Assembly (NCBI GenBank): GCA_030625815.1
Contig: DAOUQF010000001.1
Location: forward strand, 186,001-250,000
Direction of reading: 5' to 3'
Length of the DNA: 64,000 nt
From: Eubacteriales bacterium
Lineage (GTDB): Bacteria > Bacillota > Clostridia > Tissierellales > GPF-1
A program made the translations under genes and the position numbers. Positions 1-64,000 of the stretch are shown in pieces (position 1 is the stretch's first letter; every line of letters starts with the position of its first letter). The notes below the pieces were generated by a model, which was given only the letters and a program-made list of their open reading frames with translations, was not told the DNA's origin and made no database searches.

Positions 1-1
1 A

Positions 2-1123
2 CTTCGTCGAGAGTTTCATCGCCATCCTGAACCCAGCTGGGGGGAAGAATGGACGGCTTCTCGCGTAGAAGCAGAATTAACTGCCATGGGCATTGAACAC
101 AAAAGAATTGCAAAAACGGGTGTGGTTGGCATGATTCGCGGAGGGAAACCGGGTAAAACCGTTGCCTTGCGGGCTGATATGGATGCACTGGAGATTTTTG
201 AATTAAATGAATTGGATTTTCGATCGGAAATTGATGGAATGATGCATGGCTGCGGTCATGACGGGCATACGGCCATGCTTTTGGGTGCCGCTAAAATTTT
301 GATGAGCAAGCGAGATGAACTGCGCGGAACGGTCAAGCTATTGTTTCAACCTGCCGAGGAGTATGTGCAGGGCGCAAAAGTGATGATCAAGGATGGATGT
401 TTAGATGGAGTTGATGGGATACTAGGAATCCATCTATGGGCGGATCTTCCGACAGGAGTTGTTTCTGTGGAAGCAGGTCCGCGGATGGCTTCGAGTGATA
501 ATTTTGTGATCAATGTGAAAGGAAAGGGCGGCCATGGCGCCAATCCGCATCAAACGATCGACGCAGTTGTTGTAGGCGCTGCGATTGTTCGAGATCTTCA
601 AACGATTGCCAGCCGGAAAAGCTCGCCGCTTGATCCTGTTGTTGTTACCATTGGTCGTTTTGCCAGCGGGTCGCGGTTTAATGTCATTGCGCAGGAAGCA
701 AAGTTGGAAGGGACAGCACGGTGTTTTACCCCACAGTTGAGGGATGATTTGGAAGAACATATCGGCCGGATTGCATCAGAGGTTGCCAAGGCGTATCGCG
801 CGACCATTGAAATGGATTATTCCCGCGGTGTTGCGGCTCTGATCAATCATGAATCCTGTTCGGAAATCGCAGCGGGGTCTGTTGCGAAGATACTGTCGCC
901 AGAGGCCGTGCAACCGATGATCAAGACGACGGGCAGCGAAGATATGGCTGAATATCTTTGCCGCGTACCCGGATTGATAGCTTTTGTTGGAACCGCTGAT
1001 CCGAAGAAGGAAGAGGTTTTCCCGCATCATAATCCGAAGTTTGATATTGACGAAGATTCATTGGTGCATGGGACGGCGTTGTATGTGCAATTCGCTATTG
1101 ATTTTTTGAATAATAAGGAATAA
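2..1123 (+). CDS. M20-family amidohydrolase (N-acyl amino acid / peptide hydrolase), 5' truncated by window edge
   Basis: A zinc-type amidohydrolase of peptidase family M20D, which cleaves N-acyl amino acids or short amides in the cytosol. The reading frame is open from base 2. It encodes the family's N-terminal pattern (LRREFHRHPEPSWGEEWTA) before the internal ATG at 86, so the true start lies outside the window and 86 is not the start. Metal-site motifs are visible: RADMDAL, HGCGHDGH and QPAEE, followed by HLWADLPTG. The C-terminus (PHHNPKFDIDEDSL...ALYVQFAIDFL) is intact. The exact substrate cannot be told. A long hairpin terminator follows directly. Confidence 0.9.
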   Translation, partial: LRREFHRHPEPSWGEEWTASRVEAELTAMGIEHKRIAKTGVVGMIRGGKPGKTVALRADMDALEIFELNELDFRSEIDGMMHGCGHDGHTAMLLGAAKILMSKRDELRGTVKLLFQPAEEYVQGAKVMIKDGCLDGVDGILGIHLWADLPTGVVSVEAGPRMASSDNFVINVKGKGGHGANPHQTIDAVVVGAAIVRDLQTIASRKSSPLDPVVVTIGRFASGSRFNVIAQEAKLEGTARCFTPQLRDDLEEHIGRIASEVAKAYRATIEMDYSRGVAALINHESCSEIAAGSVAKILSPEAVQPMIKTTGSEDMAEYLCRVPGLIAFVGTADPKKEEVFPHHNPKFDIDEDSLVHGTALYVQFAIDFLNNKE

Positions 1124-1158
1124 ACAAAAAAGGAATGCGGGAGCATTCCTTTTTTGTT
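1123..1158. terminator. Bidirectional rho-independent terminator
   Basis: A perfect inverted repeat has 16-base arms at 1123-1138 and 1143-1158 around a GGGA loop. The arms begin with A-runs and end with T-runs, so the hairpin can terminate both the amidohydrolase on the plus strand and the convergent membrane protein gene on the minus strand. Confidence 0.9.
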
Positions 1159-1167
1159 TCCGGTTTT

Positions 1168-1737
1168 TTATTTCCAGCGTGCCGCTTCACGGCCTCGCAC
1201 GGTGCGAATTATCCAGACTACAATGCCGGAGACGATAAGGAGGAAAGCCATGGCGATAGCAGACCATTTGATTAGACTGCCGATCGGAAGCCATTTCTCC
1301 GCAAATGCCAAGCGGGTGGGATAAAAGAGCATCACCATGGAAGCCAAGGCGTTTTCCAGATAGTCGGCAATCAATCCGAGGATGGGAAGCCAACGAATGC
1401 TGTTTGTCAAAACTTCATTATTTGATTTGCGATAGATCAGGCTGAGACTTGAATATAAGAACCAGGCATAAATAAGCGGCCAGATGAAATCAAAGGTAAT
1501 GCGTTGACGAACATAAAAAGTTCGGCCGTCTTCACCGATGGCTTCAGCTGTTTGATAGATCTCCTCGCCTGAATAAAAAAGACTGGTATCAGGAAGCGTG
1601 GCATCTCCAAACACAGTAGACGCTTTTTGAGAAGAACTCGGAAGAACTAAAACTAGAAAGAATAAAAAAAGAATAGTTGACATTAGGAAACGACGCAATA
1701 TGAGGGCTTGTTCGGTGGATTTATTGTGGTTTGACAT
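1168..1737 (-). CDS. Small four-helix membrane protein of unknown function
   Basis: A 189-residue integral membrane protein whose family I do not recognise. The start at 1737 is chosen because AAAGGAG lies 7 bases upstream. An upstream in-frame ATG at 1839 has no such site and would add an odd 34-residue tail. Hydrophobic segments lie near residues 18-36 (after RRFLMST), 86-105 (FIWPLIYAWFLYSSLSL), 115-140 (LPILGLIADYLENALASMVM) and 155-178 (IKWSAIAMAFLLIVSGIVVW). A soluble loop sits between helices 1 and 2, probably outside the cell. It ends in a basic tail. No neighbour suggests a function. Confidence 0.7.
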   Translation of the reverse strand: MSNHNKSTEQALILRRFLMSTILFLFFLVLVLPSSSQKASTVFGDATLPDTSLFYSGEEIYQTAEAIGEDGRTFYVRQRITFDFIWPLIYAWFLYSSLSLIYRKSNNEVLTNSIRWLPILGLIADYLENALASMVMLFYPTRLAFAEKWLPIGSLIKWSAIAMAFLLIVSGIVVWIIRTVRGREAARWK

Positions 1738-2062
1738 AAGCGGCTCCTTTCTTGGTAAAAAAATACCCGTTTTCTGAGGAGTGGAAACATGTGGGATTTG
1801 ATTTGACGCCCAGCTAGTAAGAAGGCAAGCTGTAAGCAAGGGCGATTCCGGAAGACAAAACCATAAAACTTTATAAATAATCCGTCTGTAATGGGATATG
1901 TATTGGAGTTCATAGAGAGAACCAAGACTATTTGCACATTGGATGTATAGGCGTATTTGATAGGTGGAATGATAGGAGCAGTATGAAAGTCTGCTTCCTT
2001 ATCCGAATGTCTGCTACTCGATACAGCCAGATGTTATCTCGTGTAAATCGAAGGGAAACGGG

Positions 2063-2070
2063 TATATTAT
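2063..2070 (+). promoter_or_regulatory. Possible -10 region of the hsp20 promoter
   Basis: An AT-rich stretch (TATATTAT) lies just upstream of the CIRCE element. No good -35 hexamer is found 16-18 bases upstream, so the promoter call is weak. Its placement would put the CIRCE element at the transcription start, as in other HrcA targets. Confidence 0.35.
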
Positions 2071-2078
2071 ATATGAAA

Positions 2079-2105
2079 CTAGCACTCTGTTGAGTATAGT
2101 GCTAA
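2079..2105 (+). promoter_or_regulatory. CIRCE element (HrcA operator)
   Basis: The consensus is TTAGCACTC-N9-GAGTGCTAA. Here the left arm is CTAGCACTC (2079-2087), the spacer is exactly 9 bases, and the right arm is TAGTGCTAA (2097-2105). Sixteen of 18 arm bases match. It lies between the putative promoter and the hsp20 ribosome binding site, which is where the heat-shock repressor HrcA acts. HrcA is not encoded in this window. Confidence 0.85.
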
Positions 2106-2122
2106 AGAAAGGAGGAGGAGAA

Positions 2123-2572
2123 ATGTTGGATTTAACCCCAATGAATCGAAGGCGTTTGAAAAGGCACAATATGGATGACTTTTGGGATATGACGCGGATG
2201 ATGGAGCAATTTTTTGAAGACCCGTTTGAGCGGGTCTCGCAGCGATTGCAGAACACCTTCCGAATTGACATTCAAGATTTAGAGCATGCATACCGCGTGG
2301 AGGCAGAATTGCCAGGCATACAAAAAGAGGAAGTGAAATTGGATTATCGCGACGGGATTCTATCAATTTGTGTCACTCACACCCAAGATCAAGAAGAAAA
2401 GGAAGAACAATATATTCGTCGGGAGCGCCGAATATCGTCCATGAGTCGAACAATCCATTTGCCAGATGTACGGGTTGGAGAAATTGATGCGCATTTGAAT
2501 AATGGGCTGTTGGTGATTGACTTGCCAAAGACGGATAAAGCGGAAAAACGTGTAGAAATTGAAGTGAAATAA
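2123..2572 (+). CDS. Small heat-shock protein, Hsp20/alpha-crystallin family
   Basis: A 149-residue ATP-independent holdase chaperone that binds unfolding proteins during stress. The start at 2123 follows AAAGGAGGAGG at ideal spacing. The upstream TTG at 2090 lies inside the CIRCE element and is rejected. The alpha-crystallin domain spans about residues 36-135: VEAELPGIQKEEV near its beginning and the signature LNNGLLVIDLPK near its end. The N-terminus is basic and then acidic-aromatic (DFWDMTRMMEQFFED), as in bacterial Hsp20 proteins. The C-terminal tail KRVEIEVK is the family's short extension. It is monocistronic, with a terminator directly after it. Confidence 0.92.
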   Translation: MLDLTPMNRRRLKRHNMDDFWDMTRMMEQFFEDPFERVSQRLQNTFRIDIQDLEHAYRVEAELPGIQKEEVKLDYRDGILSICVTHTQDQEEKEEQYIRRERRISSMSRTIHLPDVRVGEIDAHLNNGLLVIDLPKTDKAEKRVEIEVK

Positions 2573-2584
2573 GTGGATCCAAGC

Positions 2585-2611
2585 AAACCCCGGCAGAAAT
2601 TCCGGGGTTTT
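2585..2611 (+). terminator. Rho-independent terminator of hsp20
   Basis: Arms AAACCCCGG (2585-2593) and CCGGGGTTT (2602-2610) enclose an 8-base loop. The T-run is short (TTTT within the arm and after it). Confidence 0.75.
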
Positions 2612-2683
2612 GTGCTGCGAGAAGAGTACGCAGTTACAATAGTGAAAAAATCGCCAAAGATATTTACCTGAAGGAGTTATTCC

Positions 2684-3016
2684 ATGCTGTATTTCCTATA
2701 TGAAGCATATAAAAACATTATTTGTGCGTGAGGATTTTTTGAATCTAGTGAAAATGGATAAACTTGCTGGGATATTTGCCGGTTTTCTTCCTATCAAATC
2801 CGTATTGGGGGATGACGGAAAAGGTGAAATCGTCTTATATAAAAAGAGCCGGGGATCCAAGAAGGCGTTTAAGAGTTTAATAGAGGCAATGGAGTATTGC
2901 GGCAAAGAGCTGAAGCTGTGTTCACCTTTGCAAATATCAAGATTTTTGAAACGAATGGTCTCAGTATGGTTTATGCGGGAGAGGGGGCATCGTTATCGCA
3001 TTTTAAAATGGAATAA
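2684..3016 (+). pseudogene. DegV-family (fatty-acid binding) gene relic, frameshifted
   Basis: The frame starting at 2700 carries a stretch typical of the middle of DegV proteins: MDKLAGIFAGFLPIKSVLG followed by GEIVLYKKSRGSKKAF. From about 2912 that frame turns into unlikely sequence. The next frame then continues with FANIKIFETNGLSMVYAGE and GASLSHFKME and stops at 3014-3016, directly before a strong terminator, as a natural C-terminus would. A good ribosome binding site (AAGGAG) precedes an ATG at 2684 whose frame closes after 15 codons. The N-terminal half of DegV is absent. I read this as a truncated, frameshifted remnant; the family assignment is by remembered motif only. Confidence 0.55.
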
Positions 3017-3020
3017 AGGT

Positions 3021-3051
3021 GTCGAAATCATTGATGATTTCGACTTTTTTT
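3021..3051 (+). terminator. Strong rho-independent terminator
   Basis: Perfect 10-base arms GTCGAAATCA (3021-3030) and TGATTTCGAC (3035-3044) around a TTGA loop are followed by seven T. It insulates the pfl operon from upstream transcription. Confidence 0.92.
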
Positions 3052-3109
3052 GTTTGCTGGGAAAATAAAAAATTGTAAGTCGGAAAACAAATTGGGTTTT
3101 TCCTAAAAC

Positions 3110-3123
3110 GTGAGTGAAATCAC
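3110..3123 (+). promoter_or_regulatory. Crp/Fnr-type operator upstream of pflB
   Basis: A palindrome GTGA-N6-TCAC (GTGA 3110-3113, TCAC 3120-3123) has its centre at 3116.5. With the -10 hexamer at 3146-3151, the start site should be near 3156-3158. That places the centre about 40-42 bases upstream, the class II activator position. The operon encodes its own Crp/Fnr-type protein, the obvious candidate to bind here. Confidence 0.65.
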
Positions 3124-3145
3124 TTTTTTTCCTGCAATTATGTCA

Positions 3146-3151
3146 TATAAT
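3146..3151 (+). promoter_or_regulatory. pflB: pflB promoter -10 (TATAAT)
   Basis: A consensus -10 hexamer has no recognisable -35 hexamer 17 bases upstream; that place is a T-run next to the Crp/Fnr-type palindrome. This is the usual look of an activator-dependent promoter. Confidence 0.6.
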
Positions 3152-3192
3152 AGCCATATCGCAAGATTCTTTGGTTTGAAAGGGGATAAACG

Positions 3193-5439
3193 ATGAAAAA
3201 ACAGGAAAATTTTAACACGGGAACGTGGCAAGAAGCCATAGATGTACGAGATTTTATTCAAAACAATTACATGCCTTATCTGGGAGACGAGGCGTTTTTG
3301 ACAGGAAAGAGTCAAAAAACGGCAATTCTTTGGGAAAAAGCGGAAAATTTGATTTCAGAGGAAATTGAAAAAGGAATTATTGGCGTAGATACGGAAACAT
3401 TTTCCGGGATCAATCATTTTAAGCCCGGCTATTTGGATAAAGAAAATGAGGTCGTTGTAGGTTACCAGACAGACTCGCCATTGAAACGTGTTATGAATCC
3501 TTATGGCGGATTTCGCATGGTGGAAGCATCTTTGAACGCCTATGGGTTTGAGATGGATGAAGAATTAAAGGCGGATTTTCAAGAATTTAGAAAAACGCAT
3601 AATGACGGCGTTTTTGACGCCTATACGCCGGATATGAGAAAAGCGCGCTCGATTGGATTAATGACAGGGCTTCCTGATGCCTATGGACGCGGTCGAATTA
3701 TCGGGGATTATCGACGAATCGCTTTATATGGAATTGACCGTTTGATCGAAGAACGCAAAAATGATTTTGCCAATCTGGCGAATCGGGCTGCAGTAGAAGA
3801 GATGATTCAGTTGCGAGAGGAAATCAATGAGCAATTGCGCGCCTTGGTTGCTATGAAAGAGATGGCTTTAAGCTATGGCATTGATATTTCTCAACCCGCA
3901 AAGACTGCTTCAGAGGCGGTGCAATTCTTGTATTTTGGTTATCTGGCGGCAATCAAGGAAAACAACGGGGCGGCTATGTCTCTTGGCAGAAATACAGCCT
4001 TCTTGGATGTATACATCGAACGAGATTTAGTGGCGGGTGTGATTACGGAAGAAGAAGCGCAAGAAATGATCGATCAATTTGTGATCAAGTTAAGAATGGC
4101 GCGTCATTTGCGCACACCAGACTACAACGCCTTGTTCGCCGGCGACCCGACTTGGGTGACAGAGGTGATCGGAGGCATGGGTACGGATGGACGTCCAATG
4201 GTGACGAAAACTTCTTACCGTTTCTTGCATACCTTAACGAACCTTGGATCAGCACCGGAACCGAATATGACGATTTTGTGGTCGGACAAATTGCCGAAGG
4301 CTTTCAAGCGCTATTGCGCGAAGATGTCTATAGAAACGGGTGCTATTCAATATGAAAACGATGATTTGATGCGTCCGATTTATGGGGATGACTATGGAAT
4401 CGCATGCTGCGTATCTGCTATGCAGCTCGGTAAACAAATGCAGTTCTTTGGTGCGCGAGCCAACCTGGGCAAGGCCTTGTTGATGGCGATCAATGAAGGA
4501 TATGAAGAAGTGAAAACGGACAAAGCAGGCAATCTAATTCAAATGATCGATGGAATCGAAAAAATTGAAGAGGGCGCTTTGGTCTATGACGAAGTGATGA
4601 AACGATTCAATCAAGTGATGGAGTATTTGGCTGAGTTGTATGTAAATACCATGAATACAATTCATTATATGCATGACAAATATGCCTATGAAGCGGGTCA
4701 AATGGCATTGCATGATGCCTTTGTTCATCGATTTATGGCATTTGGGGTTGCTGGGATCTCTTTGGTGGCCGACTCCTTAAGCGCCATCAAATATGCAAAG
4801 GTAACGCCGATTCGAAATGAAGCGGGGATTACGACGGATTTTGCAATTGAAGGCGAATTTCCGAAGTACGGAAATGATGATGACCGTGTGGATCAGTTGG
4901 CCGTTGATGTGCTTGAAAAGTTTGTTGCCGAGTTGAAAAAACATCCGACTTATCGAAAATCAGAGCATACGCTGTCTGTTTTAACCATTACATCGAATGT
5001 GGTTTACGGCAAGAAAACCGGAGCGACTCCGGATGGCCGTAAAAAAGGAGAGCCCTTTGCGCCGGGTGCCAATCCAATGCATGGACGCGATGAAAAAGGT
5101 GCGCTGGCTTCTTTGAACTCCGTTGCCAAGCTTCCGTATGAAGGGGTTTGCCAAGATGGAATTTCCAATACCTTCTCCATCGTGCCGGCGGCATTGGGCA
5201 AAGAGGATGAAGTACGATACGCAAACTTGACTTCGATCTTGGATGGATACTTTGAGCAAAAGGCATTCCATTTGAATGTGAACGTAATGGAGCGTGCATT
5301 GCTGATTGACGCGATGGAACATCCTGAAAAATATCCGACTTTGACGATTCGTGTTTCTGGTTATGCCGTTCACTTCAACCGCTTAACAAAAGAACAACAA
5401 TTGGAAGTCATTCAACGAACATTCCACGAGGCTGTTTAG
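3193..5439 (+). CDS. pflB: Pyruvate formate-lyase (formate C-acetyltransferase)
   Basis: The cytosolic glycyl-radical enzyme that converts pyruvate and CoA to acetyl-CoA and formate in anaerobic fermentation. At 748 residues it has the length of canonical PFL. The catalytic adjacent cysteines are in [10 protein letters not shown] (Cys405-Cys406). The radical glycine is Gly723 in RVSGYAVHF near the C-terminus. The N-terminal pattern [13 protein letters not shown] and the block [14 protein letters not shown] also fit PFL rather than a diol dehydratase or other glycyl-radical enzyme. The start follows GAAAGGGG. The activase gene follows after 8 bases. It is likely induced without oxygen through the operator at 3110-3123. 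Confidence 0.97.
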
Positions 5440-5447
5440 GAGGAAAG

Positions 5448-6206
5448 ATGATGAAGGGAAGAGTACACTCAATCGAAACGATGGGATTGCTGGACGGACC
5501 AGGAATTCGAACTATATTCTTTTTGCAAGGGTGTCCTTTGCGCTGTAGCTACTGCCACAATCCCGATACTCAGCAACTGGCTGGAGGAACGGAAATGACA
5601 CCGGACGAGATTGTTCAGACAGCTAAGCGCTATCTTCCTTATTTTCGACGTTCAGGCGGCGGCGTTACTTTTTCGGGAGGCGAGCCCTTGCTGCAAGGGG
5701 CTTTTCTTCTTGAAACGTTAAAGCTCTTAAAGGCGGAAGGCATTCATACGGCTTTGGATACCAGCGGATTTGGTCAAGAAAAATATTTTGATGAAATTCT
5801 GGAATTGGTGGACGTTGTGCTTTTGGACATCAAACATTTTGAGCGAGAAGAACATCGGAAACTGACCGGTGTGAAAATGAAGGGGAGAAATCCTTTTTTG
5901 AATCGGCTGACGGAGTTTGACGGAAAGGTCTGGATCCGACATGTTATGGTTCCCGGAATGACAGATTCGAAAAAATCGATGGATCATTTGTATCAATCGA
6001 TTCAATTCTTGGTAAAGAGAATTGAAAAAATTGAAGTTCTCCCATATCATAAGATGGGTGTAGAGAAATATGAAGCATTGCAGATGGCTTATCCTTTGGA
6101 AAATGTGGAAGAAATGGATCACGATCAGGCTATGATTTATCAAGAGCTGCTTCGTGAGAAATTGCTTCGGGATCAGCGAAGAAAGGTTTTGACGCCTGCA
6201 GTGTAG
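5448..6206 (+). CDS. pflA: Pyruvate formate-lyase-activating enzyme (radical SAM)
   Basis: A 252-residue radical SAM enzyme that abstracts a hydrogen from the radical glycine of PflB. The CX3CX2C cluster motif is GCPLRCSYC (Cys29, Cys33, Cys36). It is followed by HNPDTQ and the SAM-binding stretch VTFSGGEPLLQ, and LDTSGFGQ and VLLDIKHF follow as in PflA. It lies 8 bases after pflB with AGGAGGAAAG before the ATG pair; the second ATG at 5451 is equally possible. Translation with pflB is probably coupled. Confidence 0.96.
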   Translation: MMKGRVHSIETMGLLDGPGIRTIFFLQGCPLRCSYCHNPDTQQLAGGTEMTPDEIVQTAKRYLPYFRRSGGGVTFSGGEPLLQGAFLLETLKLLKAEGIHTALDTSGFGQEKYFDEILELVDVVLLDIKHFEREEHRKLTGVKMKGRNPFLNRLTEFDGKVWIRHVMVPGMTDSKKSMDHLYQSIQFLVKRIEKIEVLPYHKMGVEKYEALQMAYPLENVEEMDHDQAMIYQELLREKLLRDQRRKVLTPAV

Positions 6207-6224
6207 AATTGGAGGGTGTAGCCA

Positions 6225-6953
6225 TTGAAAACCAGTTTTTGCGGCAAGAAAGAATGTACAATGTGTGGATTTGAGGAATGCATTCGTTCCATCCCGCTTT
6301 TGTCTAATCTCAATATTGAGCAAGCGCTAGAGATTGCTGAAGGGGTTTCTTCGCAGCGGGTAAAAAAAGGCGATTATTTGTTTCGCCAGGGACAGAAAGC
6401 GGATCGCTTGTATATTATTTGCACGGGAAAGGTGAAACTGGTAAAACCTCAAGTTGATGGAAAAGAACAAATTCTGTATATTCTGGCGGCGGGGGATTTC
6501 TTTGGTGCCTTCAATTTGTTGAAGGAAGATCAATTGCAGTACAATGCCATTGTCCTGGAAGATACCCAAGTCACAACCCTGGCGAAATCAGAGTTTGACA
6601 AAATTATTCTCTTGGATCCGACGATTACCCTCAAGGTCTTTGAGAAAGCCTATGAACGGATCATCAAAGTGGAAAGCCTTGTCGAACGATTGTCGACCAA
6701 TAGTTTGGACGCAAAGGTGGCAGGACTGTTGTTGAACCTTGTGGAAGGATTCGGAGCGAAGGTGCCGGAAGGAATTCTATTGAGCCTGACGATCAATCGG
6801 GAAGAGATGGGAAGTTATGCGGGGATCACTCGTGAAACCATTAGCCGGAAACTTAAGCTTTTTCAGGAGATGGGAATTATTTCGTTTATCGGCACAAAAA
6901 AAATCGTGATTCGAGATCTGCACGCATTGGAAGAAATGTTAATGAACGCCTAA
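6225..6953 (+). CDS. Crp/Fnr-family transcriptional regulator with four N-terminal cysteines
   Basis: A 242-residue regulator with a cyclic-nucleotide-type sensor domain (about residues 25-140, GDYLFRQGQKADRLYIICTGKVKL) and a C-terminal winged helix (about 165-225, INREEMGSYAGITRETISRK). The start is TTG at 6225 with GGAGGG upstream. The N-terminus holds Cys6, Cys11, Cys14 and Cys19 (FCGKKECTMCGFEEC), a spacing that could bind an oxygen-sensitive iron-sulfur cluster as in Fnr. This is an inference from spacing, not a proven ligand set. Being third in the pfl operon, it may control it through the palindrome at 3110-3123. Confidence 0.9.
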   Translation: MKTSFCGKKECTMCGFEECIRSIPLLSNLNIEQALEIAEGVSSQRVKKGDYLFRQGQKADRLYIICTGKVKLVKPQVDGKEQILYILAAGDFFGAFNLLKEDQLQYNAIVLEDTQVTTLAKSEFDKIILLDPTITLKVFEKAYERIIKVESLVERLSTNSLDAKVAGLLLNLVEGFGAKVPEGILLSLTINREEMGSYAGITRETISRKLKLFQEMGIISFIGTKKIVIRDLHALEEMLMNA

Positions 6954-6973
6954 TCAATTTAGGCGTTTTTTTG
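6945..6973 (+). terminator. Rho-independent terminator of the pfl operon
   Basis: Arms AACGCCTAA (6945-6953) and TTAGGCGTT (6959-6967) are followed by a T-run. The stop codon of the regulator gene is inside the left arm. Confidence 0.9.
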
Positions 6974-7024
6974 AGACTATTTTGTTAGGAATCAGGATTA
7001 TTTGTGGTATCTGATGAAGATGAA

Positions 7025-7053
7025 TTGACATCGAATGGAACCAAAGGTAATAT
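7025..7053 (+). promoter_or_regulatory. Promoter of the cobalamin operon
   Basis: The -35 TTGACA (7025-7030) and -10 TAATAT (7048-7053) are separated by exactly 17 bases. The predicted start is near 7060, which places the whole riboswitch in the transcript. Confidence 0.75.
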
Positions 7054-7059
7054 TAAGAA

Positions 7060-7336
7060 GAATTTCATAGAACAAAAGGTTCTTTCTAGGAAAGATGAAA
7101 AGGGAAAACGGTGCAAATCCGTTACAGCCCCCGTTACTGTAAGCAGTACGAAAACCTGGATGCCATTGGGGAAACCTGAGAAGGCTGGTGAGTAGGATGA
7201 TCTGTAAGTCAGGAGATCTGCCTTTTGTTATGTATCTCTTAACTTCGGCGGGAAGGGTGGGTCTATTGGTGTGTGTTTTCACACCAATTCCTAACAAGGA
7301 AACTTGTAAGCCGTATCGAGAGATACGGCTTTTTTA
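7060..7336 (+). ncRNA. Cobalamin (B12) riboswitch with terminator platform
   Basis: Conserved segments of the adenosylcobalamin aptamer occur in order: GGTGCAAATCCG near 7111, an ACAGCCCCC-type stretch with GTTACTGTAAGC near 7126-7145, GCCATTGGGGAAACCTGAGAAGGC near 7162-7186 (written here only as landmark), and AAGTCAGGAGATCTGCC ending about 7222. A separate hairpin with arms ATTGGTGTG and CACACCAAT (7265-7288) lies between aptamer and terminator. It could be the kissing-loop arm or part of the switch. The leader ends in the terminator at 7308-7335. High B12 is expected to lower transcription of the cbi operon behind it. Confidence 0.92.
7308..7335 (+). terminator. Riboswitch-controlled terminator
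   Basis: Arms AAGCCGTATC (7308-7317) and GATACGGCTT (7322-7331) around a GAGA loop are followed by TTTT. It sits between the aptamer and the cbiA start and is the likely output of the riboswitch. Confidence 0.88.
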
Positions 7337-7364
7337 TTTGAAAATTCGGAAAACGGAGGGTGGC

Positions 7365-8732
7365 ATGAAAGGATTTGTACTGGCGGGAACCCATAGCGGC
7401 GTAGGGAAAACGACACTATCCTTGGGCTTGATGCGAGCCTATCGGAATCGTGGTATGCGGGTGGCGCCTTTTAAGGTTGGACCCGATTATATTGATCCCA
7501 TGTTTCATGGGATTGCCGCAGGGAATTTTTCCTATAACCTCGATCTGATTATGATGGGAAAGGACGGCGTGCAAGATTCTTTTGCCGATCGTGCCCGCAA
7601 AGGGGATATTGCAATCGTAGAAGGCGTGATGGGGCTGTATGATGGATTGAATTTTTCGAAAGACAATGGAAGCACGGCGCATTTGGCAAGGGTATTGGAT
7701 CTGCCTGTGTTTTTGATCGTCGATGCTCAGGGAATGGCGGCCAGCGTTCTGGCCCATATTCAAGGCTATTGTTCCTATGACTCGGAGCTTCGCATTGCAG
7801 GAATCATTCTTAATCGTGTGGGGTCTGAAGGGCTTTACAATTATTTAAAAAAGCCCATCGAAGAAAATTTAGGAATTCCATGTGTCGGGTATTTGCCAAA
7901 GGATCAGCAGGTTCATCTTTCCAGCCGACACCTGGGATTGATTCCGGTGAACGAATTGGAGAATTTCGATAACCAATTGAATCGAATCGCCCAATTGGTC
8001 GAATCGCACTTTGACTGGGAACGGATTCAAGAAATCATTGAGATAAATCCAGGAGAGAGTATCAGGCTCGTTCAGGAGTCATGGGCCAAGGGGCTTCGGA
8101 TCGGGATTGCCCGCGATGATGCTTTTAATTTCTACTATCAAGAAAATCTGGAGCTTGTTGAACAATGGGGAGGAGAATGGATTTCTTGTTCACCCATGAC
8201 GGATTCCAAGCTGCCGGAGGGAATTGACGCCCTCTATCTTGGAGGCGGGTTTCCAGAGGTTTTTGCCAACGAGCTTTACGAGAATCAAGGCTTCATTCAA
8301 GATCTGAAAGAAAAAATCGCGAACGGACTTCCGGTATACGCGGAATGCGGCGGTTATATGTATTTGTCCTCATCCATTCAACAACTTGATGGATCGAACG
8401 CGCCCATGACAGGAATCTTGTCGGGGGAAGGGGAAATGACTGAGAGGCTGCAGCGGTTTGGATATGTGAATTGTCAATGGGAGGATCTTACGATCCGCAC
8501 GCATGAGTTTCACCGCTCGCGTATTACTCATGCAGAGTCGGTTGAACAGCTATTCAGGCTCACTCAGCTTCGAAATCGAGAAAAGCAATGGAAATGCGGG
8601 GAGCGAGTTGGATCAGTTCTGGCAGGGTATCCGCATCTTCATTTTGCCGGCAACCCAGAGTTTCTGAAGAAGATGCTTGCGGTGGTTCAAAGAAGAAAAA
8701 AGGAGAATTCTGATGTATGTAAAAAATCCTGA
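7365..8732 (+). CDS. cbiA: Cobyrinate a,c-diamide synthase
   Basis: A glutamine- and ATP-dependent amidase that adds amides to side chains a and c of cobyrinate. It has 455 residues. The start at 7365 (MKGFVLAG) has GGAGGG upstream; in-frame upstream codons lie inside the riboswitch and are rejected. The N-terminal P-loop is GTHSGVGKTTLSLG. The C-terminal glutamine amidotransferase domain has YLGGGFPEVF and the nucleophile Cys328 in YAECGGYMYL, with the conserved HEFHRS near the end. It opens the anaerobic cobalamin operon and overlaps cbiC by 20 bases. Confidence 0.95.
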   Translation: MKGFVLAGTHSGVGKTTLSLGLMRAYRNRGMRVAPFKVGPDYIDPMFHGIAAGNFSYNLDLIMMGKDGVQDSFADRARKGDIAIVEGVMGLYDGLNFSKDNGSTAHLARVLDLPVFLIVDAQGMAASVLAHIQGYCSYDSELRIAGIILNRVGSEGLYNYLKKPIEENLGIPCVGYLPKDQQVHLSSRHLGLIPVNELENFDNQLNRIAQLVESHFDWERIQEIIEINPGESIRLVQESWAKGLRIGIARDDAFNFYYQENLELVEQWGGEWISCSPMTDSKLPEGIDALYLGGGFPEVFANELYENQGFIQDLKEKIANGLPVYAECGGYMYLSSSIQQLDGSNAPMTGILSGEGEMTERLQRFGYVNCQWEDLTIRTHEFHRSRITHAESVEQLFRLTQLRNREKQWKCGERVGSVLAGYPHLHFAGNPEFLKKMLAVVQRRKKENSDVCKKS

Positions 8733-9342
8733 AAGTATTGAAAGCAAAAGTTTCGCCATTATCGAAGAGGAAATGGGCGAGAAGGCATTGAAATTTTCAG
8801 TCGAGGAACTACCCATCGTAAAACGGGTTATCCATACAACGGCGGACTTTGAGTATGCGGATCAAATTCGCTTTCATCCCGATGCCATTCGAATCATTCG
8901 GGAAGCATTGATTGACGGGGTGGAGATTTACGCGGACACTTCCATGATTGCATCGGGGATCAATCGTAAAAAATTGAAGGCGGTATCCAGCAGCGTCCAT
9001 AATTTCGTTCATGATTCTGATGTTGCCATTCGTGCCAAAGAGGCTGGAATCACGCGCTCCATGGCGGGGATTGAAAAAGCCATGAAACAAGAGGCAATTC
9101 AGCTTTATGCGATTGGCAACGCGCCAACGGCCATCTATCGCCTGCAGGAGTTGATTGAGACAACGGGCAAGAAACCCCTGGCGATTGTTGGGGCGCCCAT
9201 TGGTTTTGTCGGCGCCGCGGAATCAAAAGAGGTCTTGATGCAAATGGACATTCCTTATATCACCATTGAGGGAAGAAAGGGCGGAAGCCCGGTTGTTGCG
9301 GCGATCTTCAATGCGATCCTTAAGGGGATTGAAACGCCATGA
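8713..9342 (+). CDS. cbiC: Cobalt-precorrin-8 methylmutase
   Basis: Moves a methyl group from C11 to C12 to form cobyrinate. It has 209 residues. The start at 8713 (MYVKNPESIE) is set by AAGGAG at 8698-8705; the earlier frame start would lie deep in cbiA. The probable catalytic histidine is His41 in VIHTTADFEYAD. Other family blocks are YADTSMIASGI, GNAPTAIYRL and IGAPIGFVGAAESK-like sequence (AIVGAPIGFVGAAESKE). It overlaps cbiA upstream and cbiD downstream (ATGA), so translation is coupled. Confidence 0.95.
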   Translation: MYVKNPESIESKSFAIIEEEMGEKALKFSVEELPIVKRVIHTTADFEYADQIRFHPDAIRIIREALIDGVEIYADTSMIASGINRKKLKAVSSSVHNFVHDSDVAIRAKEAGITRSMAGIEKAMKQEAIQLYAIGNAPTAIYRLQELIETTGKKPLAIVGAPIGFVGAAESKEVLMQMDIPYITIEGRKGGSPVVAAIFNAILKGIETP

Positions 9343-10460
9343 TCAAGCGAACGGTTTATAAAGCCGGGAAACAATTGCGCTATGGATACACAACGGGTTC
9401 TTGCGCAACGGCGGCGGCTAAGGCGGCAACCATGATGTTGATTGAGCAACGAGTCGTTGAGGAGGTCCGAATTGATACGCCTAAGGGATGGGAATTGACC
9501 CTGAAGGCGAATAATCAAAAATGGAACGAGAAGATCGCCAGTTGTTCCATCATCAAAGATGGGGGTGATGATCCGGACATTACGAATGGAATACATATCT
9601 ACGCGACCGTTGCAAGGAAAGACGAACCCGGCATTTCCATTGCCGGAGGATCAGGCGTGGGGACAGTAACCCGGGAGGGTTTGGGTCTTCCCGTGGGGGA
9701 GGCTGCCATCAATCGCGTTCCAAAAGAGATGATGAGGAAAGAGGTGGCAGGGGTGCTGCCTGCGGACGTTGGAATTGCCATCACCATTTCTGTCCCACAG
9801 GGAAGGGAGATTGCCAAACGAACCTTCAACCCGCAACTGGGAATAGAAGGCGGCATCTCGATTATCGGAACATCCGGCATTGTTGAACCCATGAGCGAGA
9901 CCGCTTTTCAAGAAAGCCTTGGAATGGATCTGGAGCTGAATGGTCGTGATCAAGGTCTGATAGTCTTTGTGCCGGGCAATTACGGAGAAGATTTTTGCAT
10001 ACAACGGGGCATCGGAGAGTCGCGGATTTTTAAAACGAGCAATTTTGTCGGATATATGTTGGAACAAGCAATGAAACTGGAAATCCCACGGATCTTGTTG
10101 GTAGGCCATATTGGAAAGTTCACGAAATTGGCGGCAGGGAATTTCCACACCCACAATCGGGTGTCCGATGGAAGACGGGAAACCATGACGGCTTATGCCG
10201 CCATGGCGGGTGTTTCGGGAGAACGTCTCGAACAAATCTATCAATCGGTGACCACGGAAGCCATGGTATCGTTTTTGTCGAAATCGGAACGAAATGATAT
10301 TTTCCCCAGGCTCGCGGAATCGATTCAAGAGCGGATTCGCCGATTTTCTTTCGAACAGTTGGAAGTTGAGGTTGTTGTTTTCTCGACGGAGCAAGGCTTA
10401 TTGGGAGAAACGGCAAAAGCGCGGGAATGGATGGAGGCGATCAGTGATGAAACCAATTAG
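9339..10460 (+). CDS. cbiD: Cobalt-precorrin-5B C1-methyltransferase
   Basis: Methylates C1 of the corrin ring during the anaerobic route, using S-adenosylmethionine. It has 373 residues, the normal length. Family motifs are YGYTTGSCATAAAKAA at the N-terminus, DGGDDPDITNG near residue 75, and GSGVGTVTREGLGLPVG near 110. CbiD has its own fold, unlike the tetrapyrrole methylases next to it. The start overlaps the cbiC stop as ATGA, and the 3' end overlaps cbiE by 14 bases. Confidence 0.96.
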   Translation: MIKRTVYKAGKQLRYGYTTGSCATAAAKAATMMLIEQRVVEEVRIDTPKGWELTLKANNQKWNEKIASCSIIKDGGDDPDITNGIHIYATVARKDEPGISIAGGSGVGTVTREGLGLPVGEAAINRVPKEMMRKEVAGVLPADVGIAITISVPQGREIAKRTFNPQLGIEGGISIIGTSGIVEPMSETAFQESLGMDLELNGRDQGLIVFVPGNYGEDFCIQRGIGESRIFKTSNFVGYMLEQAMKLEIPRILLVGHIGKFTKLAAGNFHTHNRVSDGRRETMTAYAAMAGVSGERLEQIYQSVTTEAMVSFLSKSERNDIFPRLAESIQERIRRFSFEQLEVEVVVFSTEQGLLGETAKAREWMEAISDETN

Positions 10461-11070
10461 GGTATTGGGGATTGGACCGGGACACCCCGATTATCTCTTG
10501 CCCATCACAAAGCGAATAATTCGAGAGTGTGAAGTCCTGGTGGGCGGAGACCGTCAAATCATGGTGAGAGATGAAATGGATGATCAGGAAGTCATTCCGT
10601 TTTCCTTGCCCCTTGAGAATATGATGGAAAAAATACGCGCTGCGGCTCAAACCCGTCAAGTCGGTGTTTTGGTATCGGGTGATGCGGGCTACTATAGTCT
10701 GCTTGCCGCCCTTCGTCGATTTTTTTCTCCCGATGAGCTGGATGTATATCCTGGTATCAGTTCTATGCAGTATATGTTCGCGCGTTTGGGCTTGCCTTGG
10801 TGTGAGGCGGAACTGGGGAGTCTTCACGGACGCTCATGGAATTGGATGGAAATCGTTCGGGAACGAAAGTTGGTGGGGATGCTGACGGACAAGAAGCAAT
10901 CTCCAACATGGATCGCGAAACGATTGATGGAAGAGGGAATCCAGGATTGCTGGATGGCTGTGGGAGAGAATCTCTCCTATGTCGATGAAAAGATTGAAAA
11001 ACTTCGACCCGAAGAAGCGCGTCGACGCGAATTTGAGACCCTAAGCGTGGTGGTGATTGGATATGAATAG
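10447..11070 (+). CDS. cbiE: Cobalt-precorrin-7 (C5)-methyltransferase
   Basis: A tetrapyrrole methylase that methylates C5; it works with CbiT, which in some bacteria is fused to it as CobL. It has 207 residues starting at 10447 (MKPIRVLGIGPGHPDYL), set by the GIGPGHPD glycine motif that must lie at the N-terminus. Also visible are VLVSGDAGYYSLL and VYPGISSMQYMFARLGLPW. The longer frame that begins at 10294 reads through cbiD out of frame and is rejected. It ends 8 bases inside cbiT. Confidence 0.94.
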   Translation: MKPIRVLGIGPGHPDYLLPITKRIIRECEVLVGGDRQIMVRDEMDDQEVIPFSLPLENMMEKIRAAAQTRQVGVLVSGDAGYYSLLAALRRFFSPDELDVYPGISSMQYMFARLGLPWCEAELGSLHGRSWNWMEIVRERKLVGMLTDKKQSPTWIAKRLMEEGIQDCWMAVGENLSYVDEKIEKLRPEEARRREFETLSVVVIGYE

Positions 11071-11668
11071 AAAAAAAAGGCCAGTGAGCGTTGGAATAGC
11101 GGATTGCGAGTTTGAACGAGGAAAAGTCCCCATGACCAAGGCGGAGGTGCGAGCCGTAACCTTGGCAAAACTGCAATTGATGAATACAGATCTTGTCGTT
11201 GATTTGGGGGCGGGATCCGGTTCCCTATCCGTTGAGGCGGCTCGCCTTTTGACGGAAGGCTCCGTCATTGCCGTAGAGCGCAAGGCGGAGGCCATTGAGG
11301 TATTGAAGCGAAACTGCAAGAAATTCGGATGCGAGAACATAAGGATTATGCAAACGGAAGCACCGACAGGACTGGAACAAATTCCTTATGCGGATAAGGT
11401 GATGATCGGCGGAAGCGGGGGACATCTTGCGGAATTGATTCATTGGGTCTACGGGATTCTGCCAGTAGGCGGGAGACTGGTTATGAATATGATCACCCTG
11501 GAGAATCTCCATATTGGATGGGAAACGATTCAGAATCTTGGCTTCGATGATCTCGAGTTGGTGCAGGTTGCCGTCAGCAAGGGAAAAGGGGTTGGCGCCT
11601 ATACCATGATGATGGGCGAAAATCCAGTCTATGTGATTTCAGCCAGAAAGGAGGAAAACCATGGCTAA
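11063..11668 (+). CDS. cbiT: Cobalt-precorrin-6B C15-methyltransferase (decarboxylating)
   Basis: Methylates C15 and removes the acetate carboxyl at C12. It has 201 residues starting at ATG 11063. The class I SAM-binding motif is VVDLGAGSGSLSVEAARL near residue 38. It is followed by VIAVERKAEAIEVLKRNC and by MIGGSGGHLAELI, which is typical of CbiT. The N-terminal KVPMTKAEVRAVTLAKL is also a family mark. The ribosome binding site is poor, so translation probably depends on coupling with cbiE, which it overlaps. Confidence 0.94.
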   Translation: MNRKKRPVSVGIADCEFERGKVPMTKAEVRAVTLAKLQLMNTDLVVDLGAGSGSLSVEAARLLTEGSVIAVERKAEAIEVLKRNCKKFGCENIRIMQTEAPTGLEQIPYADKVMIGGSGGHLAELIHWVYGILPVGGRLVMNMITLENLHIGWETIQNLGFDDLELVQVAVSKGKGVGAYTMMMGENPVYVISARKEENHG

Positions 11669-12365
11669 TTTGTATGGCGTGGGTGTGGGTCCTGGCGATC
11701 CTGATTTGGTGACAATAAAGGCGATTCAGCTTCTGCAAAAGGCGGATTTGATTATCTGTCCAGAGAAGGCAAAAGGGGCAGGCAGCACCGCTTTGGGGAT
11801 CGTAAAAAAGCATATTGGAAATCGCTTAGATCATGTGCGGCTGATGGTGTTTCCCATGACGGGAAAGAAAGAAACCTGGGAACCGGCTTGGAGGAATAAC
11901 GCGGAAGCGATAGTTGAGGCGTGGAAAGCAGGGAAAGAGATCGCCTTCTTAACCCTGGGAGATCCCTCTATCTACAGTACCTGGTCATATTTGCAAGGTT
12001 ATTTGCCGGAGGAACTGCAGCCGGAGTGGATTCCAGGAGTTTCCTCTTTTTGCGCCGTGGCAGCACGCCTGCAAACGGATCTGGTATTGGGGGATCAAAA
12101 TCTTGCGATTGTCTCTTCGAGCGATGAGGAAGCGATGCGAAATGCCCTTGAATGGACCGATACCTTGGTGGTTATGAAGCCCAAGCGAGCAATTGCTTCC
12201 ATTCATCAAATCCTAGTCGATGAAAACTTGACGGGATCCTGGGAGATGGTCAGCAATTGCGGGAAAGGAACAGAGAAAATTACGCGAGGTTCTGTCGATG
12301 AGTTTCCGGAAGAAATACCATACTTCGCGACTATGATTATAAAAAATGGAGGCAGCAATGAATGA
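11661..12365 (+). CDS. cbiL: Cobalt-factor II / precorrin-2 C20-methyltransferase
   Basis: A tetrapyrrole methylase that adds the C20 methyl group early in the pathway. It has 234 residues. The N-terminus is LYGVGVGPGDPDLVTIKA, followed by FLTLGDPSIYSTW and IPGVSSFCAVAARL, the usual order in CobI/CbiL. The ATG at 11661 follows AAAGGAGG inside the cbiT 3' end, with an 8-base overlap. The C-terminus overlaps cbiF by 8 bases. Confidence 0.94.
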   Translation: MANLYGVGVGPGDPDLVTIKAIQLLQKADLIICPEKAKGAGSTALGIVKKHIGNRLDHVRLMVFPMTGKKETWEPAWRNNAEAIVEAWKAGKEIAFLTLGDPSIYSTWSYLQGYLPEELQPEWIPGVSSFCAVAARLQTDLVLGDQNLAIVSSSDEEAMRNALEWTDTLVVMKPKRAIASIHQILVDENLTGSWEMVSNCGKGTEKITRGSVDEFPEEIPYFATMIIKNGGSNE

Positions 12366-13113
12366 AATTGTATTTGTAGGCGCGGGTCCTGGGGATCCGG
12401 AATTGATTACGGTAAAGGGACAAAAGAAGATTAACGAGGCAGATTTGATCGTTTATGCAGGTTCATTGGTGCCCGTTGCTGTAATTGATTCCCGCAAACC
12501 GAGTTGCGTGATAAAAAACAGCGCGAGACTAACCCTTGAAGAGGTGATCGAATCTATGAGCGAGGCCTGGAAAGAGGGGAAAAAGGTTGTTCGCGTACAT
12601 ACGGGCGATCCCAGCATCTATGGCGCGATCCGGGAGCAAATGGATGCCCTGGATGTTCTGGAGATTCCCTATCGCGTTATTCCCGGTGTCAGTTCCTTTT
12701 TGGCCTCGGCCGCAGCGTTGAAAAAAGAATATACGCTGCCTGGAGTTTCACAGACGGTGATCTGTACCCGCATGGAGGGAAGAACCCCGGTGCCGGAAAA
12801 AGAGGCCCTTTCACGGCTGGCTGCTCATCAAGCTTCTATGGCGATCTTCCTGTCGGTTCATATGATTGAGGATGTTGTGGAGCAATTACTGATCCATTAT
12901 CCGGAGGAAACGCCTGTTGCGGTTGTGCAGCGTGCCAGCTGGCCGGATGAAATTCAAGTGATTGGAACCTTGTCGACCATCGCCAAGCGGGTTCAAGAAG
13001 CGGGGATCACGAAGACGGCACAGATTCTAGTAGGATATTTTTTGGATGGACCTTATGAGCTTTCAAAACTATATGATGCGAAATTTTCTCATGAATATCG
13101 CGAGGCGAAATAA
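12358..13113 (+). CDS. cbiF: Cobalt-precorrin-4 C11-methyltransferase
   Basis: A tetrapyrrole methylase that adds the methyl group at C11. It has 251 residues starting at 12358 (MNEIVFVGAGPGDPEL), with TGGAGG upstream. Family blocks are VVRVHTGDPSIYGAI, YRVIPGVSSFLASAAALKKEYTLP (given here as position near residue 100) and TEEPVAVVQRASWPDE-like sequence. The pair of motifs GDPSIYGA and EYTLP separates CbiF from CbiL and CbiH. It is followed without a gap by cbiG. Confidence 0.94.
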   Translation: MNEIVFVGAGPGDPELITVKGQKKINEADLIVYAGSLVPVAVIDSRKPSCVIKNSARLTLEEVIESMSEAWKEGKKVVRVHTGDPSIYGAIREQMDALDVLEIPYRVIPGVSSFLASAAALKKEYTLPGVSQTVICTRMEGRTPVPEKEALSRLAAHQASMAIFLSVHMIEDVVEQLLIHYPEETPVAVVQRASWPDEIQVIGTLSTIAKRVQEAGITKTAQILVGYFLDGPYELSKLYDAKFSHEYREAK

Positions 13114-14175
13114 ATGATGGCGGTGATCAGCCTTACGCGAGGCGGCGCAAGACTGGCGAAACGGGTGAAAACAATCATTCCGGAAGCCGATTGTTATGTG
13201 AAGTTTGAGCTGCATGATAAGGATCTCTTGCCCTTTGAGAAGGGATTTTCGGAGCTGGCAGCGGATTGCTTTGAAACCTATAGTGTGATCTTGTTTATCA
13301 TGGCGACCGGGATTGTTGTGCGAACCATTGCTCCGATGCTGAGGCATAAGAGTCGGGATCCAGCGGTTTTAGTGATGGATGAACGGGGACAATTTATTAT
13401 TCCCTTGGTTTCAGGTCATCTGGGCGGCGCGAATGAAAAGGCGAAAGAATTGGCTGGGGTTTTACAGGCAATTCCTGTGATCACGACTGCTTCTGATGTC
13501 TGCGGTGTGACTGCAGTGGATGAATTTGCGAAAGCGAATGCCTTGTTCTTGTCTGATTTCGAGGGAGCAAAACAAGTGACAGCAGATCTGGTGAATGGAA
13601 AACCGGTCGGTGCATTTTCTTGGAATTCTCTTGATTATTCGCTTCCTTCGGAATATGAAGGCTTTGCAGGGGAAGCGGGATGGGTGGAACTGGAGGAAAA
13701 ACTAAAGGAGGGAATCATCGTCAGTTTTCTGATAATCGGAGATGAGGAATTTCATTCCAACTATCCCCATGTGCAGCTTTATCCGCGCAACTATATTTTT
13801 GGAATCGGCTGCCGACGTGGAAGTGAAAAAGAAAATCTGGAAGGAGAAGCCCTTGGGATTCTCAAGAAAGCGGGAATTGCGAAAGAGGGTGTTGGAACCT
13901 TCGCGACGGCCTGGGTGAAGACGGATGAAACGGGCATTCTTGCCTTGGCGAATTCCTGGCAAGCGGAGCTTCGAATCTTTCAGAAAGAGGAGATTCTTGA
14001 AATTGCCCATCGTTTTGCCGGCTCTGATTTTGTTCAAGCAACAATCGGTGTTCCAAGTGTGAGCGAACCTTGCGGGTTTTTATCCGCGGACGGGGGAGCC
14101 TGCATTGTGCCTGTTCAAAAGAAAAATGGAATGACACTATCTTTGTGGCAGAGAAAAAAGGGGGAGAAGCATTGA
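13114..14175 (+). CDS. cbiG: Cobalt-precorrin-5A hydrolase
   Basis: Opens the delta-lactone of cobalt-precorrin-5A and releases acetaldehyde, a step used only in the oxygen-independent pathway. It has 353 residues. The N-terminal domain shows IMATGIVVRTIAP and VSGHLGGANEKAKELA. The C-terminal CobE-like domain begins near residue 225 (IFGIGCRRGSEKENLEG). It ends with GVPSVSEP and GGACIVPVQKK. It starts directly after the cbiF stop. Its stop (TGA) overlaps the TTG start of cbiH. Confidence 0.94.
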   Translation: MMAVISLTRGGARLAKRVKTIIPEADCYVKFELHDKDLLPFEKGFSELAADCFETYSVILFIMATGIVVRTIAPMLRHKSRDPAVLVMDERGQFIIPLVSGHLGGANEKAKELAGVLQAIPVITTASDVCGVTAVDEFAKANALFLSDFEGAKQVTADLVNGKPVGAFSWNSLDYSLPSEYEGFAGEAGWVELEEKLKEGIIVSFLIIGDEEFHSNYPHVQLYPRNYIFGIGCRRGSEKENLEGEALGILKKAGIAKEGVGTFATAWVKTDETGILALANSWQAELRIFQKEEILEIAHRFAGSDFVQATIGVPSVSEPCGFLSADGGACIVPVQKKNGMTLSLWQRKKGEKH

Positions 14176-14897
14176 TTTATGTGGTTGGAATCGGACCAGG
14201 AAATATTGAAGATATGACAGCGCGCGCCAAAGAAAGATTGGAAAAATCTCAGGTGATTCTGGGATATAAAACCTATATTCGTTTAATTGAGCCTCTCTTG
14301 AATGGGAAAACCGTGATTCAAAATGGCATGCGAGGCGAGGTGGAGCGCTGTCGGGAAGCGGTTAATCAAGCGAAAGGGGGTGTCGATGTTGCCCTCGTCA
14401 GCGGGGGAGATCCCGGGGTATATGCAATGGCAGGACTACTTTTGGAAATTGTAGCGAAAGAAGCGCCAGAAATTCGGGTGGAAGTGATTCCGGGCGTCAC
14501 CTCGGCCAATGCCGCAGCGGCAGCCTTGGGTGCGCCCCTGATGCATGATCATGCCTATATCAGTTTGAGTGATTGTCTGACGGATTGGTCCTTGATAGAA
14601 AAGAGATTGCGTTTGGCGGCAGAGGGCGATTTTGTTGTTTGCTTGTTTAATCCGAAAAGCCATGCGCGAAGTGAACATTTGGAACGTGCCTGCAAGATAT
14701 TGATGGAGAGTAAATCGATGGAAACCCCTGTCGGCATTGTGACTCATGCAGCGAGGGAAGAGCAAGTTGTTGAATTGACAACTCTGATGGAGTTGCCGGG
14801 AAAAGAGGTTTCCATGAGTAGTATGGTCATTATAGGGAATCGGCACACTTTCCGATTTGATGATTTTCTCATCACGCCAAGGGGGTATCCGATTTGA
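14172..14897 (+). CDS. cbiH: Cobalt-factor III / precorrin-3B C17-methyltransferase
   Basis: Methylates C17 with ring contraction. It has 241 residues with a TTG start at 14172 (read as MIYVVGIGPGNIEDMT), set by GGGGGAG upstream and by the glycine motif. Also visible are VALVSGGDPGVYAMAG, VIPGVTSANAAAAALGAP and the typical DHAYISLSDCLTDW. The start and the cbiG stop share the TTGA tetranucleotide. Longer versions starting at 14070 would overlap cbiG by 100 bases and are unlikely. Confidence 0.93.
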   Translation: MIYVVGIGPGNIEDMTARAKERLEKSQVILGYKTYIRLIEPLLNGKTVIQNGMRGEVERCREAVNQAKGGVDVALVSGGDPGVYAMAGLLLEIVAKEAPEIRVEVIPGVTSANAAAAALGAPLMHDHAYISLSDCLTDWSLIEKRLRLAAEGDFVVCLFNPKSHARSEHLERACKILMESKSMETPVGIVTHAAREEQVVELTTLMELPGKEVSMSSMVIIGNRHTFRFDDFLITPRGYPI

Positions 14898-15658
14898 TCG
14901 CTGTTTTTGCGGGTACGCGGGAAGGCCGGGAGGTCTTGGAGCGCATGGAAGCGTTGAACCTGCCAATCTTTGGTTCAACAGCGACAAGCTACGGCAGCGA
15001 ATTGATTGCAGAATACGAGCAATTGAAGCTTAATGCCGCTCCCATGAATCGAATCGAGATGGAAGTGTGGTTGAGGGAAAATCAAATTCGAGTGGCTGTC
15101 GATGCGACTCATCCCTATGCCCATGAGGTGACAAAGAATATTGCAAAGGCCTGCGAGAACTTAAATGTTCCCTTGGCTAGGCTTCAACGGCCTTGCACTT
15201 CCGTTGATTCCATCAAGCGGTTTGCAAATTATGAGGCCTGCATTCGTCACCTGCAATCCGGAACCGGAAGAATTTTATTGACCACGGGTAGCAATCATCT
15301 CGAGGAATTCGCGGTGGCCTTGCCAAAGGATCGATTGATTGTTCGCGTGCTGCCGCGAGCCAATGTGCTGAAAAAATGTGAAGAAATCGGATTGTTGGCC
15401 AATCAGATTATTGCGATTCAGGGTCCCTTTTCCTATGAAATGAATCAGGCAATGATGAAAGATTTTCAGATTCGCCAAATGGTCACCAAGGAAAGCGGAA
15501 AGGTTGGCGGTTTTCAAGAAAAGGTGCGGGCGGCTCAGGAAATGAATATTGAAGTTTTGAGTATCATGCCAAGGCTGGAGAAAACCAGCTTTGCAACGGA
15601 ATCACAGGATGCATTGTTGGACTGGGTACAAACCCAAATACGAGAGAATGGAGAATGA
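14894..15658 (+). CDS. cbiJ: Cobalt-precorrin-6A reductase
   Basis: Reduces the ring of cobalt-precorrin-6A with NAD(P)H. It has 254 residues with a TTG start at 14894 that again overlaps the previous stop as TTGA. The N-terminus IAVFAGTREGREVLERM is the family's nucleotide-binding motif. VAVDATHPYAHEVTKNIAKA and ILLTTGSNHLEEF follow, and VTKESGKVGGFQEKVRAA near residue 200 fits CobK/CbiJ. It is the last biosynthetic gene before the transporter genes. Confidence 0.93.
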   Translation: MIAVFAGTREGREVLERMEALNLPIFGSTATSYGSELIAEYEQLKLNAAPMNRIEMEVWLRENQIRVAVDATHPYAHEVTKNIAKACENLNVPLARLQRPCTSVDSIKRFANYEACIRHLQSGTGRILLTTGSNHLEEFAVALPKDRLIVRVLPRANVLKKCEEIGLLANQIIAIQGPFSYEMNQAMMKDFQIRQMVTKESGKVGGFQEKVRAAQEMNIEVLSIMPRLEKTSFATESQDALLDWVQTQIRENGE

Positions 15659-15660
15659 AG

Positions 15661-16641
15661 ATGAAAAAATTAGGTGGCTTGTTGATAGTAGGATTTATGT
15701 TGATGCTTGTGGGTTGCGGTCAAGCCGGCGCTGAGGCAGCGCCAGCGGCAGAACCACAAACGGAGGAGACGGTTGAAGCCGCACCGGTTCAGGAAGCGGA
15801 GGCAGCGGTAGCATCCAAGCTAATCGTTGAGGATGCCACTGGCCGTCAGGTGGAATTTGAAACCTTGCCGGTACGAACCCTTTCTCTTTACGCATCTTTT
15901 ACGGATTTATGGTTGGAAGCAGGCGGTTCTTTGGTTGGAACCGTAGACAGCTCAAATTTGCCGGAGGCTGCCGCGGATATTCCAAGGCTGGGGAAGGGAA
16001 CGCCGAATGTGGAAGACCTGTTGACCTATGAGCCGGATTTGGTTCTTTTGAGCGCCGGTCGATCCGCGCATCTGGAATTGGCGGATATATTGGATCAAAA
16101 TGAGATTCAGTATCTCTTTATCGATTACAATAATTTTGATGAGTGCTTGGCGACTTTTCAAGATTTTTGTCGCCTGACAGAGCGAGAGGATTTGTTTGCA
16201 AGCAAAGGTACCGCGATGAAAGATGAAATTCAAATCCTCGTAGCTGAGCAAAATGAAGAGGAATTTACGTATCTGCTGTTGTTTGCGACATCAAAATCAG
16301 TCACCACGAAGGATAACAATATCGCTTCTGAAATCATCAATGAATGTGGCGGCATCAATATCGCCGAAGATGGTGCGGTGGCCAATGAAGAAAGCAAACA
16401 ATTCAGCATGGAGCGAATCATTGAATTGGATCCCGACTATATTTTTGTTCAAACCATGGGAACGGTAGAGAAGGCACAGGCTCGACTAGAGGCGGACGTC
16501 CTGTCCAATCCAGCTTGGAAAGGCTTAACAGCCGTTCAGAATGAACGATACTTGTATTTGCCAAAGGAATTGTTCTTGTATAAACCAAATATGAAGTACC
16601 CAGAAGCCTATCAATACTTTGTTGATTTGATCCATGAGTAG
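15661..16641 (+). CDS. btuF: ABC transporter substrate-binding lipoprotein, corrinoid/iron-complex type (BtuF-like)
   Basis: An extracytoplasmic lipoprotein of the vitamin B12/siderophore class. It has 326 residues from ATG 15661, chosen because GGAG lies 7 bases upstream; the ATG at 15655 is too close. The signal peptide ends in the lipobox LMLVGCGQ. A low-complexity Ala/Glu linker (about residues 22-50) tethers the domain. The periplasmic-binding domain follows: ATGRQVEFETLPVRTLSLY and YEPDLVLLSAGRSAHLE. Its place in the B12-controlled operon suggests a cobamide or cobinamide ligand; a siderophore ligand cannot be excluded from sequence. Confidence 0.85.
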   Translation: MKKLGGLLIVGFMLMLVGCGQAGAEAAPAAEPQTEETVEAAPVQEAEAAVASKLIVEDATGRQVEFETLPVRTLSLYASFTDLWLEAGGSLVGTVDSSNLPEAAADIPRLGKGTPNVEDLLTYEPDLVLLSAGRSAHLELADILDQNEIQYLFIDYNNFDECLATFQDFCRLTEREDLFASKGTAMKDEIQILVAEQNEEEFTYLLLFATSKSVTTKDNNIASEIINECGGINIAEDGAVANEESKQFSMERIIELDPDYIFVQTMGTVEKAQARLEADVLSNPAWKGLTAVQNERYLYLPKELFLYKPNMKYPEAYQYFVDLIHE

Positions 16642-17620
16642 CAGCAAGATGGATCGCCGCATTAAAATTTTGATGGGGATTTTCCTGGTTTTTGTGATTT
16701 CCTTGTTCTGGGGAATTGCGAAGGGATCTTTGGAATTGTCGGCAAAGGAAGTTTTTACGGCCATTTTTTCTGAAGAAAATCGAGTTCATCATAATATTAT
16801 CTATAATGTGCGGCTGCCTAGAAATTTGATCGCCGCCTTGGTTGGGATGAACCTGGCTTTGTCCGGCGTGACCTTGCAGGGTGTTATGAACAATCCCTTG
16901 GCTGATCCCGGGATTATCGGGATCTCCTCGGGTGCGGGATTTGTTGCCTTTATCGTGATGATTCTATTTCCGGATCTATCCTATCTCGTGCCTGTGGGTG
17001 CATTTGTCGGGGCTTTGTTGACGACTGTTCTCATCTACTCTTTGGCCTGGAAAAATGGCGTCAACCCGCTTCGATTAATTTTGGCTGGGATGGCGGTATC
17101 CGCCTTATTGGGTGCTGCGATTAACTTTTTGATGACTTTTTATCCGGATCGAGTTGCGGGAACCATGTCCTTTATGGTCGGTGGATTGTCTGGTCGGACC
17201 TGGCCTGACTTTCGAATGATTTGGCCCTATAGTCTGATCATGGGCACGGGTTGTCTGTTGATGTCGTATCGCATGAACGCCCTCTTGTTGGGTGATGAAG
17301 TAGCGACGGGACTCGGGATTTCTGTGGAACGGACAAGACGGATTTTTATTGTTCTTGCCGCGTTTTTGGCGGCCAGCGCTGTGAGCGTTGCGGGATTGTT
17401 GGGGTTTGTCGGATTGATCGTGCCTCATATCGCGCGCATACTGATCGGTTCCGATTATCGCTATCTCTATCCGGCTACTATCGGATTGGGTGCAGGGATT
17501 ATGGTATTGTGCGATGGCATTGCACGGTTGCTCTTTGATCCGGTTGAGCTTCCTGTCGGAATCATTATGGCGCTCTTGGGCGCACCGTTTTTTCTATATT
17601 TAATACGAGAAAGGAAATAA
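16634..17620 (+). CDS. btuC: ABC transporter permease, FecCD/BtuC family
   Basis: The inner-membrane channel subunit of the importer. It has 328 residues, about ten transmembrane helices, and a basic N-terminus (KMDRRIKILMG). Family marks are VRLPRNLIAALVGMNLALSG, QGVMNNPLADPGIIGISSGA, and the ATPase-coupling region LGFVGLIVPHIARILIGSD. It overlaps the 3' end of the binding-protein gene by 8 bases, so translation is coupled. It should form a dimer with two copies of the ATPase that follows. Confidence 0.9.
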   Translation: MSSSKMDRRIKILMGIFLVFVISLFWGIAKGSLELSAKEVFTAIFSEENRVHHNIIYNVRLPRNLIAALVGMNLALSGVTLQGVMNNPLADPGIIGISSGAGFVAFIVMILFPDLSYLVPVGAFVGALLTTVLIYSLAWKNGVNPLRLILAGMAVSALLGAAINFLMTFYPDRVAGTMSFMVGGLSGRTWPDFRMIWPYSLIMGTGCLLMSYRMNALLLGDEVATGLGISVERTRRIFIVLAAFLAASAVSVAGLLGFVGLIVPHIARILIGSDYRYLYPATIGLGAGIMVLCDGIARLLFDPVELPVGIIMALLGAPFFLYLIRERK

Positions 17621-17625
17621 TCGTC

Positions 17626-18408
17626 ATGATTAAAACACAAAGCATGACCCTTGGCTATCATAACAAGAAGATTGTTCATAATGTGGATTTGCATATTGAG
17701 AAAGGGAAAATCACGACCATTGTCGGCCCCAATGGCTGTGGGAAAAGTACGGTGCTCAAAGGAATTTCCCGATTGCTGAATCCCATTGATGGAGAGGTAT
17801 ATTTGGACGATCAACGGATTGGCGAGCTGACCAGCAAGCGGATTGCAAAAAAAATTGCGATTCTCCCTCAGATTCGAAAAGCGCCGGAGGATATACGGGT
17901 GCGGGACTTGGTTGCCCTTGGCCGTTATCCGCATCTGAATTGGCGGGGAAAACTCAATCAAAAGGATCAAGAAATGATTGAATGGGCCTTGGAGAAAACC
18001 ACCATGGTGGATTACGCCGATCGCCGAATGGATCAACTTTCGGGCGGGGAAGCGCAACGGGCATGGATTGCCATGGCATTGGCGCAGAAGACTGAGATGA
18101 TTATCTTGGATGAGCCAACTACTTTTCTGGACTTGTCTCATCAATTGGAGGTCCTTGAGCTGCTGGCGGAATTGAATCAAAAAGAGGGATTGAGCATTCT
18201 GATGGTTTTGCATGATCTGAATCAGGCGATCCGTTTTTCCGATCAAATTTATGTTATGAATCAGGGAAGAGTGATCTGCGGCGGAAGCCCGGATGAGGTT
18301 GTGAATCAATCGATCCTGCGGGAGACCTTTTCGGTCAATGCGGATTTTTATCCGGATCAACGCCATGACTGTCAGCATTTTATCGCCTATAAATCACATC
18401 TGGAGTAA
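17626..18408 (+). CDS. btuD: ABC transporter ATP-binding protein, BtuD/FhuC type
   Basis: The ATPase of the importer, 260 residues. Walker A is GPNGCGKST, the Q-loop is ILPQIRK, the signature is LSGGEAQRAWIAMAL, and Walker B is MIILDEPTTFLDL with the H-loop in VLHDLNQAIRF. It follows the permease by 5 bases with AAGGAAA as ribosome binding site. It is the last gene of the operon, followed by a hairpin. Confidence 0.92.
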   Translation: MIKTQSMTLGYHNKKIVHNVDLHIEKGKITTIVGPNGCGKSTVLKGISRLLNPIDGEVYLDDQRIGELTSKRIAKKIAILPQIRKAPEDIRVRDLVALGRYPHLNWRGKLNQKDQEMIEWALEKTTMVDYADRRMDQLSGGEAQRAWIAMALAQKTEMIILDEPTTFLDLSHQLEVLELLAELNQKEGLSILMVLHDLNQAIRFSDQIYVMNQGRVICGGSPDEVVNQSILRETFSVNADFYPDQRHDCQHFIAYKSHLE

Positions 18409-18429
18409 AGGCCCGTTTATAAAAATGGT

Positions 18430-18459
18430 TGGGGAATTTCATTGAGATTCCCCATTCTT
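18430..18459 (+). terminator. Probable terminator of the cobalamin operon
   Basis: Arms TGGGGAAT (18430-18437) and ATTCCCCA (18447-18454) are followed by TTCTTT, a weak T-run. The right arm and loop overlap the -35 region of the uppP promoter. Confidence 0.6.
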
Positions 18460-18470
18460 TCGTCTATACT
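18442..18470 (+). promoter_or_regulatory. uppP: uppP promoter
   Basis: The -35 TTGAGA (18442-18447) and -10 TATACT (18465-18470) are separated by 17 bases. The start would be near 18477, just before the AAAGGAGG of uppP. Confidence 0.65.
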
Positions 18471-18495
18471 GAGAGGAGCAAAAGGAGGATATCAG

Positions 18496-19341
18496 ATGGA
18501 CACATGGCTTTTATTGATTCAATCGGTGATTTTGGGGATTGTTGAAGGGATTACAGAATTTCTTCCCATTTCTTCAACGGGTCACTTGATTATTGTACAA
18601 AACTTGATAGGTTTTACTTCCGTGCGCGGCGCGTACTTGGAAATGTATACATATGTCATTCAACTGGGCGCGATTCTCGCTGTTGTGGTCTTGTATTGGC
18701 AGAAAATCAAGGATACCTTGATTCATTTCTTTCCACAGAAAACAGGCTATGAAAATTCCGGGCTTCGATTCTGGCTGATGATTGTGATTGCCTGCATTCC
18801 AGGCGGAGTTTTCGGGATTTTATTGGATGATTTGGCAGAGAAATACTTGTTTTCACCCTATACGGTTGCTGCGGCCTTGTTTGTTGGCGCATTCTTAATG
18901 ATTTACGCTGAAAAGCGATTTCGTGGACAAAATGGCGGCATTGAGGATTTGAAAATTTCACCGAAGCAGGCAATTTTGATTGGACTTTTTCAGTGTCTGG
19001 CCATTATTCCGGGAATGTCTCGTTCGGCTTCTACGATTATTGGGGGATGGATTGCAGGGCTTTCAACGGTTGCGGCCGCGGAATTTTCATTCTTCCTGGC
19101 GATTCCGGTCATGGTGGGAATGTCATTCTTGAAGATCGTAAAAATGGGCGGATTTGGTCTGATGAGCGGATCTGAATGGGGAGCGTTGATCGTAGGATTT
19201 GTTGTTTCCTTTCTTGTTGCTCTAGTCGTTATTGGACGATTTATCAACTACTTAAAGCATAAGCCAATGAAGATCTTTGCAAAATATCGCATGGTTTTTG
19301 CGGGATTTGTTGTTCTTGCGGGCTTTTTGGGTATGTTTTAG
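18496..19341 (+). CDS. uppP: Undecaprenyl-diphosphatase (BacA/UppP)
   Basis: An integral membrane phosphatase that recycles undecaprenyl pyrophosphate for cell-wall synthesis and gives bacitracin tolerance. It has 281 residues from ATG 18496 behind AAAGGAGG. The catalytic motifs are GIVEGITEFLPISSTGHL near residue 15 and PGMSRSASTIIGG near residue 170. About eight hydrophobic helices are visible. The upstream in-frame start at 18442 lies in the promoter and is rejected. It is a stand-alone gene. Confidence 0.96.
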   Translation: MDTWLLLIQSVILGIVEGITEFLPISSTGHLIIVQNLIGFTSVRGAYLEMYTYVIQLGAILAVVVLYWQKIKDTLIHFFPQKTGYENSGLRFWLMIVIACIPGGVFGILLDDLAEKYLFSPYTVAAALFVGAFLMIYAEKRFRGQNGGIEDLKISPKQAILIGLFQCLAIIPGMSRSASTIIGGWIAGLSTVAAAEFSFFLAIPVMVGMSFLKIVKMGGFGLMSGSEWGALIVGFVVSFLVALVVIGRFINYLKHKPMKIFAKYRMVFAGFVVLAGFLGMF

Positions 19342-19364
19342 AGCTGTGATTGAAAATGAATCTC

Positions 19365-19394
19365 TTGTTTTACTAGGATTTTACTCCTTATAAT
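19365..19394 (+). promoter_or_regulatory. cdd: cdd promoter
   Basis: The -35 TTGTTT (19365-19370) and -10 TATAAT (19389-19394) have an 18-base spacer. It lies in the short gap between uppP and cdd. Confidence 0.5.
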
Positions 19395-19413
19395 AAAAGA
19401 AAAAGGAGAAACG

Positions 19414-19830
19414 ATGGATATTCGAGAGTTGATTGAAAAAGCGATTGAGGCAATGGGTTTTGCCTATACGCCATATTCCAATTTCAAAGTGGGAGCAGCG
19501 CTCTTGACAAAGAGCGGAAAGGTCTTTACAGGCTGCAATATTGAAAATGCCGCTTTTTCTCCAACGGTTTGCGCTGAACGAACAGCAATTTTCAAGGCTG
19601 TTTCAGAGGGGGAAATGGAATTTGAAGCGATTGCCGTTGTGGGCGGTCTTAATGGGAAACTGAAAGAAACGGGGGATTTCACCGGACCTTGCGGTGTTTG
19701 TCGCCAGGTGTTGATGGAATTCGGATCCGAGATAAAAATCATCAGTGCCAATAGTGTTGATGAGTATTTTATCAATACGGTAGCAGATTTAATGCCCAAG
19801 GGTTTTGGTCCTGCGAATTTAGCCGAATAG
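19414..19830 (+). CDS. cdd: Cytidine deaminase
   Basis: A zinc enzyme that deaminates cytidine and deoxycytidine to uridine forms in pyrimidine salvage. It has 138 residues. The zinc and catalytic motifs are CNIENAAFSPTVCAERTAI (Cys and Glu of CAE) and GPCGVCRQVLMEF. The N-terminal AYTPYSNFKVGAALLT is the substrate loop. The start follows AAAGGAG. It is followed by its own hairpin terminator. Confidence 0.96.
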   Translation: MDIRELIEKAIEAMGFAYTPYSNFKVGAALLTKSGKVFTGCNIENAAFSPTVCAERTAIFKAVSEGEMEFEAIAVVGGLNGKLKETGDFTGPCGVCRQVLMEFGSEIKIISANSVDEYFINTVADLMPKGFGPANLAE

Positions 19831-19837
19831 GAGGAGA

Positions 19838-19863
19838 AGTCATGGAACCTCATGGCTTTTTTT
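19838..19863 (+). terminator. Terminator of cdd
   Basis: Arms AGTCATG (19838-19844) and CATGGCT (19851-19857, with one wobble pair) around GAACCT are followed by six T. Confidence 0.7.
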
Positions 19864-19926
19864 GATGCATAAAAATTGGGCATCAGGGAATTGCAGCAAG
19901 TTGCAATGAAGAAGCGAGGAGGAAAT

Positions 19927-19980
19927 ATGAAAGCGCATATTTTTGTATACGCTGGATATGTGAATTTTGCCCTCTACTAA
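19927..19980 (+). other. 17-codon open frame ending in a large palindrome
   Basis: ATG at 19927 is preceded by GAGGAGGAAAT, a strong ribosome binding site. It encodes MKAHIFVYAGYVNFALY, and the last six codons plus the stop are part of the palindrome at 19969-20018. The opposing gene on the minus strand ends in the same ALY-stop codons through the mirrored arm. It may be a real small ORF, or the remnant of an inverted duplication of the neighbour's 3' end. No function can be given. Confidence 0.3.
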
Positions 19981-20018
19981 AAAACATCCCAATTTTTGGG
20001 ATGTTTTTAGTAGAGGGC
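19969..20018. terminator. Very long bidirectional hairpin between convergent genes
   Basis: The left arm at 19969-19992 and right arm at 19996-20018 are complementary over 23 base pairs with a single extra A in the left A-run. T-runs occur on both strands inside the stem. It can terminate transcription from either side. The outer arms include coding bases of the minus-strand gene. Confidence 0.8.
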
Positions 20019-20414
20019 TACACCCATCCAGATGAAAACTAGGGAAAACAGTATCACGCTGAGATTGAGTTGCCTGAATTTCTTGCGATTGGATAAAGTA
20101 TTGGATACAAATTGTCGAAATCGATCATAGGCAAATAGCAAGGCTGAAATTTTTACCAAGGTGATGGTAATTAATGCCGCGATGATCCAACTGTATGGAA
20201 TTGATGTTGCAGCGACTTGATACCAAGTGAAGCCTACCAAAAGGGTGCCTAGAACGGCAATTCCATAGATCCAGCCGGGTCGTTTTGCCGCATAGGCTTG
20301 ATTGATCTCCCAAGCTTTCCATTTGGAACCAAAGAGTCCCATCAAAAGTCTGGAACCGAGCCCGATGCCTGCCCAGAAAAAGCATAGAAATTCGAAATAA
20401 TTGAGTGGTTTCAT
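20007..20414 (-). CDS. Small membrane protein of unknown function, divergent from a TetR regulator
   Basis: A 135-residue protein with about four hydrophobic segments: LNYFEFLCFFWAGIGLGSRL, WIYGIAVLGTLLVGFTWY, YSWIIAALITITLVKISALL and LNLSVILFSLVFIWMGVAL. A basic cytoplasmic loop (YDRFRQFVSNTLSNRKKFRQ) precedes the last helix. The start at 20414 is set by AAGGAGG; upstream in-frame starts lie in the operator region. I do not recognise the family. The intergenic operators suggest it is repressed by the TetR-type protein encoded next to it, as many small efflux or stress membrane proteins are. Confidence 0.75.
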   Translation of the reverse strand: MKPLNYFEFLCFFWAGIGLGSRLLMGLFGSKWKAWEINQAYAAKRPGWIYGIAVLGTLLVGFTWYQVAATSIPYSWIIAALITITLVKISALLFAYDRFRQFVSNTLSNRKKFRQLNLSVILFSLVFIWMGVALY

Positions 20415-20442
20415 GGTTTCCTCCTTATTGTTCGAAAGATGA

Positions 20443-20455
20443 TGACTAATAGTCA
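20443..20455. promoter_or_regulatory. TetR-type operator, copy 1
   Basis: TGACTAATAGTCA is a perfect 5-base inverted repeat around 3 bases. It lies over the probable -10 region of the minus-strand membrane protein gene. Confidence 0.7.
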
Positions 20456-20457
20456 TA

Positions 20458-20470
20458 TGACTTACAGTCA
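20458..20470. promoter_or_regulatory. TetR-type operator, copy 2
   Basis: TGACTTACAGTCA has the same inverted repeat as copy 1, and its centre is 15 bases away. It lies between the probable -35 (TTGATA read on the minus strand) and -10 of the minus-strand gene. Confidence 0.7.
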
Positions 20471-20507
20471 CATACTATCAAAAAATAATTGCGGTGTCAA
20501 GAAAGGA

Positions 20508-20536
20508 TTGAAAACAAGGGTGGAGTGTGATACGAT
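20508..20536 (+). promoter_or_regulatory. Promoter of the TetR-type regulator operon
   Basis: The -35 TTGAAA (20508-20513) and -10 TACGAT (20531-20536) have a 17-base spacer. The start would fall near 20543, at operator copy 3. Confidence 0.6.
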
Positions 20537-20543
20537 TTGCCTG

Positions 20544-20556
20544 CGACCAACAGTCA
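20544..20556. promoter_or_regulatory. TetR-type operator, copy 3 (degenerate)
   Basis: CGACCAACAGTCA matches the TGACTNNNAGTCA pattern with two mismatches in the left half. It overlaps the expected transcription start of the regulator gene, consistent with autorepression. Confidence 0.5.
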
Positions 20557-20571
20557 TAAGGAGGGGATTAC

Positions 20572-21204
20572 ATGCCTAAAAATACATTTTTCCATTTGAC
20601 GGCAGAAAAACAGGCGCGGATTATTCAAGGCGCTAAGAAGGCGTTTTCTGCTGTGCCTTATCGCCGCGTTACCATTGATCAGATTGTGCGGCTGGCTGAT
20701 ATTCCAAAGGGAAGTTTTTATCAATATTTTGAGAACAAAGATGACTTATTCACTTATATTTTTGGTGAATTGGGCGATGAGAAGAAAGAAGCCTTGGAAT
20801 CGGTTGTCGATCAAATTTCGAATCATTGTTTTGAAGAATTTGTGCCGATTTTGCTTTCTCAGGCAAAGACATTTGAAAATCAAGATGAAGTTATGATCGG
20901 ATTGAAGAATCGATTTTTGCGGGAGTGTCCGCAAGAGGTGAAGATGGAAATTATGCAAGCGGTGATCCCAAAGAGTTATCGATTGTTTGAATCCATCGTG
21001 CAAGCTTTTCGGGATAAGGGTGAATTTCGATCGGATCTGTCGGTGAAAAATGCGGCATATCTAATAACGAGTGCGATTACGCAATTGGAGTACTATGAAT
21101 TTGAAGAAAATGAGGACTATGAAGAAGTAGTCAAGCGACTATTGCACATGGCAACTATTGGCTTCAGGGAGGAGAAACAGCATGATTCCAATTCGGAAAG
21201 TTGA
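20572..21204 (+). CDS. TetR/AcrR-family transcriptional regulator
   Basis: A 210-residue repressor. The N-terminal helix-turn-helix is at about residues 22-55: YRRVTIDQIVRLADIPKG followed by SFYQYFENKDDLFTYIF. The rest is the helical ligand-binding domain, which does not tell the ligand. The ATG at 20572 follows GGAGGGG. Three copies of TGACTNNNAGTCA surround its promoter and that of the divergent gene. Its 3' end overlaps the DUF1576 gene by 23 bases, so the membrane protein is in its own operon. Confidence 0.93.
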   Translation: MPKNTFFHLTAEKQARIIQGAKKAFSAVPYRRVTIDQIVRLADIPKGSFYQYFENKDDLFTYIFGELGDEKKEALESVVDQISNHCFEEFVPILLSQAKTFENQDEVMIGLKNRFLRECPQEVKMEIMQAVIPKSYRLFESIVQAFRDKGEFRSDLSVKNAAYLITSAITQLEYYEFEENEDYEEVVKRLLHMATIGFREEKQHDSNSES

Positions 21205-22453
21205 AGAAAAACAACAACCGCAACAGCGGCTGTTTGCTCTTTTATATGTATTTCCAGTTTTGTTTCTCTTCTTTGGTTTGTTTGTAAAATCTAATGAGAT
21301 GACTTGGCTGGCGGGTATGCTCGAAATTTTCACTTCGCCGGGTACGTTGCTCACCGATTTTTTTGAGGTTGGCGGGATTCGCGCCGCCTTTACCAATGCG
21401 GCTTTGATGGGTGGAGTGACCCTGTATTTGTTTAAGCGTTATGAAGTGCGGATCGGTGGATTGTCCCTTGCCGCATTTTTTACGGTACTTGGGTTTTCCT
21501 TCTTTGGAAAGAATCCATTGAATATTTTCCCGATTTTTATCGGTGGGGCAATCTACTGCAATTATCAAAAAATTGCTATTCGGGATGTGCTGTTGGTGCT
21601 TATGTTCAGCACCGGGTTATCTCCGATTGTCAGCCAAATCATGTTTGCAGGTATCTTTCGGCCGGGGATTGCTATCTTGCTGGGAATGGCGATTGGAATT
21701 TTGATTGGCTTTATCATTGTTCCGATTTCTTCTCATATGCTTCGATTTCATGATGGATTCAATCTCTACAACTTGGGATTTACAGCTGGAATCATTGGAA
21801 CCATTTTCACCAGCATCATGAGGAGTTTTCAAATTGAAATAGAGCCTGTTTTTTTGGTATATCAAAAAAATCACGGCGTGATGATTCTCTTCTTGGTCTG
21901 TCTGTTTATTTACTTGATCGTGCTGGGATATCGAATTAATCCCAATGCGATTCGAAGCTATCGCGGGATTCTTCGTTTCCCGGGGCGTACTGTTACCGAC
22001 TTTCCCATGCTTGTTGGATATGGAATTACTTTTGTGAATATGGGATTCATGGGTTTGCTAAGCGTATTGTATGTTGTCCTGATTGGCGGTGTCTTCAATG
22101 GTCCGGTTTTGGCGGCGATTTTCACCGTGGTTGGGTTTTCTGCCTTCGGGAAACATCCGAAGAACAGTTTTTCAGTGGTCTTGGGTGTTTGGATCGCAGC
22201 TGTTTTTTTCGGATATGAATTGCAATCGACAGGAATGATCCTTGCAGTTTTGTTTTCAACGACGATTGCGCCCATTGCAGGTACCTATGGACCGATTGCC
22301 GGTGTCATAGCGGGAATGTTGCATTTGGCACTTGTCACGAATATTGGCGGTATTCATGGAGGAATCAATCTTTACAACAATGGTTTTTCAGGGGGGCTTG
22401 TTGCCGGTTTTTTTGTGCCGATTATTGATGCTTTTAAAAAGGGAGGAAGGTAA
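21182..22453 (+). CDS. DUF1576 integral membrane protein
   Basis: A 423-residue polytopic membrane protein. The start at 21182 (MIPIRKVEEK) is set by GGGAGGAGAA inside the 3' end of the TetR gene. At least ten hydrophobic segments are visible. Two related halves seem present: GGIRAAFTNAALMGGVTLYL and LGFSFFGKNPLNIFPIFIGG in the first, and YVVLIGGVFNGPVLAAIFTV and VGFSAFGKHPKNSFSVVLGV in the second. The repeated FSxFGKxPxNxF motif suggests an internal duplication like that of many transporters. I assign DUF1576 from memory of such sequences; the substrate is unknown. Confidence 0.8.
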   Translation: MIPIRKVEEKQQPQQRLFALLYVFPVLFLFFGLFVKSNEMTWLAGMLEIFTSPGTLLTDFFEVGGIRAAFTNAALMGGVTLYLFKRYEVRIGGLSLAAFFTVLGFSFFGKNPLNIFPIFIGGAIYCNYQKIAIRDVLLVLMFSTGLSPIVSQIMFAGIFRPGIAILLGMAIGILIGFIIVPISSHMLRFHDGFNLYNLGFTAGIIGTIFTSIMRSFQIEIEPVFLVYQKNHGVMILFLVCLFIYLIVLGYRINPNAIRSYRGILRFPGRTVTDFPMLVGYGITFVNMGFMGLLSVLYVVLIGGVFNGPVLAAIFTVVGFSAFGKHPKNSFSVVLGVWIAAVFFGYELQSTGMILAVLFSTTIAPIAGTYGPIAGVIAGMLHLALVTNIGGIHGGINLYNNGFSGGLVAGFFVPIIDAFKKGGR

Positions 22454-22455
22454 GT

Positions 22456-22797
22456 ATGCGACATGAGGTGAAAAAAATTTCCAGGATCGTTGACGAATTG
22501 ACCACCATGCTGCTGAAGGACGATACCAATGAAGTGGATTTTAAAATCAAGATGGATCCCGCTCAAACAGTGATTACCATCGTGGATTATCATAGCCGAT
22601 GCGACGAAAAAAAGATTGAACGATTGCGAGAAGCTTTGTCGATCGAGCGACAGCATGAGATGGAGGAATATTATTGGCAATTGGCTGGAGAGAGTGATTG
22701 CGACGATGAACTTACCTTGGTGGGAGCGATGATCGATGAAGCCAAGGTCGAGATGATCGATGGAAATTTAAACATAGAATTGATCCGTTATCGATAA
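22456..22797 (+). CDS. Small acidic cytosolic protein linked to the DUF1576 gene
   Basis: A 113-residue soluble protein with no membrane segment. It starts 3 bases after the DUF1576 stop with GGGAGGAAGG upstream. It is rich in Asp, Glu and Lys. The middle, KIKMDPAQTVITIVDYHS followed by RCDEKKIERLREAL, looks like a small alpha-beta domain. I do not recognise the family. The fixed position suggests it assists or regulates the membrane protein. A terminator follows. Confidence 0.75.
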   Translation: MRHEVKKISRIVDELTTMLLKDDTNEVDFKIKMDPAQTVITIVDYHSRCDEKKIERLREALSIERQHEMEEYYWQLAGESDCDDELTLVGAMIDEAKVEMIDGNLNIELIRYR

Positions 22798-22801
22798 AGG
22801 G

Positions 22802-22826
22802 CTGCCGAATTTTCGGCAGTTTTTTC
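22802..22826 (+). terminator. Terminator of the tetR-DUF1576 operon
   Basis: Arms CTGCCGA and TCGGCAG (22802-22808, 22813-22819) around a short loop are followed by six T. Confidence 0.88.
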
Positions 22827-22843
22827 ATTCATGAAAGATGGGG

Positions 22844-22849
22844 TATAAT
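22844..22849 (+). promoter_or_regulatory. -10 hexamer upstream of the lipoprotein gene
   Basis: A consensus TATAAT (preceded by GGG). The -35 position holds only a T-run, so the call rests on the -10 alone. Confidence 0.4.
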
Positions 22850-22882
22850 GGAATAAGAGAGCAAAGTTGGAAAGGAGTAACG

Positions 22883-23485
22883 ATGAAAAAACTGGGGTGT
22901 TGCCTCTTATGCTGCATTTTATTAGGCGGTTGTTTTGGCACATCGAATCAAAAAGATCCACAACGGGTGGCCCTTGAATCTCAAGTGATCGAGATGCAGG
23001 CGGAATTGAATCAATTGGAAGAAACCCTGGATGAATGCCAAGGGGAGATTGCCTCTATGCAAGTAGAAAACAAACAAGTTCAAGAACGCTTAGCGCAAAA
23101 TGAATTGGCGATAGAGCTTTTTCCTGTATTGAGCAATCTATCACTGGATTTTGTTCGCGCCCATACAACGGGAGATATGAAGCGTTTATTGTCCTTGGTC
23201 GGGGAGCCGATTCAGATCCGAAAAGAGGGCGGTTTTCTTCTCGGAACCTGGGAGGAAGACGGACAAGAGATTGAATGGGAACTTTGGAGGGATGCTGATT
23301 CAAAGGTCTATCAAGATATGGTGATTCAAGGCTTTGGTATCCTTGAAAATGGGCGTTATGTGATTCATATTCGCGAGTTTTATACAGAATTTGGCGTAGA
23401 AACATCACCGCCAACTTTTTTAAATCTCCATTTTCAAGAAGTCGGAAATCAATGGAAAATTGTTTATTTTGAATTTGATGTTTAG
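22883..23485 (+). CDS. Lipoprotein with a coiled-coil segment, unknown function
   Basis: A 200-residue secreted lipoprotein. The start at 22883 follows AAAGGAG. The signal peptide MKKLGCCLLCCILLGGCFG ends in the lipobox LGGC. Residues about 30-75 (LESQVIEMQAELNQLEETLD and following) form a likely coiled coil. The remaining domain (about 80-200) is a mixed fold with DGQEIEWELWRDADSKVYQD and ENGRYVIHIREFYTEFG. I do not recognise the family. The upstream frame start at 22838 lies in the promoter. Confidence 0.75.
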   Translation: MKKLGCCLLCCILLGGCFGTSNQKDPQRVALESQVIEMQAELNQLEETLDECQGEIASMQVENKQVQERLAQNELAIELFPVLSNLSLDFVRAHTTGDMKRLLSLVGEPIQIRKEGGFLLGTWEEDGQEIEWELWRDADSKVYQDMVIQGFGILENGRYVIHIREFYTEFGVETSPPTFLNLHFQEVGNQWKIVYFEFDV

Positions 23486-23497
23486 AAAGGAGCCATG

Positions 23498-23662
23498 ATG
23501 AATTCCTATAAATGTACAGTTTGCGGATATACCTATCGCCCGGAACGAGGAGATTGGATTCATGACATTTCTCCCAATACGGCTTTTTAGGATCTGCCAG
23601 ACGACTGGAGATGCCCGACCTGCAATCAGCCCAAAATGGTATTTGTTGAGATTAAGAAATAG
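23498..23662 (+). pseudogene. Rubredoxin with an in-frame amber codon
   Basis: The frame from ATG 23498 (AAAGGAG upstream) encodes a near-perfect rubredoxin of 54 codons, a small iron protein that carries electrons. Both iron-binding pairs are present: YKCTVCGY in the first part and WRCPTCNQPK in the second. Codon 31 (23588-23590) is TAG exactly where family members usually have Glu (TAFEDLPDDW), so GAG to TAG is the simplest change. Translation would give a 30-residue stub. It may be a recent nonsense mutation, a sequencing error, or stop-codon read-through. The context shows no other damage in the frame. Confidence 0.8.
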
Positions 23663-23668
23663 GAGAAG

Positions 23669-23905
23669 TTGAGAAATGCAAATGTCTATCAGATTTGTGA
23701 GAGCCATCAAACGATTGGATTTTTTTCAATCTTTCGGGAAGAAGCGATGACTTCATTCTATCTGAAAGCTGAGGCTTTGCTTAACGCGCAAGAGATCTTT
23801 CGATTGCCGATCGCAGGTTGCTGGGTTTGGAATCATGGATCGAAAAAAACCCTGGAGCGAGCAGGACTTGTCAGTCAAACGCGACATATGAAAATATCCT
23901 TTTAA
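23669..23905 (+). pseudogene. Possible C-terminal fragment of a GNAT-type acetyltransferase
   Basis: A 78-codon frame that starts with TTG. Its last part, RLPIAGCWVWNHGSKKTLER followed by AGLVSQTRHMKISF, resembles the end of GNAT acetyltransferases, where an Asn-x-x-Ser segment is followed by a lysine-rich helix and AG(F/L). The N-terminal two thirds of the fold are absent. An overlapping 24-codon frame starts at ATG 23676. It may be a relic or a small unrelated gene; the assignment is tentative. Confidence 0.35.
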
Positions 23906-23914
23906 GGGGGATTT

Positions 23915-24811
23915 ATGGAAACAAGGAGTAGGAAACGCAACGACAATTTAAAGTTGATCGCCATGCTAACCATGCTGATCGATCATCTGGGACATATGCG
24001 GATGGTTAGTGAATCCTTCTACACGATCAGCCGAACCATTGGGCGGATCGCGTTTCCGATTTTTGCCTATCAAATCGCCATTGGGTTTGAGAAGACAAGC
24101 AATCGCAAACGCTATGCCCTTCGTTTGTTCGGGTTTGGATTGATTGCTCAAATTCCCTATATTTGGTTCAATCCTGAGCTGGAACGACATCTTCTGCATT
24201 TCAATATACTTTTTCTGTTATTGGCGGGGTTGGGCGTTTTGCAGCTTTTTGAATGGGGCGAGCAAGCGTGTAAACGATATCGGGAATCAAAAAAGAGCGT
24301 TACATTTTTCATTGCGGCAGGCTATTATTTGGCGACCCTTGCATTGATCGCTCTGCCTGAAGCGGTTACGATTCTTTGCCTTCAAAGAGGAATTGAGATT
24401 TCCTTTGAATACAGCAGCTATGGTCTGTTAATGATTTTGTTTTTTTATCGATTCCGAAGAACTCCTTGGAAGATGGCGACTGCATATCTGGCATTATCGT
24501 TGATTGGCGTGGGACTGACGTCGCTTTGGGTTGCGGTCAAATATGGACCTCAGATTACCGGTGGAGAGGTTGGCTATTTTCATGCCCTGCAGAATTGGGA
24601 TTTGATCAAGGGAATCATGACTAGAAACCAGGTGCATACATCCCTAACCGGGGTCTGGTTTCAAGCCAGAAGCCTGGTCGCAATTCCGATTATTTTATTT
24701 TTTGAATCGTATCGAGGGAGGCTGCAAATTCATTTGCACCGAGCTGTGGGATATTGGTTCTATCCTGTTCATATTGGGATTCTCGTTGCAATTGCGATTT
24801 TTACGCGATAA
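23915..24811 (+). CDS. TraX-family membrane protein
   Basis: A 298-residue protein with about eight transmembrane helices. The N-terminal block NDNLKLIAMLTMLIDHLGHM, then TIGRIAFPIFAYQIAIGFEK and the RYALRLFGFGLIAQIPY stretch, is the hallmark of the TraX family (named for the F-plasmid pilin acetylase). Chromosomal members are common in Clostridia and their role is not established; no conjugation gene is nearby. The C-terminus AVGYWFYPVHIGILVAIAIF is also typical. The start has AAGGGGG upstream. Confidence 0.85.
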   Translation: METRSRKRNDNLKLIAMLTMLIDHLGHMRMVSESFYTISRTIGRIAFPIFAYQIAIGFEKTSNRKRYALRLFGFGLIAQIPYIWFNPELERHLLHFNILFLLLAGLGVLQLFEWGEQACKRYRESKKSVTFFIAAGYYLATLALIALPEAVTILCLQRGIEISFEYSSYGLLMILFFYRFRRTPWKMATAYLALSLIGVGLTSLWVAVKYGPQITGGEVGYFHALQNWDLIKGIMTRNQVHTSLTGVWFQARSLVAIPIILFFESYRGRLQIHLHRAVGYWFYPVHIGILVAIAIFTR

Positions 24812-24825
24812 ATGAGTAGCGGAAG

Positions 24826-24849
24826 AAAGGGGTCGAAGCCCTTTTTTTT
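24826..24849 (+). terminator. Terminator of the TraX-family gene
   Basis: Arms AAAGGG (24826-24831) and CCCTTT (24839-24844) with a 7-base loop are followed by a further T-run. Confidence 0.7.
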
Positions 24850-24893
24850 CTTTGAATTCCTATGGTATGATTGATTCATTGGAGGAAACACAG

Positions 24894-26921
24894 ATGAAAC
24901 AACGACAATTTGCGTTACTGCGGTGGATTTTACAGGAAGATTTCGTAGCCGAGAAAGAAATATTGGAAACATATCATATTTCGAAGCGAACGCTTCAATA
25001 TGATATGAAAGCCATCAATGAATGGTTGATCGAACGGGATCTTCCTGGATTGAAACGAAAGACCGATGGATGTTTTCACTTGCTTCTGACGCAATTGGTG
25101 CAGGAACAAGTACAACAGGAAATAGAGATGCATAGCATTCTTTTCCATCAAATGGATGAAAGTGCGAGAAAAGAGTATTTGCTGTTTTTGTTGTTTTTTG
25201 AGAAGGGTTTTGTTACGACGCAATATATAAGTGAAAAACTGGAAATGAGTCGCAATAGTATTCGAAAGATCTTGGTTGAATTGGAGTTGGAGTTAAAATC
25301 AAATGGAGTTTTCCTGGAAAGCAAACCGAAGTCTGGTTGGGCTTTGATGGGAGACGAAGCCGATCTGCGCCGCTGTTTTGTCAAATGGTTTCATGAAGTG
25401 TTTATCAATCGCACCACCGGGATGCAAATTCATCGAACTGCGATGTTGAAGAGGGTAGAGACTGAGATTCCGCAATGGCCGACTTGGATGAAGGAGCGCT
25501 TTTCTGTGCTGTCGAAGGGGATTTCGGACCGTTCCAGCGGACGTGTCGTTGCAAGCATTGTCATCTCGATCTTGCGTCATCAAAATGCAAAAGACTTGGG
25601 TGTGCAGCCCGTAGAAATTCCGGTGCTTGTCGAGAGTGGCGCATTGCCTCGTTTAGATGCCTTGATTGCGGGGTTTGACTTCCCGTTGAATCATCAGGAT
25701 CGTGTATTCTGTGCAAAGTATCTGTTGGGAAATCGTGCTATTGATATGGATCAAAAGATCGAAGTCGTCTTTGATAAGCTTCCAAAGATCGTGAAGACGA
25801 TGGTGAAGGATATGTGTGAAATTTCCCATCATCCGATTCGCGAGCCTGAACGGTTGGTCAAGAGTTTGATCGTGCATTTGCAACCCACGATTTTCCGTAT
25901 CCGGTTTGGTATTGAAGTGGAAAACTCTCTGCTCGAACAAATTCAAGAGCGATATCAGGGCTATTATCGTGCGGCTCGGATTGCATCCCGCCCCTTGGAA
26001 CAGCATTTCTCGATTCATATGCCTGCTGAAGAGGTAGCGTTTATTGCCATGCATTTTGGCGCCTTTATCGAAAAAGAACAGCGGGAACAGACCCGAATTC
26101 TTTTAGTCTGTCATGAGGGGATGGCTACGGTTCGATTGATTCAAGCGCGTTTGCGGGAAGAATTTGATTCCTGTGAGATTGTAGGGATCATGAGCCGCAA
26201 TGAATATATGGAAAGTCGGGAGATCCATGCGGATTTGGTTTTGACCACGGTGGAGCTTCAGGGCAAGGGAATTCCGATTGTACATGTGGAACCCATGCTT
26301 TCCAAAGGCAATCAAAATCAATTGGGAGAAATTTTAAAGAAACGAACAATCAGACGAAAGGAGTCCTTCGAGCGAATCTATCAGGAAGTGGAACGGTATT
26401 GTACGGTTCATCAGCCGCGGCTGTTGCGTTCCTCCATCCATGAAATTTTGGAAGGCAAACAGTCCGGCAAGACTTTGGCGGAGTTGTTGCCTTTGGAGCG
26501 AATTCAATTGGGTATTCATGTGGACACCTGGCAGGAAGCGGTTCAAGTTACAGCGGAACCTCTTTTGCAATGCGGAGCAATTACGGAGAGTTATCATCTG
26601 AAAATGATGGAAAACATCGAACGGTTTCGCGCCTATGTCGTTGTGAAGAAATCAGTGGCGATGCCTCATGCGCGGCCTGAAGATGGTGCTTTAGACACTC
26701 AAGCCAGCCTTGTGGTCCTTTCAAAAGGAGTGAAATTCGGCCATCCGAAGAATGATCCTGTGCGTGTTGTCTTTATCCTGACAGCAACAGACGGGCATCA
26801 GCATTTGGCGGCTCTGGACACTTTCCGGAGGATGATTGGGACAGACGATGCATTGGCCTACTTGAAGCAAGTGAAAGACAGGGAGGTGTGCAAGCGATGG
26901 ATAGCGGAATTGGAACAATAA
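24894..26921 (+). CDS. PRD-containing PTS-responsive transcriptional regulator with EIIB and EIIA domains
   Basis: A 675-residue activator of the MtlR/LicR type. ATG 24894 follows GGAGGAAAC. Order of parts: helix-turn-helix 1 (about 1-50, EKEILETYHISKRTLQYDM), helix-turn-helix 2 (about 90-135, TTQYISEKLEMSRNSIRK), two PTS regulation domains (about 170-385), an EIIB-like domain with Cys406 (LLVCHEGMATVRLIQARL), and an EIIA domain of the mannitol/Ntr class with His592 (SVAMPHARPEDGALD). PTS enzymes phosphorylate such domains and so tell the regulator whether sugar is present. EIIB and EIIC genes follow directly, and this is the only EIIA in the locus. Confidence 0.93.
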   Translation: MKQRQFALLRWILQEDFVAEKEILETYHISKRTLQYDMKAINEWLIERDLPGLKRKTDGCFHLLLTQLVQEQVQQEIEMHSILFHQMDESARKEYLLFLLFFEKGFVTTQYISEKLEMSRNSIRKILVELELELKSNGVFLESKPKSGWALMGDEADLRRCFVKWFHEVFINRTTGMQIHRTAMLKRVETEIPQWPTWMKERFSVLSKGISDRSSGRVVASIVISILRHQNAKDLGVQPVEIPVLVESGALPRLDALIAGFDFPLNHQDRVFCAKYLLGNRAIDMDQKIEVVFDKLPKIVKTMVKDMCEISHHPIREPERLVKSLIVHLQPTIFRIRFGIEVENSLLEQIQERYQGYYRAARIASRPLEQHFSIHMPAEEVAFIAMHFGAFIEKEQREQTRILLVCHEGMATVRLIQARLREEFDSCEIVGIMSRNEYMESREIHADLVLTTVELQGKGIPIVHVEPMLSKGNQNQLGEILKKRTIRRKESFERIYQEVERYCTVHQPRLLRSSIHEILEGKQSGKTLAELLPLERIQLGIHVDTWQEAVQVTAEPLLQCGAITESYHLKMMENIERFRAYVVVKKSVAMPHARPEDGALDTQASLVVLSKGVKFGHPKNDPVRVVFILTATDGHQHLAALDTFRRMIGTDDALAYLKQVKDREVCKRWIAELEQ

Positions 26922-27193
26922 AAATTATTGTTGTCTGCGGAATGGGTGTGGGAAGCAGCTATTTTGTGATGCAAAACGTTATCCAAGCCGTGAAGGGCTT
27001 GGGTTGGAATGCAGAAGTTGAGAATACCGATATCTTCAATGCAGCCTCCATGGAAGCTGATTTGCTGGTCGGGGCAGACTATCTGGTCGATCTGGTTGAA
27101 GGGGATTGTCCGCGGATTGCTTTGGATGATTTGCTGGACGAAGAAGAGCTTGTTGAGAAGATGATGCAATTGAAGGAGCTGCTTCATGATTGA
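26897..27193 (+). CDS. PTS EIIB component, ascorbate (SgaB/UlaB) type
   Basis: A 98-residue phosphotransferase subunit that carries phosphate on Cys14 (IKIIVVCGMGVGSSYFVMQN). The ATG at 26897 is preferred because GGGAGG lies 10 bases upstream; the GTG at 26888 is too close to it. The gene starts inside the 3' end of the regulator, with a 25-base overlap, and ends 8 bases inside the EIIC gene. The motif CGMGxGSS followed by a long helix fits the ascorbate-type EIIB. The sugar cannot be deduced with certainty. Confidence 0.88.
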   Translation: MDSGIGTIKIIVVCGMGVGSSYFVMQNVIQAVKGLGWNAEVENTDIFNAASMEADLLVGADYLVDLVEGDCPRIALDDLLDEEELVEKMMQLKELLHD

Positions 27194-28454
27194 TATCGGA
27201 ACGCAAATTGCAAAAAATGGATACTTGATTATGGCCATCTATGTCCTTGTGGGCGGAATACTGATGCGTCAAAATTGGAAAAAAACTTTGCGATCCGTGA
27301 TCAGAGCGGCAATCGGGGTCATCCTTCTTACACTAGGCGGCGAAATCATTATGCGTTCTCTGGTGAGTCTGACCTATGTTTTTCAACGCAGTTTTCGTGT
27401 GATTGGCATCCTCTCCAGCAATGAACGATTATTGGCCTATACGGATAGTCAATATGGGGGCATGCTTTATGGGATCATGCTGGTGGGAATGGCGATCAAT
27501 CTGTTGATGGCGAGATTCACGCGGTTTAAGTATGTTTTTTTAGCAGGGCATCAGGTTCTTTTCATGAGTGGCGCATTGGCTGCCATGGCAACCTATTTAA
27601 CGCTTTCGCCTGTCGTGGGGATTTTAGGCGCCGGGATCTTGCTGGGTATCATGATGACGATCTTTCCGCATCTGATTCAACCCTATACAGAGCGAATTAC
27701 GGGAAAAAAAGAGATGGCTGTCGGTCATTTTTCCAGTCTGGGATTCCTGATAAGCGCATGGTTGGGCAAGGTGTTTCAAAAAGAAGCCGATGAACCTCTT
27801 CGAAAAAAGAGCGGGAATGGATTTATCGATGATCATATTGTGGCAACCGCCCTTTCCATGACCAGTATTTTTTTGATCAGTACGATCCTTGCGGAACGGT
27901 CTTATGTTGAGGATATTACCGGAGGGAACTTTTATTTGCTTTTTGCCTTGGAACAGGGATTAACCTTTACCGGGGGCGTTTATATCGTGATCAACGGCGT
28001 GAGATTGATTATTCAAGAAATCATGCCAATTTTTCAACAGGTAGCGAAGCGATTTGTTCCCAATGCGATCCCCGCCCTGGATGTATCGATGCTGTTTGTT
28101 TATCAGCGTGGAAGATTGATTCTGGGTTTTATTGGCTCTTTATTGGGCGGTGTTTTAGCCATGTTTGTTTTGGGATCTTGGAGCGTATGGGTGATCATTC
28201 CCTCATCGACGGTCTATTTCTTTAGCGGTTCCGCCTCGGGACTCTACGGGTATTCCACGGGAGGGAAGCGGGGAGCCATTCTATCATCCGTTCTATTCGG
28301 TTTTGCTTTGGGGGCATTGCCGATTTTAACCATGAGGTTACTATCGGAATTGGGATTTTACCGCGTCGTATTCACAGAGATCGACTTTCAGGTTTTAGCT
28401 GGAATCACCATGGGACTCAAACGGATTTTTCAATTGTTAGGATTTGCGGGATAG
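27186..28454 (+). CDS. PTS EIIC component, ascorbate (SgaT/UlaA) type
   Basis: A 422-residue membrane permease with about ten hydrophobic helices. Blocks such as IGTQIAKNGYLIMAIYVLVG, YTDSQYGGMLYGIMLVGMAI and HQVLFMSGALAAMATYLTL are typical of UlaA/SgaT-like carriers. The C-terminal half has FSGSASGLYGYSTGGKRGA-like sequence (YFFSGSASGLYGYSTGGKRG). No ascorbate-6-phosphate catabolic gene is present, so the substrate may be another sugar acid or pentitol. The operon is regulator-EIIB-EIIC. Confidence 0.88.
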   Translation: MIDIGTQIAKNGYLIMAIYVLVGGILMRQNWKKTLRSVIRAAIGVILLTLGGEIIMRSLVSLTYVFQRSFRVIGILSSNERLLAYTDSQYGGMLYGIMLVGMAINLLMARFTRFKYVFLAGHQVLFMSGALAAMATYLTLSPVVGILGAGILLGIMMTIFPHLIQPYTERITGKKEMAVGHFSSLGFLISAWLGKVFQKEADEPLRKKSGNGFIDDHIVATALSMTSIFLISTILAERSYVEDITGGNFYLLFALEQGLTFTGGVYIVINGVRLIIQEIMPIFQQVAKRFVPNAIPALDVSMLFVYQRGRLILGFIGSLLGGVLAMFVLGSWSVWVIIPSSTVYFFSGSASGLYGYSTGGKRGAILSSVLFGFALGALPILTMRLLSELGFYRVVFTEIDFQVLAGITMGLKRIFQLLGFAG

Positions 28455-28472
28455 GCGCGCAAGAAAATGGAC

Positions 28473-28491
28473 GATAACGAAATCGATTTCC
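28473..28491. promoter_or_regulatory. Fur-box-like palindrome upstream of the iron transporter
   Basis: GATAACGAAATCGATTTCC matches 12 of 19 positions of the Fur consensus and contains a perfect 12-base palindrome, GAAATCGATTTC (28479-28490). It lies just upstream of a TATAAT at 28495-28500, a position where a repressor would block RNA polymerase. The downstream genes encode a ferric-iron type importer. No Fur gene is in the window. Confidence 0.45.
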
Positions 28492-28494
28492 CCT

Positions 28495-28500
28495 TATAAT
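28495..28500 (+). promoter_or_regulatory. -10 hexamer of the iron transporter operon
   Basis: A consensus TATAAT lies 39 bases before the start codon. No clear -35 hexamer is found at 16-18 bases; that region is occupied by the Fur-like palindrome. Confidence 0.5.
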
Positions 28501-28538
28501 AGACTTGTAGTTAAGTTTATGAATGAGGGGGATTTTTT

Positions 28539-29597
28539 ATGAAACGATTATTTTCTTTATTACTGGTTCTAATGATGGCATTAACGGTGTTTGCGGGATG
28601 TGCAAGCGATGAACCTGCAACGCCGGCGGCGGACGCTTTGCCGGGAGACGGCCTTGAACTTGTGGTCTACGCGGGCTTGATGGAAGATCACGCGATCTTG
28701 GCAATGCGCGAGTTTGAGAAAGAAACTGGTGTGAAAGTCGACATGGTTCGAATGAGTGGCGGCGAAATTTTTGCGAGAATCAAAGCAGAGAAAGAAAATC
28801 CATCAGCGAGCATTTGGTATGGCGGTGGCGCATTAACATTTATTCAAGCGAAAAATGAAGAATTGTTAGAAAACTACAAGTCACCAAATGCGGAAGCGAT
28901 CCCTGCAAACTTAAAAGATGCAGATGGCGCGTGGACGGGCATCTATTCCGGATACCTAGGCATTGAAGGCAACAAAAAATGGTTGGAAGAGAATGGTTTG
29001 GAATTGCCAAAAACCTTCGACGATCTTTTGAAACCGGAATTCAAAGGCAATATTGTTATTGCGCATCCTGGTTCTTCATCTACTGCCTATAATTTCTTGG
29101 CGACAGTGATTCAAATGAAGGGCGAGGAAGAAGGCTTTAAGTATCTTCAGAAATTCAACAAGCAGGTTCGTCAATACACGAAATCAGGATCAGCTCCCGG
29201 CCGCATGGTTGGCATGGGAGAAGCCCCAATCGCCATTGGTTTCTTGCACGATGCGATTAAATATCAAAAAGAAGGCTATGAGGATTTGATTTTTACAGCG
29301 CCTGAAGAAGGAACTGGTTATGAGATTGGCGCCGTTGGCATCATCAAAAACGGACCGGATCAAGAAGCGGCAAAATTGTTTGTTGACTGGGCTTTGTCTA
29401 AAGAAGCGCAAGAATTGGGACAGACCGTTGGTTCGTATCAGTTCTTGACAAATCCTGATGCAAATCCACCGGAAGAAGCAATGCAGTTGAAAGGCACGAT
29501 TTTGATTGATTACGATTTTGTATGGGCTGGAAATCAGCGGCAAGCATTTATTGAGAAGTTTATGGAGATGACACAAACTGAACTTCCAACAGAATAA
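28539..29597 (+). CDS. Ferric-iron type ABC transporter substrate-binding lipoprotein
   Basis: A 352-residue extracellular solute-binding protein of family 1 (FbpA/AfuA-like, which also includes 2-aminoethylphosphonate and spermidine binders). The signal peptide ends in the lipobox TVFAGCAS (Cys21). The binding fold begins with LELVVYAGLMEDHAILAMRE and continues with ASIWYGGGALTFIQAKNEEL and WTGIYSGYLGIEGNKKWLEE. The C-terminus shows LFVDWALSKEAQELGQ. The Fur-like box favours iron as substrate. A terminator hairpin follows before the permease gene. Confidence 0.88.
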   Translation: MKRLFSLLLVLMMALTVFAGCASDEPATPAADALPGDGLELVVYAGLMEDHAILAMREFEKETGVKVDMVRMSGGEIFARIKAEKENPSASIWYGGGALTFIQAKNEELLENYKSPNAEAIPANLKDADGAWTGIYSGYLGIEGNKKWLEENGLELPKTFDDLLKPEFKGNIVIAHPGSSSTAYNFLATVIQMKGEEEGFKYLQKFNKQVRQYTKSGSAPGRMVGMGEAPIAIGFLHDAIKYQKEGYEDLIFTAPEEGTGYEIGAVGIIKNGPDQEAAKLFVDWALSKEAQELGQTVGSYQFLTNPDANPPEEAMQLKGTILIDYDFVWAGNQRQAFIEKFMEMTQTELPTE

Positions 29598-29603
29598 GAC
29601 TGG

Positions 29604-29634
29604 AAAAGGTGCCCCGTTCGGGGCACTTTTCTTT
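29604..29634 (+). terminator. Intercistronic terminator/attenuator
   Basis: Arms GTGCCCC (29609-29615) and GGGGCAC (29620-29626), with flanking A and T runs, lie between the binding protein and permease genes. It should let more binding protein than permease be made, or end part of the transcripts. Confidence 0.8.
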
Positions 29635-29648
29635 CAGGGAGGATTATG

Positions 29649-31343
29649 ATGCAAGAGAACACAAGAAAAATCAAGATAAAAGCTGAAATAGCAACGATGA
29701 AAAATGTGATCAGGGATCCGATTTTGCTGACAACGATTATCATTGTATTGTCCATTGTGACATTATTTATTGTGATCCCGTTGTTTCGTATTATGGGAAG
29801 CAGTTTTCTTTTTGAAGGCGGCGTAACAATGAAATACTATGAAGCAATTTTTACAAAAGCATACAATCGACTGATTATCAAGAATACCATTAAACTCGGA
29901 TTGACAGTCAGCCTGTTGGCGACTAGCATCGGCTTCCTTTTTGCCTATGCTTCGGCTTATTTAAAGATGAAGAGCAAGCGTCTATTTGACGCCATCGCAA
30001 TTTTACCGATTATTTCACCACCTTTTCTGATTGCATTGTCGGCAATCCTGTTGTTCGGCCGAACGGGCTTGATTACAAGAGGGTTGTTGGGGATTAGGGA
30101 TGCTGAGATCTATGGGTTCAAGGGTCTGGTTTTGGTTCAAACTTTAACATTCTTTCCGGTTGCCTATCTGGTCTTGTCTGGACTGTTAAAGCAGATTGAT
30201 CCCTCGGTGGAAGAGGCGTCTAGGAGTCTTGGCGCATCGAGAGGTCAAGTGTTTCGGACAGTTACTGTGCCCTTGATGGCGCCGGGCATCGCCAATGCAG
30301 CCCTGTTGATCTTTATTCAATCGGTTGCCGACTTTGGCAATCCCATGGTCATCGGTGGAAACTATACCACCATGGCAGCGCAGATTTATCTGCAGGGAAT
30401 CGGAAGTTTGGACATGAGCGGCGCAACGGCTCTGGCGATGATCCTAGTGGTGATCTCCGTGTTTGCGTTTATTATTCAGAAGTATTATGTGGGCAAGAAG
30501 TCATATATTACTGTAACGGGTAAAATTTCCCGCGCACGACAGTTGATCGATGAACCCCATATCGTGAAGCCGGTTCAGATACTTGTTATTTTGATCAGCT
30601 TGCTAGTCGGCATGATGTATATTCTTGTGCCAATTGGTTCCTTTGTGAAGCTTTGGGGCGTGAATTATTCCTTGACTCTGGATCATTTCCGCTATGTCAT
30701 GGATTTGGGAATCAAACCGATTTTGGATACGACGCTTCTTGCGGTGATTGCGACTCCGATTACCGGGATTCTGGCGATGGTCATCGCCTTCCTAACCGTG
30801 CGACGAAGATTTCCTGGACGAGGCTATATGGAATTCACCACAATGTTGGCGATCGCCATTCCAGGAACGGTTATTGGTCTTGGCTACATTTTGACCTTTA
30901 ATACAGGACCATTGGTTTTGACGGGGACAGCTGCCATCTTGGTTATTGCATTTATGATCAGAAGCATGCCGGTTGGGATTCGATCAGGAATTGCAGCACT
31001 TCAACAAATCGATCCATCCATTGAAGAAGCCGCCAGTATTTTGGGTGCTTCCAGTCAAAAAGTGTTTACCTCGGTCACATTGCCGATGATTCGACCTGCT
31101 TTTTTCAGCGGACTTGTGAATTCCTTTGCGCGAAGCATGACCCTGGTAAGTACTGTTATTTTCTTGGTTTCTGCACGATGGAATTTATTGACGGTTGCAA
31201 TTATGGCACAAATTGATCAGGGCAAGATTGGCGTAGCCAGTGTGTATTCCACCATGTTGATTGTTATTGTGACAATTGTCATTTCACTGATTCGATTTGT
31301 TGTGTCCCGACTTGGCGTAAGCGCGGACGATATCACGTTATAG
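29649..31343 (+). CDS. Ferric-iron type ABC transporter permease, two fused channel domains
   Basis: A 564-residue membrane protein with about twelve helices. It contains two binding-protein-dependent transport domains in tandem, as in FbpB. The ATPase-contact motif occurs twice: DPSVEEASRSLGASRGQVFR in the first half and DPSIEEAASILGASSQKVFT in the second. The start at 29649 has AGGGAGG 6 bases upstream; ATG 29646 is too close. The ATPase gene follows after 9 bases. Confidence 0.92.
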   Translation: MQENTRKIKIKAEIATMKNVIRDPILLTTIIIVLSIVTLFIVIPLFRIMGSSFLFEGGVTMKYYEAIFTKAYNRLIIKNTIKLGLTVSLLATSIGFLFAYASAYLKMKSKRLFDAIAILPIISPPFLIALSAILLFGRTGLITRGLLGIRDAEIYGFKGLVLVQTLTFFPVAYLVLSGLLKQIDPSVEEASRSLGASRGQVFRTVTVPLMAPGIANAALLIFIQSVADFGNPMVIGGNYTTMAAQIYLQGIGSLDMSGATALAMILVVISVFAFIIQKYYVGKKSYITVTGKISRARQLIDEPHIVKPVQILVILISLLVGMMYILVPIGSFVKLWGVNYSLTLDHFRYVMDLGIKPILDTTLLAVIATPITGILAMVIAFLTVRRRFPGRGYMEFTTMLAIAIPGTVIGLGYILTFNTGPLVLTGTAAILVIAFMIRSMPVGIRSGIAALQQIDPSIEEAASILGASSQKVFTSVTLPMIRPAFFSGLVNSFARSMTLVSTVIFLVSARWNLLTVAIMAQIDQGKIGVASVYSTMLIVIVTIVISLIRFVVSRLGVSADDITL

Positions 31344-31352
31344 GAGGAAAGC

Positions 31353-32420
31353 ATGAAAGAAGCAAAAGGAATATTTTTAAAGGATCTGACAAAGACCTTT
31401 GTGACTTCGAAAAATACACAGGTGCAAGCGGTTAAGCGAGTGAATTTGACCATTAAACCGGGGGAGTTTGTCACCCTGTTGGGACCTTCAGGGTGCGGAA
31501 AAACGACAATTTTAAGAATGATTGCTGGATTTGAAACCCTGACCGAAGGCGAGGTCGTGATCGGGAATGAGGATGTTGGTCCATTGACGCCAGACAAGCG
31601 GGATATCTCCATGGTATTTCAGAATTACGCCTTGTTTCCTCATATGAATGTCTATGACAATATCGCCTATGGGTTAAAGCTTCAAAAATTGCCGAAGGCA
31701 GAAATTGACGAGCGCGTGAACCGAATCTTAACCATGATGAAGATGGAGGACTTTGCCACCCGAGTTCCCTCGCAGATGTCCGGTGGACAGCAGCAACGGG
31801 TTTCTCTTGCGCGCGCCTTGGTGATGGAGCCTGCCGTATTGTTGTTCGATGAGCCATTGTCGAATCTGGATGCGAAGCTTCGCCTTCATATGCGCGATGA
31901 GATTCGGAAAATCCAGCAAGAAGTCGGGATTACGTCCATCTATGTGACCCATGATCAATCGGAAGCCATGGGGCTGTCAGACAAGGTCGTTATTATGAAA
32001 GACGGAAATATTCAGCAAGTTGGCTCTCCACGCGAGATTTACCAAATGCCGGCCAATGTCTTTGTCGCGGGATTTATCGGCAGAGCCAATATTGTTTCTG
32101 GCGTGATCGAATCCAAGGAGACGGAAGCAACGATTGTTCGGATTGACGGCGTTCAATATCGGGTGCCTCGCGCAACGAAGCATCAAGCCGGGGAAACAGT
32201 GGAAATAGTGCTGCGGCCAGAGAGTGTGATCCTTGGTGTGGAAGAGTTTGAGACTCGAGTGAGCAAAAGTGTGTTTATGGGGGAAACCCATGAATACGAG
32301 GTGCAATGGGGTGATCAAACCCTGCAAATTAGCGAGAGCAACCCCTTTGGAAAGCCGAGTTATCAGGTCGGGGACAAGTTGATGTTGGGCTTTGATGAAA
32401 AATCTTTGCATATTTTATAA
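31353..32420 (+). CDS. ABC transporter ATP-binding protein, FbpC/PotA type
   Basis: A 355-residue ATPase. Walker A is GPSGCGKTT, the signature is MSGGQQQRVSLARAL, and Walker B is VLLFDEPLSNLDAKLR with the H-loop in YVTHDQSEAMGLS. The C-terminal TOBE domain spans about residues 240-350 (IGRANIVSGVIESKE...LRPESVILG). These features are shared by iron, spermidine and thiosulfate importers; the binding protein and permease point to ferric iron. The next element is a strong promoter 10 bases after the stop. Confidence 0.93.
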   Translation: MKEAKGIFLKDLTKTFVTSKNTQVQAVKRVNLTIKPGEFVTLLGPSGCGKTTILRMIAGFETLTEGEVVIGNEDVGPLTPDKRDISMVFQNYALFPHMNVYDNIAYGLKLQKLPKAEIDERVNRILTMMKMEDFATRVPSQMSGGQQQRVSLARALVMEPAVLLFDEPLSNLDAKLRLHMRDEIRKIQQEVGITSIYVTHDQSEAMGLSDKVVIMKDGNIQQVGSPREIYQMPANVFVAGFIGRANIVSGVIESKETEATIVRIDGVQYRVPRATKHQAGETVEIVLRPESVILGVEEFETRVSKSVFMGETHEYEVQWGDQTLQISESNPFGKPSYQVGDKLMLGFDEKSLHIL

Positions 32421-32429
32421 AAACAAGTG

Positions 32430-32458
32430 TTGACAAGTCGCGAACAAGATGATAATCT
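32430..32458 (+). promoter_or_regulatory. Strong promoter of the T-box / microprotein operon
   Basis: A perfect -35 TTGACA (32430-32435), 17-base spacer, and -10 TAATCT (32453-32458). The predicted start is near 32465. Confidence 0.8.
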
Positions 32459-32464
32459 TCTTGT

Positions 32465-32704
32465 AACATTTAAATGACGATGATGAAACGCCGAAGTCAG
32501 AAACTGTACAGAGAATTTGGGGAAGTGCTGGAACCCAAATCAGGGAATGATTTCGAACTCCTTTCTGAGTCTTGTCTGTGAAGCAGAGTAGCAGGCAACG
32601 GAGGCCCCGTTAAAGGCAAAGAAGAAATTCGGAGTGACACGTAAAGTGTAACGAAGGTGGTACCGCGGGTAATGACTCGTCCTTTTTATTGGACGGGTCT
32701 TTTT
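32465..32704 (+). ncRNA. T-box riboswitch leader, specifier read as CTC (leucine)
   Basis: T-box RNAs bind a specific uncharged tRNA and then allow read-through. The core T-box AAGGTGGTACCGCGG is at 32654-32668. A distal stem I motif (AAGTGCTGGAACCC) lies near 32523-32536. In stem I, GAA-CTC is followed by four bases and CTGAG (32555-32569). The same spacing holds in the thrS leader of this window, where it gives ACT (Thr), so CTC (32558-32560, Leu) is the best reading. The terminator at 32674-32704 competes with the T-box. No amino-acid gene follows; tandem microproteins do. Confidence 0.88.
32674..32704 (+). terminator. T-box controlled terminator
   Basis: Arms GACTCGTCC (32674-32682) and GGACGGGTC (32691-32699, one wobble) are followed by TTTTT. 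Confidence 0.88.
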
Positions 32705-32736
32705 GTTTGCTTGAAATACAAGAAAGAGGAGGTGCA

Positions 32737-32853
32737 ATGATCATGGAGCAACGTAAAACTGAGAAGCGCGAACATGCAGCAGTTTATGCCTATGCGCAAC
32801 ATAACGTGAACTATTTCGGTTTGGGAGCATGGAAAGACGAGTGGGAGGACTAA
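32737..32853 (+). CDS. Conserved microprotein 1 of the T-box operon (38 aa)
   Basis: A 38-codon ORF with AAAGAGGAGG upstream; ATG 32737 or 32743 may be the start. The protein has a charged variable N-terminus (EQRKTEKRE), a middle rich in Ala, Tyr and Asn (AAVYAYAQHNVNYFGLGA), and an acidic aromatic end (WKDEWED). I know no family for it. It is homologous to the next ORF: over the last 25 codons there are ten synonymous and two amino-acid changes, the mark of selection on the protein. No signal peptide or hydrophobic helix long enough to span a membrane is seen. It is expected to be made when the cognate tRNA is uncharged. Confidence 0.75.
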   Translation: MIMEQRKTEKREHAAVYAYAQHNVNYFGLGAWKDEWED

Positions 32854-32893
32854 GAGAGAAGACAAGCAAGAGACGAAATAAGGAGGTGAAAAG

Positions 32894-33007
32894 ATGATGG
32901 AGCAAGGCAAAACTGAGAATCATGAATATGCAGCAGTTTACGCGTATGCACAACAAAATGTGAATTATTTTGGATTAGGCGCATGTAAAGACGAATGGGA
33001 GGACTAA
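32894..33007 (+). CDS. Conserved microprotein 2 of the T-box operon (37 aa)
   Basis: A tandem paralogue of microprotein 1. AAGGAGG lies 8 bases before ATG 32894; ATG 32897 is also possible. The conserved part reads AAVYAYAQQNVNYFGLGA then CKDEWED. Compared with its neighbour it has Gln for His and Cys for Trp in this part, and four changes in the first eleven residues. The single Cys might allow a disulfide or metal contact. Function unknown; it is not an obvious toxin, holin or peptide pheromone. Confidence 0.75.
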   Translation: MMEQGKTENHEYAAVYAYAQQNVNYFGLGACKDEWED

Positions 33008-33010
33008 AGG

Positions 33011-33067
33011 ATGAACGACGACCTGAGTGACATTATTGATATAGTGCAGAAAAATGAGAATTGGTGA
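33011..33067 (+). CDS. Third small ORF of the T-box operon (18 aa)
   Basis: ATG 33011 starts 4 bases after the previous stop, with GGGAGG 7 bases upstream. The product MNDDLSDIIDIVQKNENW is acidic and probably helical. It shares no similarity with the two microproteins beyond its acidic nature. With only 18 codons it may be chance, but the spacing and ribosome binding site favour translation. Confidence 0.4.
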   Translation: MNDDLSDIIDIVQKNENW

Positions 33068-33071
33068 GGAC

Positions 33072-33108
33072 AACCTGGGTGTTGGACTTCGCGGGTTCTT
33101 ATTTTTTT
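33072..33108 (+). terminator. Probable terminator of the microprotein operon
   Basis: A short stem, AACCTG with CGGGTT (one wobble), and a 14-base loop are followed by CTTATTTTTTT. The stem is modest, but the T-run and position before a new gene support it. Confidence 0.5.
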
Positions 33109-33136
33109 GTGATATACTTGCCAAAAGGAGGAGAAT

Positions 33137-34003
33137 ATGAAGCTTGAAAAACTAACAGAAGGAATTCTATTTTCTCATCCAGTGGAGGAATCGGATCGCC
33201 CTATTCTAGCCGGAATTCGCGGGGATGAATTCACCCTGATCATTGATGCGGGCAATTCCAAAGCCCATTATCAGGAATTTGAAACCGCACTTGCCAACCA
33301 GGCGTTTCCAAAACGAAATGCGGTAGTTTTAACCCACTGGCATTGGGATCATATTTTTGGCGCGGCCTCGGCGACTGGACCGGTGCTTGCGCATCGCCTG
33401 ACCCGGGAAAAAATGATGGAATTAAAGGGATATGAATGGACAGACGAGGCATTGGAAGCGCGGGTGCAGGCCGGGACGGAAATTGAGTTTTGCCGGTCGT
33501 GCATCGTGAAGGAATTGCCGAGTCCGAGACAAGTTGCGATTCGAATTCCGGAGATCGAGGTGGAAGACTCTTTGATCGTGGATCTTGGACGTACGCGATG
33601 TGTGATCGAACATATCGGCAGCGAACATGCGAAGGATCATTTGATTATTTACTCGGAAGAGGATCGGGTTCTCTTTATAGGCGATATCCTGTTTGTCGAA
33701 CTCTATGACGGGGAATGGTATTGGACACCGGGAAAGGTTGAGAGGCTGATCGATCGATTGTTGTCTTATCCCGCTGAGTGGGTTGTTGCTTCGCATGTCT
33801 ATCCCGTTCAGTCGCGAGCAGCCTTTGAGGCGGAATGCGCATGGATTCGATGGATCGGCGAAGTGGTGGAAGCGACGGATTCTTTGGAAGCCGCAAAAAG
33901 AATGATCGGCGAGAAAGATCCCCAACGCGCAGAAGAAGGAATGGGAATGGCAGGCTGGTTCTTTGAAGGCCTGAAAAGAGAAATCGAAAAAATTGACAAA
34001 TAG
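33137..34003 (+). CDS. Metallo-beta-lactamase fold hydrolase
   Basis: A 288-residue zinc (or iron) hydrolase with the motif THWHWDHIFGA (His67, His69, Asp71, His72). Further metal-binding positions are in GSEHAKDHLIIY and LFIGDILFVELYDGEWYW, and HVYPVQ occurs near the end. The substrate of such proteins (thioesters, lactones, cyclic nucleotides, RNA) is not readable from these motifs. ATG 33137 follows AAAGGAGGAG. A separate TATACT lies just upstream, so it may have its own promoter. Confidence 0.9.
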   Translation: MKLEKLTEGILFSHPVEESDRPILAGIRGDEFTLIIDAGNSKAHYQEFETALANQAFPKRNAVVLTHWHWDHIFGAASATGPVLAHRLTREKMMELKGYEWTDEALEARVQAGTEIEFCRSCIVKELPSPRQVAIRIPEIEVEDSLIVDLGRTRCVIEHIGSEHAKDHLIIYSEEDRVLFIGDILFVELYDGEWYWTPGKVERLIDRLLSYPAEWVVASHVYPVQSRAAFEAECAWIRWIGEVVEATDSLEAAKRMIGEKDPQRAEEGMGMAGWFFEGLKREIEKIDK

Positions 34004-34006
34004 AAA

Positions 34007-34039
34007 GGGTGAAGCTTTATGCTTCACCCAATTTTTTTT
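34007..34039. terminator. Terminator between convergent genes
   Basis: Arms GGGTGAAGC (34007-34015) and GCTTCACCC (34021-34029) are followed by AATTTTTTTT on the plus strand. The stop codon of the minus-strand GNAT gene lies within it. On the minus strand there is no long T-run, so it works mainly for the plus strand. Confidence 0.85.
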
Positions 34040-34550
34040 GCAAAATTACAACATCTAAAATTTTATCGAATTTTTCAGCAGCTTCCAGCAATCTGCCGGT
34101 TTCAACAAAACCTTTTCGCAAATGCAAGCGAACGCTCACTTCATTTTCGGCTGTGATTTTGGCGATGATTTGCTGATAGCCCAAACGTTCTGCTTCTTGA
34201 ATCAGCCAGTCCAAGCAGTTTGAACCGAATCCGTTGCCGTGGAAATTTGGCGCAACATAGATAGAATTTTCCACCATTCTTCGATAGCCGATTTTTGGCG
34301 AAAACGGTGAGAGGGAAGCCCATCCGGCGAACTTGCCGTCTGCTTCCATAATCCAAACCGGGTGTTCCGGTCCGTGGTGGTTCCACCATGCCTGAATTTG
34401 TTCGGAAGTATTTGGCTGAATATCCAGATTCGCCGTCGTATGGACAATCGCCCAATTCGTCAATGATTGAATATTTCCCAGGTCGGTTTCTGTTGCAAGC
34501 CGAAATTTTAGATTTATGCTGCCGTGACTCCGACTGTTCTTTTTGTCCAT
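34017..34550 (-). CDS. GNAT-family N-acetyltransferase (phosphinothricin acetyltransferase type)
   Basis: A 177-residue acetyl-CoA-dependent acetyltransferase. The acetyl-CoA binding core is SIYVAPNFHGNGFGSNCLDW, followed by LGYQQIIAKITAENEVSVRL and HLRKGFVETGRLLEA, typical of the Pat/YncA subgroup. The N-terminus LKFRLATETDLGNIQSLTNW also fits. The start at 34550 gives a 37-base overlap with the DedA-type gene upstream; a longer frame up to 34808 has no similarity to the family and runs antisense-like through the neighbour. The substrate is unknown. Confidence 0.85.
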   Translation of the reverse strand: MDKKNSRSHGSINLKFRLATETDLGNIQSLTNWAIVHTTANLDIQPNTSEQIQAWWNHHGPEHPVWIMEADGKFAGWASLSPFSPKIGYRRMVENSIYVAPNFHGNGFGSNCLDWLIQEAERLGYQQIIAKITAENEVSVRLHLRKGFVETGRLLEAAEKFDKILDVVILQKKLGEA

Positions 34551-35098
34551 CGTTTCATTCCCCACATAGCTGTAAATAAGAGTACGAGAATTCCAACACT
34601 GCGAACCGGTTGATCCACAAGGGTCGTAATCTGTGTTCCGATTACCGTTAAAAACAACATTAAAAACACTTTGCCGCCCAGCAATGCGAAAAGGAAGTGC
34701 TTTCGCGACAAATCGAACCAGGCCGCGCTTGTGCTGAGCAGGATCGAGGGCATAAACGGCATTGCATATAAGATCAGCAGTCCCATCCAACCTTTTGACT
34801 CCATCCATTGATGAATCTTTTTCATTTTATCGGTGTCTTTTTTCTTTTTCCAGCGCTTAATGGCAGTGAACAGCAGGAAACTTCCCACGACATTGCCTGT
34901 CCATGAATAAAACGCGCCGGCGAGGAGTCCATATAAATGGACATTCAGCGCCACAATCGCGGTTAATGGAAAGACTGGAAAAAACGCTTCAATTATAGGA
35001 ATTCCAATACCTGCGATGACACCATATGTTTTCATGGCGGCAACGACCCATTCAACTAGAGCCAGGTTTGAGAAGAACTCCAGAATCTGATTGATCAT
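34514..35098 (-). CDS. DedA/VTT-family membrane protein
   Basis: A 194-residue membrane protein of the DedA / TVP38 type (VTT domain), a family implicated in lipid carrier flipping and membrane homeostasis. Typical parts are GVIAGIGIPIIEAFFPVFPL near residue 27, the YSWTGNVVGSFLLF helix, and GWMGLLILYAMPFMPSILLS near residue 105. AAGGGTGAG precedes ATG 35098. It is followed, with overlap, by the GNAT gene. Confidence 0.88.
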   Translation of the reverse strand: MINQILEFFSNLALVEWVVAAMKTYGVIAGIGIPIIEAFFPVFPLTAIVALNVHLYGLLAGAFYSWTGNVVGSFLLFTAIKRWKKKKDTDKMKKIHQWMESKGWMGLLILYAMPFMPSILLSTSAAWFDLSRKHFLFALLGGKVFLMLFLTVIGTQITTLVDQPVRSVGILVLLFTAMWGMKRWTKRTVGVTAA

Positions 35099-35168
35099 TA
35101 TCTCACCCTTTTTTTAGAATTATCTATAATTTATAAAAAATCCTCGGGTTTGTCAATGGCAATAATTC

Positions 35169-35807
35169 CTATCTTGGACAAGCACGCAGAAAATAAATGG
35201 GTTGTCCCTTGGCGCGGAACTTTCTTTCATATTCAGTTTCGACGTTCGCTTCGACCAGTTCTGTTTGGTGCAGATCGCGCTCAATCCGTTGGAGATCCCA
35301 GTCCTCTTTGTGAAATTGTTTTAGGGAGTATTCAAAGAGAGCAAGATTGTCGGTTTTTATTTCCAGAACGCCGCCCGGCGTCAATAGCCGTTGATATTCC
35401 TGTAAAAAGCGGTGATGAGTCAACCGCCGTTTTGCGTGAGAATTCTTTGGCCATGGATCTGAAAAATTCAAATAGATTCCTTGGATTTGGTGATCGGGGA
35501 AATGAGGCAGGGTGTTTCCTGCATCCATATGAACGAATCGATAATTCTTCATTTCTAATTCTTCGGTTTTTTTGGCGGCTCGAATTAGGACTTTCGTGTC
35601 CCTTTCAAAGCCAACAAAAAAGCGATTGGGGTATTGTTCAGCCATGCCCAACAAAAAATCACCCATTCCAGTGCCCAATTCGAGATGAAGGGCTTGATGG
35701 GTTGGCAATGCCGACCAGACTTCTTCAGCCGACGCTTTTCGAATGGTAATGATCTGCTGACAAGCTTCTAAAATTTCATAACCGTTTTCTACATATTTTA
35801 ATCGCAT
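35169..35807 (-). CDS. trmB: tRNA (guanine-N7-)-methyltransferase
   Basis: Methylates G46 in the variable loop of tRNAs. It has 212 residues. The SAM motif is LHLELGTGMGDFLLGMAEQY near residue 40. The signature IYLNFSDPWPKNSHAKRRLT near residue 115 is diagnostic for TrmB. The N-terminus is MRLKYVENG. TGGAGG precedes ATG 35807. It is a single gene. Confidence 0.96.
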   Translation of the reverse strand: MRLKYVENGYEILEACQQIITIRKASAEEVWSALPTHQALHLELGTGMGDFLLGMAEQYPNRFFVGFERDTKVLIRAAKKTEELEMKNYRFVHMDAGNTLPHFPDHQIQGIYLNFSDPWPKNSHAKRRLTHHRFLQEYQRLLTPGGVLEIKTDNLALFEYSLKQFHKEDWDLQRIERDLHQTELVEANVETEYERKFRAKGQPIYFLRACPR

Positions 35808-35863
35808 GACTTCGCCTCCAGTTTCTAATTTTACCTTGTTTTCTCTTAGGCTTCAAGCCTTCA

Positions 35864-35892
35864 TTGTAAGCGAAAACCAAACATGGTAAAAT
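35864..35892 (+). promoter_or_regulatory. Promoter of the sdaAB-sdaAA operon
   Basis: The -35 TTGTAA (35864-35869) and -10 TAAAAT (35887-35892) have a 17-base spacer. It lies in the divergent gap between trmB and sdaAB. Confidence 0.6.
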
Positions 35893-35920
35893 GAATTGAT
35901 TTTATTTAAGGAGGCATCTG

Positions 35921-36592
35921 ATGGTTTTTGATATTCTCGGTCCGATTATGATCGGACCTTCAAGTTCTCATACTGCAGGCGCGGCAAGGCTCGGAAAGGT
36001 GGCCAGGGACCTGGTGGAAGGCAAGGTGCTTTCGGTTACCTTTGGGCTGCACGGTTCTTTTGCCGAAACTTATCGAGGCCATGGCACGGATCGTGCGCTG
36101 TTGGCGGGTGTTCTGGGGATGGGACCTGCCGATGAACGTCTTGGGCAGGCTGAACAAATCGCTCGCACTCATGGATTGATCTATTCCTATGTGCAGGTGG
36201 ATCTTGGCAATGTCCATCCAAACACTGTGAAGTTTATCTTTGTCAACGATCAGCATGAGGTAATTCGCATCACGGGATCTTCCTTGGGCGGCGGTCAAAT
36301 CGTGCTTACACAGATCGATGACTTTCAAGTAAGGATTACGGGGAATGAACCGACCCTGTTGATTCAACACACCGACAAGCCGGGCGTGATCAGCACTGTA
36401 TCGAAGGTGATTGCTGACTCTGGCGTCAATATTGCCAATATGCGGGTTCGCCGAACGGAAAAGGGAAAATTGGCGTCCATGATTATCGAAACCGACGAAT
36501 CGATTTCGACAGAAGCCATTCAGACATTACGTGAATTTACTTGGATCGAGTCGGTGAAACAGATTGATTCACAAGGGGAGGCGAAGGAATGA
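35921..36592 (+). CDS. sdaAB: L-serine dehydratase, beta subunit
   Basis: One half of the iron-sulfur L-serine deaminase that turns serine into pyruvate and ammonia. It has 223 residues. The N-terminus DILGPIMIGPSSSHTAGAAR is the family mark. HGSFAETYRGHGTDRALLAG follows, and a C-terminal ACT domain spans about residues 148-220 (PGVISTVSKVIADSGVNIAN), where serine may bind. ATG 35921 follows AAGGAGG. Its stop overlaps the start of the alpha subunit as ATGA. Confidence 0.96.
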   Translation: MVFDILGPIMIGPSSSHTAGAARLGKVARDLVEGKVLSVTFGLHGSFAETYRGHGTDRALLAGVLGMGPADERLGQAEQIARTHGLIYSYVQVDLGNVHPNTVKFIFVNDQHEVIRITGSSLGGGQIVLTQIDDFQVRITGNEPTLLIQHTDKPGVISTVSKVIADSGVNIANMRVRRTEKGKLASMIIETDESISTEAIQTLREFTWIESVKQIDSQGEAKE

Positions 36593-37464
36593 ATTCGGCG
36601 CAAGAATGGATAGAAAAATCAAAGTCGATGCAATTGACTTTGTCTGAAATCTATATGGAGGAGCAATCGAAGAAATTGGGGCAAAGGAAAGAGGATTTGC
36701 TTTTGGAGATGGAAAAGCGATGGGCAATTATGTCGAGTTCTGCACAAAAGGGACTCCATGGCGCCCTTAATCCATTGGGAGGAATTATTGGCGGAGAAGC
36801 CTTTAAGATGAGAGAATATCGGAAACATAATAAGTCCTATTCCGGTTCTTCCCTTGTCAATGCCATGGCCTACGCTTTTTCGACCTCGGAATACAACGCG
36901 TCGATGGGGAAAATTTGCGCGGCTCCAACTGCGGGCTCCGCGGGGATTCTGCCGGCGGCAATCCTGTCGGCAAAGGAACAGCATGGATTTTCCGATGAAG
37001 TATGCCTGTATGCTTTGTTCACCGCTGGCGGGATTGGCGAATTGATCGCGAAAACAGCAACAGTTTCCGGTGCGGAAGGCGGTTGTCAAGCGGAATGCGG
37101 ATCGGCTGCGGCCATGGCCGCAGGCGCCTTGGTGGAATTGTCCGGGGGAAGTTCGGAAATGGTCTTTCATGCAGCTTCCATCGCATTGAAAAACGTGATG
37201 GGTCTTGTTTGCGATCCCATTGCCGGACTTGTGGAAGCGCCTTGTTCAAAACGGAACGCCTCGGGGGTGGTCAATGCCATGATCTCTGCCGATATGGCTC
37301 TTGCCGGGGTTGAAAGCGTTATTCCTTTCGATGAAGTGGTCCTTGCCATGAAAGAGGTGGGCGATCGATTGGATCCCGATTTGCGGGAAACTGGGAAGGG
37401 CGGTGTTGCCGCGACCCCAACGGGTCAAAGAATTGCAGATCGCATATTTGGAAGAGACGAGTAG
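36589..37464 (+). CDS. sdaAA: L-serine dehydratase, alpha subunit (iron-sulfur)
   Basis: The catalytic subunit with a [4Fe-4S] cluster that loses an iron in air, hence the anaerobic bias. It has 291 residues. Cysteine-bearing blocks expected to hold the cluster are KICAAPTAGSAGILPAA, GGCQAECGSAAAMAAGALVE and VCDPIAGLVEAPCSKRNASG. GLHGALNPLGGIIGGEAFKM near the N-terminus is also conserved. AAGGAATG overlap with sdaAB couples translation. A terminator follows the stop. Confidence 0.96.
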   Translation: MNSAQEWIEKSKSMQLTLSEIYMEEQSKKLGQRKEDLLLEMEKRWAIMSSSAQKGLHGALNPLGGIIGGEAFKMREYRKHNKSYSGSSLVNAMAYAFSTSEYNASMGKICAAPTAGSAGILPAAILSAKEQHGFSDEVCLYALFTAGGIGELIAKTATVSGAEGGCQAECGSAAAMAAGALVELSGGSSEMVFHAASIALKNVMGLVCDPIAGLVEAPCSKRNASGVVNAMISADMALAGVESVIPFDEVVLAMKEVGDRLDPDLRETGKGGVAATPTGQRIADRIFGRDE

Positions 37465-37480
37465 GTCTCTTCTTTTTTTT
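37452..37480 (+). terminator. Terminator of the sda operon
   Basis: Arms AAGAGAC (37452-37458) and GTCTCTT (37465-37471) are followed by C and eight T. The sdaAA stop codon is in the loop. Confidence 0.85.
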
Positions 37481-37483
37481 TAT

Positions 37484-37508
37484 AAAAAAACTCAGCCCGA
37501 AGGCTGAG
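37484..37508 (-). terminator. Terminator of the acylphosphatase-YihY operon
   Basis: On the minus strand, CTCAGCC and GGCTGAG arms around TTCG are followed by seven T (plus-strand A-run at 37484-37490). Confidence 0.88.
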
Positions 37509-37526
37509 GAATGATTTTCACTGAGA

Positions 37527-38399
37527 CTAAATGGCGTTCTTTGATTTGCGTTTTGGAGTAAGCTCTGCATTAAGTTCAGCACCAAGGAGCAAAATCAAAC
37601 TGCTTAAGTACATCCAGATCAAAAGGGCGAATAGGCCCCATAGGCTGCCGTAGAAGGTCAGGTAATGGGCAAACCGGGATACATAGACACCAAAAATTTT
37701 CGAGCTGATCATCCAAGCGACGGCGGTCAGGGTTGTGCCCGGCAAAACATGGATCCACCGCGGCTGATGGCCCGGGGCAAAATGATAGATCAAGAGGATA
37801 TTCAAAAAAGTAACGATAAATGAAAACAGGGTAACGAAAAAACTGAAGCCCGTTTCACTGATGTTGAATCGGAAAACCATGGTTAGGATCCAAGTCAGGG
37901 CATTGGAGGCAAAGAGCAAAAAGAACGCGTCCGCGATGAAAAGGACTAAGATCATCACCGTGAAAAAAAGCGAGGTGGGGATATGACGCGTAAATTTTCG
38001 TTTTGGCACTTCGTCATAGGCGCGATTAATACCCTTCATAATAGCTCTCGTCCCTCGGGAGGCAAGCCAGATCATAACGAGAAAGCCGGCGGTAAAACCG
38101 CCGGCACTTTGAGTCCCAGTGATTTCTTGTACGATGTTATAGATGATTTGAAATGATTCCTGGGGCAAAAAATCCGCCAGGGAACGTACGAAGGTTTCTT
38201 CCGTCAGTGAGGTGAAACGACTAAAGGAAGTCAATAAATAGAGAAATGGAAATAGCGCCAACAGAATATAATAGGTCAACTGCGCACTCAAACCCATAAG
38301 ATCATGGCGCTGAAATCGGAGGATCATCCCTTTTAACGTGATCAAAGCAAAGGAGGGGGGGGAATTGTCAGCGAATATAAAACGCTTTTTCATCTTCAA
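37527..38399 (-). CDS. YihY/BrkB-family inner membrane protein
   Basis: A 290-residue membrane protein with six helices. Conserved blocks are LSAQLTYYILLALFPFLYLL near residue 38, MIWLASRGTRAIMKGINRAY near 110, and SRFAHYLTFYGSLWGLFALL followed by IWMYLSSLILLLGAELNAEL at the end. The family was once annotated as ribonuclease BN, which is not correct for this fold; its role is not established. The start region is uncertain: ATG 38399 or 38393 overlaps the acylphosphatase gene by about 30 bases and has a weak ribosome binding site, so translation is probably coupled. Confidence 0.9.
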   Translation of the reverse strand: MKMKKRFIFADNSPPSFALITLKGMILRFQRHDLMGLSAQLTYYILLALFPFLYLLTSFSRFTSLTEETFVRSLADFLPQESFQIIYNIVQEITGTQSAGGFTAGFLVMIWLASRGTRAIMKGINRAYDEVPKRKFTRHIPTSLFFTVMILVLFIADAFFLLFASNALTWILTMVFRFNISETGFSFFVTLFSFIVTFLNILLIYHFAPGHQPRWIHVLPGTTLTAVAWMISSKIFGVYVSRFAHYLTFYGSLWGLFALLIWMYLSSLILLLGAELNAELTPKRKSKNAI

Positions 38400-38637
38400 G
38401 TAAAGGCAAGTCTCGAGAGGCGACCGAGTCTACCCGCGCATACGGATGCTCGTGCTGAATGGATTGAAGAAAAAGCATCAGCACTTCACTCGACCCCTGG
38501 ACTTCCATCCAGACGCTGCCGTCCCATTGATTTTCGACCCAGCCGGTTAGGCGATAGCGCTCGGCGGTTTGCTTGACAAACCAACGAAAACCGACGCCTT
38601 GGACTCGGCCGATTGCTTTGATCATCACACGTTTCAT
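38368..38637 (-). CDS. Acylphosphatase
   Basis: An 89-residue enzyme that hydrolyses carboxyl-phosphate bonds such as acetyl phosphate. The catalytic arginine lies in IGRVQGVGFRWFVKQTA and the asparagine in GWVENQWDGSVWMEVQG; both are in place. AGGAGG precedes ATG 38637. It is co-transcribed with the YihY-family gene. Confidence 0.95.
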   Translation of the reverse strand: MKRVMIKAIGRVQGVGFRWFVKQTAERYRLTGWVENQWDGSVWMEVQGSSEVLMLFLQSIQHEHPYARVDSVASRDLPLLEDEKAFYIR

Positions 38638-38675
38638 AAGGGTACCTCCTAAAATTTCCTATTCATATCATACCC

Positions 38676-39629
38676 TTATTTATGATCGGATTCGAGAGGA
38701 TCTTTCTTTTTTTTCCAAATCGGAATCAATCTTTTAAAAAAGCGAACCAGGACGAGGAGTAAGACTCCAAAAATGATCAGGGTTGGAAGCCAAAGAATTG
38801 TCCACAAAATAATTTCTTGCACACCGCTTATGACTTGTTGTCCGGCGCGAACCATTTGGTTTTTTACGCGCTCGAAGAATGTGGTCGGTTCAGGAAGCAA
38901 GATCTTGGTTTCTTGAATATCCAGATAAAGGGTGCTGAAGCGCACCTGTGATTCCAGGCGTCGAAGAACGCCTTGATTGTTTTCAATTTCGTATCGGATT
39001 CGATTCAGTTCTTGTTCAAGAGCCAAAACATCCCTTAGTTCTGTAGATTTCTCTACAAGGTCCAACAGCCTTGCTTCATGGGTTTGTGCGCTCTCAATGC
39101 GTGCTGTCAGGTCATAGTAGTGATCGGTTACATCTTGGGAATCCAATTGCAGACGACGGACTTGAACCCGGTTTTGCAAGACTTGAACAGCCTGTTGAAA
39201 GTTTTCCGCCGGGATCTTGATGGTGTAGGAGGCGTATCGTCGCGGCTGATCATAGCTGCCGTAATCCTCGATGCGAGACGAAGCGATCATTCCGTCAAAC
39301 TCATGCAGCCATTGATCGAGGCCTGCGAGGGTTTCATCAAAGGTTTCCGTTTCGATCGATGCGGATCCAGAGTAGGTCATTTTTCGATTGATGTCTTGAG
39401 ACAAAGGCATGGTATTCAAAAAAGGATCGGCTTCTTGATTGACGGAAAATTCTTCCGTTGCCGATTTTTCGATCATGTCATAGTCAGGAGAACCCATCGC
39501 GGGCTCTGCTGTCGGAGCCATATCCATGTCGCGCGCTTCAGAAGATTGCGTTTCGTTTTTTGCACGACAGCCCGTGGCGAGCAAAAGCATCACTAAAAAT
39601 AGTATCAGTGCTATTTTTTTCTTTTTCAT
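38676..39629 (-). CDS. DUF4349-domain lipoprotein
   Basis: A 317-residue envelope protein. The start at 39629 follows AGGAGG; an upstream in-frame ATG at 39767 would place the signal peptide inside the chain. The lipobox is LLATGCRA. The DUF4349-type domain spans about residues 85-285: KMTYSGSASIETETFDETLA, then ASSRIEDYGSYDQPRRYASY, then a coiled coil with LALEQELNRIRYEIENNQGV. A C-terminal helix (IILWTILWLPTLIIFGVLLL) and basic tail end it. Function is unknown; the architecture suggests a membrane-anchored sensor or scaffold. Confidence 0.85.
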   Translation of the reverse strand: MKKKKIALILFLVMLLLATGCRAKNETQSSEARDMDMAPTAEPAMGSPDYDMIEKSATEEFSVNQEADPFLNTMPLSQDINRKMTYSGSASIETETFDETLAGLDQWLHEFDGMIASSRIEDYGSYDQPRRYASYTIKIPAENFQQAVQVLQNRVQVRRLQLDSQDVTDHYYDLTARIESAQTHEARLLDLVEKSTELRDVLALEQELNRIRYEIENNQGVLRRLESQVRFSTLYLDIQETKILLPEPTTFFERVKNQMVRAGQQVISGVQEIILWTILWLPTLIIFGVLLLVLVRFFKRLIPIWKKKKDPLESDHK

Positions 39630-39713
39630 AATATCCTCCTTTTGTTTGTTTTGACGAGAAAACGTTTGGAAGGTTTCAAAACATAAAAACTTTATAAAAT
39701 TAGTTCGAAGAAT

Positions 39714-39742
39714 TTGAATCCCGAAGACGATTGAGATAATAT
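39714..39742 (+). promoter_or_regulatory. Promoter of the 1,413-residue activator-type gene
   Basis: The -35 TTGAAT (39714-39719) and -10 TAATAT (39737-39742) have a 17-base spacer. Confidence 0.65.
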
Positions 39743-39771
39743 AGATGTAAGATTTTGAAAGGAGCATTAAA

Positions 39772-42700
39772 ATGGAACAAGTTTATTCATTGGGCGTTGA
39801 TGTTGGTTCAACGACAATCAAATATGTATTGCTTGATCCTCAAGGGATTGAGGTGGAAAAAGAGTATCGCCGCCATCGATCGGATGTTAGGCGAACTTTT
39901 ATGGAGATGTTGCGTGATTTGGCGAGTCGGTGGTCGGAACAAGATCTGCGGATCTATATGACGGGTTCTGCGGGGATTGGAATCTCCAGTTGGTTGGAAA
40001 TTCCCTTTATGCAGGAAGTGATTGCCTCCACCCGCGCCATTGAACGCACAGCGCCAGATACCGATGTTGCCATTGAGTTGGGTGGAGAAGACGCCAAGAT
40101 CACTTATCTGTCCCACGCGGTGGAGCAGCGGATGAATGGAACCTGTGCCGGCGGTACCGGCGCATTTATTGATCAAATGGCGTCTTTAATGGAAACCGAC
40201 CCGAACGGTCTGAATGACTTGGCCAAAGATGCGAAGCAAATTTACCCCATCGCCTCACGCTGCGGCGTATTCGCGAAAAGCGATGTGCAGCCCCTATTGA
40301 ATGAAGGGGTGAGGAAAGAGGATATTGCAGCTTCCATTTTGCAAGCGATCGTGACGCAAACCATCGGCGGACTTGCCCAGGGGCGACCCATCCGAGGGAA
40401 GGTTGCTTTTCTTGGGGGACCGCTTACCTTTTTGTCGGAATTGAGGGTGCGATTTATAGAAACCCTGCATCTTTCCGAGCAAGAGATCGTACATCCGGCC
40501 GATGCGCAATATTTTGTTGCCATGGGTGCTGCCTACGGTGCTGAAGAAGATTCGGATCAACCGATCTTTCAGCTTCAAAAATTGACAAAGAAGATGACGG
40601 AACATAGCAATCGTTTGGAGACGGCTACCCGGGCCTTGGATCCCTTGTTTCAATCGGAAGCGGATTTGCTTGCCTTCAGAAAACGCCATGCCATGAACCA
40701 AGTGGCAAGAGGAGATCTTGCGACCTATCAAGGCGATGCTTATCTTGGTATTGATTCTGGATCCACAACAACAAAGCTTGCCTTAATTGGTGAAAATCAT
40801 GAGTTGCTATACTCCTTTTATGAAGTTAACCAGGGAAGTCCATTGAATACGGTGATTCGGGAAGTGGAGCAACTCTATGAAGTTCTTCCGGAAAAAGTGC
40901 GCATAACGGGCACAGGAGTGACTGGATATGGCGAAGCCTTAATGAAAAAGGCATTGCATATTGACGTAGGTGAAGTGGAAACCATTGCACATTATCGCGC
41001 TGCGAAGTATTTTCGCCCCGATGTTGATTTTATTATTGATATTGGCGGTCAGGATATGAAGAGTCTCCGAATCCGCGACGGCCTAATTGATTCGATTATG
41101 CTCAATGAAGCCTGCTCTTCAGGTTGTGGTTCCTTTATTCAAACCTTCGCCAGCGCCTTGGGTGTCTCGGTGGAGAACTTTGCAAAGCAAGCCTTGGAAT
41201 CGAAGGCTCCAGTTGACTTGGGAACGAGATGTACGGTCTTTATGAATTCCCGCGTCAAGGAATCTCAACGTCAGGGCGCAACCATTGCGGATATCTCGGC
41301 GGGTATTGCTTATTCGGTTGTGAAAAACGCGTTGTACAAGGTTATTCGGATTCACTCGCCAAAAGATTTGGGAGAATCCATCGTTGTTCAGGGAGGAACC
41401 TTCTACAATGAGGCTGTACTTCGTGCCTTTGAACTGGAAACTGGCGTGGAAGTCATTCGACCGGATATCGCCGGATTGATGGGTGCTTTCGGGGCAGCCC
41501 TGTTGGCGCAGGATCGATGTGAATCTTCGCAATTGTTGACAAAAGAAGAACTCTCTCATTTTGATTATACCCATCGCACCACACGTTGCAAGGGGTGTTC
41601 GAACAATTGTTTGTTGACGATCAATCGATTTAACGACAAGAGTTCCTATATCAGCGGAAACCGTTGTGACAAAGGGTTGGGGATTGAAAAGAAGAAGGAT
41701 CCGGAACGAAATCTTTCCCTATACAAGTATCAACGAGTTTTTGATTATCACAGAACGAAACCTGCCACCAGAAAAGAGCGAATCGGGATGCCGCGGGTTT
41801 TGAATTTATATGAAAACTATCCGTTTTGGTATACCTTGCTGGATTCTCTTGGATTCGAGGTTGTTTTATCTCACGAATCCAATCGAAAATTGTACGATTT
41901 GGGACTTGAAAGCATACCATCTGAATCCGTTTGCTATCCAGCCAAGATCGCGCATGGCCATATTGAAGATTTAGTGAATCAAGGGGTCAGTCATATTTTC
42001 TATCCGTCCGTTCCCTATAATCAACAGGAAGATTCGCTTGCGACAAATCGATTCAATTGTCCGATTGTCGCATCCTATCCAGATGTACTGAAAGGATCCA
42101 TTGAAGCCTTTAAAGATCAGGTGAAATTTTTACATCCGTATCTTTCTTTCGATAATCCCAAGGTCTTGGTGACTCGTTTGGTCGATGAATTAGCCTGTTT
42201 TCATGTGACCAAATCGGAGATGAAAACTGCGGTCGAATTGGCTTATCAGGAACAAGAACGGTTTAGAAAGGATATCCAGAAAGCGGGCGAACATTTGCTG
42301 CAATTGCTCGCTGACGAGGGAGGCCGAGGGATCGTCCTGGCGGGACGTCCCTATCATGTGGATCCGGAAATCAATCATGGAATCCCGGATTTGATTGAAA
42401 CAGAAGGTTTTGCGATCTTTACGGAAGATTCCATTTCTCATTTGGGGGAATTGAAGCGTCCTTTGACCGTTCATAATCAATGGACCTATCATGCGCGGCT
42501 CTATCGAGCTGCGGCTTTTGTCACAACGCACCCGCAACTGGAGATGATTCAGCTGACTTCCTTTGGGTGTGGGCTTGACGCCATCACAACGGATGAGGTT
42601 AAAGAGATTCTCGAGTATGATGGGAAAACCTACACGCTCTTGAAGATTGATGAGATTTCGAATTTGGGCGCCGCTCGAATCCGAGTCCGCTCTCTGAAGG

Positions 42701-44013
42701 CAGCCTTGGCAGAGCGAGAGAGTCAAGCGAACCGCAAGCATACGCCGAAGCCTTTGGTGAAACGAATGGTTTTTACGGAAGCGATGAAGGAAACCCATAC
42801 AATTCTTGTGCCGCAAATGGCGCCTTATCATTTTGAATTTATCGGCACCATTCTAAAAAACCATGGATACAAAGTTGTTATCTTGCCGGAATTGGATTAT
42901 GACGCAGTGACCGAAGGGGTGAAGGTTGTCCATAATGACGCCTGTTATCCGGCTGTCCTGACTACGGGACAATTTATTCGCGCCTTGAAATCGGGGGAAT
43001 ATGATCTTGATCGAACGGCTCTTTTGATGTCGCAGACCGGCGGTGGATGTCGGGCAACGAATTATATCGCCTTTATTAGAAAGGCTTTACGGGATTTGGA
43101 CATGCAGCAAGTGCCTGTGATTTCATTCAACTTCAAAGGACTTGAAGATCAACCCGGATTTAAATTGCCGACAAAAGCTGTGTTGGAGATGTTGCGTGCT
43201 GTTATTTACGGTGATCTATTGATGAAGTGTGTGTGCAGAACCCGTCCGTATGAAAAAGAAGAAGGAAGCGTGGAAGCCTTATATGAAGCATGGAATAAAA
43301 AAATCCAAGCCGAATTGAAAGAAGGGCAAAGCAATCACCGGTTCCAAACCGTAGTGAAACAGATTATCGCAGATTTTGACCACATTCCTTTGCGGGATAT
43401 AAAGAAGCCAAAGGTTGGAATCGTGGGAGAAATTCTGGTGAAATTTCATCCGACTGCGAATAATCAAGTTGTGAAGGAATTGGAAAGAGAAGGGGCGGAG
43501 GTGGTTGTTCCGGAGCTCTTCAACTTTTTGACCTATTATCTGTTCAGCAATATTGCGGATCATCGCTATCTTGGCGGTTCGAGAAAAAATCGAGCGATCA
43601 GCGAGGCTGTGATTCAAGGGTTAACCATATACACAAAATCCTTGCGCAAAGCCTTGGATGCAAGCAGTCGATTTGCGTCTTCTCCATCGATTTACCACAA
43701 GGCGGATCTGGTGAAGGATTTGGTGTCGACAGGCAATAAAATGGGAGAAGGCTGGCTTTTGACAGCTGAAATGATTGAGCTGCTGCAAGAAGGCGTGCCG
43801 AATATTGTTTGTGTGCAACCTTTTGCGTGCTTGCCGAACCATATCTCTGGCAAGGGATTGTTAAAGGCGATTCGAGATGCGTATCCCATGGCCAATATCG
43901 TTCCGATTGATTATGATCCAGGTACGAGTGAAGTCAATCAAATTAATAGAATCAAACTGATGATGTCAATTGCCTTGCGGCAAGGCGAATCAAGTTTTGA
44001 AATAATTTCGTGA
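39772..44013 (+). CDS. Large 2-hydroxyacyl-CoA dehydratase activator-type protein (BadF/BcrA ATPase plus DUF2229)
   Basis: A 1,413-residue protein. Two ASKHA ATPase domains of the BadF/BcrA/HgdC type come first (about 1-290 and 320-590): VDVGSTTIKYVLLDPQG, GGEDAKITYL and NGTCAGGTGAFIDQMA in the first, IDSGSTTTKLALIGENHELL and NEACSSGCGSFIQTFASALG in the second. A cysteine motif CKGCSNNC lies near residue 613. A DUF2229-type part follows (about 660-870, GMPRVLNLYENYPFWYTLLD). The C-terminal third resembles dehydratase subunits (QTGGGCRATNYIAFIRKAL). Such proteins are widespread in Clostridia; the substrate is unknown, and no separate dehydratase genes are nearby. Confidence 0.88.
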   Translation: MEQVYSLGVDVGSTTIKYVLLDPQGIEVEKEYRRHRSDVRRTFMEMLRDLASRWSEQDLRIYMTGSAGIGISSWLEIPFMQEVIASTRAIERTAPDTDVAIELGGEDAKITYLSHAVEQRMNGTCAGGTGAFIDQMASLMETDPNGLNDLAKDAKQIYPIASRCGVFAKSDVQPLLNEGVRKEDIAASILQAIVTQTIGGLAQGRPIRGKVAFLGGPLTFLSELRVRFIETLHLSEQEIVHPADAQYFVAMGAAYGAEEDSDQPIFQLQKLTKKMTEHSNRLETATRALDPLFQSEADLLAFRKRHAMNQVARGDLATYQGDAYLGIDSGSTTTKLALIGENHELLYSFYEVNQGSPLNTVIREVEQLYEVLPEKVRITGTGVTGYGEALMKKALHIDVGEVETIAHYRAAKYFRPDVDFIIDIGGQDMKSLRIRDGLIDSIMLNEACSSGCGSFIQTFASALGVSVENFAKQALESKAPVDLGTRCTVFMNSRVKESQRQGATIADISAGIAYSVVKNALYKVIRIHSPKDLGESIVVQGGTFYNEAVLRAFELETGVEVIRPDIAGLMGAFGAALLAQDRCESSQLLTKEELSHFDYTHRTTRCKGCSNNCLLTINRFNDKSSYISGNRCDKGLGIEKKKDPERNLSLYKYQRVFDYHRTKPATRKERIGMPRVLNLYENYPFWYTLLDSLGFEVVLSHESNRKLYDLGLESIPSESVCYPAKIAHGHIEDLVNQGVSHIFYPSVPYNQQEDSLATNRFNCPIVASYPDVLKGSIEAFKDQVKFLHPYLSFDNPKVLVTRLVDELACFHVTKSEMKTAVELAYQEQERFRKDIQKAGEHLLQLLADEGGRGIVLAGRPYHVDPEINHGIPDLIETEGFAIFTEDSISHLGELKRPLTVHNQWTYHARLYRAAAFVTTHPQLEMIQLTSFGCGLDAITTDEVKEILEYDGKTYTLLKIDEISNLGAARIRVRSLKAALAERESQANRKHTPKPLVKRMVFTEAMKETHTILVPQMAPYHFEFIGTILKNHGYKVVILPELDYDAVTEGVKVVHNDACYPAVLTTGQFIRALKSGEYDLDRTALLMSQTGGGCRATNYIAFIRKALRDLDMQQVPVISFNFKGLEDQPGFKLPTKAVLEMLRAVIYGDLLMKCVCRTRPYEKEEGSVEALYEAWNKKIQAELKEGQSNHRFQTVVKQIIADFDHIPLRDIKKPKVGIVGEILVKFHPTANNQVVKELEREGAEVVVPELFNFLTYYLFSNIADHRYLGGSRKNRAISEAVIQGLTIYTKSLRKALDASSRFASSPSIYHKADLVKDLVSTGNKMGEGWLLTAEMIELLQEGVPNIVCVQPFACLPNHISGKGLLKAIRDAYPMANIVPIDYDPGTSEVNQINRIKLMMSIALRQGESSFEIIS

Positions 44014-44036
44014 ACCCCCTTAGGGGGTTCTTTTTA
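44012..44036 (+). terminator. Terminator before the glycogen cluster
   Basis: Arms GAACCCCC (44012-44019) and GGGGGTTC (44023-44030) are followed by five T. It begins within the stop codon of the preceding gene. Confidence 0.9.
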
Positions 44037-44067
44037 TTGGGTAAAAACAGTGTAGGAGGTGACAGCT

Positions 44068-45906
44068 TTGTCTTTTCATTGGAATAACGAACAAATCTTT
44101 CTTTTTCATGAGGGGCGATATTTTCAATCGTATGAGGCGTTTGGCGCTCATGTAGCTCCGGGAGGCATTCGGTTTTGTATTTGGGTGCCTGACGCAAAAT
44201 CTGTTTCGGTATCCGGCGATTTTTCGGGATGGAACGAAGCGGGCATCTCCTTGGAATTGATCGCACCCGAATCGGAGATTTGGCAAATGGTTGTGCCGCA
44301 TGCGAAAATTGGTGATCGATACAAGTATTTGATTGAAGCTGAGTCCGGGGAACGAATGTGGAAAATGGATCCCTATGGCAGAGAGGTCGAAATTCCCCCA
44401 GGAACGGCGTCCATTGTTTCGGCATTTTCATTGTCGTCCGTCTCAATCGCGTCGCGTCAGGTGAAGCGAAACCGTGCTGGCAATCGGGTTCAACCCATGA
44501 ATATCTATGAGGTGCATATCGGTTCATGGCGTGAGCATTTCGGTTCATATCAGTCCATAAGCAAGGCGCTCCCCATGTATTTAGTGGAACACGGCTACAC
44601 GCATGTTGAATTTATGCCGGTCATGCATCATCCTTTCGGGGGATCGTGGGGGTATCAGATTACCGGATTTTATGCGCCAGCCGCACAATGGGGAAATCCT
44701 CAGGATTTGAGGGAGCTTGTAGAAGCCTGTCATCAGGCGGGTCTTGGTGTGATCTTTGACTGGGTGCCGGGCCATTTTTGTCAGAATGAAGAAGGCTTGA
44801 CCGAATTGAATGGGAGCGAGGTATACGAAGCGGAAGAGCATCCCTTGTGGGGAACAAAACGCTTCCAATTGTCTCGGCCGGAGGTGCAAAGTTTTCTGTT
44901 CTCCAACGCAGCTTATTGGTTTGCTTTTTACGACATTGATGGAATTCGGGTCGATGGGGTTGCCAGCATGCTGCAGCCTGACGAGGACTATGATCCGGTC
45001 GCCATTGAATTTTTTCGAAGTCTGAATCGCATGCTATTCAGACGTTTTCCGTATGCAATTGTAGCTGCTGAGGATTCAACCTCGTTTCCGAAGGTAACGG
45101 CTCCGGTGTATCATGGCGGTTTGGGATTCAATTATAAATGGAATATGGGGTGGATGAATGACACTTTGCGATACTTTTCTTTAAGTGATTGCGAGAAAAC
45201 AAAGAAGCATCATCAATTGACCTTTTCCATGGTTTATGCTTTTGAAGAATCGTTTGTTCTTCCCTTTTCTCACGACGAGGTCGTCCATGGAAAGAAGACG
45301 CTTCTGGACAAAATGCCGGGCACATATGACGAGAAATTTGATAAACTACGGATCTTGTACTTGTATATGATGACGCATCCAGGGAAGAAATTAAGCTTTA
45401 TGGGGAATGAGTTGGCGCCATTTTTGGAATGGCGATATTACGAAGGCTTGGAATGGAAGATGTTGGAGCACGACGCGCATCGCGCTTTCTATCGATATTT
45501 GAACGACTTGAATCACTTTTATCTTAAAGAGAAGTCGCTGTGGGAACAGGATAAGTCCTGGGATGGATTTCGATGGATTGACGCAAATAATCAGGAGCAG
45601 TCGATTTTTGTCTACCAGCGCATCTCACGGGAGCCAATGACCTATTCATTGGTTGTGATCAACGCGAAAAAAGAAAATTATATGGAATTTCGAATGGGGG
45701 TCCCAGAGCATGTGAAATATCGCTTGGTCTTTTCAAGCAACATGCATGCCCGGGGATTGAATCAACCCGTAAAAAAAATCATGCAAGCCAGTCCTGTACC
45801 GTGGCAAAATCAACCATATTCTATCGTTCTTCGTTTGCCGGCGTACACGGGATTAATTATTAAGCCAATACGAAAAAGGAGGCGGAAAGATGATCAAAAC
45901 GGCTGA
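44068..45906 (+). CDS. glgB: 1,4-alpha-glucan branching enzyme
   Basis: Makes alpha-1,6 branches in glycogen. It has 612 residues from TTG 44068, set by AGGAGG 8 bases upstream; the GTG at 44059 overlaps that site. An N-terminal carbohydrate-binding module (about 25-110, FCIWVPDAKSVSVSGDFSGW) precedes the GH13 barrel: YTHVEFMPVMHHPFGGSWGY, the nucleophile Asp in GIRVDGVASML, the acid Glu in VAAEDSTSFP, and FSHDEVVHGK. Only about 30 bases separate it from the upstream terminator, so its promoter must lie in the preceding gene or transcription reads through. It overlaps glgP by 17 bases. Confidence 0.95.
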   Translation: MSFHWNNEQIFLFHEGRYFQSYEAFGAHVAPGGIRFCIWVPDAKSVSVSGDFSGWNEAGISLELIAPESEIWQMVVPHAKIGDRYKYLIEAESGERMWKMDPYGREVEIPPGTASIVSAFSLSSVSIASRQVKRNRAGNRVQPMNIYEVHIGSWREHFGSYQSISKALPMYLVEHGYTHVEFMPVMHHPFGGSWGYQITGFYAPAAQWGNPQDLRELVEACHQAGLGVIFDWVPGHFCQNEEGLTELNGSEVYEAEEHPLWGTKRFQLSRPEVQSFLFSNAAYWFAFYDIDGIRVDGVASMLQPDEDYDPVAIEFFRSLNRMLFRRFPYAIVAAEDSTSFPKVTAPVYHGGLGFNYKWNMGWMNDTLRYFSLSDCEKTKKHHQLTFSMVYAFEESFVLPFSHDEVVHGKKTLLDKMPGTYDEKFDKLRILYLYMMTHPGKKLSFMGNELAPFLEWRYYEGLEWKMLEHDAHRAFYRYLNDLNHFYLKEKSLWEQDKSWDGFRWIDANNQEQSIFVYQRISREPMTYSLVVINAKKENYMEFRMGVPEHVKYRLVFSSNMHARGLNQPVKKIMQASPVPWQNQPYSIVLRLPAYTGLIIKPIRKRRRKDDQNG

Positions 45907-48280
45907 AGAATTTCAGGGTGCACTAAAGAAAAAAATTCGGAAAGTAACGGGAGAGAAAATCGAGAGAGCTTCGCGCCATGAGCAGTATCTCGGTCTTGTG
46001 GAAGTTTTGATGGATGAATTGTCTGAGTTGTGGGTCGAGTCAAACGATCGTCACTATCGTGAAGATGCGAAGTTGGTCTACTATTTTTCCATGGAATTTC
46101 TGATTGGAAAATTATTGGATCAAGTATTATACGCCGTGGGAATCCGTGATTTGGTCGAGAGTGGTCTTCAAGGTTTTTCCATCTCACTGAATGATATGCT
46201 GGATGAGGAAAAGGAAGCAGGCTTGGGAAACGGTGGTTTGGGTCGTTTGGCGGCGTGTTATCTGGACTCTATGGCCGCCCTCGGAATATCGGGACATGGA
46301 ATGGGATTGCGGTATACCCATGGCATGTTTGAGCAACAGATTGTGAAGGGAAATCAAGTGGAAGTGCCGGATGATTGGTTAAGCGATGCATTCTCGTGGG
46401 AGGTTGAAAAGCCGACGCGGTCCGTTGTGGTTCGCTTTGGAGGTCATGTCAGAGGGGAAGAAGTCGAGGGACGATGGGTGTACTTTCATGAGGGATATGA
46501 CGCAATTCGCGCAGTCCCCTATGATGTTCCGATTGTTGGTATGGAGAACGGACAAGTCAATACCCTTCGTTTGTGGCGAGCGGTCGCGATGCGAGACATG
46601 GATATCGATGCTTTTCATCGCGGAGAATTTATTGAAGCGGTGCGTCATCAATCAGAAGCGGAAGCCATTTCTCAGATTTTATATCCCAATGATCAGAGTC
46701 AAGAGGGTCGGATTTTGCGATTGAAACAACAATACTTTTTGGTTGCAGCAGGATTGGAAACAATCATAGGACGGTTTGTGGGTCGCGGAGGCGAGTTGAG
46801 TCGATTGTCCGAGTCGGTTGCAATCCAGATCAACGATACCCATCCAGCCCTTTGCATTGCGGAGTTAATGCGAATCCTGATCGATGAAAAGGGAATGGAT
46901 TGGGAGAGCGCTTGGGAACAAACGAAAAACACCATGCACTACACCAATCACACGATTATGCCGGAGGCGTTGGAGGAGTGGTCCTATGAAACCATGAAGA
47001 ATTTGCTGCCGCGAATTACGATGATTCTGGACGAGATTCACCGACGAGATCGAATCGAAAATCCGGAGCTGGATTCGATGATGGAATGGGGGAAAATTAA
47101 GATGGCAACCCTTTCAATTATCGGATCAAGACGGGTGAACGGGGTGGCAAAACTTCATACCGAGATCTTGAAAGAGGAATTGTTTGCAGCGCGGTATCAA
47201 AAGAACCCCGACCAATTTGATTCGATTACCAATGGGGTTTCTCATCGCCGCTTTTTGATCGGAGCAAACCCCAATTTGTCGCGGTTGATCAGTGAAAAGG
47301 TTGGGGAAGACTGGAAGAAGAAACCGGAACTGCTTCAGTGCTTGACGGATTATTCAGAAGAAAATGGTTTTCTTGATCAATTGCATCGAGTGAAGCAGGG
47401 GAACAAAGAAGAATTGGCGGCGATTATCCAGCGGCAATTGAATATCCTTGTCGACCCGAATTCAATCTTCGATGTGCAGGTAAAACGAATCCATGCCTAT
47501 AAGCGTCAATTGCTGAATATTCTGCACATTATGCATCTCTATAATCGTATTGTCGATGATCATGCTCAGGAAATGGTGCCGAGAACCTTCATTTTTGCCG
47601 GAAAGGCGGCACCTGGATACTATTATGCAAAACGCTTGATTGAACTGATTCATGCGGTTTCTGAAAAAATCGAAGCAAATCCCAAATCGAGAGATCTGAT
47701 TCGAGTTGTGTTTATGCCGAATTTCAATGTGACCTTGGCAGAACGGCTCTATCCCGCTGCGGATTTGAGCGAGCAGATCTCGACGGCATCTCGAGAGGCT
47801 TCGGGCACTGGGAATATGAAGTTTATGATGAATGGAGCCGTTACCATCGGAACCTTGGACGGTGCCAATGTGGAGATTTATCGAGAGGCGGGTTGGGACA
47901 ATATGTTTATCTTTGGAATGAAGGCGGATGAAGTGTTGCGATACTATCGGGATGAATCCTATCACGCCTTGGAGGAATACCAAAAAGATCCGCGGCTGAA
48001 GCGGGTCGTCGATCAATTGATCAATGGATTCTTTGAACGTCGCGTGGGTGCGTTTCAACCCATCTTTGATTCTCTTTTATTGGAGAATGATCAATTTTTT
48101 GTTTTGCGTGACTTTGCGGAATATATGGAAACACAGCAGGTTGTGAGTCGTTATTATCGAGACTCGTATCGGTGGAATCGGATGCAACTAGCGAATATTG
48201 CACATTCTGGTTTTTTTTCCAGCGATCGCTCGATTCAAGAATATGCCGCTAGGATTTGGAGATTAGGAGGGAAATCATGA
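45890..48280 (+). CDS. glgP: Glycogen/maltodextrin phosphorylase
   Basis: Cleaves terminal glucose from glycogen with phosphate to give glucose-1-phosphate. It has 796 residues. The PLP lysine is in [20 protein letters not shown] near residue 645. [14 protein letters not shown] near residue 62 and [20 protein letters not shown] near 107 are conserved family blocks. The ATG at 45890 follows AAGGAGG and overlaps the glgB end. The next gene, glgC, overlaps its stop by 4 bases. Confidence 0.96.
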
Positions 48281-49404
48281 AGAAGAAATGTGTCGCAATG
48301 CTATTGGCAGGAGGCCAAGGCAGTCGACTGGGGGTGTTGACCAAGTCAATCGCCAAACCGGCCGTGCTCTTTGGTGGAAAGTATCGGTTGATCGATTTTT
48401 CCTTAAGCAATTGTTATCACTCCAATATCGGTATCGTTGGGGTACTTACCCAGTATCAACCCCTGGAACTCAACTCCTATATTTCTACTGGGAGCGCATG
48501 GTCCCTTGACAATGTGGGGGGCGGAGTCACGATCTTGCCGCCGTATCAAAATCGATACGGGGCAAGCTGGTATCGCGGAACTGCGGATGCCATCTATCAG
48601 AACCTGTACTTCCTGCAATCCTATGATCCTGAGCACGTCTTGATTATCTCCGGTGACCATATCTATAAAATGGATTATTCCGAGATGCTCAACAACCATA
48701 TCAAGAATCACGCGGACCTGACAATCGGGGGACTTCTTGTTGAACCCGAGGAGGCATCGCGGTTTGGGATTATGAATACGGACGGGGAAAATCGCATCCT
48801 TGAATTTGAAGAGAAACCGGAATATCCGAAGGGGAATCTGGCCTCCATGGGCATCTATATTTTCAGGTGGTCGGTGTTGAAACGATTGCTGAAAGAGGAT
48901 GGGGCCAAGGAAGAGAGCCAGCACGACTTTGGAAAGAATGTCATTCCGGAGTCCCTGGCGCAGGGATTGGACGTCTTTGCCTATCCGTTTATGGGATATT
49001 GGCGAGATGTGGGAACCATTCAAAGCTATTATGACGCGCAGATGGAATTGTTGCTGCAAACTCCTCCCCTCAACCTTTTTGACAAGGATTTTCGCATTTA
49101 TTCCAATCATGAAAGCTTGCCGCCTCATTTTATTTCGAATGACGCAACGGTAACGGACAGTTTGATCTCCGATGGTTGCCTCATTTGCGGAGAGGTGAAG
49201 CATTCGATTCTATCCAGCAGTGTGATCGTTGAAAAAGGGGCAATCGTGGAAAATTCGATTTTGTTGAAGAATGTAAAGGTCGGAAAAAACGCGAGGGTGA
49301 GACACTCGATTCTGGATGAAGGCGTTGTGATTTTAACGGATGAAGAAGTTGGTTCGGCGGATCAAAGCGTTCAATTGATTGGAAAGGAGGAGCAAGATGC
49401 GTAA
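48277..49404 (+). CDS. glgC: Glucose-1-phosphate adenylyltransferase
   Basis: Makes ADP-glucose, the committed step to glycogen. It has 375 residues from ATG 48277 ([19 protein letters not shown]) with AGGAGGG upstream. The nucleotide-binding loop GGQGSRLG, the GTADAIYQN active-site segment, [11 protein letters not shown] and the substrate lysine in [12 protein letters not shown] are all present. A left-handed beta-helix tail (about 290-375) follows. It overlaps the glgP stop and glgD start, so the stoichiometry with GlgD may be set by coupled translation. Confidence 0.97.
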
Positions 49405-50461
49405 AGTGATGGGTATTATTTTTCAACGCTGGGATCATGGACTGCAGACGTTCACTATGAACCGGGGCATATCGACCATTCCTTTTGGCGGCAGGTATCG
49501 ATTGATTGACTTTCCGCTTTCCAATTTGGTAAATGCGAATATTCATTCCATTGGCGTATTGGGCGGAGCGAAGTACGGATCCTTGATTGATCACTTGGGA
49601 ACCGGTCAGGAATGGTCTCTTCATCGAAAGACCCAGGATCTTGCCATTCTTCCGGCACTAGAAAATTATTCGGTCGAACCCGGTTTGTATTTTGATTTGC
49701 GTGAATTGTTGCCCAGCAAATTATTCATTGAAAATCAGTCCACCATTGAAATGATTATTTTTCAGCCAAGCAATCAAATCGATAATCTTGACTTTAAACC
49801 CCTGATGGATGAACATTTCAATGGCATGAACGATGTAACCATTGTGACCGGGAACGGCAGGATCGATGAAGCCATAGGAACTCCGGATGAAAATCGCAGA
49901 AAGTGGCAGGGACGAGAAATCTTAGCGGTTATGGTTCAACGGACTTTGATTATGCAAGCCCTTCAACGCATGAACCAAGGCGGGTCCTACGATCTTCTGA
50001 ATCTCATTCGAAGAAATCAAGAGCATCTTCGAATTAAGACTTTGACACATAAAGGATATTATCGAGAAATTTCAGATATTTCGGGATACTACCAAGCCAA
50101 TTTGGATCTTTTGGAAGCCTCGGTTCGAAAAGAATTGTTCAGGGGACCACGCACCATTTACACCAAGAGCAAGGACAATCATCCAACCCAATATTTCGAC
50201 GGTTCTTTTGTCAACAATGCATGGATTGCGAGCGGTTGTCAAATTGCGGGAATTATTCAGAATAGCATCGTTTCCAGAGAATCGATGATCGGTGAAGGGA
50301 CTGTGATCAAGAATTCGATTCTGATGCAGCGCGCTCGGATTGGCAAGGATGTTCACTTGGAACATGTCATTCTTGACAAGGCAGTCACCATTCGCGACCG
50401 AACCGTCTTGAAAGGATCGAAAGACGAGCCCGTTGTGATCTCTAAAGGGAGTGTGATCTGA
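49397..50461 (+). CDS. glgD: Glucose-1-phosphate adenylyltransferase, GlgD subunit
   Basis: A 354-residue paralogue of GlgC that forms a heterotetramer with it in Firmicutes and raises its activity. The start at 49397 follows AAAGGAGG. The glycine-rich catalytic loop of GlgC is replaced: the N-terminus reads [20 protein letters not shown] instead of [10 protein letters not shown]. The [17 protein letters not shown] stretch and the beta-helix (about 270-350) are kept. The loss of the loop supports a regulatory, not catalytic, role. It overlaps glgA by one base. Confidence 0.95.
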
Positions 50462-51876
50462 TGTCAAAGCGAGTTTTGTTTGTTGCGTCTGAGGCGACGC
50501 CCTATGCGAAGAGCGGCGGACTTGGCGATGTGATCGGGGCATTGCCTCACGCGCTTCACAACGGCTGGGAAGCTGAAATTATCATACCGAAGTATGCCCA
50601 CATTAAAAAGGAAAATCTCGAGTTCGTTGTGGATTTTGAAGTGACACTGGGATGGCGCCGTCAATATGTCGGCGTTTATCGTGCGGAGGATCGCGGTGTT
50701 ACCTATTGGTTTATCGATAACGAGTATTACTTCCGCCGGGAACAATTATATGGGTATTTTGATGAAGCGGAGCGGTATTTGTTTTTTTCTGCAGCCGTGG
50801 TGGAATGGATCCAACGGAATCCGGAGATGTATCAAATGATTCACTGCCATGATTGGCAATCCGCATGGGCAGTGCAATTGATCAAGGAGAAACAAATTCA
50901 TCTCCCGGTTGTCTTTACGATTCACAATCTCCGATATCAGGGAAGATATGGGGTTGATGTGGCGGAGGATTTAATGGGTTATGAGGGAATTCCAAATGAA
51001 CTGGAATATGATGGGGATTTAAACTTGATGAAAGGCGCATTGATTGCAGCGGATTATGTGACCACGGTAAGTCCAAGCTATGCGAAAGAGGTGCTGGGGA
51101 AATCCTTCGGGGAAGGATTGGAGCCCATTCTCCAATCGATTCAGAACAAATTCAGCGGCGTGTTGAACGGATTGGATTTGGAGAAATTTGATCCCATGAC
51201 AGACTCGGCGCTTCCATACCGCTATCGTTATTCCCGACAGAATAAAGGGAAAAACAAGCATGCTTTACAGATGGAATTGGGACTTGCTCAAGAAGATCTT
51301 CCATTGGTCGGATTTGTGAGCCGTCTGGTCGAACAAAAAGGATTGGACTTGATCGTTTCTGTCATTCATGAATTGATTAATTTGGACTTGCAATTTGTTG
51401 TTTTGGGAACGGGCGAACAGCGTTATGAAGAGTTATTGATGAAAACAAGTCGGGAATATCCCAAACGCTTTCGTGCAATTATTGATTTTGACGAGGGCTT
51501 GGCTCAAAGGATTTATGCTGGGTCGGACATGCTGCTGATGCCCTCCCGTTTCGAGCCTTGCGGATTAACGCAAATGATTGCGATGCGATATGCATCCATT
51601 CCCATTGTTCGTGCAACGGGCGGGCTTCGGGATACGGTTTGTGATTATGATCGAACGGATGAAAAACCAAATGGATTTGTTTTTGAACGATACAATGGAT
51701 TTGCGATGATTGAAGCAGTCAAGCGGGCAGTTCGTGTGTATCAAAAGCCGGAGACTTGGCAGTCTCTGGTTCGGCGTTCTGTCAAGTCCGTTCGAAGCTG
51801 GGAAGATTCAGCCAAGGAATATGAGAAGATTTATGATCGGGAGAGTGAGAAGTATGTCAGTGAAGGCGAAGTTTGA
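50461..51876 (+). CDS. glgA: Glycogen synthase (ADP-glucose)
   Basis: Transfers glucose from ADP-glucose to growing alpha-1,4-glucan. It has 471 residues, the bacterial GT5 length. The N-terminal ADP-glucose loop is ASEATPYAKSGGLGDVIGAL. CHDWQSAWAV and TIHNLRYQGRYG lie in the first domain, and VGFVSRLVEQKGLDL and MLLMPSRFEPCGLTQMIAM (catalytic Glu) in the second. It starts at the last base of glgD. Its 3' end overlaps the GH13 gene by 23 bases. Confidence 0.97.
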   Translation: MSKRVLFVASEATPYAKSGGLGDVIGALPHALHNGWEAEIIIPKYAHIKKENLEFVVDFEVTLGWRRQYVGVYRAEDRGVTYWFIDNEYYFRREQLYGYFDEAERYLFFSAAVVEWIQRNPEMYQMIHCHDWQSAWAVQLIKEKQIHLPVVFTIHNLRYQGRYGVDVAEDLMGYEGIPNELEYDGDLNLMKGALIAADYVTTVSPSYAKEVLGKSFGEGLEPILQSIQNKFSGVLNGLDLEKFDPMTDSALPYRYRYSRQNKGKNKHALQMELGLAQEDLPLVGFVSRLVEQKGLDLIVSVIHELINLDLQFVVLGTGEQRYEELLMKTSREYPKRFRAIIDFDEGLAQRIYAGSDMLLMPSRFEPCGLTQMIAMRYASIPIVRATGGLRDTVCDYDRTDEKPNGFVFERYNGFAMIEAVKRAVRVYQKPETWQSLVRRSVKSVRSWEDSAKEYEKIYDRESEKYVSEGEV

Positions 51877-53731
51877 TTCCCAGGATCCGGAATATCGGAA
51901 TCCCACCGGAGCAGTAACAATCGGCACGTCTGTCAATTTTAAAGTTGTTCTCGAGAAAACGAAATCAGTGCAATGCTTGATGCGATATCGAATTGCTGAA
52001 GAAGCAGAACAGATTTGCACCATGGAAAGAATGAGTGAATCGAAGGAGGCGTGCAGTTTCACTTGCACCCTGAAGATGCCTTCGACGCCCTCCTTGGTTT
52101 GGTATGAATTTGTAATTCGAGACGGTGAAGAGTATGGGTATCTTTGCAATGCCGCTGATCGATTGGGTGGTGAGTCGATTTTGGTTTCTGAACCGACCGA
52201 TCCCTTTCAAATCACCGTGTATCGCAAAATGGAGGAATCGCCGAACTGGTTTGCGGGTGGCGTGATGTATCAAATCTTTGTTGATCGATTCGCCCGCGGA
52301 ACGAAACTGGGGGAATATCCGCGTCCCGCTTTGATCCATTCTGATTGGATGGATTCTCCTTACTATTTGCGGGATGAAGAGGGACGGATTTTGCGTTATG
52401 ACTTTTTTGGCGGAAATTTGGATGGAGTACGGGAGAAATTGCCCTATCTCAAGGAGTTGGGGATTACCATTCTTTATCTGAATCCAATTTTCGAGTCCCC
52501 AAGCAATCATAAATACGATACGGCGGATTATCGAAAGATTGATCCGAACTTTGGAGACGAAGCGGATTTTACCCGCCTTTGCGAAGAAGCGGAACAGCAG
52601 GGCATTTCCATTGTATTGGATGGGGTGTTCAGCCATGTGGGAAGCGATAGCCGATACTTTAATCGGGAAGGCTTCTATAAAGATTTGGGCGCCTATCAAT
52701 CGAAAGAATCCCCTTATTATGGATGGTTTCGATTTAGACGGCATCCTGATGACTATGAATCCTGGTGGGGAATTGACACCATGCCCAATATTGAGGAAGA
52801 AAATATGGACTATCAGGATTTCATTCTGGGAGAAGAAACCGGAGTGATCGCTCATTGGATGAACAAGGGTGTAAAGGGATGGCGACTCGATGTGGCTGAT
52901 GAATTGCCGGATAAATTTATTCAAGGGATTCACCGCCGCGTTCAAGAAGAAAAAGCGGATGGAATCGTGATTGGAGAGGTCTGGGAAGACGCCTCCAATA
53001 AAATCAGTTATGGAAAACAGCGGGAATATCTGTTTGGAGGGGAATTGGATTCCGTGATGAATTATCCCTATCGGGAAGGGATTTTGCGTTTTGTTCGACG
53101 GGAGGAGAATGCCCTCAGTTTGTCCAGGACCATTTGCTCCATTCACGAAAACTACCCGAAGGAAGTTTTTCAACAGCTTATGAATTTTCTCGGCACCCAT
53201 GATACGATTCGCGTGTTAAATGCGATGATTTATGGCGAAGAACCGAATCGACTCAAAAGTGAATTGATGCAATTGGTCTTGCGGGACGAGGAGTTGAGCT
53301 TGGCGTTAAAACGCTTGGCATTGGCCGTACAATTGCTCTTTACGCTTCCTGGCGTTCCTTGTGTGTATTACGGCGATGAGGCTGGACTGGAGGGGTGGAA
53401 AGATCCTTTCAATCGAAGAACCTATCCTTGGGGCGCTGAGAATCAGTCCGTTTATGAACTATATCGCAAATGGATTCGACGGTATCGGGAACACCCGGCC
53501 CTCTCTTACGGGGTTTTTAAAGCCGGCGTTGTACAGGGACAATGCTTTACTCACTTGAGGGAAACGGAAGAAGAAAGTTTCTTTTGCATTGTCAATAGCG
53601 GGGATGAGCGGGCAGAGGGAGCATTTCCGAGCGCTGGAATTTGGAAAGATCTGGACAGTAATGAGATGCTTGAGAATTCTTGGAGTATTGAGGGTGAGAT
53701 TGGCCGAATTTTCGCAAAAGTTTCGGAATGA
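51854..53731 (+). CDS. Glycoside hydrolase family 13 (alpha-amylase / cyclomaltodextrinase-like), cytosolic
   Basis: A 625-residue alpha-glucan hydrolase that probably breaks maltodextrins from glycogen turnover. The start at 51854 (MSVKAKFDSQD) is chosen inside the glgA 3' end; the longer frame from 51710 is glgA out of frame. An N-terminal immunoglobulin-like domain (about 1-115) is followed by VMYQIFVDRFARG, ITILYLNPIFESPSNHKYDT, the nucleophile Asp in KGWRLDVADELP, the acid Glu in IGEVWEDAS, and FLGTHDTIRVL. No signal peptide is present. It could be a neopullulanase or a debranching-type enzyme; the motifs do not decide. Confidence 0.92.
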   Translation: MSVKAKFDSQDPEYRNPTGAVTIGTSVNFKVVLEKTKSVQCLMRYRIAEEAEQICTMERMSESKEACSFTCTLKMPSTPSLVWYEFVIRDGEEYGYLCNAADRLGGESILVSEPTDPFQITVYRKMEESPNWFAGGVMYQIFVDRFARGTKLGEYPRPALIHSDWMDSPYYLRDEEGRILRYDFFGGNLDGVREKLPYLKELGITILYLNPIFESPSNHKYDTADYRKIDPNFGDEADFTRLCEEAEQQGISIVLDGVFSHVGSDSRYFNREGFYKDLGAYQSKESPYYGWFRFRRHPDDYESWWGIDTMPNIEEENMDYQDFILGEETGVIAHWMNKGVKGWRLDVADELPDKFIQGIHRRVQEEKADGIVIGEVWEDASNKISYGKQREYLFGGELDSVMNYPYREGILRFVRREENALSLSRTICSIHENYPKEVFQQLMNFLGTHDTIRVLNAMIYGEEPNRLKSELMQLVLRDEELSLALKRLALAVQLLFTLPGVPCVYYGDEAGLEGWKDPFNRRTYPWGAENQSVYELYRKWIRRYREHPALSYGVFKAGVVQGQCFTHLRETEEESFFCIVNSGDERAEGAFPSAGIWKDLDSNEMLENSWSIEGEIGRIFAKVSE

Positions 53732-53732
53732 C

Positions 53733-53761
53733 TTGTTCCTTTTTCGCATTTAGTTTATAAT
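53733..53761 (+). promoter_or_regulatory. Promoter of the PHP phosphatase gene
   Basis: The -35 TTGTTC (53733-53738) and -10 TATAAT (53756-53761) have a 17-base spacer. It begins right after the GH13 stop. Confidence 0.6.
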
Positions 53762-53787
53762 GGGTTCAACAAAACTAGGAGGGAAAT

Positions 53788-54555
53788 ATGTTTGATTCGC
53801 ATATCCACTCCTCGATTTCTTCGGATTCTACCCTAGAGGCTGCCGATGCAATTCGAGCGATGAAAGAGAAAAAAATTGGCGGAGTTTTTACGGAGCATTA
53901 TGACTTTGGATATCCGGAGGCAGGGGCGTTTTTATTCGATCCCGACACGTATTTTTCGAAGTATGACAGCTTGAGAAGTAGTCGCTGTTTTTTGGGCGTT
54001 GAACTTGGTTTGGTGCCGGGTTATGGCGAAGAATCTGCGGATCTGGTTCGGAGCCATCCCTTTGATTATGTCATTGGATCCATCCATGTGGTGGAAAATA
54101 TCGATATTTATTATCCGGAATTCTATGCGGGACGTTCAAAACTGGAAACCTACGGCGCTTATTTTGAAGCCATGGAAGCCTGCATCCTTGAATTCTCGGA
54201 CTTTGATGCATTGGGGCATATCGACTATATCGCGAGATATGCGCCATATTCAGATCCGGAAGTTTGGTCGGAACCAGAGCTGCATCCTAATGTCGATCGA
54301 GTCTTGCGGGCTTTGATCGAAACGGGACGCGTATTGGAATTGAATACGAGACGCATCAAGTCGAGTGCCGATTTTGATGCCATTCGACCCATTTATGCGC
54401 GATATGTCGAGTTGGGAGGCCATGCGGTTACCATTGGATCGGATGCGCATAGCTGCGAGCGTATTGGCTGGAAACTGCAGGAAGCCTATGCTTTTATCTC
54501 ATCTTTGGGGCTGAAGGCGGCAGTGTTTCAAAAGCGGCAGCTGATTCGACTATAA
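53788..54555 (+). CDS. PHP-domain phosphatase, histidinol-phosphatase (HisJ/HisK) type
   Basis: A 255-residue metal-dependent phosphoesterase. The metal-binding motifs are FDSHIHSSISSDST at the N-terminus, VFTEHYDFGYPE, VIGSIHVVENIDIYYPE, and TIGSDAHSCERIGWKL at the end, in the order found in HisJ-type proteins. The middle LGHIDYIARYAPYSDPEV is also typical. No other histidine gene is near, and PHP proteins with other substrates exist, so histidinol phosphate is only the likeliest substrate. AGGAGGG precedes the ATG. Confidence 0.82.
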   Translation: MFDSHIHSSISSDSTLEAADAIRAMKEKKIGGVFTEHYDFGYPEAGAFLFDPDTYFSKYDSLRSSRCFLGVELGLVPGYGEESADLVRSHPFDYVIGSIHVVENIDIYYPEFYAGRSKLETYGAYFEAMEACILEFSDFDALGHIDYIARYAPYSDPEVWSEPELHPNVDRVLRALIETGRVLELNTRRIKSSADFDAIRPIYARYVELGGHAVTIGSDAHSCERIGWKLQEAYAFISSLGLKAAVFQKRQLIRL

Positions 54556-54629
54556 ATAAAGAACACAAACAGGATCGGTTTGGAAAGAGTTGATGGTTGA
54601 TTGGGCGGGAAAAGCAGAAGGAGGGCAAA

Positions 54630-56291
54630 ATGAAGATACAGGAACGGTATCAAAGATGGATCGATAGTTCCTATTTATCCGAAGAGGATCGCGTTTCTCT
54701 TTTGAAAATTACGGATGGCTCGGAAATTGAAGAGTGTTTTGCCAGCGAGCTTGCCTTCGGCACCGGAGGAATGCGCGGAGAATTGGGTTTGGGGCCCAAT
54801 CGAATGAATCGATATATGGTCGGCAAGGCGGTGCAGGCTGCCATGACGCATCTTCGAGGGTTGAAAGAAGAGCCTTTGGTGATTATTGCCTTCGATACAA
54901 GGCGCATGTCTCAAACCTTTGCGGAGGAAGCTGCACGGGTTGCCTTGGCCAATGGCGCGCGGGTATTTGTTTTTGACGGGGAACGGCCGGTGCCGGAATT
55001 GTCCTTTGCGGTTCGAAAGCGCAAAGCCGATTTGGGGATCATGATCACCGCCAGCCATAATCCGCCGGAATACAACGGTGTGAAACTATATGGCGCTGAC
55101 GGGGCGCAATTGGTGCCGCAAAAAGCACAACCCATTATTGACGCCTTTTCCACCATTACCGAATTGTCCATGATTCAGCGTGATCATTCCAATCTTTTAT
55201 CGGATCATCCAAAATTCTCCTATCTTGGAGAGGAGATGGACGAATCCTATGTATTGTATTGTCTCTCTCAAAAGAAGCGAAAAGAGATTGACTGTTCGAT
55301 CAAGGTTGTTTATACGCCGCTGCATGGGGCGGGAAATCGATTGGTTCGCCGTGTGTTGGCAAGACGGGGCTATCAGAATGTATGGACGGTTACTTCTCAA
55401 GAACGTCCCGACCCTGATTTCTCTACTGTGACAACGCCGAATCCAGAGGAGTCGGAGGCTATGAGGCTTGCCGTGGAGCTGGCAAAGAAAAGGGGAGCGG
55501 ATCTTGTCATTGCTACGGATCCGGACTGCGACCGTGTCGGAGTGGTTGTTATGGATCAAGGGGAGCCGATTCCATTGAATGGGAATCAGATTGGCGTCTT
55601 GCTGTTGAACTATTTGATCAATCAAACCCAGGAAATTCCAAAGGGCGCAACGGTTATCAAAACCATTGTTACGAGCGACTTGGGACGACGAATCGCTGAG
55701 CGCAATGGGTTGCGCTGCGAGGAAACCCTGACTGGATTCAAGTATATCGGGGAGAAAATCGAGGCGTTTCAAACCATGAGCGATCGCGAATTTTTCTTTG
55801 GATACGAGGAGAGCTATGGATATTTGACTGGAGACGAGGTGCGAGACAAAGACGGCGTGATCGCTGCGATGCTGATTGTCGAGATGGCATCCTTCTATTG
55901 CTGTCACGGGGTTTCTTTGCGCAGTCATCTTCAGGAAATTTACCATGATTTCGGATTTTATAAAGAGTCCTTGGATTCTTTTGAAAGCAAAGGGCTTGCA
56001 GGACAAGAGAAGATTCAAGGGATTATGGACCGATTTCGAACAGAATCGCCTTTTGCAGATTCTCAAGTGAAAATTGTTGATTATCTTTCTTCTGATACAG
56101 AATTGCCGTCTGAAAATGTCGTAAAGGTATATTTTGAGCAGGGTTGGGTGGCGATTCGGCCATCGGGAACGGAGCCGAAGTTGAAATGCTATTATTCGAC
56201 TTGGTCGGATACGCAGGCAGCGGCGGATAAAACCATGGCGGCACTTCAAAAACAAATGCGCGCCTTTATCCATTCGGAATTTGACAAATAG
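54630..56291 (+). CDS. pgcA: Phosphoglucomutase (alpha-D-phosphohexomutase family)
   Basis: Interconverts glucose-1-phosphate and glucose-6-phosphate, joining the glycogen cluster to glycolysis. It has 553 residues from ATG 54630 behind AAGGAGGG. The phosphoserine is in IMITASHNPPEYNGVKLYG, the metal site is IATDPDCDRVGVVV, the sugar loop is FFGYEESYGYLTGD, and the phosphate-binding loop is IRPSGTEPKLKCYY. FGTGGMRGELGLGPNRMN near the N-terminus is typical of the PgcA type. The thrS promoter overlaps its last codons. Confidence 0.94.
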   Translation: MKIQERYQRWIDSSYLSEEDRVSLLKITDGSEIEECFASELAFGTGGMRGELGLGPNRMNRYMVGKAVQAAMTHLRGLKEEPLVIIAFDTRRMSQTFAEEAARVALANGARVFVFDGERPVPELSFAVRKRKADLGIMITASHNPPEYNGVKLYGADGAQLVPQKAQPIIDAFSTITELSMIQRDHSNLLSDHPKFSYLGEEMDESYVLYCLSQKKRKEIDCSIKVVYTPLHGAGNRLVRRVLARRGYQNVWTVTSQERPDPDFSTVTTPNPEESEAMRLAVELAKKRGADLVIATDPDCDRVGVVVMDQGEPIPLNGNQIGVLLLNYLINQTQEIPKGATVIKTIVTSDLGRRIAERNGLRCEETLTGFKYIGEKIEAFQTMSDREFFFGYEESYGYLTGDEVRDKDGVIAAMLIVEMASFYCCHGVSLRSHLQEIYHDFGFYKESLDSFESKGLAGQEKIQGIMDRFRTESPFADSQVKIVDYLSSDTELPSENVVKVYFEQGWVAIRPSGTEPKLKCYYSTWSDTQAAADKTMAALQKQMRAFIHSEFDK

Positions 56292-56309
56292 CGGTGAAAG
56301 ATTTATAAT
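56281..56309 (+). promoter_or_regulatory. thrS: thrS promoter (full consensus)
   Basis: TTGACA (56281-56286), a 17-base spacer, and TATAAT (56304-56309) match the housekeeping consensus at all twelve positions. The -35 lies within the last codons of pgcA. Confidence 0.85.
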
Positions 56310-56315
56310 GGCGTC

Positions 56316-56582
56316 AATCAGAAAAGCAATGAAGGGACGAGTAAAGATGGGATGCCTCAAGAGAGGGTGGGATGCTGGAAATCACCTAGGCTTATCGTTT
56401 TGAAAACTACCCCGGAGCTGGATCAAAGACCTCTGCGACAGGTAAAGACCTGCGTGACAGGTAATGATTCCCGTTTGGACACGTTACGTCTTTTGAGGAA
56501 ACAGCGGGTTTTTGGTTGTTTCGAATTAGGGTGGTACCACGTGATGCATACCTCTCGTCCCTATTAGACGAGGGGTTTTTTT
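56316..56582 (+). ncRNA. T-box riboswitch leader of thrS, specifier ACT (threonine)
   Basis: The core T-box AGGGTGGTACCACG is at 56528-56541. The distal stem I motif GGGATGCTGGAAATC is near 56370-56384. The specifier ACT (56406-56408) follows GAAA and is followed by four bases and CGGAG. This reads as threonine, in agreement with the downstream threonyl-tRNA synthetase gene. Uncharged tRNA-Thr should prevent the terminator at 56551-56582. Confidence 0.93.
56551..56582 (+). terminator. T-box controlled terminator of thrS
   Basis: Arms CCTCTCGTC (56551-56559) and GACGAGGGG (56567-56575, one wobble) are followed by seven T. Confidence 0.9.
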
Positions 56583-56616
56583 ATGTCGTTTTTTATTATG
56601 TAAAGGAGGGTTTTGG

Positions 56617-58530
56617 ATGAATCAAAATGTACAAGTAACGTTGCCGGATGGATCGATCAAAGAGGTGAAAAATGGCACGACAATTCTAGATGTTGCAAGA
56701 GGGATTTCCGAGGGTTTGGCACGAGTGATTGTGGGTGCTAACTGGAATGGTGAATTGACGGATCTGAATGAAACGATTGAATCAGACGGGAAATTGGCAT
56801 TGCTGAAAGTAGATGAGGAAGAGGGGAAACACTTTTTCTGGCATACCAGCGCCCATCTTATGGCTTATGCGATTCAGAATCTGTTTCCGGGAACCAAATT
56901 CGCAATCGGACCGGCCATTAAAGAAGGTTTCTACTATGATGTCGAGACGGAGCATCGTTTCACACCGGAAGATTTAGAGAAACTGGAAGTGGAAATGAAG
57001 AAATTGGCGAAACAAAATTTCGCCATGGAAAAAGAAATTCTTACTCGCGAAGAAGCCTTGGAACTATTCCGAGAAAAAGAGGAAGTTTACAAGGTTGAAT
57101 TGATTCAAGATCTGCCTGAGGATGCGGAAATTTCGATTTATCGACTGGGTGATTTTGTCGATCTGTGCAAGGGACCGCATTTGTTGGGAACCAAACGGAT
57201 CAAAGCGATAAAATTGATGAGCATTGCGGGTGCCTATTGGCGTGGAGATGAGAATCGTACGATGCTTCAGCGCATTTACGGCATTACTTTTGAAAAGAAA
57301 AAAGAGTTGGATGCCTATTTAGAACGAATCGAAGAAGCAAAAAAACGGGATCATCGCCGTTTGGGAAAAGAATTGGAGCTCTTCGTAATGCATAAAGAAG
57401 GACCGGGATTCCCGTTCTTCCTGCCAAAGGGAATGGTCATTCGAAATTTATTGGAAGATCTATGGAGACGCGAGCATATCTTGCGGGGTTACGGCGAGAT
57501 TATGACGCCCATTATCTTGAATGAGGATTTATGGCATACATCCGGTCATTGGGATCACTATCAAGAAAATATGTATTTCACAAAAATTGATGACGAGGAT
57601 TATGCCATCAAACCGATGAACTGTCCGGGAGCGATGCTGGCGTACAAGAGCGGCCGTTATTCGTATCGCGATCTGCCATTGCGATTAGGCGAATTGGGAC
57701 TTGTTCATCGTCATGAATTTGCGGGAGCGCTTCATGGTTTGTTCCGCGTTCGTTCGTTCACTCAAGATGACGCGCATATTTTTATGACGCCAGAGCAGAT
57801 CAAGGATGAGATCAAAGGCGTTATGAAATTTGTCGATGACATCTATTCGATTTTTGGTTTCAAATATACTATAGAGGTTTCGACTCGACCGGAAGACTCC
57901 ATGGGAACCGATGAAGAGTGGGAATACGCGACGGCTTCATTGATTTCCGCTTTGGAAGAATTGGGACAGTCATTTACCATCAATGAGGGCGATGGCGCAT
58001 TCTACGGTCCGAAAATCGATATCCATGTAGAGGATGCGATTGGCCGAACTTGGCAATGCGGCACCATTCAACTGGATTTTCAAATGCCGCAGCGTTTTGA
58101 ATTGTCCTATGTCGGCGCCGACAATCAAAAGCATGCGCCTGTGATTATTCATCGCGTCATCTTCGGAAGCATCGAGCGATTTATTGGGATTTTGATCGAA
58201 CATTACGCGGGAAAATTCCCGGTATGGCTGTCGCCTGTTCAGGTTTCCGTGCTGCCGATTTCAGATAAGTACAATGAGTATGCGAAAGAAGTGATGACAT
58301 CCTTGCAGCGCGCAGGCGTTCGTGTGGATATGGATCAAAGAACCGAGAAAATCGGATATAAGATTCGGGAAGCGCAATTGAAAAAAACACCGTATATGAT
58401 TATTGTGGGTGAAAAAGAAGTGGAAGCGAAGCAAGTGGCTGTTCGAAATCGCGAGACCGGCGATCTTGGTGCCATGGAACTGAACGACTTTATTTCACGG
58501 ATCCACGGAGAAGTGGAAAATTATCAATAA
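56617..58530 (+). CDS. thrS: Threonine--tRNA ligase
   Basis: Charges tRNA-Thr. It has 637 residues, the normal length. Order: TGS domain (about 1-62, VTLPDGSIKEVKNGTTILDV), editing domain with HFFWHTSAHLMAYAIQNLFP near 72-95, class II catalytic core with MNCPGAMLAYKSGRYSYRDL (motif region, zinc Cys) and HRHEFAGALHGLFRVRSFTQ (motif 2), motif 3 in HRVIFGSIERFIGIL, and the C-terminal anticodon domain (about 535-637). AAAGGAGGG precedes ATG 56617. Its stop overlaps the rsmE start. Confidence 0.97.
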   Translation: MNQNVQVTLPDGSIKEVKNGTTILDVARGISEGLARVIVGANWNGELTDLNETIESDGKLALLKVDEEEGKHFFWHTSAHLMAYAIQNLFPGTKFAIGPAIKEGFYYDVETEHRFTPEDLEKLEVEMKKLAKQNFAMEKEILTREEALELFREKEEVYKVELIQDLPEDAEISIYRLGDFVDLCKGPHLLGTKRIKAIKLMSIAGAYWRGDENRTMLQRIYGITFEKKKELDAYLERIEEAKKRDHRRLGKELELFVMHKEGPGFPFFLPKGMVIRNLLEDLWRREHILRGYGEIMTPIILNEDLWHTSGHWDHYQENMYFTKIDDEDYAIKPMNCPGAMLAYKSGRYSYRDLPLRLGELGLVHRHEFAGALHGLFRVRSFTQDDAHIFMTPEQIKDEIKGVMKFVDDIYSIFGFKYTIEVSTRPEDSMGTDEEWEYATASLISALEELGQSFTINEGDGAFYGPKIDIHVEDAIGRTWQCGTIQLDFQMPQRFELSYVGADNQKHAPVIIHRVIFGSIERFIGILIEHYAGKFPVWLSPVQVSVLPISDKYNEYAKEVMTSLQRAGVRVDMDQRTEKIGYKIREAQLKKTPYMIIVGEKEVEAKQVAVRNRETGDLGAMELNDFISRIHGEVENYQ

Positions 58531-59237
58531 TGAATCTGATATTATTGCGTGAGAAGGATTTTCTTCCGTCCGGACTGGCAAAGGTCAGTCCGCGACAGGA
58601 ACGCCATATTCGCAAGGTGCATCGAGCGGTTGGCGGACAAACTTTACGGGTTGGACTGGAAAATGGCAAGATGGGTTTGGGCACGATCCGATCTATGGAA
58701 GAAGACTCGATTCTGCTGGAAGTTGAATGGACGGAGGATCCGCCTGCGCCGTCAAAGATCAGACTGGTTTTGGCGATGCCTCGTCCAAAGGCCTTGAAAC
58801 GCATCATTCAGGATATCACGACCTTAGGGATCAAGGAGCTGCACATCATTAAAACCTGGCGAGTGGAAAAAAGCTATTGGGCGTCGCCGGCGCTTACAAC
58901 GGAAAGTTTGGAAGCTGCGATTCGCTTGGGTTTGGAACAGGGACGGGATACGATCTTTCCCACCATTATGGTGCATCCCTACTTTAAGCCCTTTGTCGAG
59001 GATATCTTGCCGGTAATCAGCGAGGGGAGCTTAAAGCTCGTTGCGCATCCTAAAACGGAAGAGCGAGCGCCTCGTGAGGTAGCAGGATCCGTTACCCTTA
59101 TTATCGGTCCGGAAGGCGGATTCATCGAATATGAAATTCAAAAATTTGAAGACCTTGGTTTTCAAATCGTTTCTCTCGGAGATCGCATCATGCGGGTTGA
59201 AACAGCAATACCAATATTAATCGGACGACTCACTTAG
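58530..59237 (+). CDS. rsmE: 16S rRNA (uracil1498-N3)-methyltransferase
   Basis: Methylates U1498 in the decoding centre of 16S rRNA. It has 235 residues. A PUA-like N-terminal domain (about 1-70, RQERHIRKVHRAVGGQTLRV) is followed by a SPOUT domain with the knot motif LIIGPEGGFIEYEIQKFEDL and SLGDRIMRVETAIPILI at the end. LAMPRPKALKRIIQDITTLG in the middle is diagnostic. It starts at TAATG overlapping the thrS stop. The 3' end overlaps the convergent helicase gene by 8 bases. Confidence 0.95.
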   Translation: MNLILLREKDFLPSGLAKVSPRQERHIRKVHRAVGGQTLRVGLENGKMGLGTIRSMEEDSILLEVEWTEDPPAPSKIRLVLAMPRPKALKRIIQDITTLGIKELHIIKTWRVEKSYWASPALTTESLEAAIRLGLEQGRDTIFPTIMVHPYFKPFVEDILPVISEGSLKLVAHPKTEERAPREVAGSVTLIIGPEGGFIEYEIQKFEDLGFQIVSLGDRIMRVETAIPILIGRLT

Positions 59238-59255
59238 AGTCGTCCGATTTTTTTA
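59220..59255. terminator. Bidirectional terminator embedded in two convergent coding ends
   Basis: Arms of 12 bases, ATCGGACGACTC (59220-59231) and GAGTCGTCCGAT (59237-59248), enclose ACTTA and are followed by seven T on the plus strand. The rsmE stop and the last codons of the helicase gene both lie inside the hairpin. Confidence 0.85.
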
Positions 59256-61299
59256 ATAGGTTGTGGCGGGCGACAAAAGCCCGGGAGAATTGCTTGATTC
59301 CATGTTTGGGGAAATCGATCCATATAAATTTATAATCCAATTGTTGAACCGATCCTTGCCCCAGAGACTGATGGATCACCGAGCTGCCGATGCCCCATTC
59401 ATCGGCGGGAAGCGCGGATGCAAAGGGCTGAAGTTCTGCAAGATAGGGAGATGGGGCACTTGGAGCCTGATCCAATCTCGTATAGCTGTAGAAGGAGCAG
59501 GACTTTTTGGCTCGAGTCATCCCGACATAGAACAATCTTCGTTCTTCTTCCATCTGGGCAGGATCTCCGAAGGAGTCTTGTTTTTTCGCCATGGCAGATG
59601 GGAGAATGCCATCAATGAGATCGATCATCAAAACATGATCGAACTCAAGACCTTTCGCACCATGCAGGGTGGAGAGAGTAATGTCAGACTGCGGTTTTTC
59701 AAAACGAGACAGTCGTGCCTGCAGGCTTTCACAGCGAGAAAGAAAATCGATAATGGAAACGGATTGTGTGGCTAGGGTTTGTAGAATGGAAAGATGTTGA
59801 GAATCGACTTCTCCGCGATAATTTGCGCTTTCCTGTCTTTGATTCAGATAGTCACGATAATTCAGATCCCTGAGGATTGTCTCGATGGCAAAGCTGGGAC
59901 GCTGTTTTTGAATTTGGTGAAAGCAGTCTTCCACCCGTTGAAGATTCCGTCGTTGATAGGTTGGCAAATCCGCTGTTCGTATCAATCTGCGCAATAGGTT
60001 TTCTCCGGAGTCAAGGGCGCGCAGCTGCTGATAATCGCGCTTTTTGATATAGCCATTGAACTTATACCAGATTTGATCCAAGGCATCGCCGTCGGAGGAA
60101 TCTAGTGAAAAGAGAAAAAAGGCACGGAAATCCCGATAAAGGGCGGAACGGAAAAAGTTTGTTTGGAGATCGCGGACATTGACATCGATTTGATGGCTCT
60201 CCATCAAATTCAAGATGGGGAGAGCGGATATTCGGTTGCGAAATAAAATGCCGATTGAACCTTGATCTTTTTTTTCCTGCACCTTCGATTCAATTTGCTT
60301 TAATTGATCTTCGGGATTGTTGCAGATATGCAGGTGCAAGCTTGTCGAAGCGTCATCCCGTTTTTGCATCTGCTTGTCAAAGCGGGATGTGTTTTTCTTA
60401 ATAATTGCATTTGCAGCCTCAATCAGGGGAGCGCCCGAACGATAATTTGTTTCCATGCGGTAGATGGAAAAGTTTGCCTCCTTATGGGTGAAAGCAAAAA
60501 GTTCTTCCGGCATGGCACCGCGGAATCCATAGATTGATTGATCATCGTCGGCGACCATGAAAATGTTTTTTCGGGGGGAAAGGAGGCATGAAAGCAATTG
60601 AAATTGTATTGGAGAAAGATCCTGAGTCTCGTCCACCTGGATATAGGGATATTGCCTTTGCAATTGATGCTGAAGACTGATATCGCTACGTAGGCGATTT
60701 AGGGTATGACGCAAGAGGTCATCGTAATCGAACCAGCGGTTTTTCTCCTTTTCAGATTCGTAGAGGGCGGCAATTTCAGGCAAAGCCTTGACCATGGACG
60801 AGGTGCCTATGGTGGCATCCCGATTTTTTGCGACACTGATTTGTCGAAGAATTTCTTCACTCACTTCCTCGTTTGGCCATTCGTGATGTAGGGAAAAATG
60901 GATCTGTGCGATGAGTTTTTTCTTGGATATGGGCGCGCCTTTTCCTTCGATAAGCGTCCATGCCGGCAGTTCTCGATCAAAAGCCTTTAAAAAGCGATAA
61001 CAAAAGCTATGAAATGTCGAGAAGGAAATATTCGCGTGGACATGAGATTGAAAGAGTTCGTTAAAACGCTTTTTCATATCCATAGCGGCAGCGCGGCTGA
61101 AGGTCAGGGAGAGAATCGAATGGGGTGCGACATGTTGTTCGAATATCAGAAAGCCGGTTCGACATATTAAGGTTGTTGTTTTTCCTGCGCCAGGTACGGC
61201 AAGGATTAAGGCGGGTCCCTGTGTATGTTGAATGGCTTCAATCTGTTGTTGATTAAAGTGAAGATCATGAGCTTGCTCGAGTTCTTGTATAAATGTCAT
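59230..61299 (-). CDS. UvrD/Rep-family ATP-dependent DNA helicase (superfamily 1)
   Basis: A 689-residue 3'-5' helicase. Motif Ia/Walker A is LAVPGAGKTTTLICRTG, motif II is YIQVDETQDLSPIQF, motif III is VADDDQSIYGFRGA, motif IV is METNYRSGAPLIEA, motif V is LSTLHGAKGLEFDHVLMIDL, and motif VI is RRLFYVGMTRAKKS. There is no nuclease domain, and it is somewhat shorter than PcrA. A C-terminal KOW/Tudor-like piece (GIGSSVIHQSLGQGSVQQLD) is present. It probably acts in repair or replication restart. AAGGAGG precedes ATG 61299. It is single and convergent with rsmE. Confidence 0.93.
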   Translation of the reverse strand: MTFIQELEQAHDLHFNQQQIEAIQHTQGPALILAVPGAGKTTTLICRTGFLIFEQHVAPHSILSLTFSRAAAMDMKKRFNELFQSHVHANISFSTFHSFCYRFLKAFDRELPAWTLIEGKGAPISKKKLIAQIHFSLHHEWPNEEVSEEILRQISVAKNRDATIGTSSMVKALPEIAALYESEKEKNRWFDYDDLLRHTLNRLRSDISLQHQLQRQYPYIQVDETQDLSPIQFQLLSCLLSPRKNIFMVADDDQSIYGFRGAMPEELFAFTHKEANFSIYRMETNYRSGAPLIEAANAIIKKNTSRFDKQMQKRDDASTSLHLHICNNPEDQLKQIESKVQEKKDQGSIGILFRNRISALPILNLMESHQIDVNVRDLQTNFFRSALYRDFRAFFLFSLDSSDGDALDQIWYKFNGYIKKRDYQQLRALDSGENLLRRLIRTADLPTYQRRNLQRVEDCFHQIQKQRPSFAIETILRDLNYRDYLNQRQESANYRGEVDSQHLSILQTLATQSVSIIDFLSRCESLQARLSRFEKPQSDITLSTLHGAKGLEFDHVLMIDLIDGILPSAMAKKQDSFGDPAQMEEERRLFYVGMTRAKKSCSFYSYTRLDQAPSAPSPYLAELQPFASALPADEWGIGSSVIHQSLGQGSVQQLDYKFIWIDFPKHGIKQFSRAFVARHNLLKKSDDSK

Positions 61300-61355
61300 G
61301 GTGTTCCTCCTTGCTCTATTGTAGAAAAGAAATGAGTAGGATGCAAGTGGCGTGG

Positions 61356-61361
61356 TATAAT
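61356..61361 (+). promoter_or_regulatory. -10 hexamer of the metal importer operon
   Basis: A consensus TATAAT preceded by GTGG. No clear -35 hexamer. It lies 18 bases before the ATG. Confidence 0.45.
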
Positions 61362-61378
61362 ATCCTGGGGAGGGAATT

Positions 61379-62131
61379 ATGAAAATTTTGGAAGTTAGAA
61401 ATCTTGACGTCTATCGAGGCGATAAAAAAATATTAGAGGACGTTTCCTTTTCCTTGAAACGAGGGGAAGTTTTAGGAGTTCTTGGTCCCAATGGCGGAGG
61501 CAAAAGCACCTTGGTGCAAACCATCGCTCGATTAATTCCCTTTGCCAAGGGGGTTGTTTGGATTCGGAAAGGCGAGCGATTGGGGTATGTGCCGCAATTC
61601 GCGACCTTTGATTCCGAGTTCCCGATTACGGTTGAGGAAGTGGTGCTAAGTGGAAGCGCCTATTATTCGAAGCGGAAGCGCGTCGCTACGGGAGACGATC
61701 GAAAAGCGAAAGATCTGATCAAACAATTTCAATTGTCCGAGGTAGCGGATCATTCGATTGCGGCTTTATCCGGCGGACAAAGCCAAAGGGTTTTAATCTG
61801 TCGCGCATTGATGGGCGATCCAACGATTCTTTTGATGGATGAACCAACGGCCAGCATTGATTTTCAGACGAAAGATCAGATAATCCGACAACTGCGAGAT
61901 AAGAAGCCGGAGATGGCTATCATTTTGGTCAGTCATGATTTGAATGTGGTGAATCAGACGGTCGATTCCATTCTCTGTGTCAATTTTTATGCCGATTTTC
62001 ATCCGGGCAATCAATTGGAATCGGAGAATCTGAAAAAGGTCTACGGTTGTCCCATTGAAGTGATCTTGCATGGCGAAATTCCTCATCGGGTTTTGGAAAC
62101 ACATCACAAGAAAGGGGAGGACGAGTCTTGA
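61379..62131 (+). CDS. znuC: Zinc/manganese-type ABC transporter ATP-binding protein
   Basis: A 250-residue ATPase of the metal-chelate (ZnuC/MntB) group. Walker A is GPNGGGKST, the Q-loop is YVPQFATFDSEFPITVEE (the typical metal-family stretch), the signature is LSGGQSQRVLICRAL, and Walker B is ILLMDEPTASIDF. The H-loop is LVSHDLNVV. GGGGAGGG precedes the ATG. The permease gene overlaps the stop by 4 bases. The binding protein is not in this window, so Zn versus Mn is open. Confidence 0.88.
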   Translation: MKILEVRNLDVYRGDKKILEDVSFSLKRGEVLGVLGPNGGGKSTLVQTIARLIPFAKGVVWIRKGERLGYVPQFATFDSEFPITVEEVVLSGSAYYSKRKRVATGDDRKAKDLIKQFQLSEVADHSIAALSGGQSQRVLICRALMGDPTILLMDEPTASIDFQTKDQIIRQLRDKKPEMAIILVSHDLNVVNQTVDSILCVNFYADFHPGNQLESENLKKVYGCPIEVILHGEIPHRVLETHHKKGEDES

Positions 62132-62943
62132 TTTTTTCCTATCAATTTGTACAGAGAGCACTCATAGCGACCTTTTTTGCAGGAATTATTTCCGGTGTAT
62201 TGGGCACCTTGATTACAGAAAAGAAAAAAATTATGATGACCAGCGGGGTTGCCCATGCCTCTTTCGGTGGAATAGGATTGGGGTATTTATTGGGAATTGA
62301 TCCGATTGTGCCTGCCTTGGGTGTGGCCGGATTGGTGGTTATGATTATAAAACGAATGGAAGAAAAGCTGTCGAGTCATTCAGATACGGTAATGGGAATG
62401 CTTTGGGCTTTGGGGATGGCGCTTGGCATGATCTTTGTTGGCATGCGCCCTGGGTATCCGCCGGATATGACGAGTTATCTGTTTGGCGATATCTTAACAA
62501 TTTCCGGACGCGATTTGTTTTTTATGATCTTTGTCAGTTTGAGTTTTCTTTTGATCTACAGCCTTCGATTTGAGCAGTGGAAATTGATCCTTTTTGATGA
62601 AGAGCACGCAAAGCTTCAGGGGTTGTCGGTGGATCGATACAAGTCGGTCTTTTATTTATCCATCGCGGTGGCGGTTATTGCAATGATAAAAGTTGTTGGC
62701 ATTATTCTCACCCTCGCGATTTTGACAACACCGCCCATGACGGCAAAGCTCTTTACGAAGCGGTTGCTGCCTCGTATGCTTGTGGCAACGATCTTCGCTT
62801 GGCTCACCATATTTTCGGGATTCTTTTTGTCGTTTTTGATCGATGTGCCTTCGGGAGCCATGATTATATGTGTTTCTGTTCTGGTGTACTTTGCCATGGC
62901 GAGCGGGAAAAAGATGAAAAAAGCTCTTGCATTCCGTCAATGA
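62128..62943 (+). CDS. znuB: Zinc/manganese-type ABC transporter permease
   Basis: A 271-residue membrane protein with about eight helices. Family blocks are AGIISGVLGTLITEKKKIMM, GVAHASFGGIGLGYLLGIDP, and AVIAMIKVVGIILTLAILTT followed by PPMTAKLFTKRLLPRM. These define the ZnuB/MntC permease family. It uses a TTG codon (62128) with GGGGAGGACG upstream, overlapping the znuC stop. The glnA promoter -35 lies in its last codons. Confidence 0.88.
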   Translation: MIFSYQFVQRALIATFFAGIISGVLGTLITEKKKIMMTSGVAHASFGGIGLGYLLGIDPIVPALGVAGLVVMIIKRMEEKLSSHSDTVMGMLWALGMALGMIFVGMRPGYPPDMTSYLFGDILTISGRDLFFMIFVSLSFLLIYSLRFEQWKLILFDEEHAKLQGLSVDRYKSVFYLSIAVAVIAMIKVVGIILTLAILTTPPMTAKLFTKRLLPRMLVATIFAWLTIFSGFFLSFLIDVPSGAMIICVSVLVYFAMASGKKMKKALAFRQ

Positions 62944-62955
62944 TTTATGTATACT
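62927..62955 (+). promoter_or_regulatory. glnA: glnA promoter
   Basis: The -35 TTGCAT (62927-62932) and -10 TATACT (62950-62955) have a 17-base spacer. The start would be near 62962, so the whole structured leader is transcribed. Confidence 0.7.
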
Positions 62956-62961
62956 CTTCCT

Positions 62962-63035
62962 AACAACTAAATCACTTATCGGACAACGGCGTCCAACAGG
63001 CAGGGATAAAACTCGGCTTAGTTGTGGCGCTTTTT
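62962..63035 (+). ncRNA. Structured glnA leader with ANTAR-like hairpin and overlapping terminator
   Basis: A hairpin GGAC-AACGGC-GTCC (62981-62994) has a six-base loop with A at position 1 and G at position 4, the pattern recognised by ANTAR antiterminators. A terminator can form from GCGTCCAAC (62989-62997) and GTTGTGGCGC (63021-63030, one bulged T), followed by five T. It uses the 3' half of the first hairpin, so the two exclude each other. A further pairing, ACAACTAA (62963-62970) with TTAGTTGT (63018-63025), would also break the terminator. In solventogenic clostridia glnA is linked to the ANTAR regulator NitR. A second hexaloop hairpin is not found. Confidence 0.55.
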
Positions 63036-63057
63036 ATGTTTTTATGGAGGATGAAGA

Positions 63058-64000
63058 ATGAATCGTAATTTTAACAAGGAAGATGTTTTACGTATTGCCA
63101 CTGAACAAGAAGTTGCTTTTATTCATCTGCAATTCACGGATGTTGCAGGAGTTATGAAGAACCTCTCGATTCCATTGAATCAACTTGAGGCGGCTTTGGA
63201 CAATGAGCTGATGTTTGATGGTTCTTCCATCGATGGATTTGTTCGGATTGAAGAATCGGACATGTATTTGTTCCCGGATCCAACGACATTTGTCATCTTC
63301 CCTTGGTCGACACCAGGCGGTCTGGAAGCTCGTTTGATCTGTGACGTTTACAAAGCGGACGGTACGCCGTTCGACGGATGTCCCCGCCAGACTTTGAAAC
63401 GCGCATTGAAAAAAGCGGAAGACATGGGATACACTTTGAATGTAGGCCCAGAATGTGAATTCTTCCTGTTTAGCACGGATGAATCAGGAGAACCGACTTT
63501 GGAAACTCATGACAAAGCGGGATATTTTGACTTGGCTCCCGTTGACATGGGCGGCAATGCCCGAAAAGATATGGTGAAAGCATTGCAAGACATGCATTTC
63601 TTGGTCGAGGCTTCTCATCATGAGGTAGCAGAAGGCCAGCACGAAATTGACTTTAAATTTGATCATGCACTGCGAGCTGCAGACAGCATTATGACATTCA
63701 AAATGGTTGTTCGAATTATGGCTCAGCGCCATGGGCTGCACGCAACCTTTATGCCGAAGCCAGTTGCCGGCATCAACGGTTCTGGCATGCATATCAATAT
63801 GTCTCTTTCCACATTGGAAGGCAAGAACGCCTTTTATGACGCGGATGGCGATCAACAATTGTCAGAGGCAGCTTATGAGTACATTGCAGGCTTGGTCAAG
63901 CATGCCAAAGGATTCGCCGCTTTAACCAATCCGACTGTCAATTCATACAAACGTTTGATTCCGGGTTATGAGGCACCGACTCTGATTGCTTGGTCAGCAA
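63058..64000 (+). CDS. glnA: Glutamine synthetase type I (3' end beyond window)
   Basis: Joins ammonia to glutamate with ATP, the main entry of ammonia into metabolism. The first 314 codons are present. ATG 63058 follows TGGAGGATG. The N-terminal beta-grasp part ([20 protein letters not shown]) and [20 protein letters not shown] are typical of the GSI-alpha group of Firmicutes. The catalytic part has [28 protein letters not shown] and [19 protein letters not shown]. The frame runs open to the window end at [20 protein letters not shown]. No adenylylation site can be judged since the C-terminus is missing. Confidence 0.96.

Follow-up and report, generated by a model that had tools for sequence, protein, structure and literature searches.

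The leader of glnA in this genome is very probably a transcription attenuator controlled by a NitR-type receiver–ANTAR protein that is encoded just after glnA itself. The leader was analysed within a window of 64 kb (the whole stretch of DNA under study, 64,000 nucleotides), and all of its features lie on the plus strand. At its centre is a short antiterminator hairpin, GGAC-AACGGC-GTCC, at 62981–62994 (GGAC, 62981–62984; loop AACGGC with A1 and G4, 62985–62990; GTCC, 62991–62994), a predicted ANTAR (NitR) binding site recognized by sequence, covariation, fold and pattern search. A search with GGRCAANGGCGTCC, allowing at most one mismatch, returns this hairpin as the sole match in the 64 kb window, where 0.11 would be expected by chance. 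Fold and covariation also define a terminator stem-loop at 62989–63030, assembled from the pairings GCGTC (62989–62993)/GGCGC (63026–63030), CAAC/GTTG, AGGC/GCTT and GGG/CTC, with a U tract (TTTTT) evident from the sequence at 63031–63035. Positions 62989–62994 belong to both structures; because loop bases 5–6 and the 3′ stem of the hairpin are used by each, hairpin and terminator are mutually exclusive. A preliminary description of this DNA had claimed both the A1/G4 hexaloop and a terminator that borrows the 3′ half of the hairpin, and both are borne out.

Folding is consistent with this anatomy. The complete glnA leader folds better than its shuffles (z −2.3), and the 41 nt from 62962 to 63002, folded alone, form only the hairpin at 62981–62994 (−5.5 kcal/mol); the terminator is predicted at −14.7 kcal/mol and would prevail once transcribed. 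A simple promoter and terminator scan of the window found neither the terminator nor the promoter of glnA, probably because the terminator stem is interrupted and the −35 element weak.

A promoter-scoring script places a −35-like TTGCAT (62927–62932) 17 bp before a −10-like TATACT (62950–62955), which puts the predicted transcription start at about 62962, some 19 nt ahead of the hairpin; 25 nt separate the end of the −10 element from the hairpin. This predicted 5′ end (62962–62980) is unpaired in the fold of 62962–63002, and a hairpin search of the glnA leader found no second A1/G4 hexaloop hairpin within it. The preliminary description had likewise put the start near 62962 and argued that it leaves no room for the usual first hairpin; in the 19 nt available none is formed. 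AACTAAATCACTTATC, within 62962–62980, is identical across three species of the genus. The 16 nt immediately before the hairpin (62965–62980) are identical in three species while their flanks differ. Ahead of the hairpin, the motif CTAAAT occurs in 6 of 51 glnA/amtB leaders (0.9 expected), and three of these six belong to one genus. Downstream, a ribosome-binding site region (63045–63050) precedes the ATG of glnA at 63058, which encodes a type I glutamine synthetase of 445 aa and runs past the window end (63058–64000). Genes resembling a metal-type ABC transporter ATPase and permease (61379–62943) end directly 5′ of glnA, and the glnA −35 element falls within the 3′ end of the putative permease gene.

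The preliminary description had suggested looking beyond position 64000 for an ANTAR regulator, and there is one: nitR, a receiver–ANTAR gene of 193 aa (PF00072 receiver and PF03861 ANTAR domains), lies past the window end at G000:C12:250463–251041 and starts 67 bp after glnA. It encodes one of two PF03861 proteins in the parent genome. The glnA–nitR arrangement recurs in many genomes of the same order and in named clostridial genomes, with synteny kept across families. On its domains and synteny we assign the protein, as a putative NitR, to the glnA-linked receiver–ANTAR type. By sequence, the solved structures closest to it are EutV (6wsh, 6ww6) and a putative antiterminator (1s8n). RNA contacts in EutV involve Tyr164, Lys143 and Lys147 (PMC8934654); in an alignment with residues counted by hand, Tyr164 corresponds to Tyr in NitR and Lys143/Lys147 to Arg/Arg. 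Among NitR-type receivers the acceptor Asp is invariant (alignment A2), and the second residue of the acidic pair is mostly replaced, as in VDADE of the window species and VADSSE elsewhere; in this pair the kinase-linked EutV-like ANTAR proteins differ from them. No kinase gene was found among the immediate neighbours of nitR in the stretch that was read, and a phosphorylation-independent signal to NitR is possible.

The second ANTAR gene, on contig C8, adjoins the gene of a PdtaS-type kinase and falls in another, EutV-like branch. Beside this regulator and kinase, outside the window, are two near-identical tandem attenuator-like copies (locus L004, G000:C8:84000–94000, about 4180–4650, minus strand). 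Each reads GAATCTTGCAAGA(T/C)GAATTGTAAGA followed by a hairpin and a T run, and they lie 5′ of an octopine-type dehydrogenase gene; they may be tandem ANTAR targets in which G occupies loop position 1.

Homologous leaders were sought via the regulator, because a DNA similarity search convincingly found only two sister species. Within the genus, all three species have an identical AACTAAATCACTTATCGGACAACGGCGTCCAAC, and the upper terminator stem varies with its pairing mostly kept. Further afield the hairpin changes on both sides: GGGC-AAAGGC-GTCC, GTAGGC-AAAGGC-GTCTAC, GTGAGC-AAAGGC-GTTCAC and GAAC-AATGAC-GTTC all occur in other families. Across a set of 22 leaders, C10, A11, A12, G14 and G17 are invariant and the C–G closing pair of the hairpin is constant, while double-sided changes affect 4 of the 6 hairpin pairs (the four outer ones) and 7 of the 10 terminator pairs. 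The covariation scores of both stems were reached by none of 500 shuffles (which ignore kinship) and fall when the pairing partners are slid. The preliminary description had held that a GGAC/GTCC stem without covariation would speak against the element; the stem covaries. An overlapping hexaloop, TTTG-ATTGGG-CAAA, in loci L082 and L083, readable also in the amtB leader of the window genome, is not conserved elsewhere and was discarded.

A covariance model built from the 22 leaders finds two convincing sites in the window genome: the glnA leader (54.7 bits) and C22:49811–49858 (39.9 bits), 55 bp before an Ammonium_transp gene (amtB). The amtB copy is kept in both sister species. Searching 391 genomes of the class (threshold E 0.01 or better) gave a match in 70, and matches precede glnA, glnN (type III glutamine synthetase), amtB, gltB-type and related amidotransferase genes. 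An ANTAR protein is encoded in 65 of the 70 genomes with a match versus 131 of the 321 without (Fisher p 5e-17, a significance inflated by kinship). The five positive genomes in which no ANTAR gene was found may reflect matches that look spurious, in some cases, or incomplete assembly. Within the order, all 20 positive genomes fall among the 37 of 249 that have an ANTAR protein. One match (G141, locus L175) was dropped, the hairpin being absent on inspection by eye. Matches occur outside the class as well: elements precede apparent glutamate dehydrogenase genes at L269 and L275, and amtB-like genes at L271 and L277 are preceded by dual-hairpin elements.

The published ANTAR target comprises two A1/G4 hexaloop hairpins, both important in eut (PMC3369931), and the glnA leader might be a classic dual-hairpin target with a degenerate first hairpin, or with one that sits on a longer, unrecognized transcript. 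We consider this unlikely. Dual targets do exist in related bacteria: our search for a first hairpin recovers them in eut-type leaders (L203, L205) and in family f57 glnN leaders, and a further hexaloop hairpin lies about 60 nt upstream in a single glnA leader (L074). Some loops resembling a first hairpin carry G for A at position 1 (L176), and the 16-nt segment ahead of the hairpin, being unchanged in the three species, may matter. Promoter geometry nevertheless argues against a missing partner. Of the 77 distinct elements whose predicted promoter is good, 35, including the amtB copy of the window genome, have a strong −10 element so close that less than 16 nt of RNA separates the predicted start from the hairpin, too little for a first hairpin of minimal size and its linker; in several, TTGACA-17-TATAAT ends 7–10 nt before the stem. 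Where there is room, a first hairpin with A1/G4 was found in 0/23 glnA leaders against a chance expectation of 0.29, and in 0/6 amtB, 4/5 glnN and 1/3 glxB-type leaders (at most 0.3 expected by chance in each group); the amtB leader of the window genome gave none. The search can see dual hairpins, since it recovers those of the eut-type and some glnN leaders, and duals before amtB-like genes are visible outside the class. Of the features that define the dual-hairpin family (Ramesh et al. 2012), the window leader has the A1/G4 loop, the covarying stem, the terminator overlap and an ANTAR protein in the genome, but a linked upstream second hairpin is absent, and we therefore class the element as a single-hairpin variant and not as a member of that family. 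The single-hairpin ANTAR target suspected in the preliminary description is thus supported by promoter geometry across Clostridia, where the predicted one-hairpin form turns out to be widespread.

Two readings without a regulatory ANTAR protein are less probable still. The preliminary description had also suggested a small unknown riboswitch and had noted an extra pairing enclosing the element; a metabolite aptamer (for example for glutamine or 2-oxoglutarate) would then be formed by this pairing and the inner hairpin. A small leader with an expression platform ahead of glnA would suit such a reading, and the enclosing pairing, ACAACTAA/TTAGTTGT (62963–62970/63018–63025), is indeed present in the window sequence, where it is borderline against shuffles (P 0.05). 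It fails as a conserved part, however: in one sister species (G001) only G–U pairs keep it, in the other (G002) it is broken, and across 51 leaders it is mostly at chance level relative to shuffles, with no consistent counterpart elsewhere. What is conserved is a core hairpin of 14 nt, and the elements occur together with ANTAR genes. Rfam covariance models, including the glutamine riboswitch (glnA RNA), gave no match in the window at E ≤ 10 or in eight related loci at E ≤ 1, and we regard a riboswitch as highly improbable. The enclosing pairing would cover the 3′ arm of the terminator and might aid antitermination in the window species. We give equally little credence to a constitutive attenuator, a plain terminator that merely lowers glnA expression beside a fortuitous hairpin. 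The greater predicted stability of the terminator speaks for such an attenuator, but the invariant loop positions and double-sided hairpin changes, the repeated use of the element before nitrogen genes and its association with ANTAR genes all speak against it.

For the NitR-controlled attenuator we propose the following course. By default the nascent RNA would form the terminator, and transcription of glnA would end at about 63035. Active NitR, the presumed signal being nitrogen limitation, would bind the single short hairpin at its A1/G4 hexaloop once the hairpin emerges; the bound hairpin would withhold the strand needed by the terminator, allowing polymerase to read into glnA. On this model one hexaloop would suffice for NitR, and glnA and amtB would both be turned on by it, a two-target regulon in the window genome. 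Against the sufficiency of one hairpin stands EutV, which needed both stem-loops for full binding and induction (PMC3369931). The transcript starts used here are predicted, and if an unrecognized promoter lay further upstream, the longer RNA could include a first hairpin.

The glnA leader resembles the targets of EutV in E. faecalis eut, NasR in Klebsiella nasF and AmiR in Pseudomonas amiE in its A1/G4 hexaloop and conserved closing pair, and shares with them a hairpin that overlaps the 5′ arm of the terminator and an association with nitrogen-related genes (PMC3369931). Those systems use a pair of hairpins with a short linker between them, both needed in eut, whereas the glnA leader has only the terminator-overlapping one. 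The regulator differs too: it is of the NitR kind, its receiver is atypical, and no kinase gene was found in its immediate neighbourhood. Another close system is the glnA–nitR cluster of C. saccharobutylicum, in which an ANTAR regulator is linked to glnA; according to a review, NitR there induces GS/GOGAT genes when nitrogen is limiting, and does so by antitermination (PMC6316151, citing Stutz 2007). NitR control of glnA in clostridia is already known. In the texts searched we found no description of an RNA target with a single hexaloop, of such a target recurring before amtB, glnN and glutamate-synthase-type genes, or of its spread; Stutz 2007 may describe the clostridial leader.

More recent work redefined the minimal ANTAR motif as one hexaloop, predicted single-hexaloop sites and asked how common they are (PMC8934654). 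It would place single sites where the timing of polymerase imposes no limit and reserves two hexaloops for antitermination, whereas the glnA-type elements are single and lie on terminators. The elements collected here offer many single-hexaloop candidates on terminators. Should one hairpin suffice in NitR systems, a very small leader would allow a direct test of the structural question posed in 2022, namely whether one hexaloop is able to act on a terminator. A broader proposal, to which we give somewhat less than an even chance, is that Clostridia have a separate, widespread class of single-hexaloop attenuators, often with very little RNA ahead of the hexaloop, served by NitR-type regulators whose receivers come with a partly lost acidic pair, perhaps independently of a kinase. 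If true, two hexaloops would be dispensable for ANTAR antitermination, and nitrogen status would reach the RNA by another route, for example through glutamine synthetase or PII. The standard ANTAR-target model and the genome searches that follow it require two hairpins; if one hairpin suffices in NitR systems, such searches miss a large clostridial nitrogen regulon comprising glnA, glnN, amtB and glutamate-synthase-type genes.
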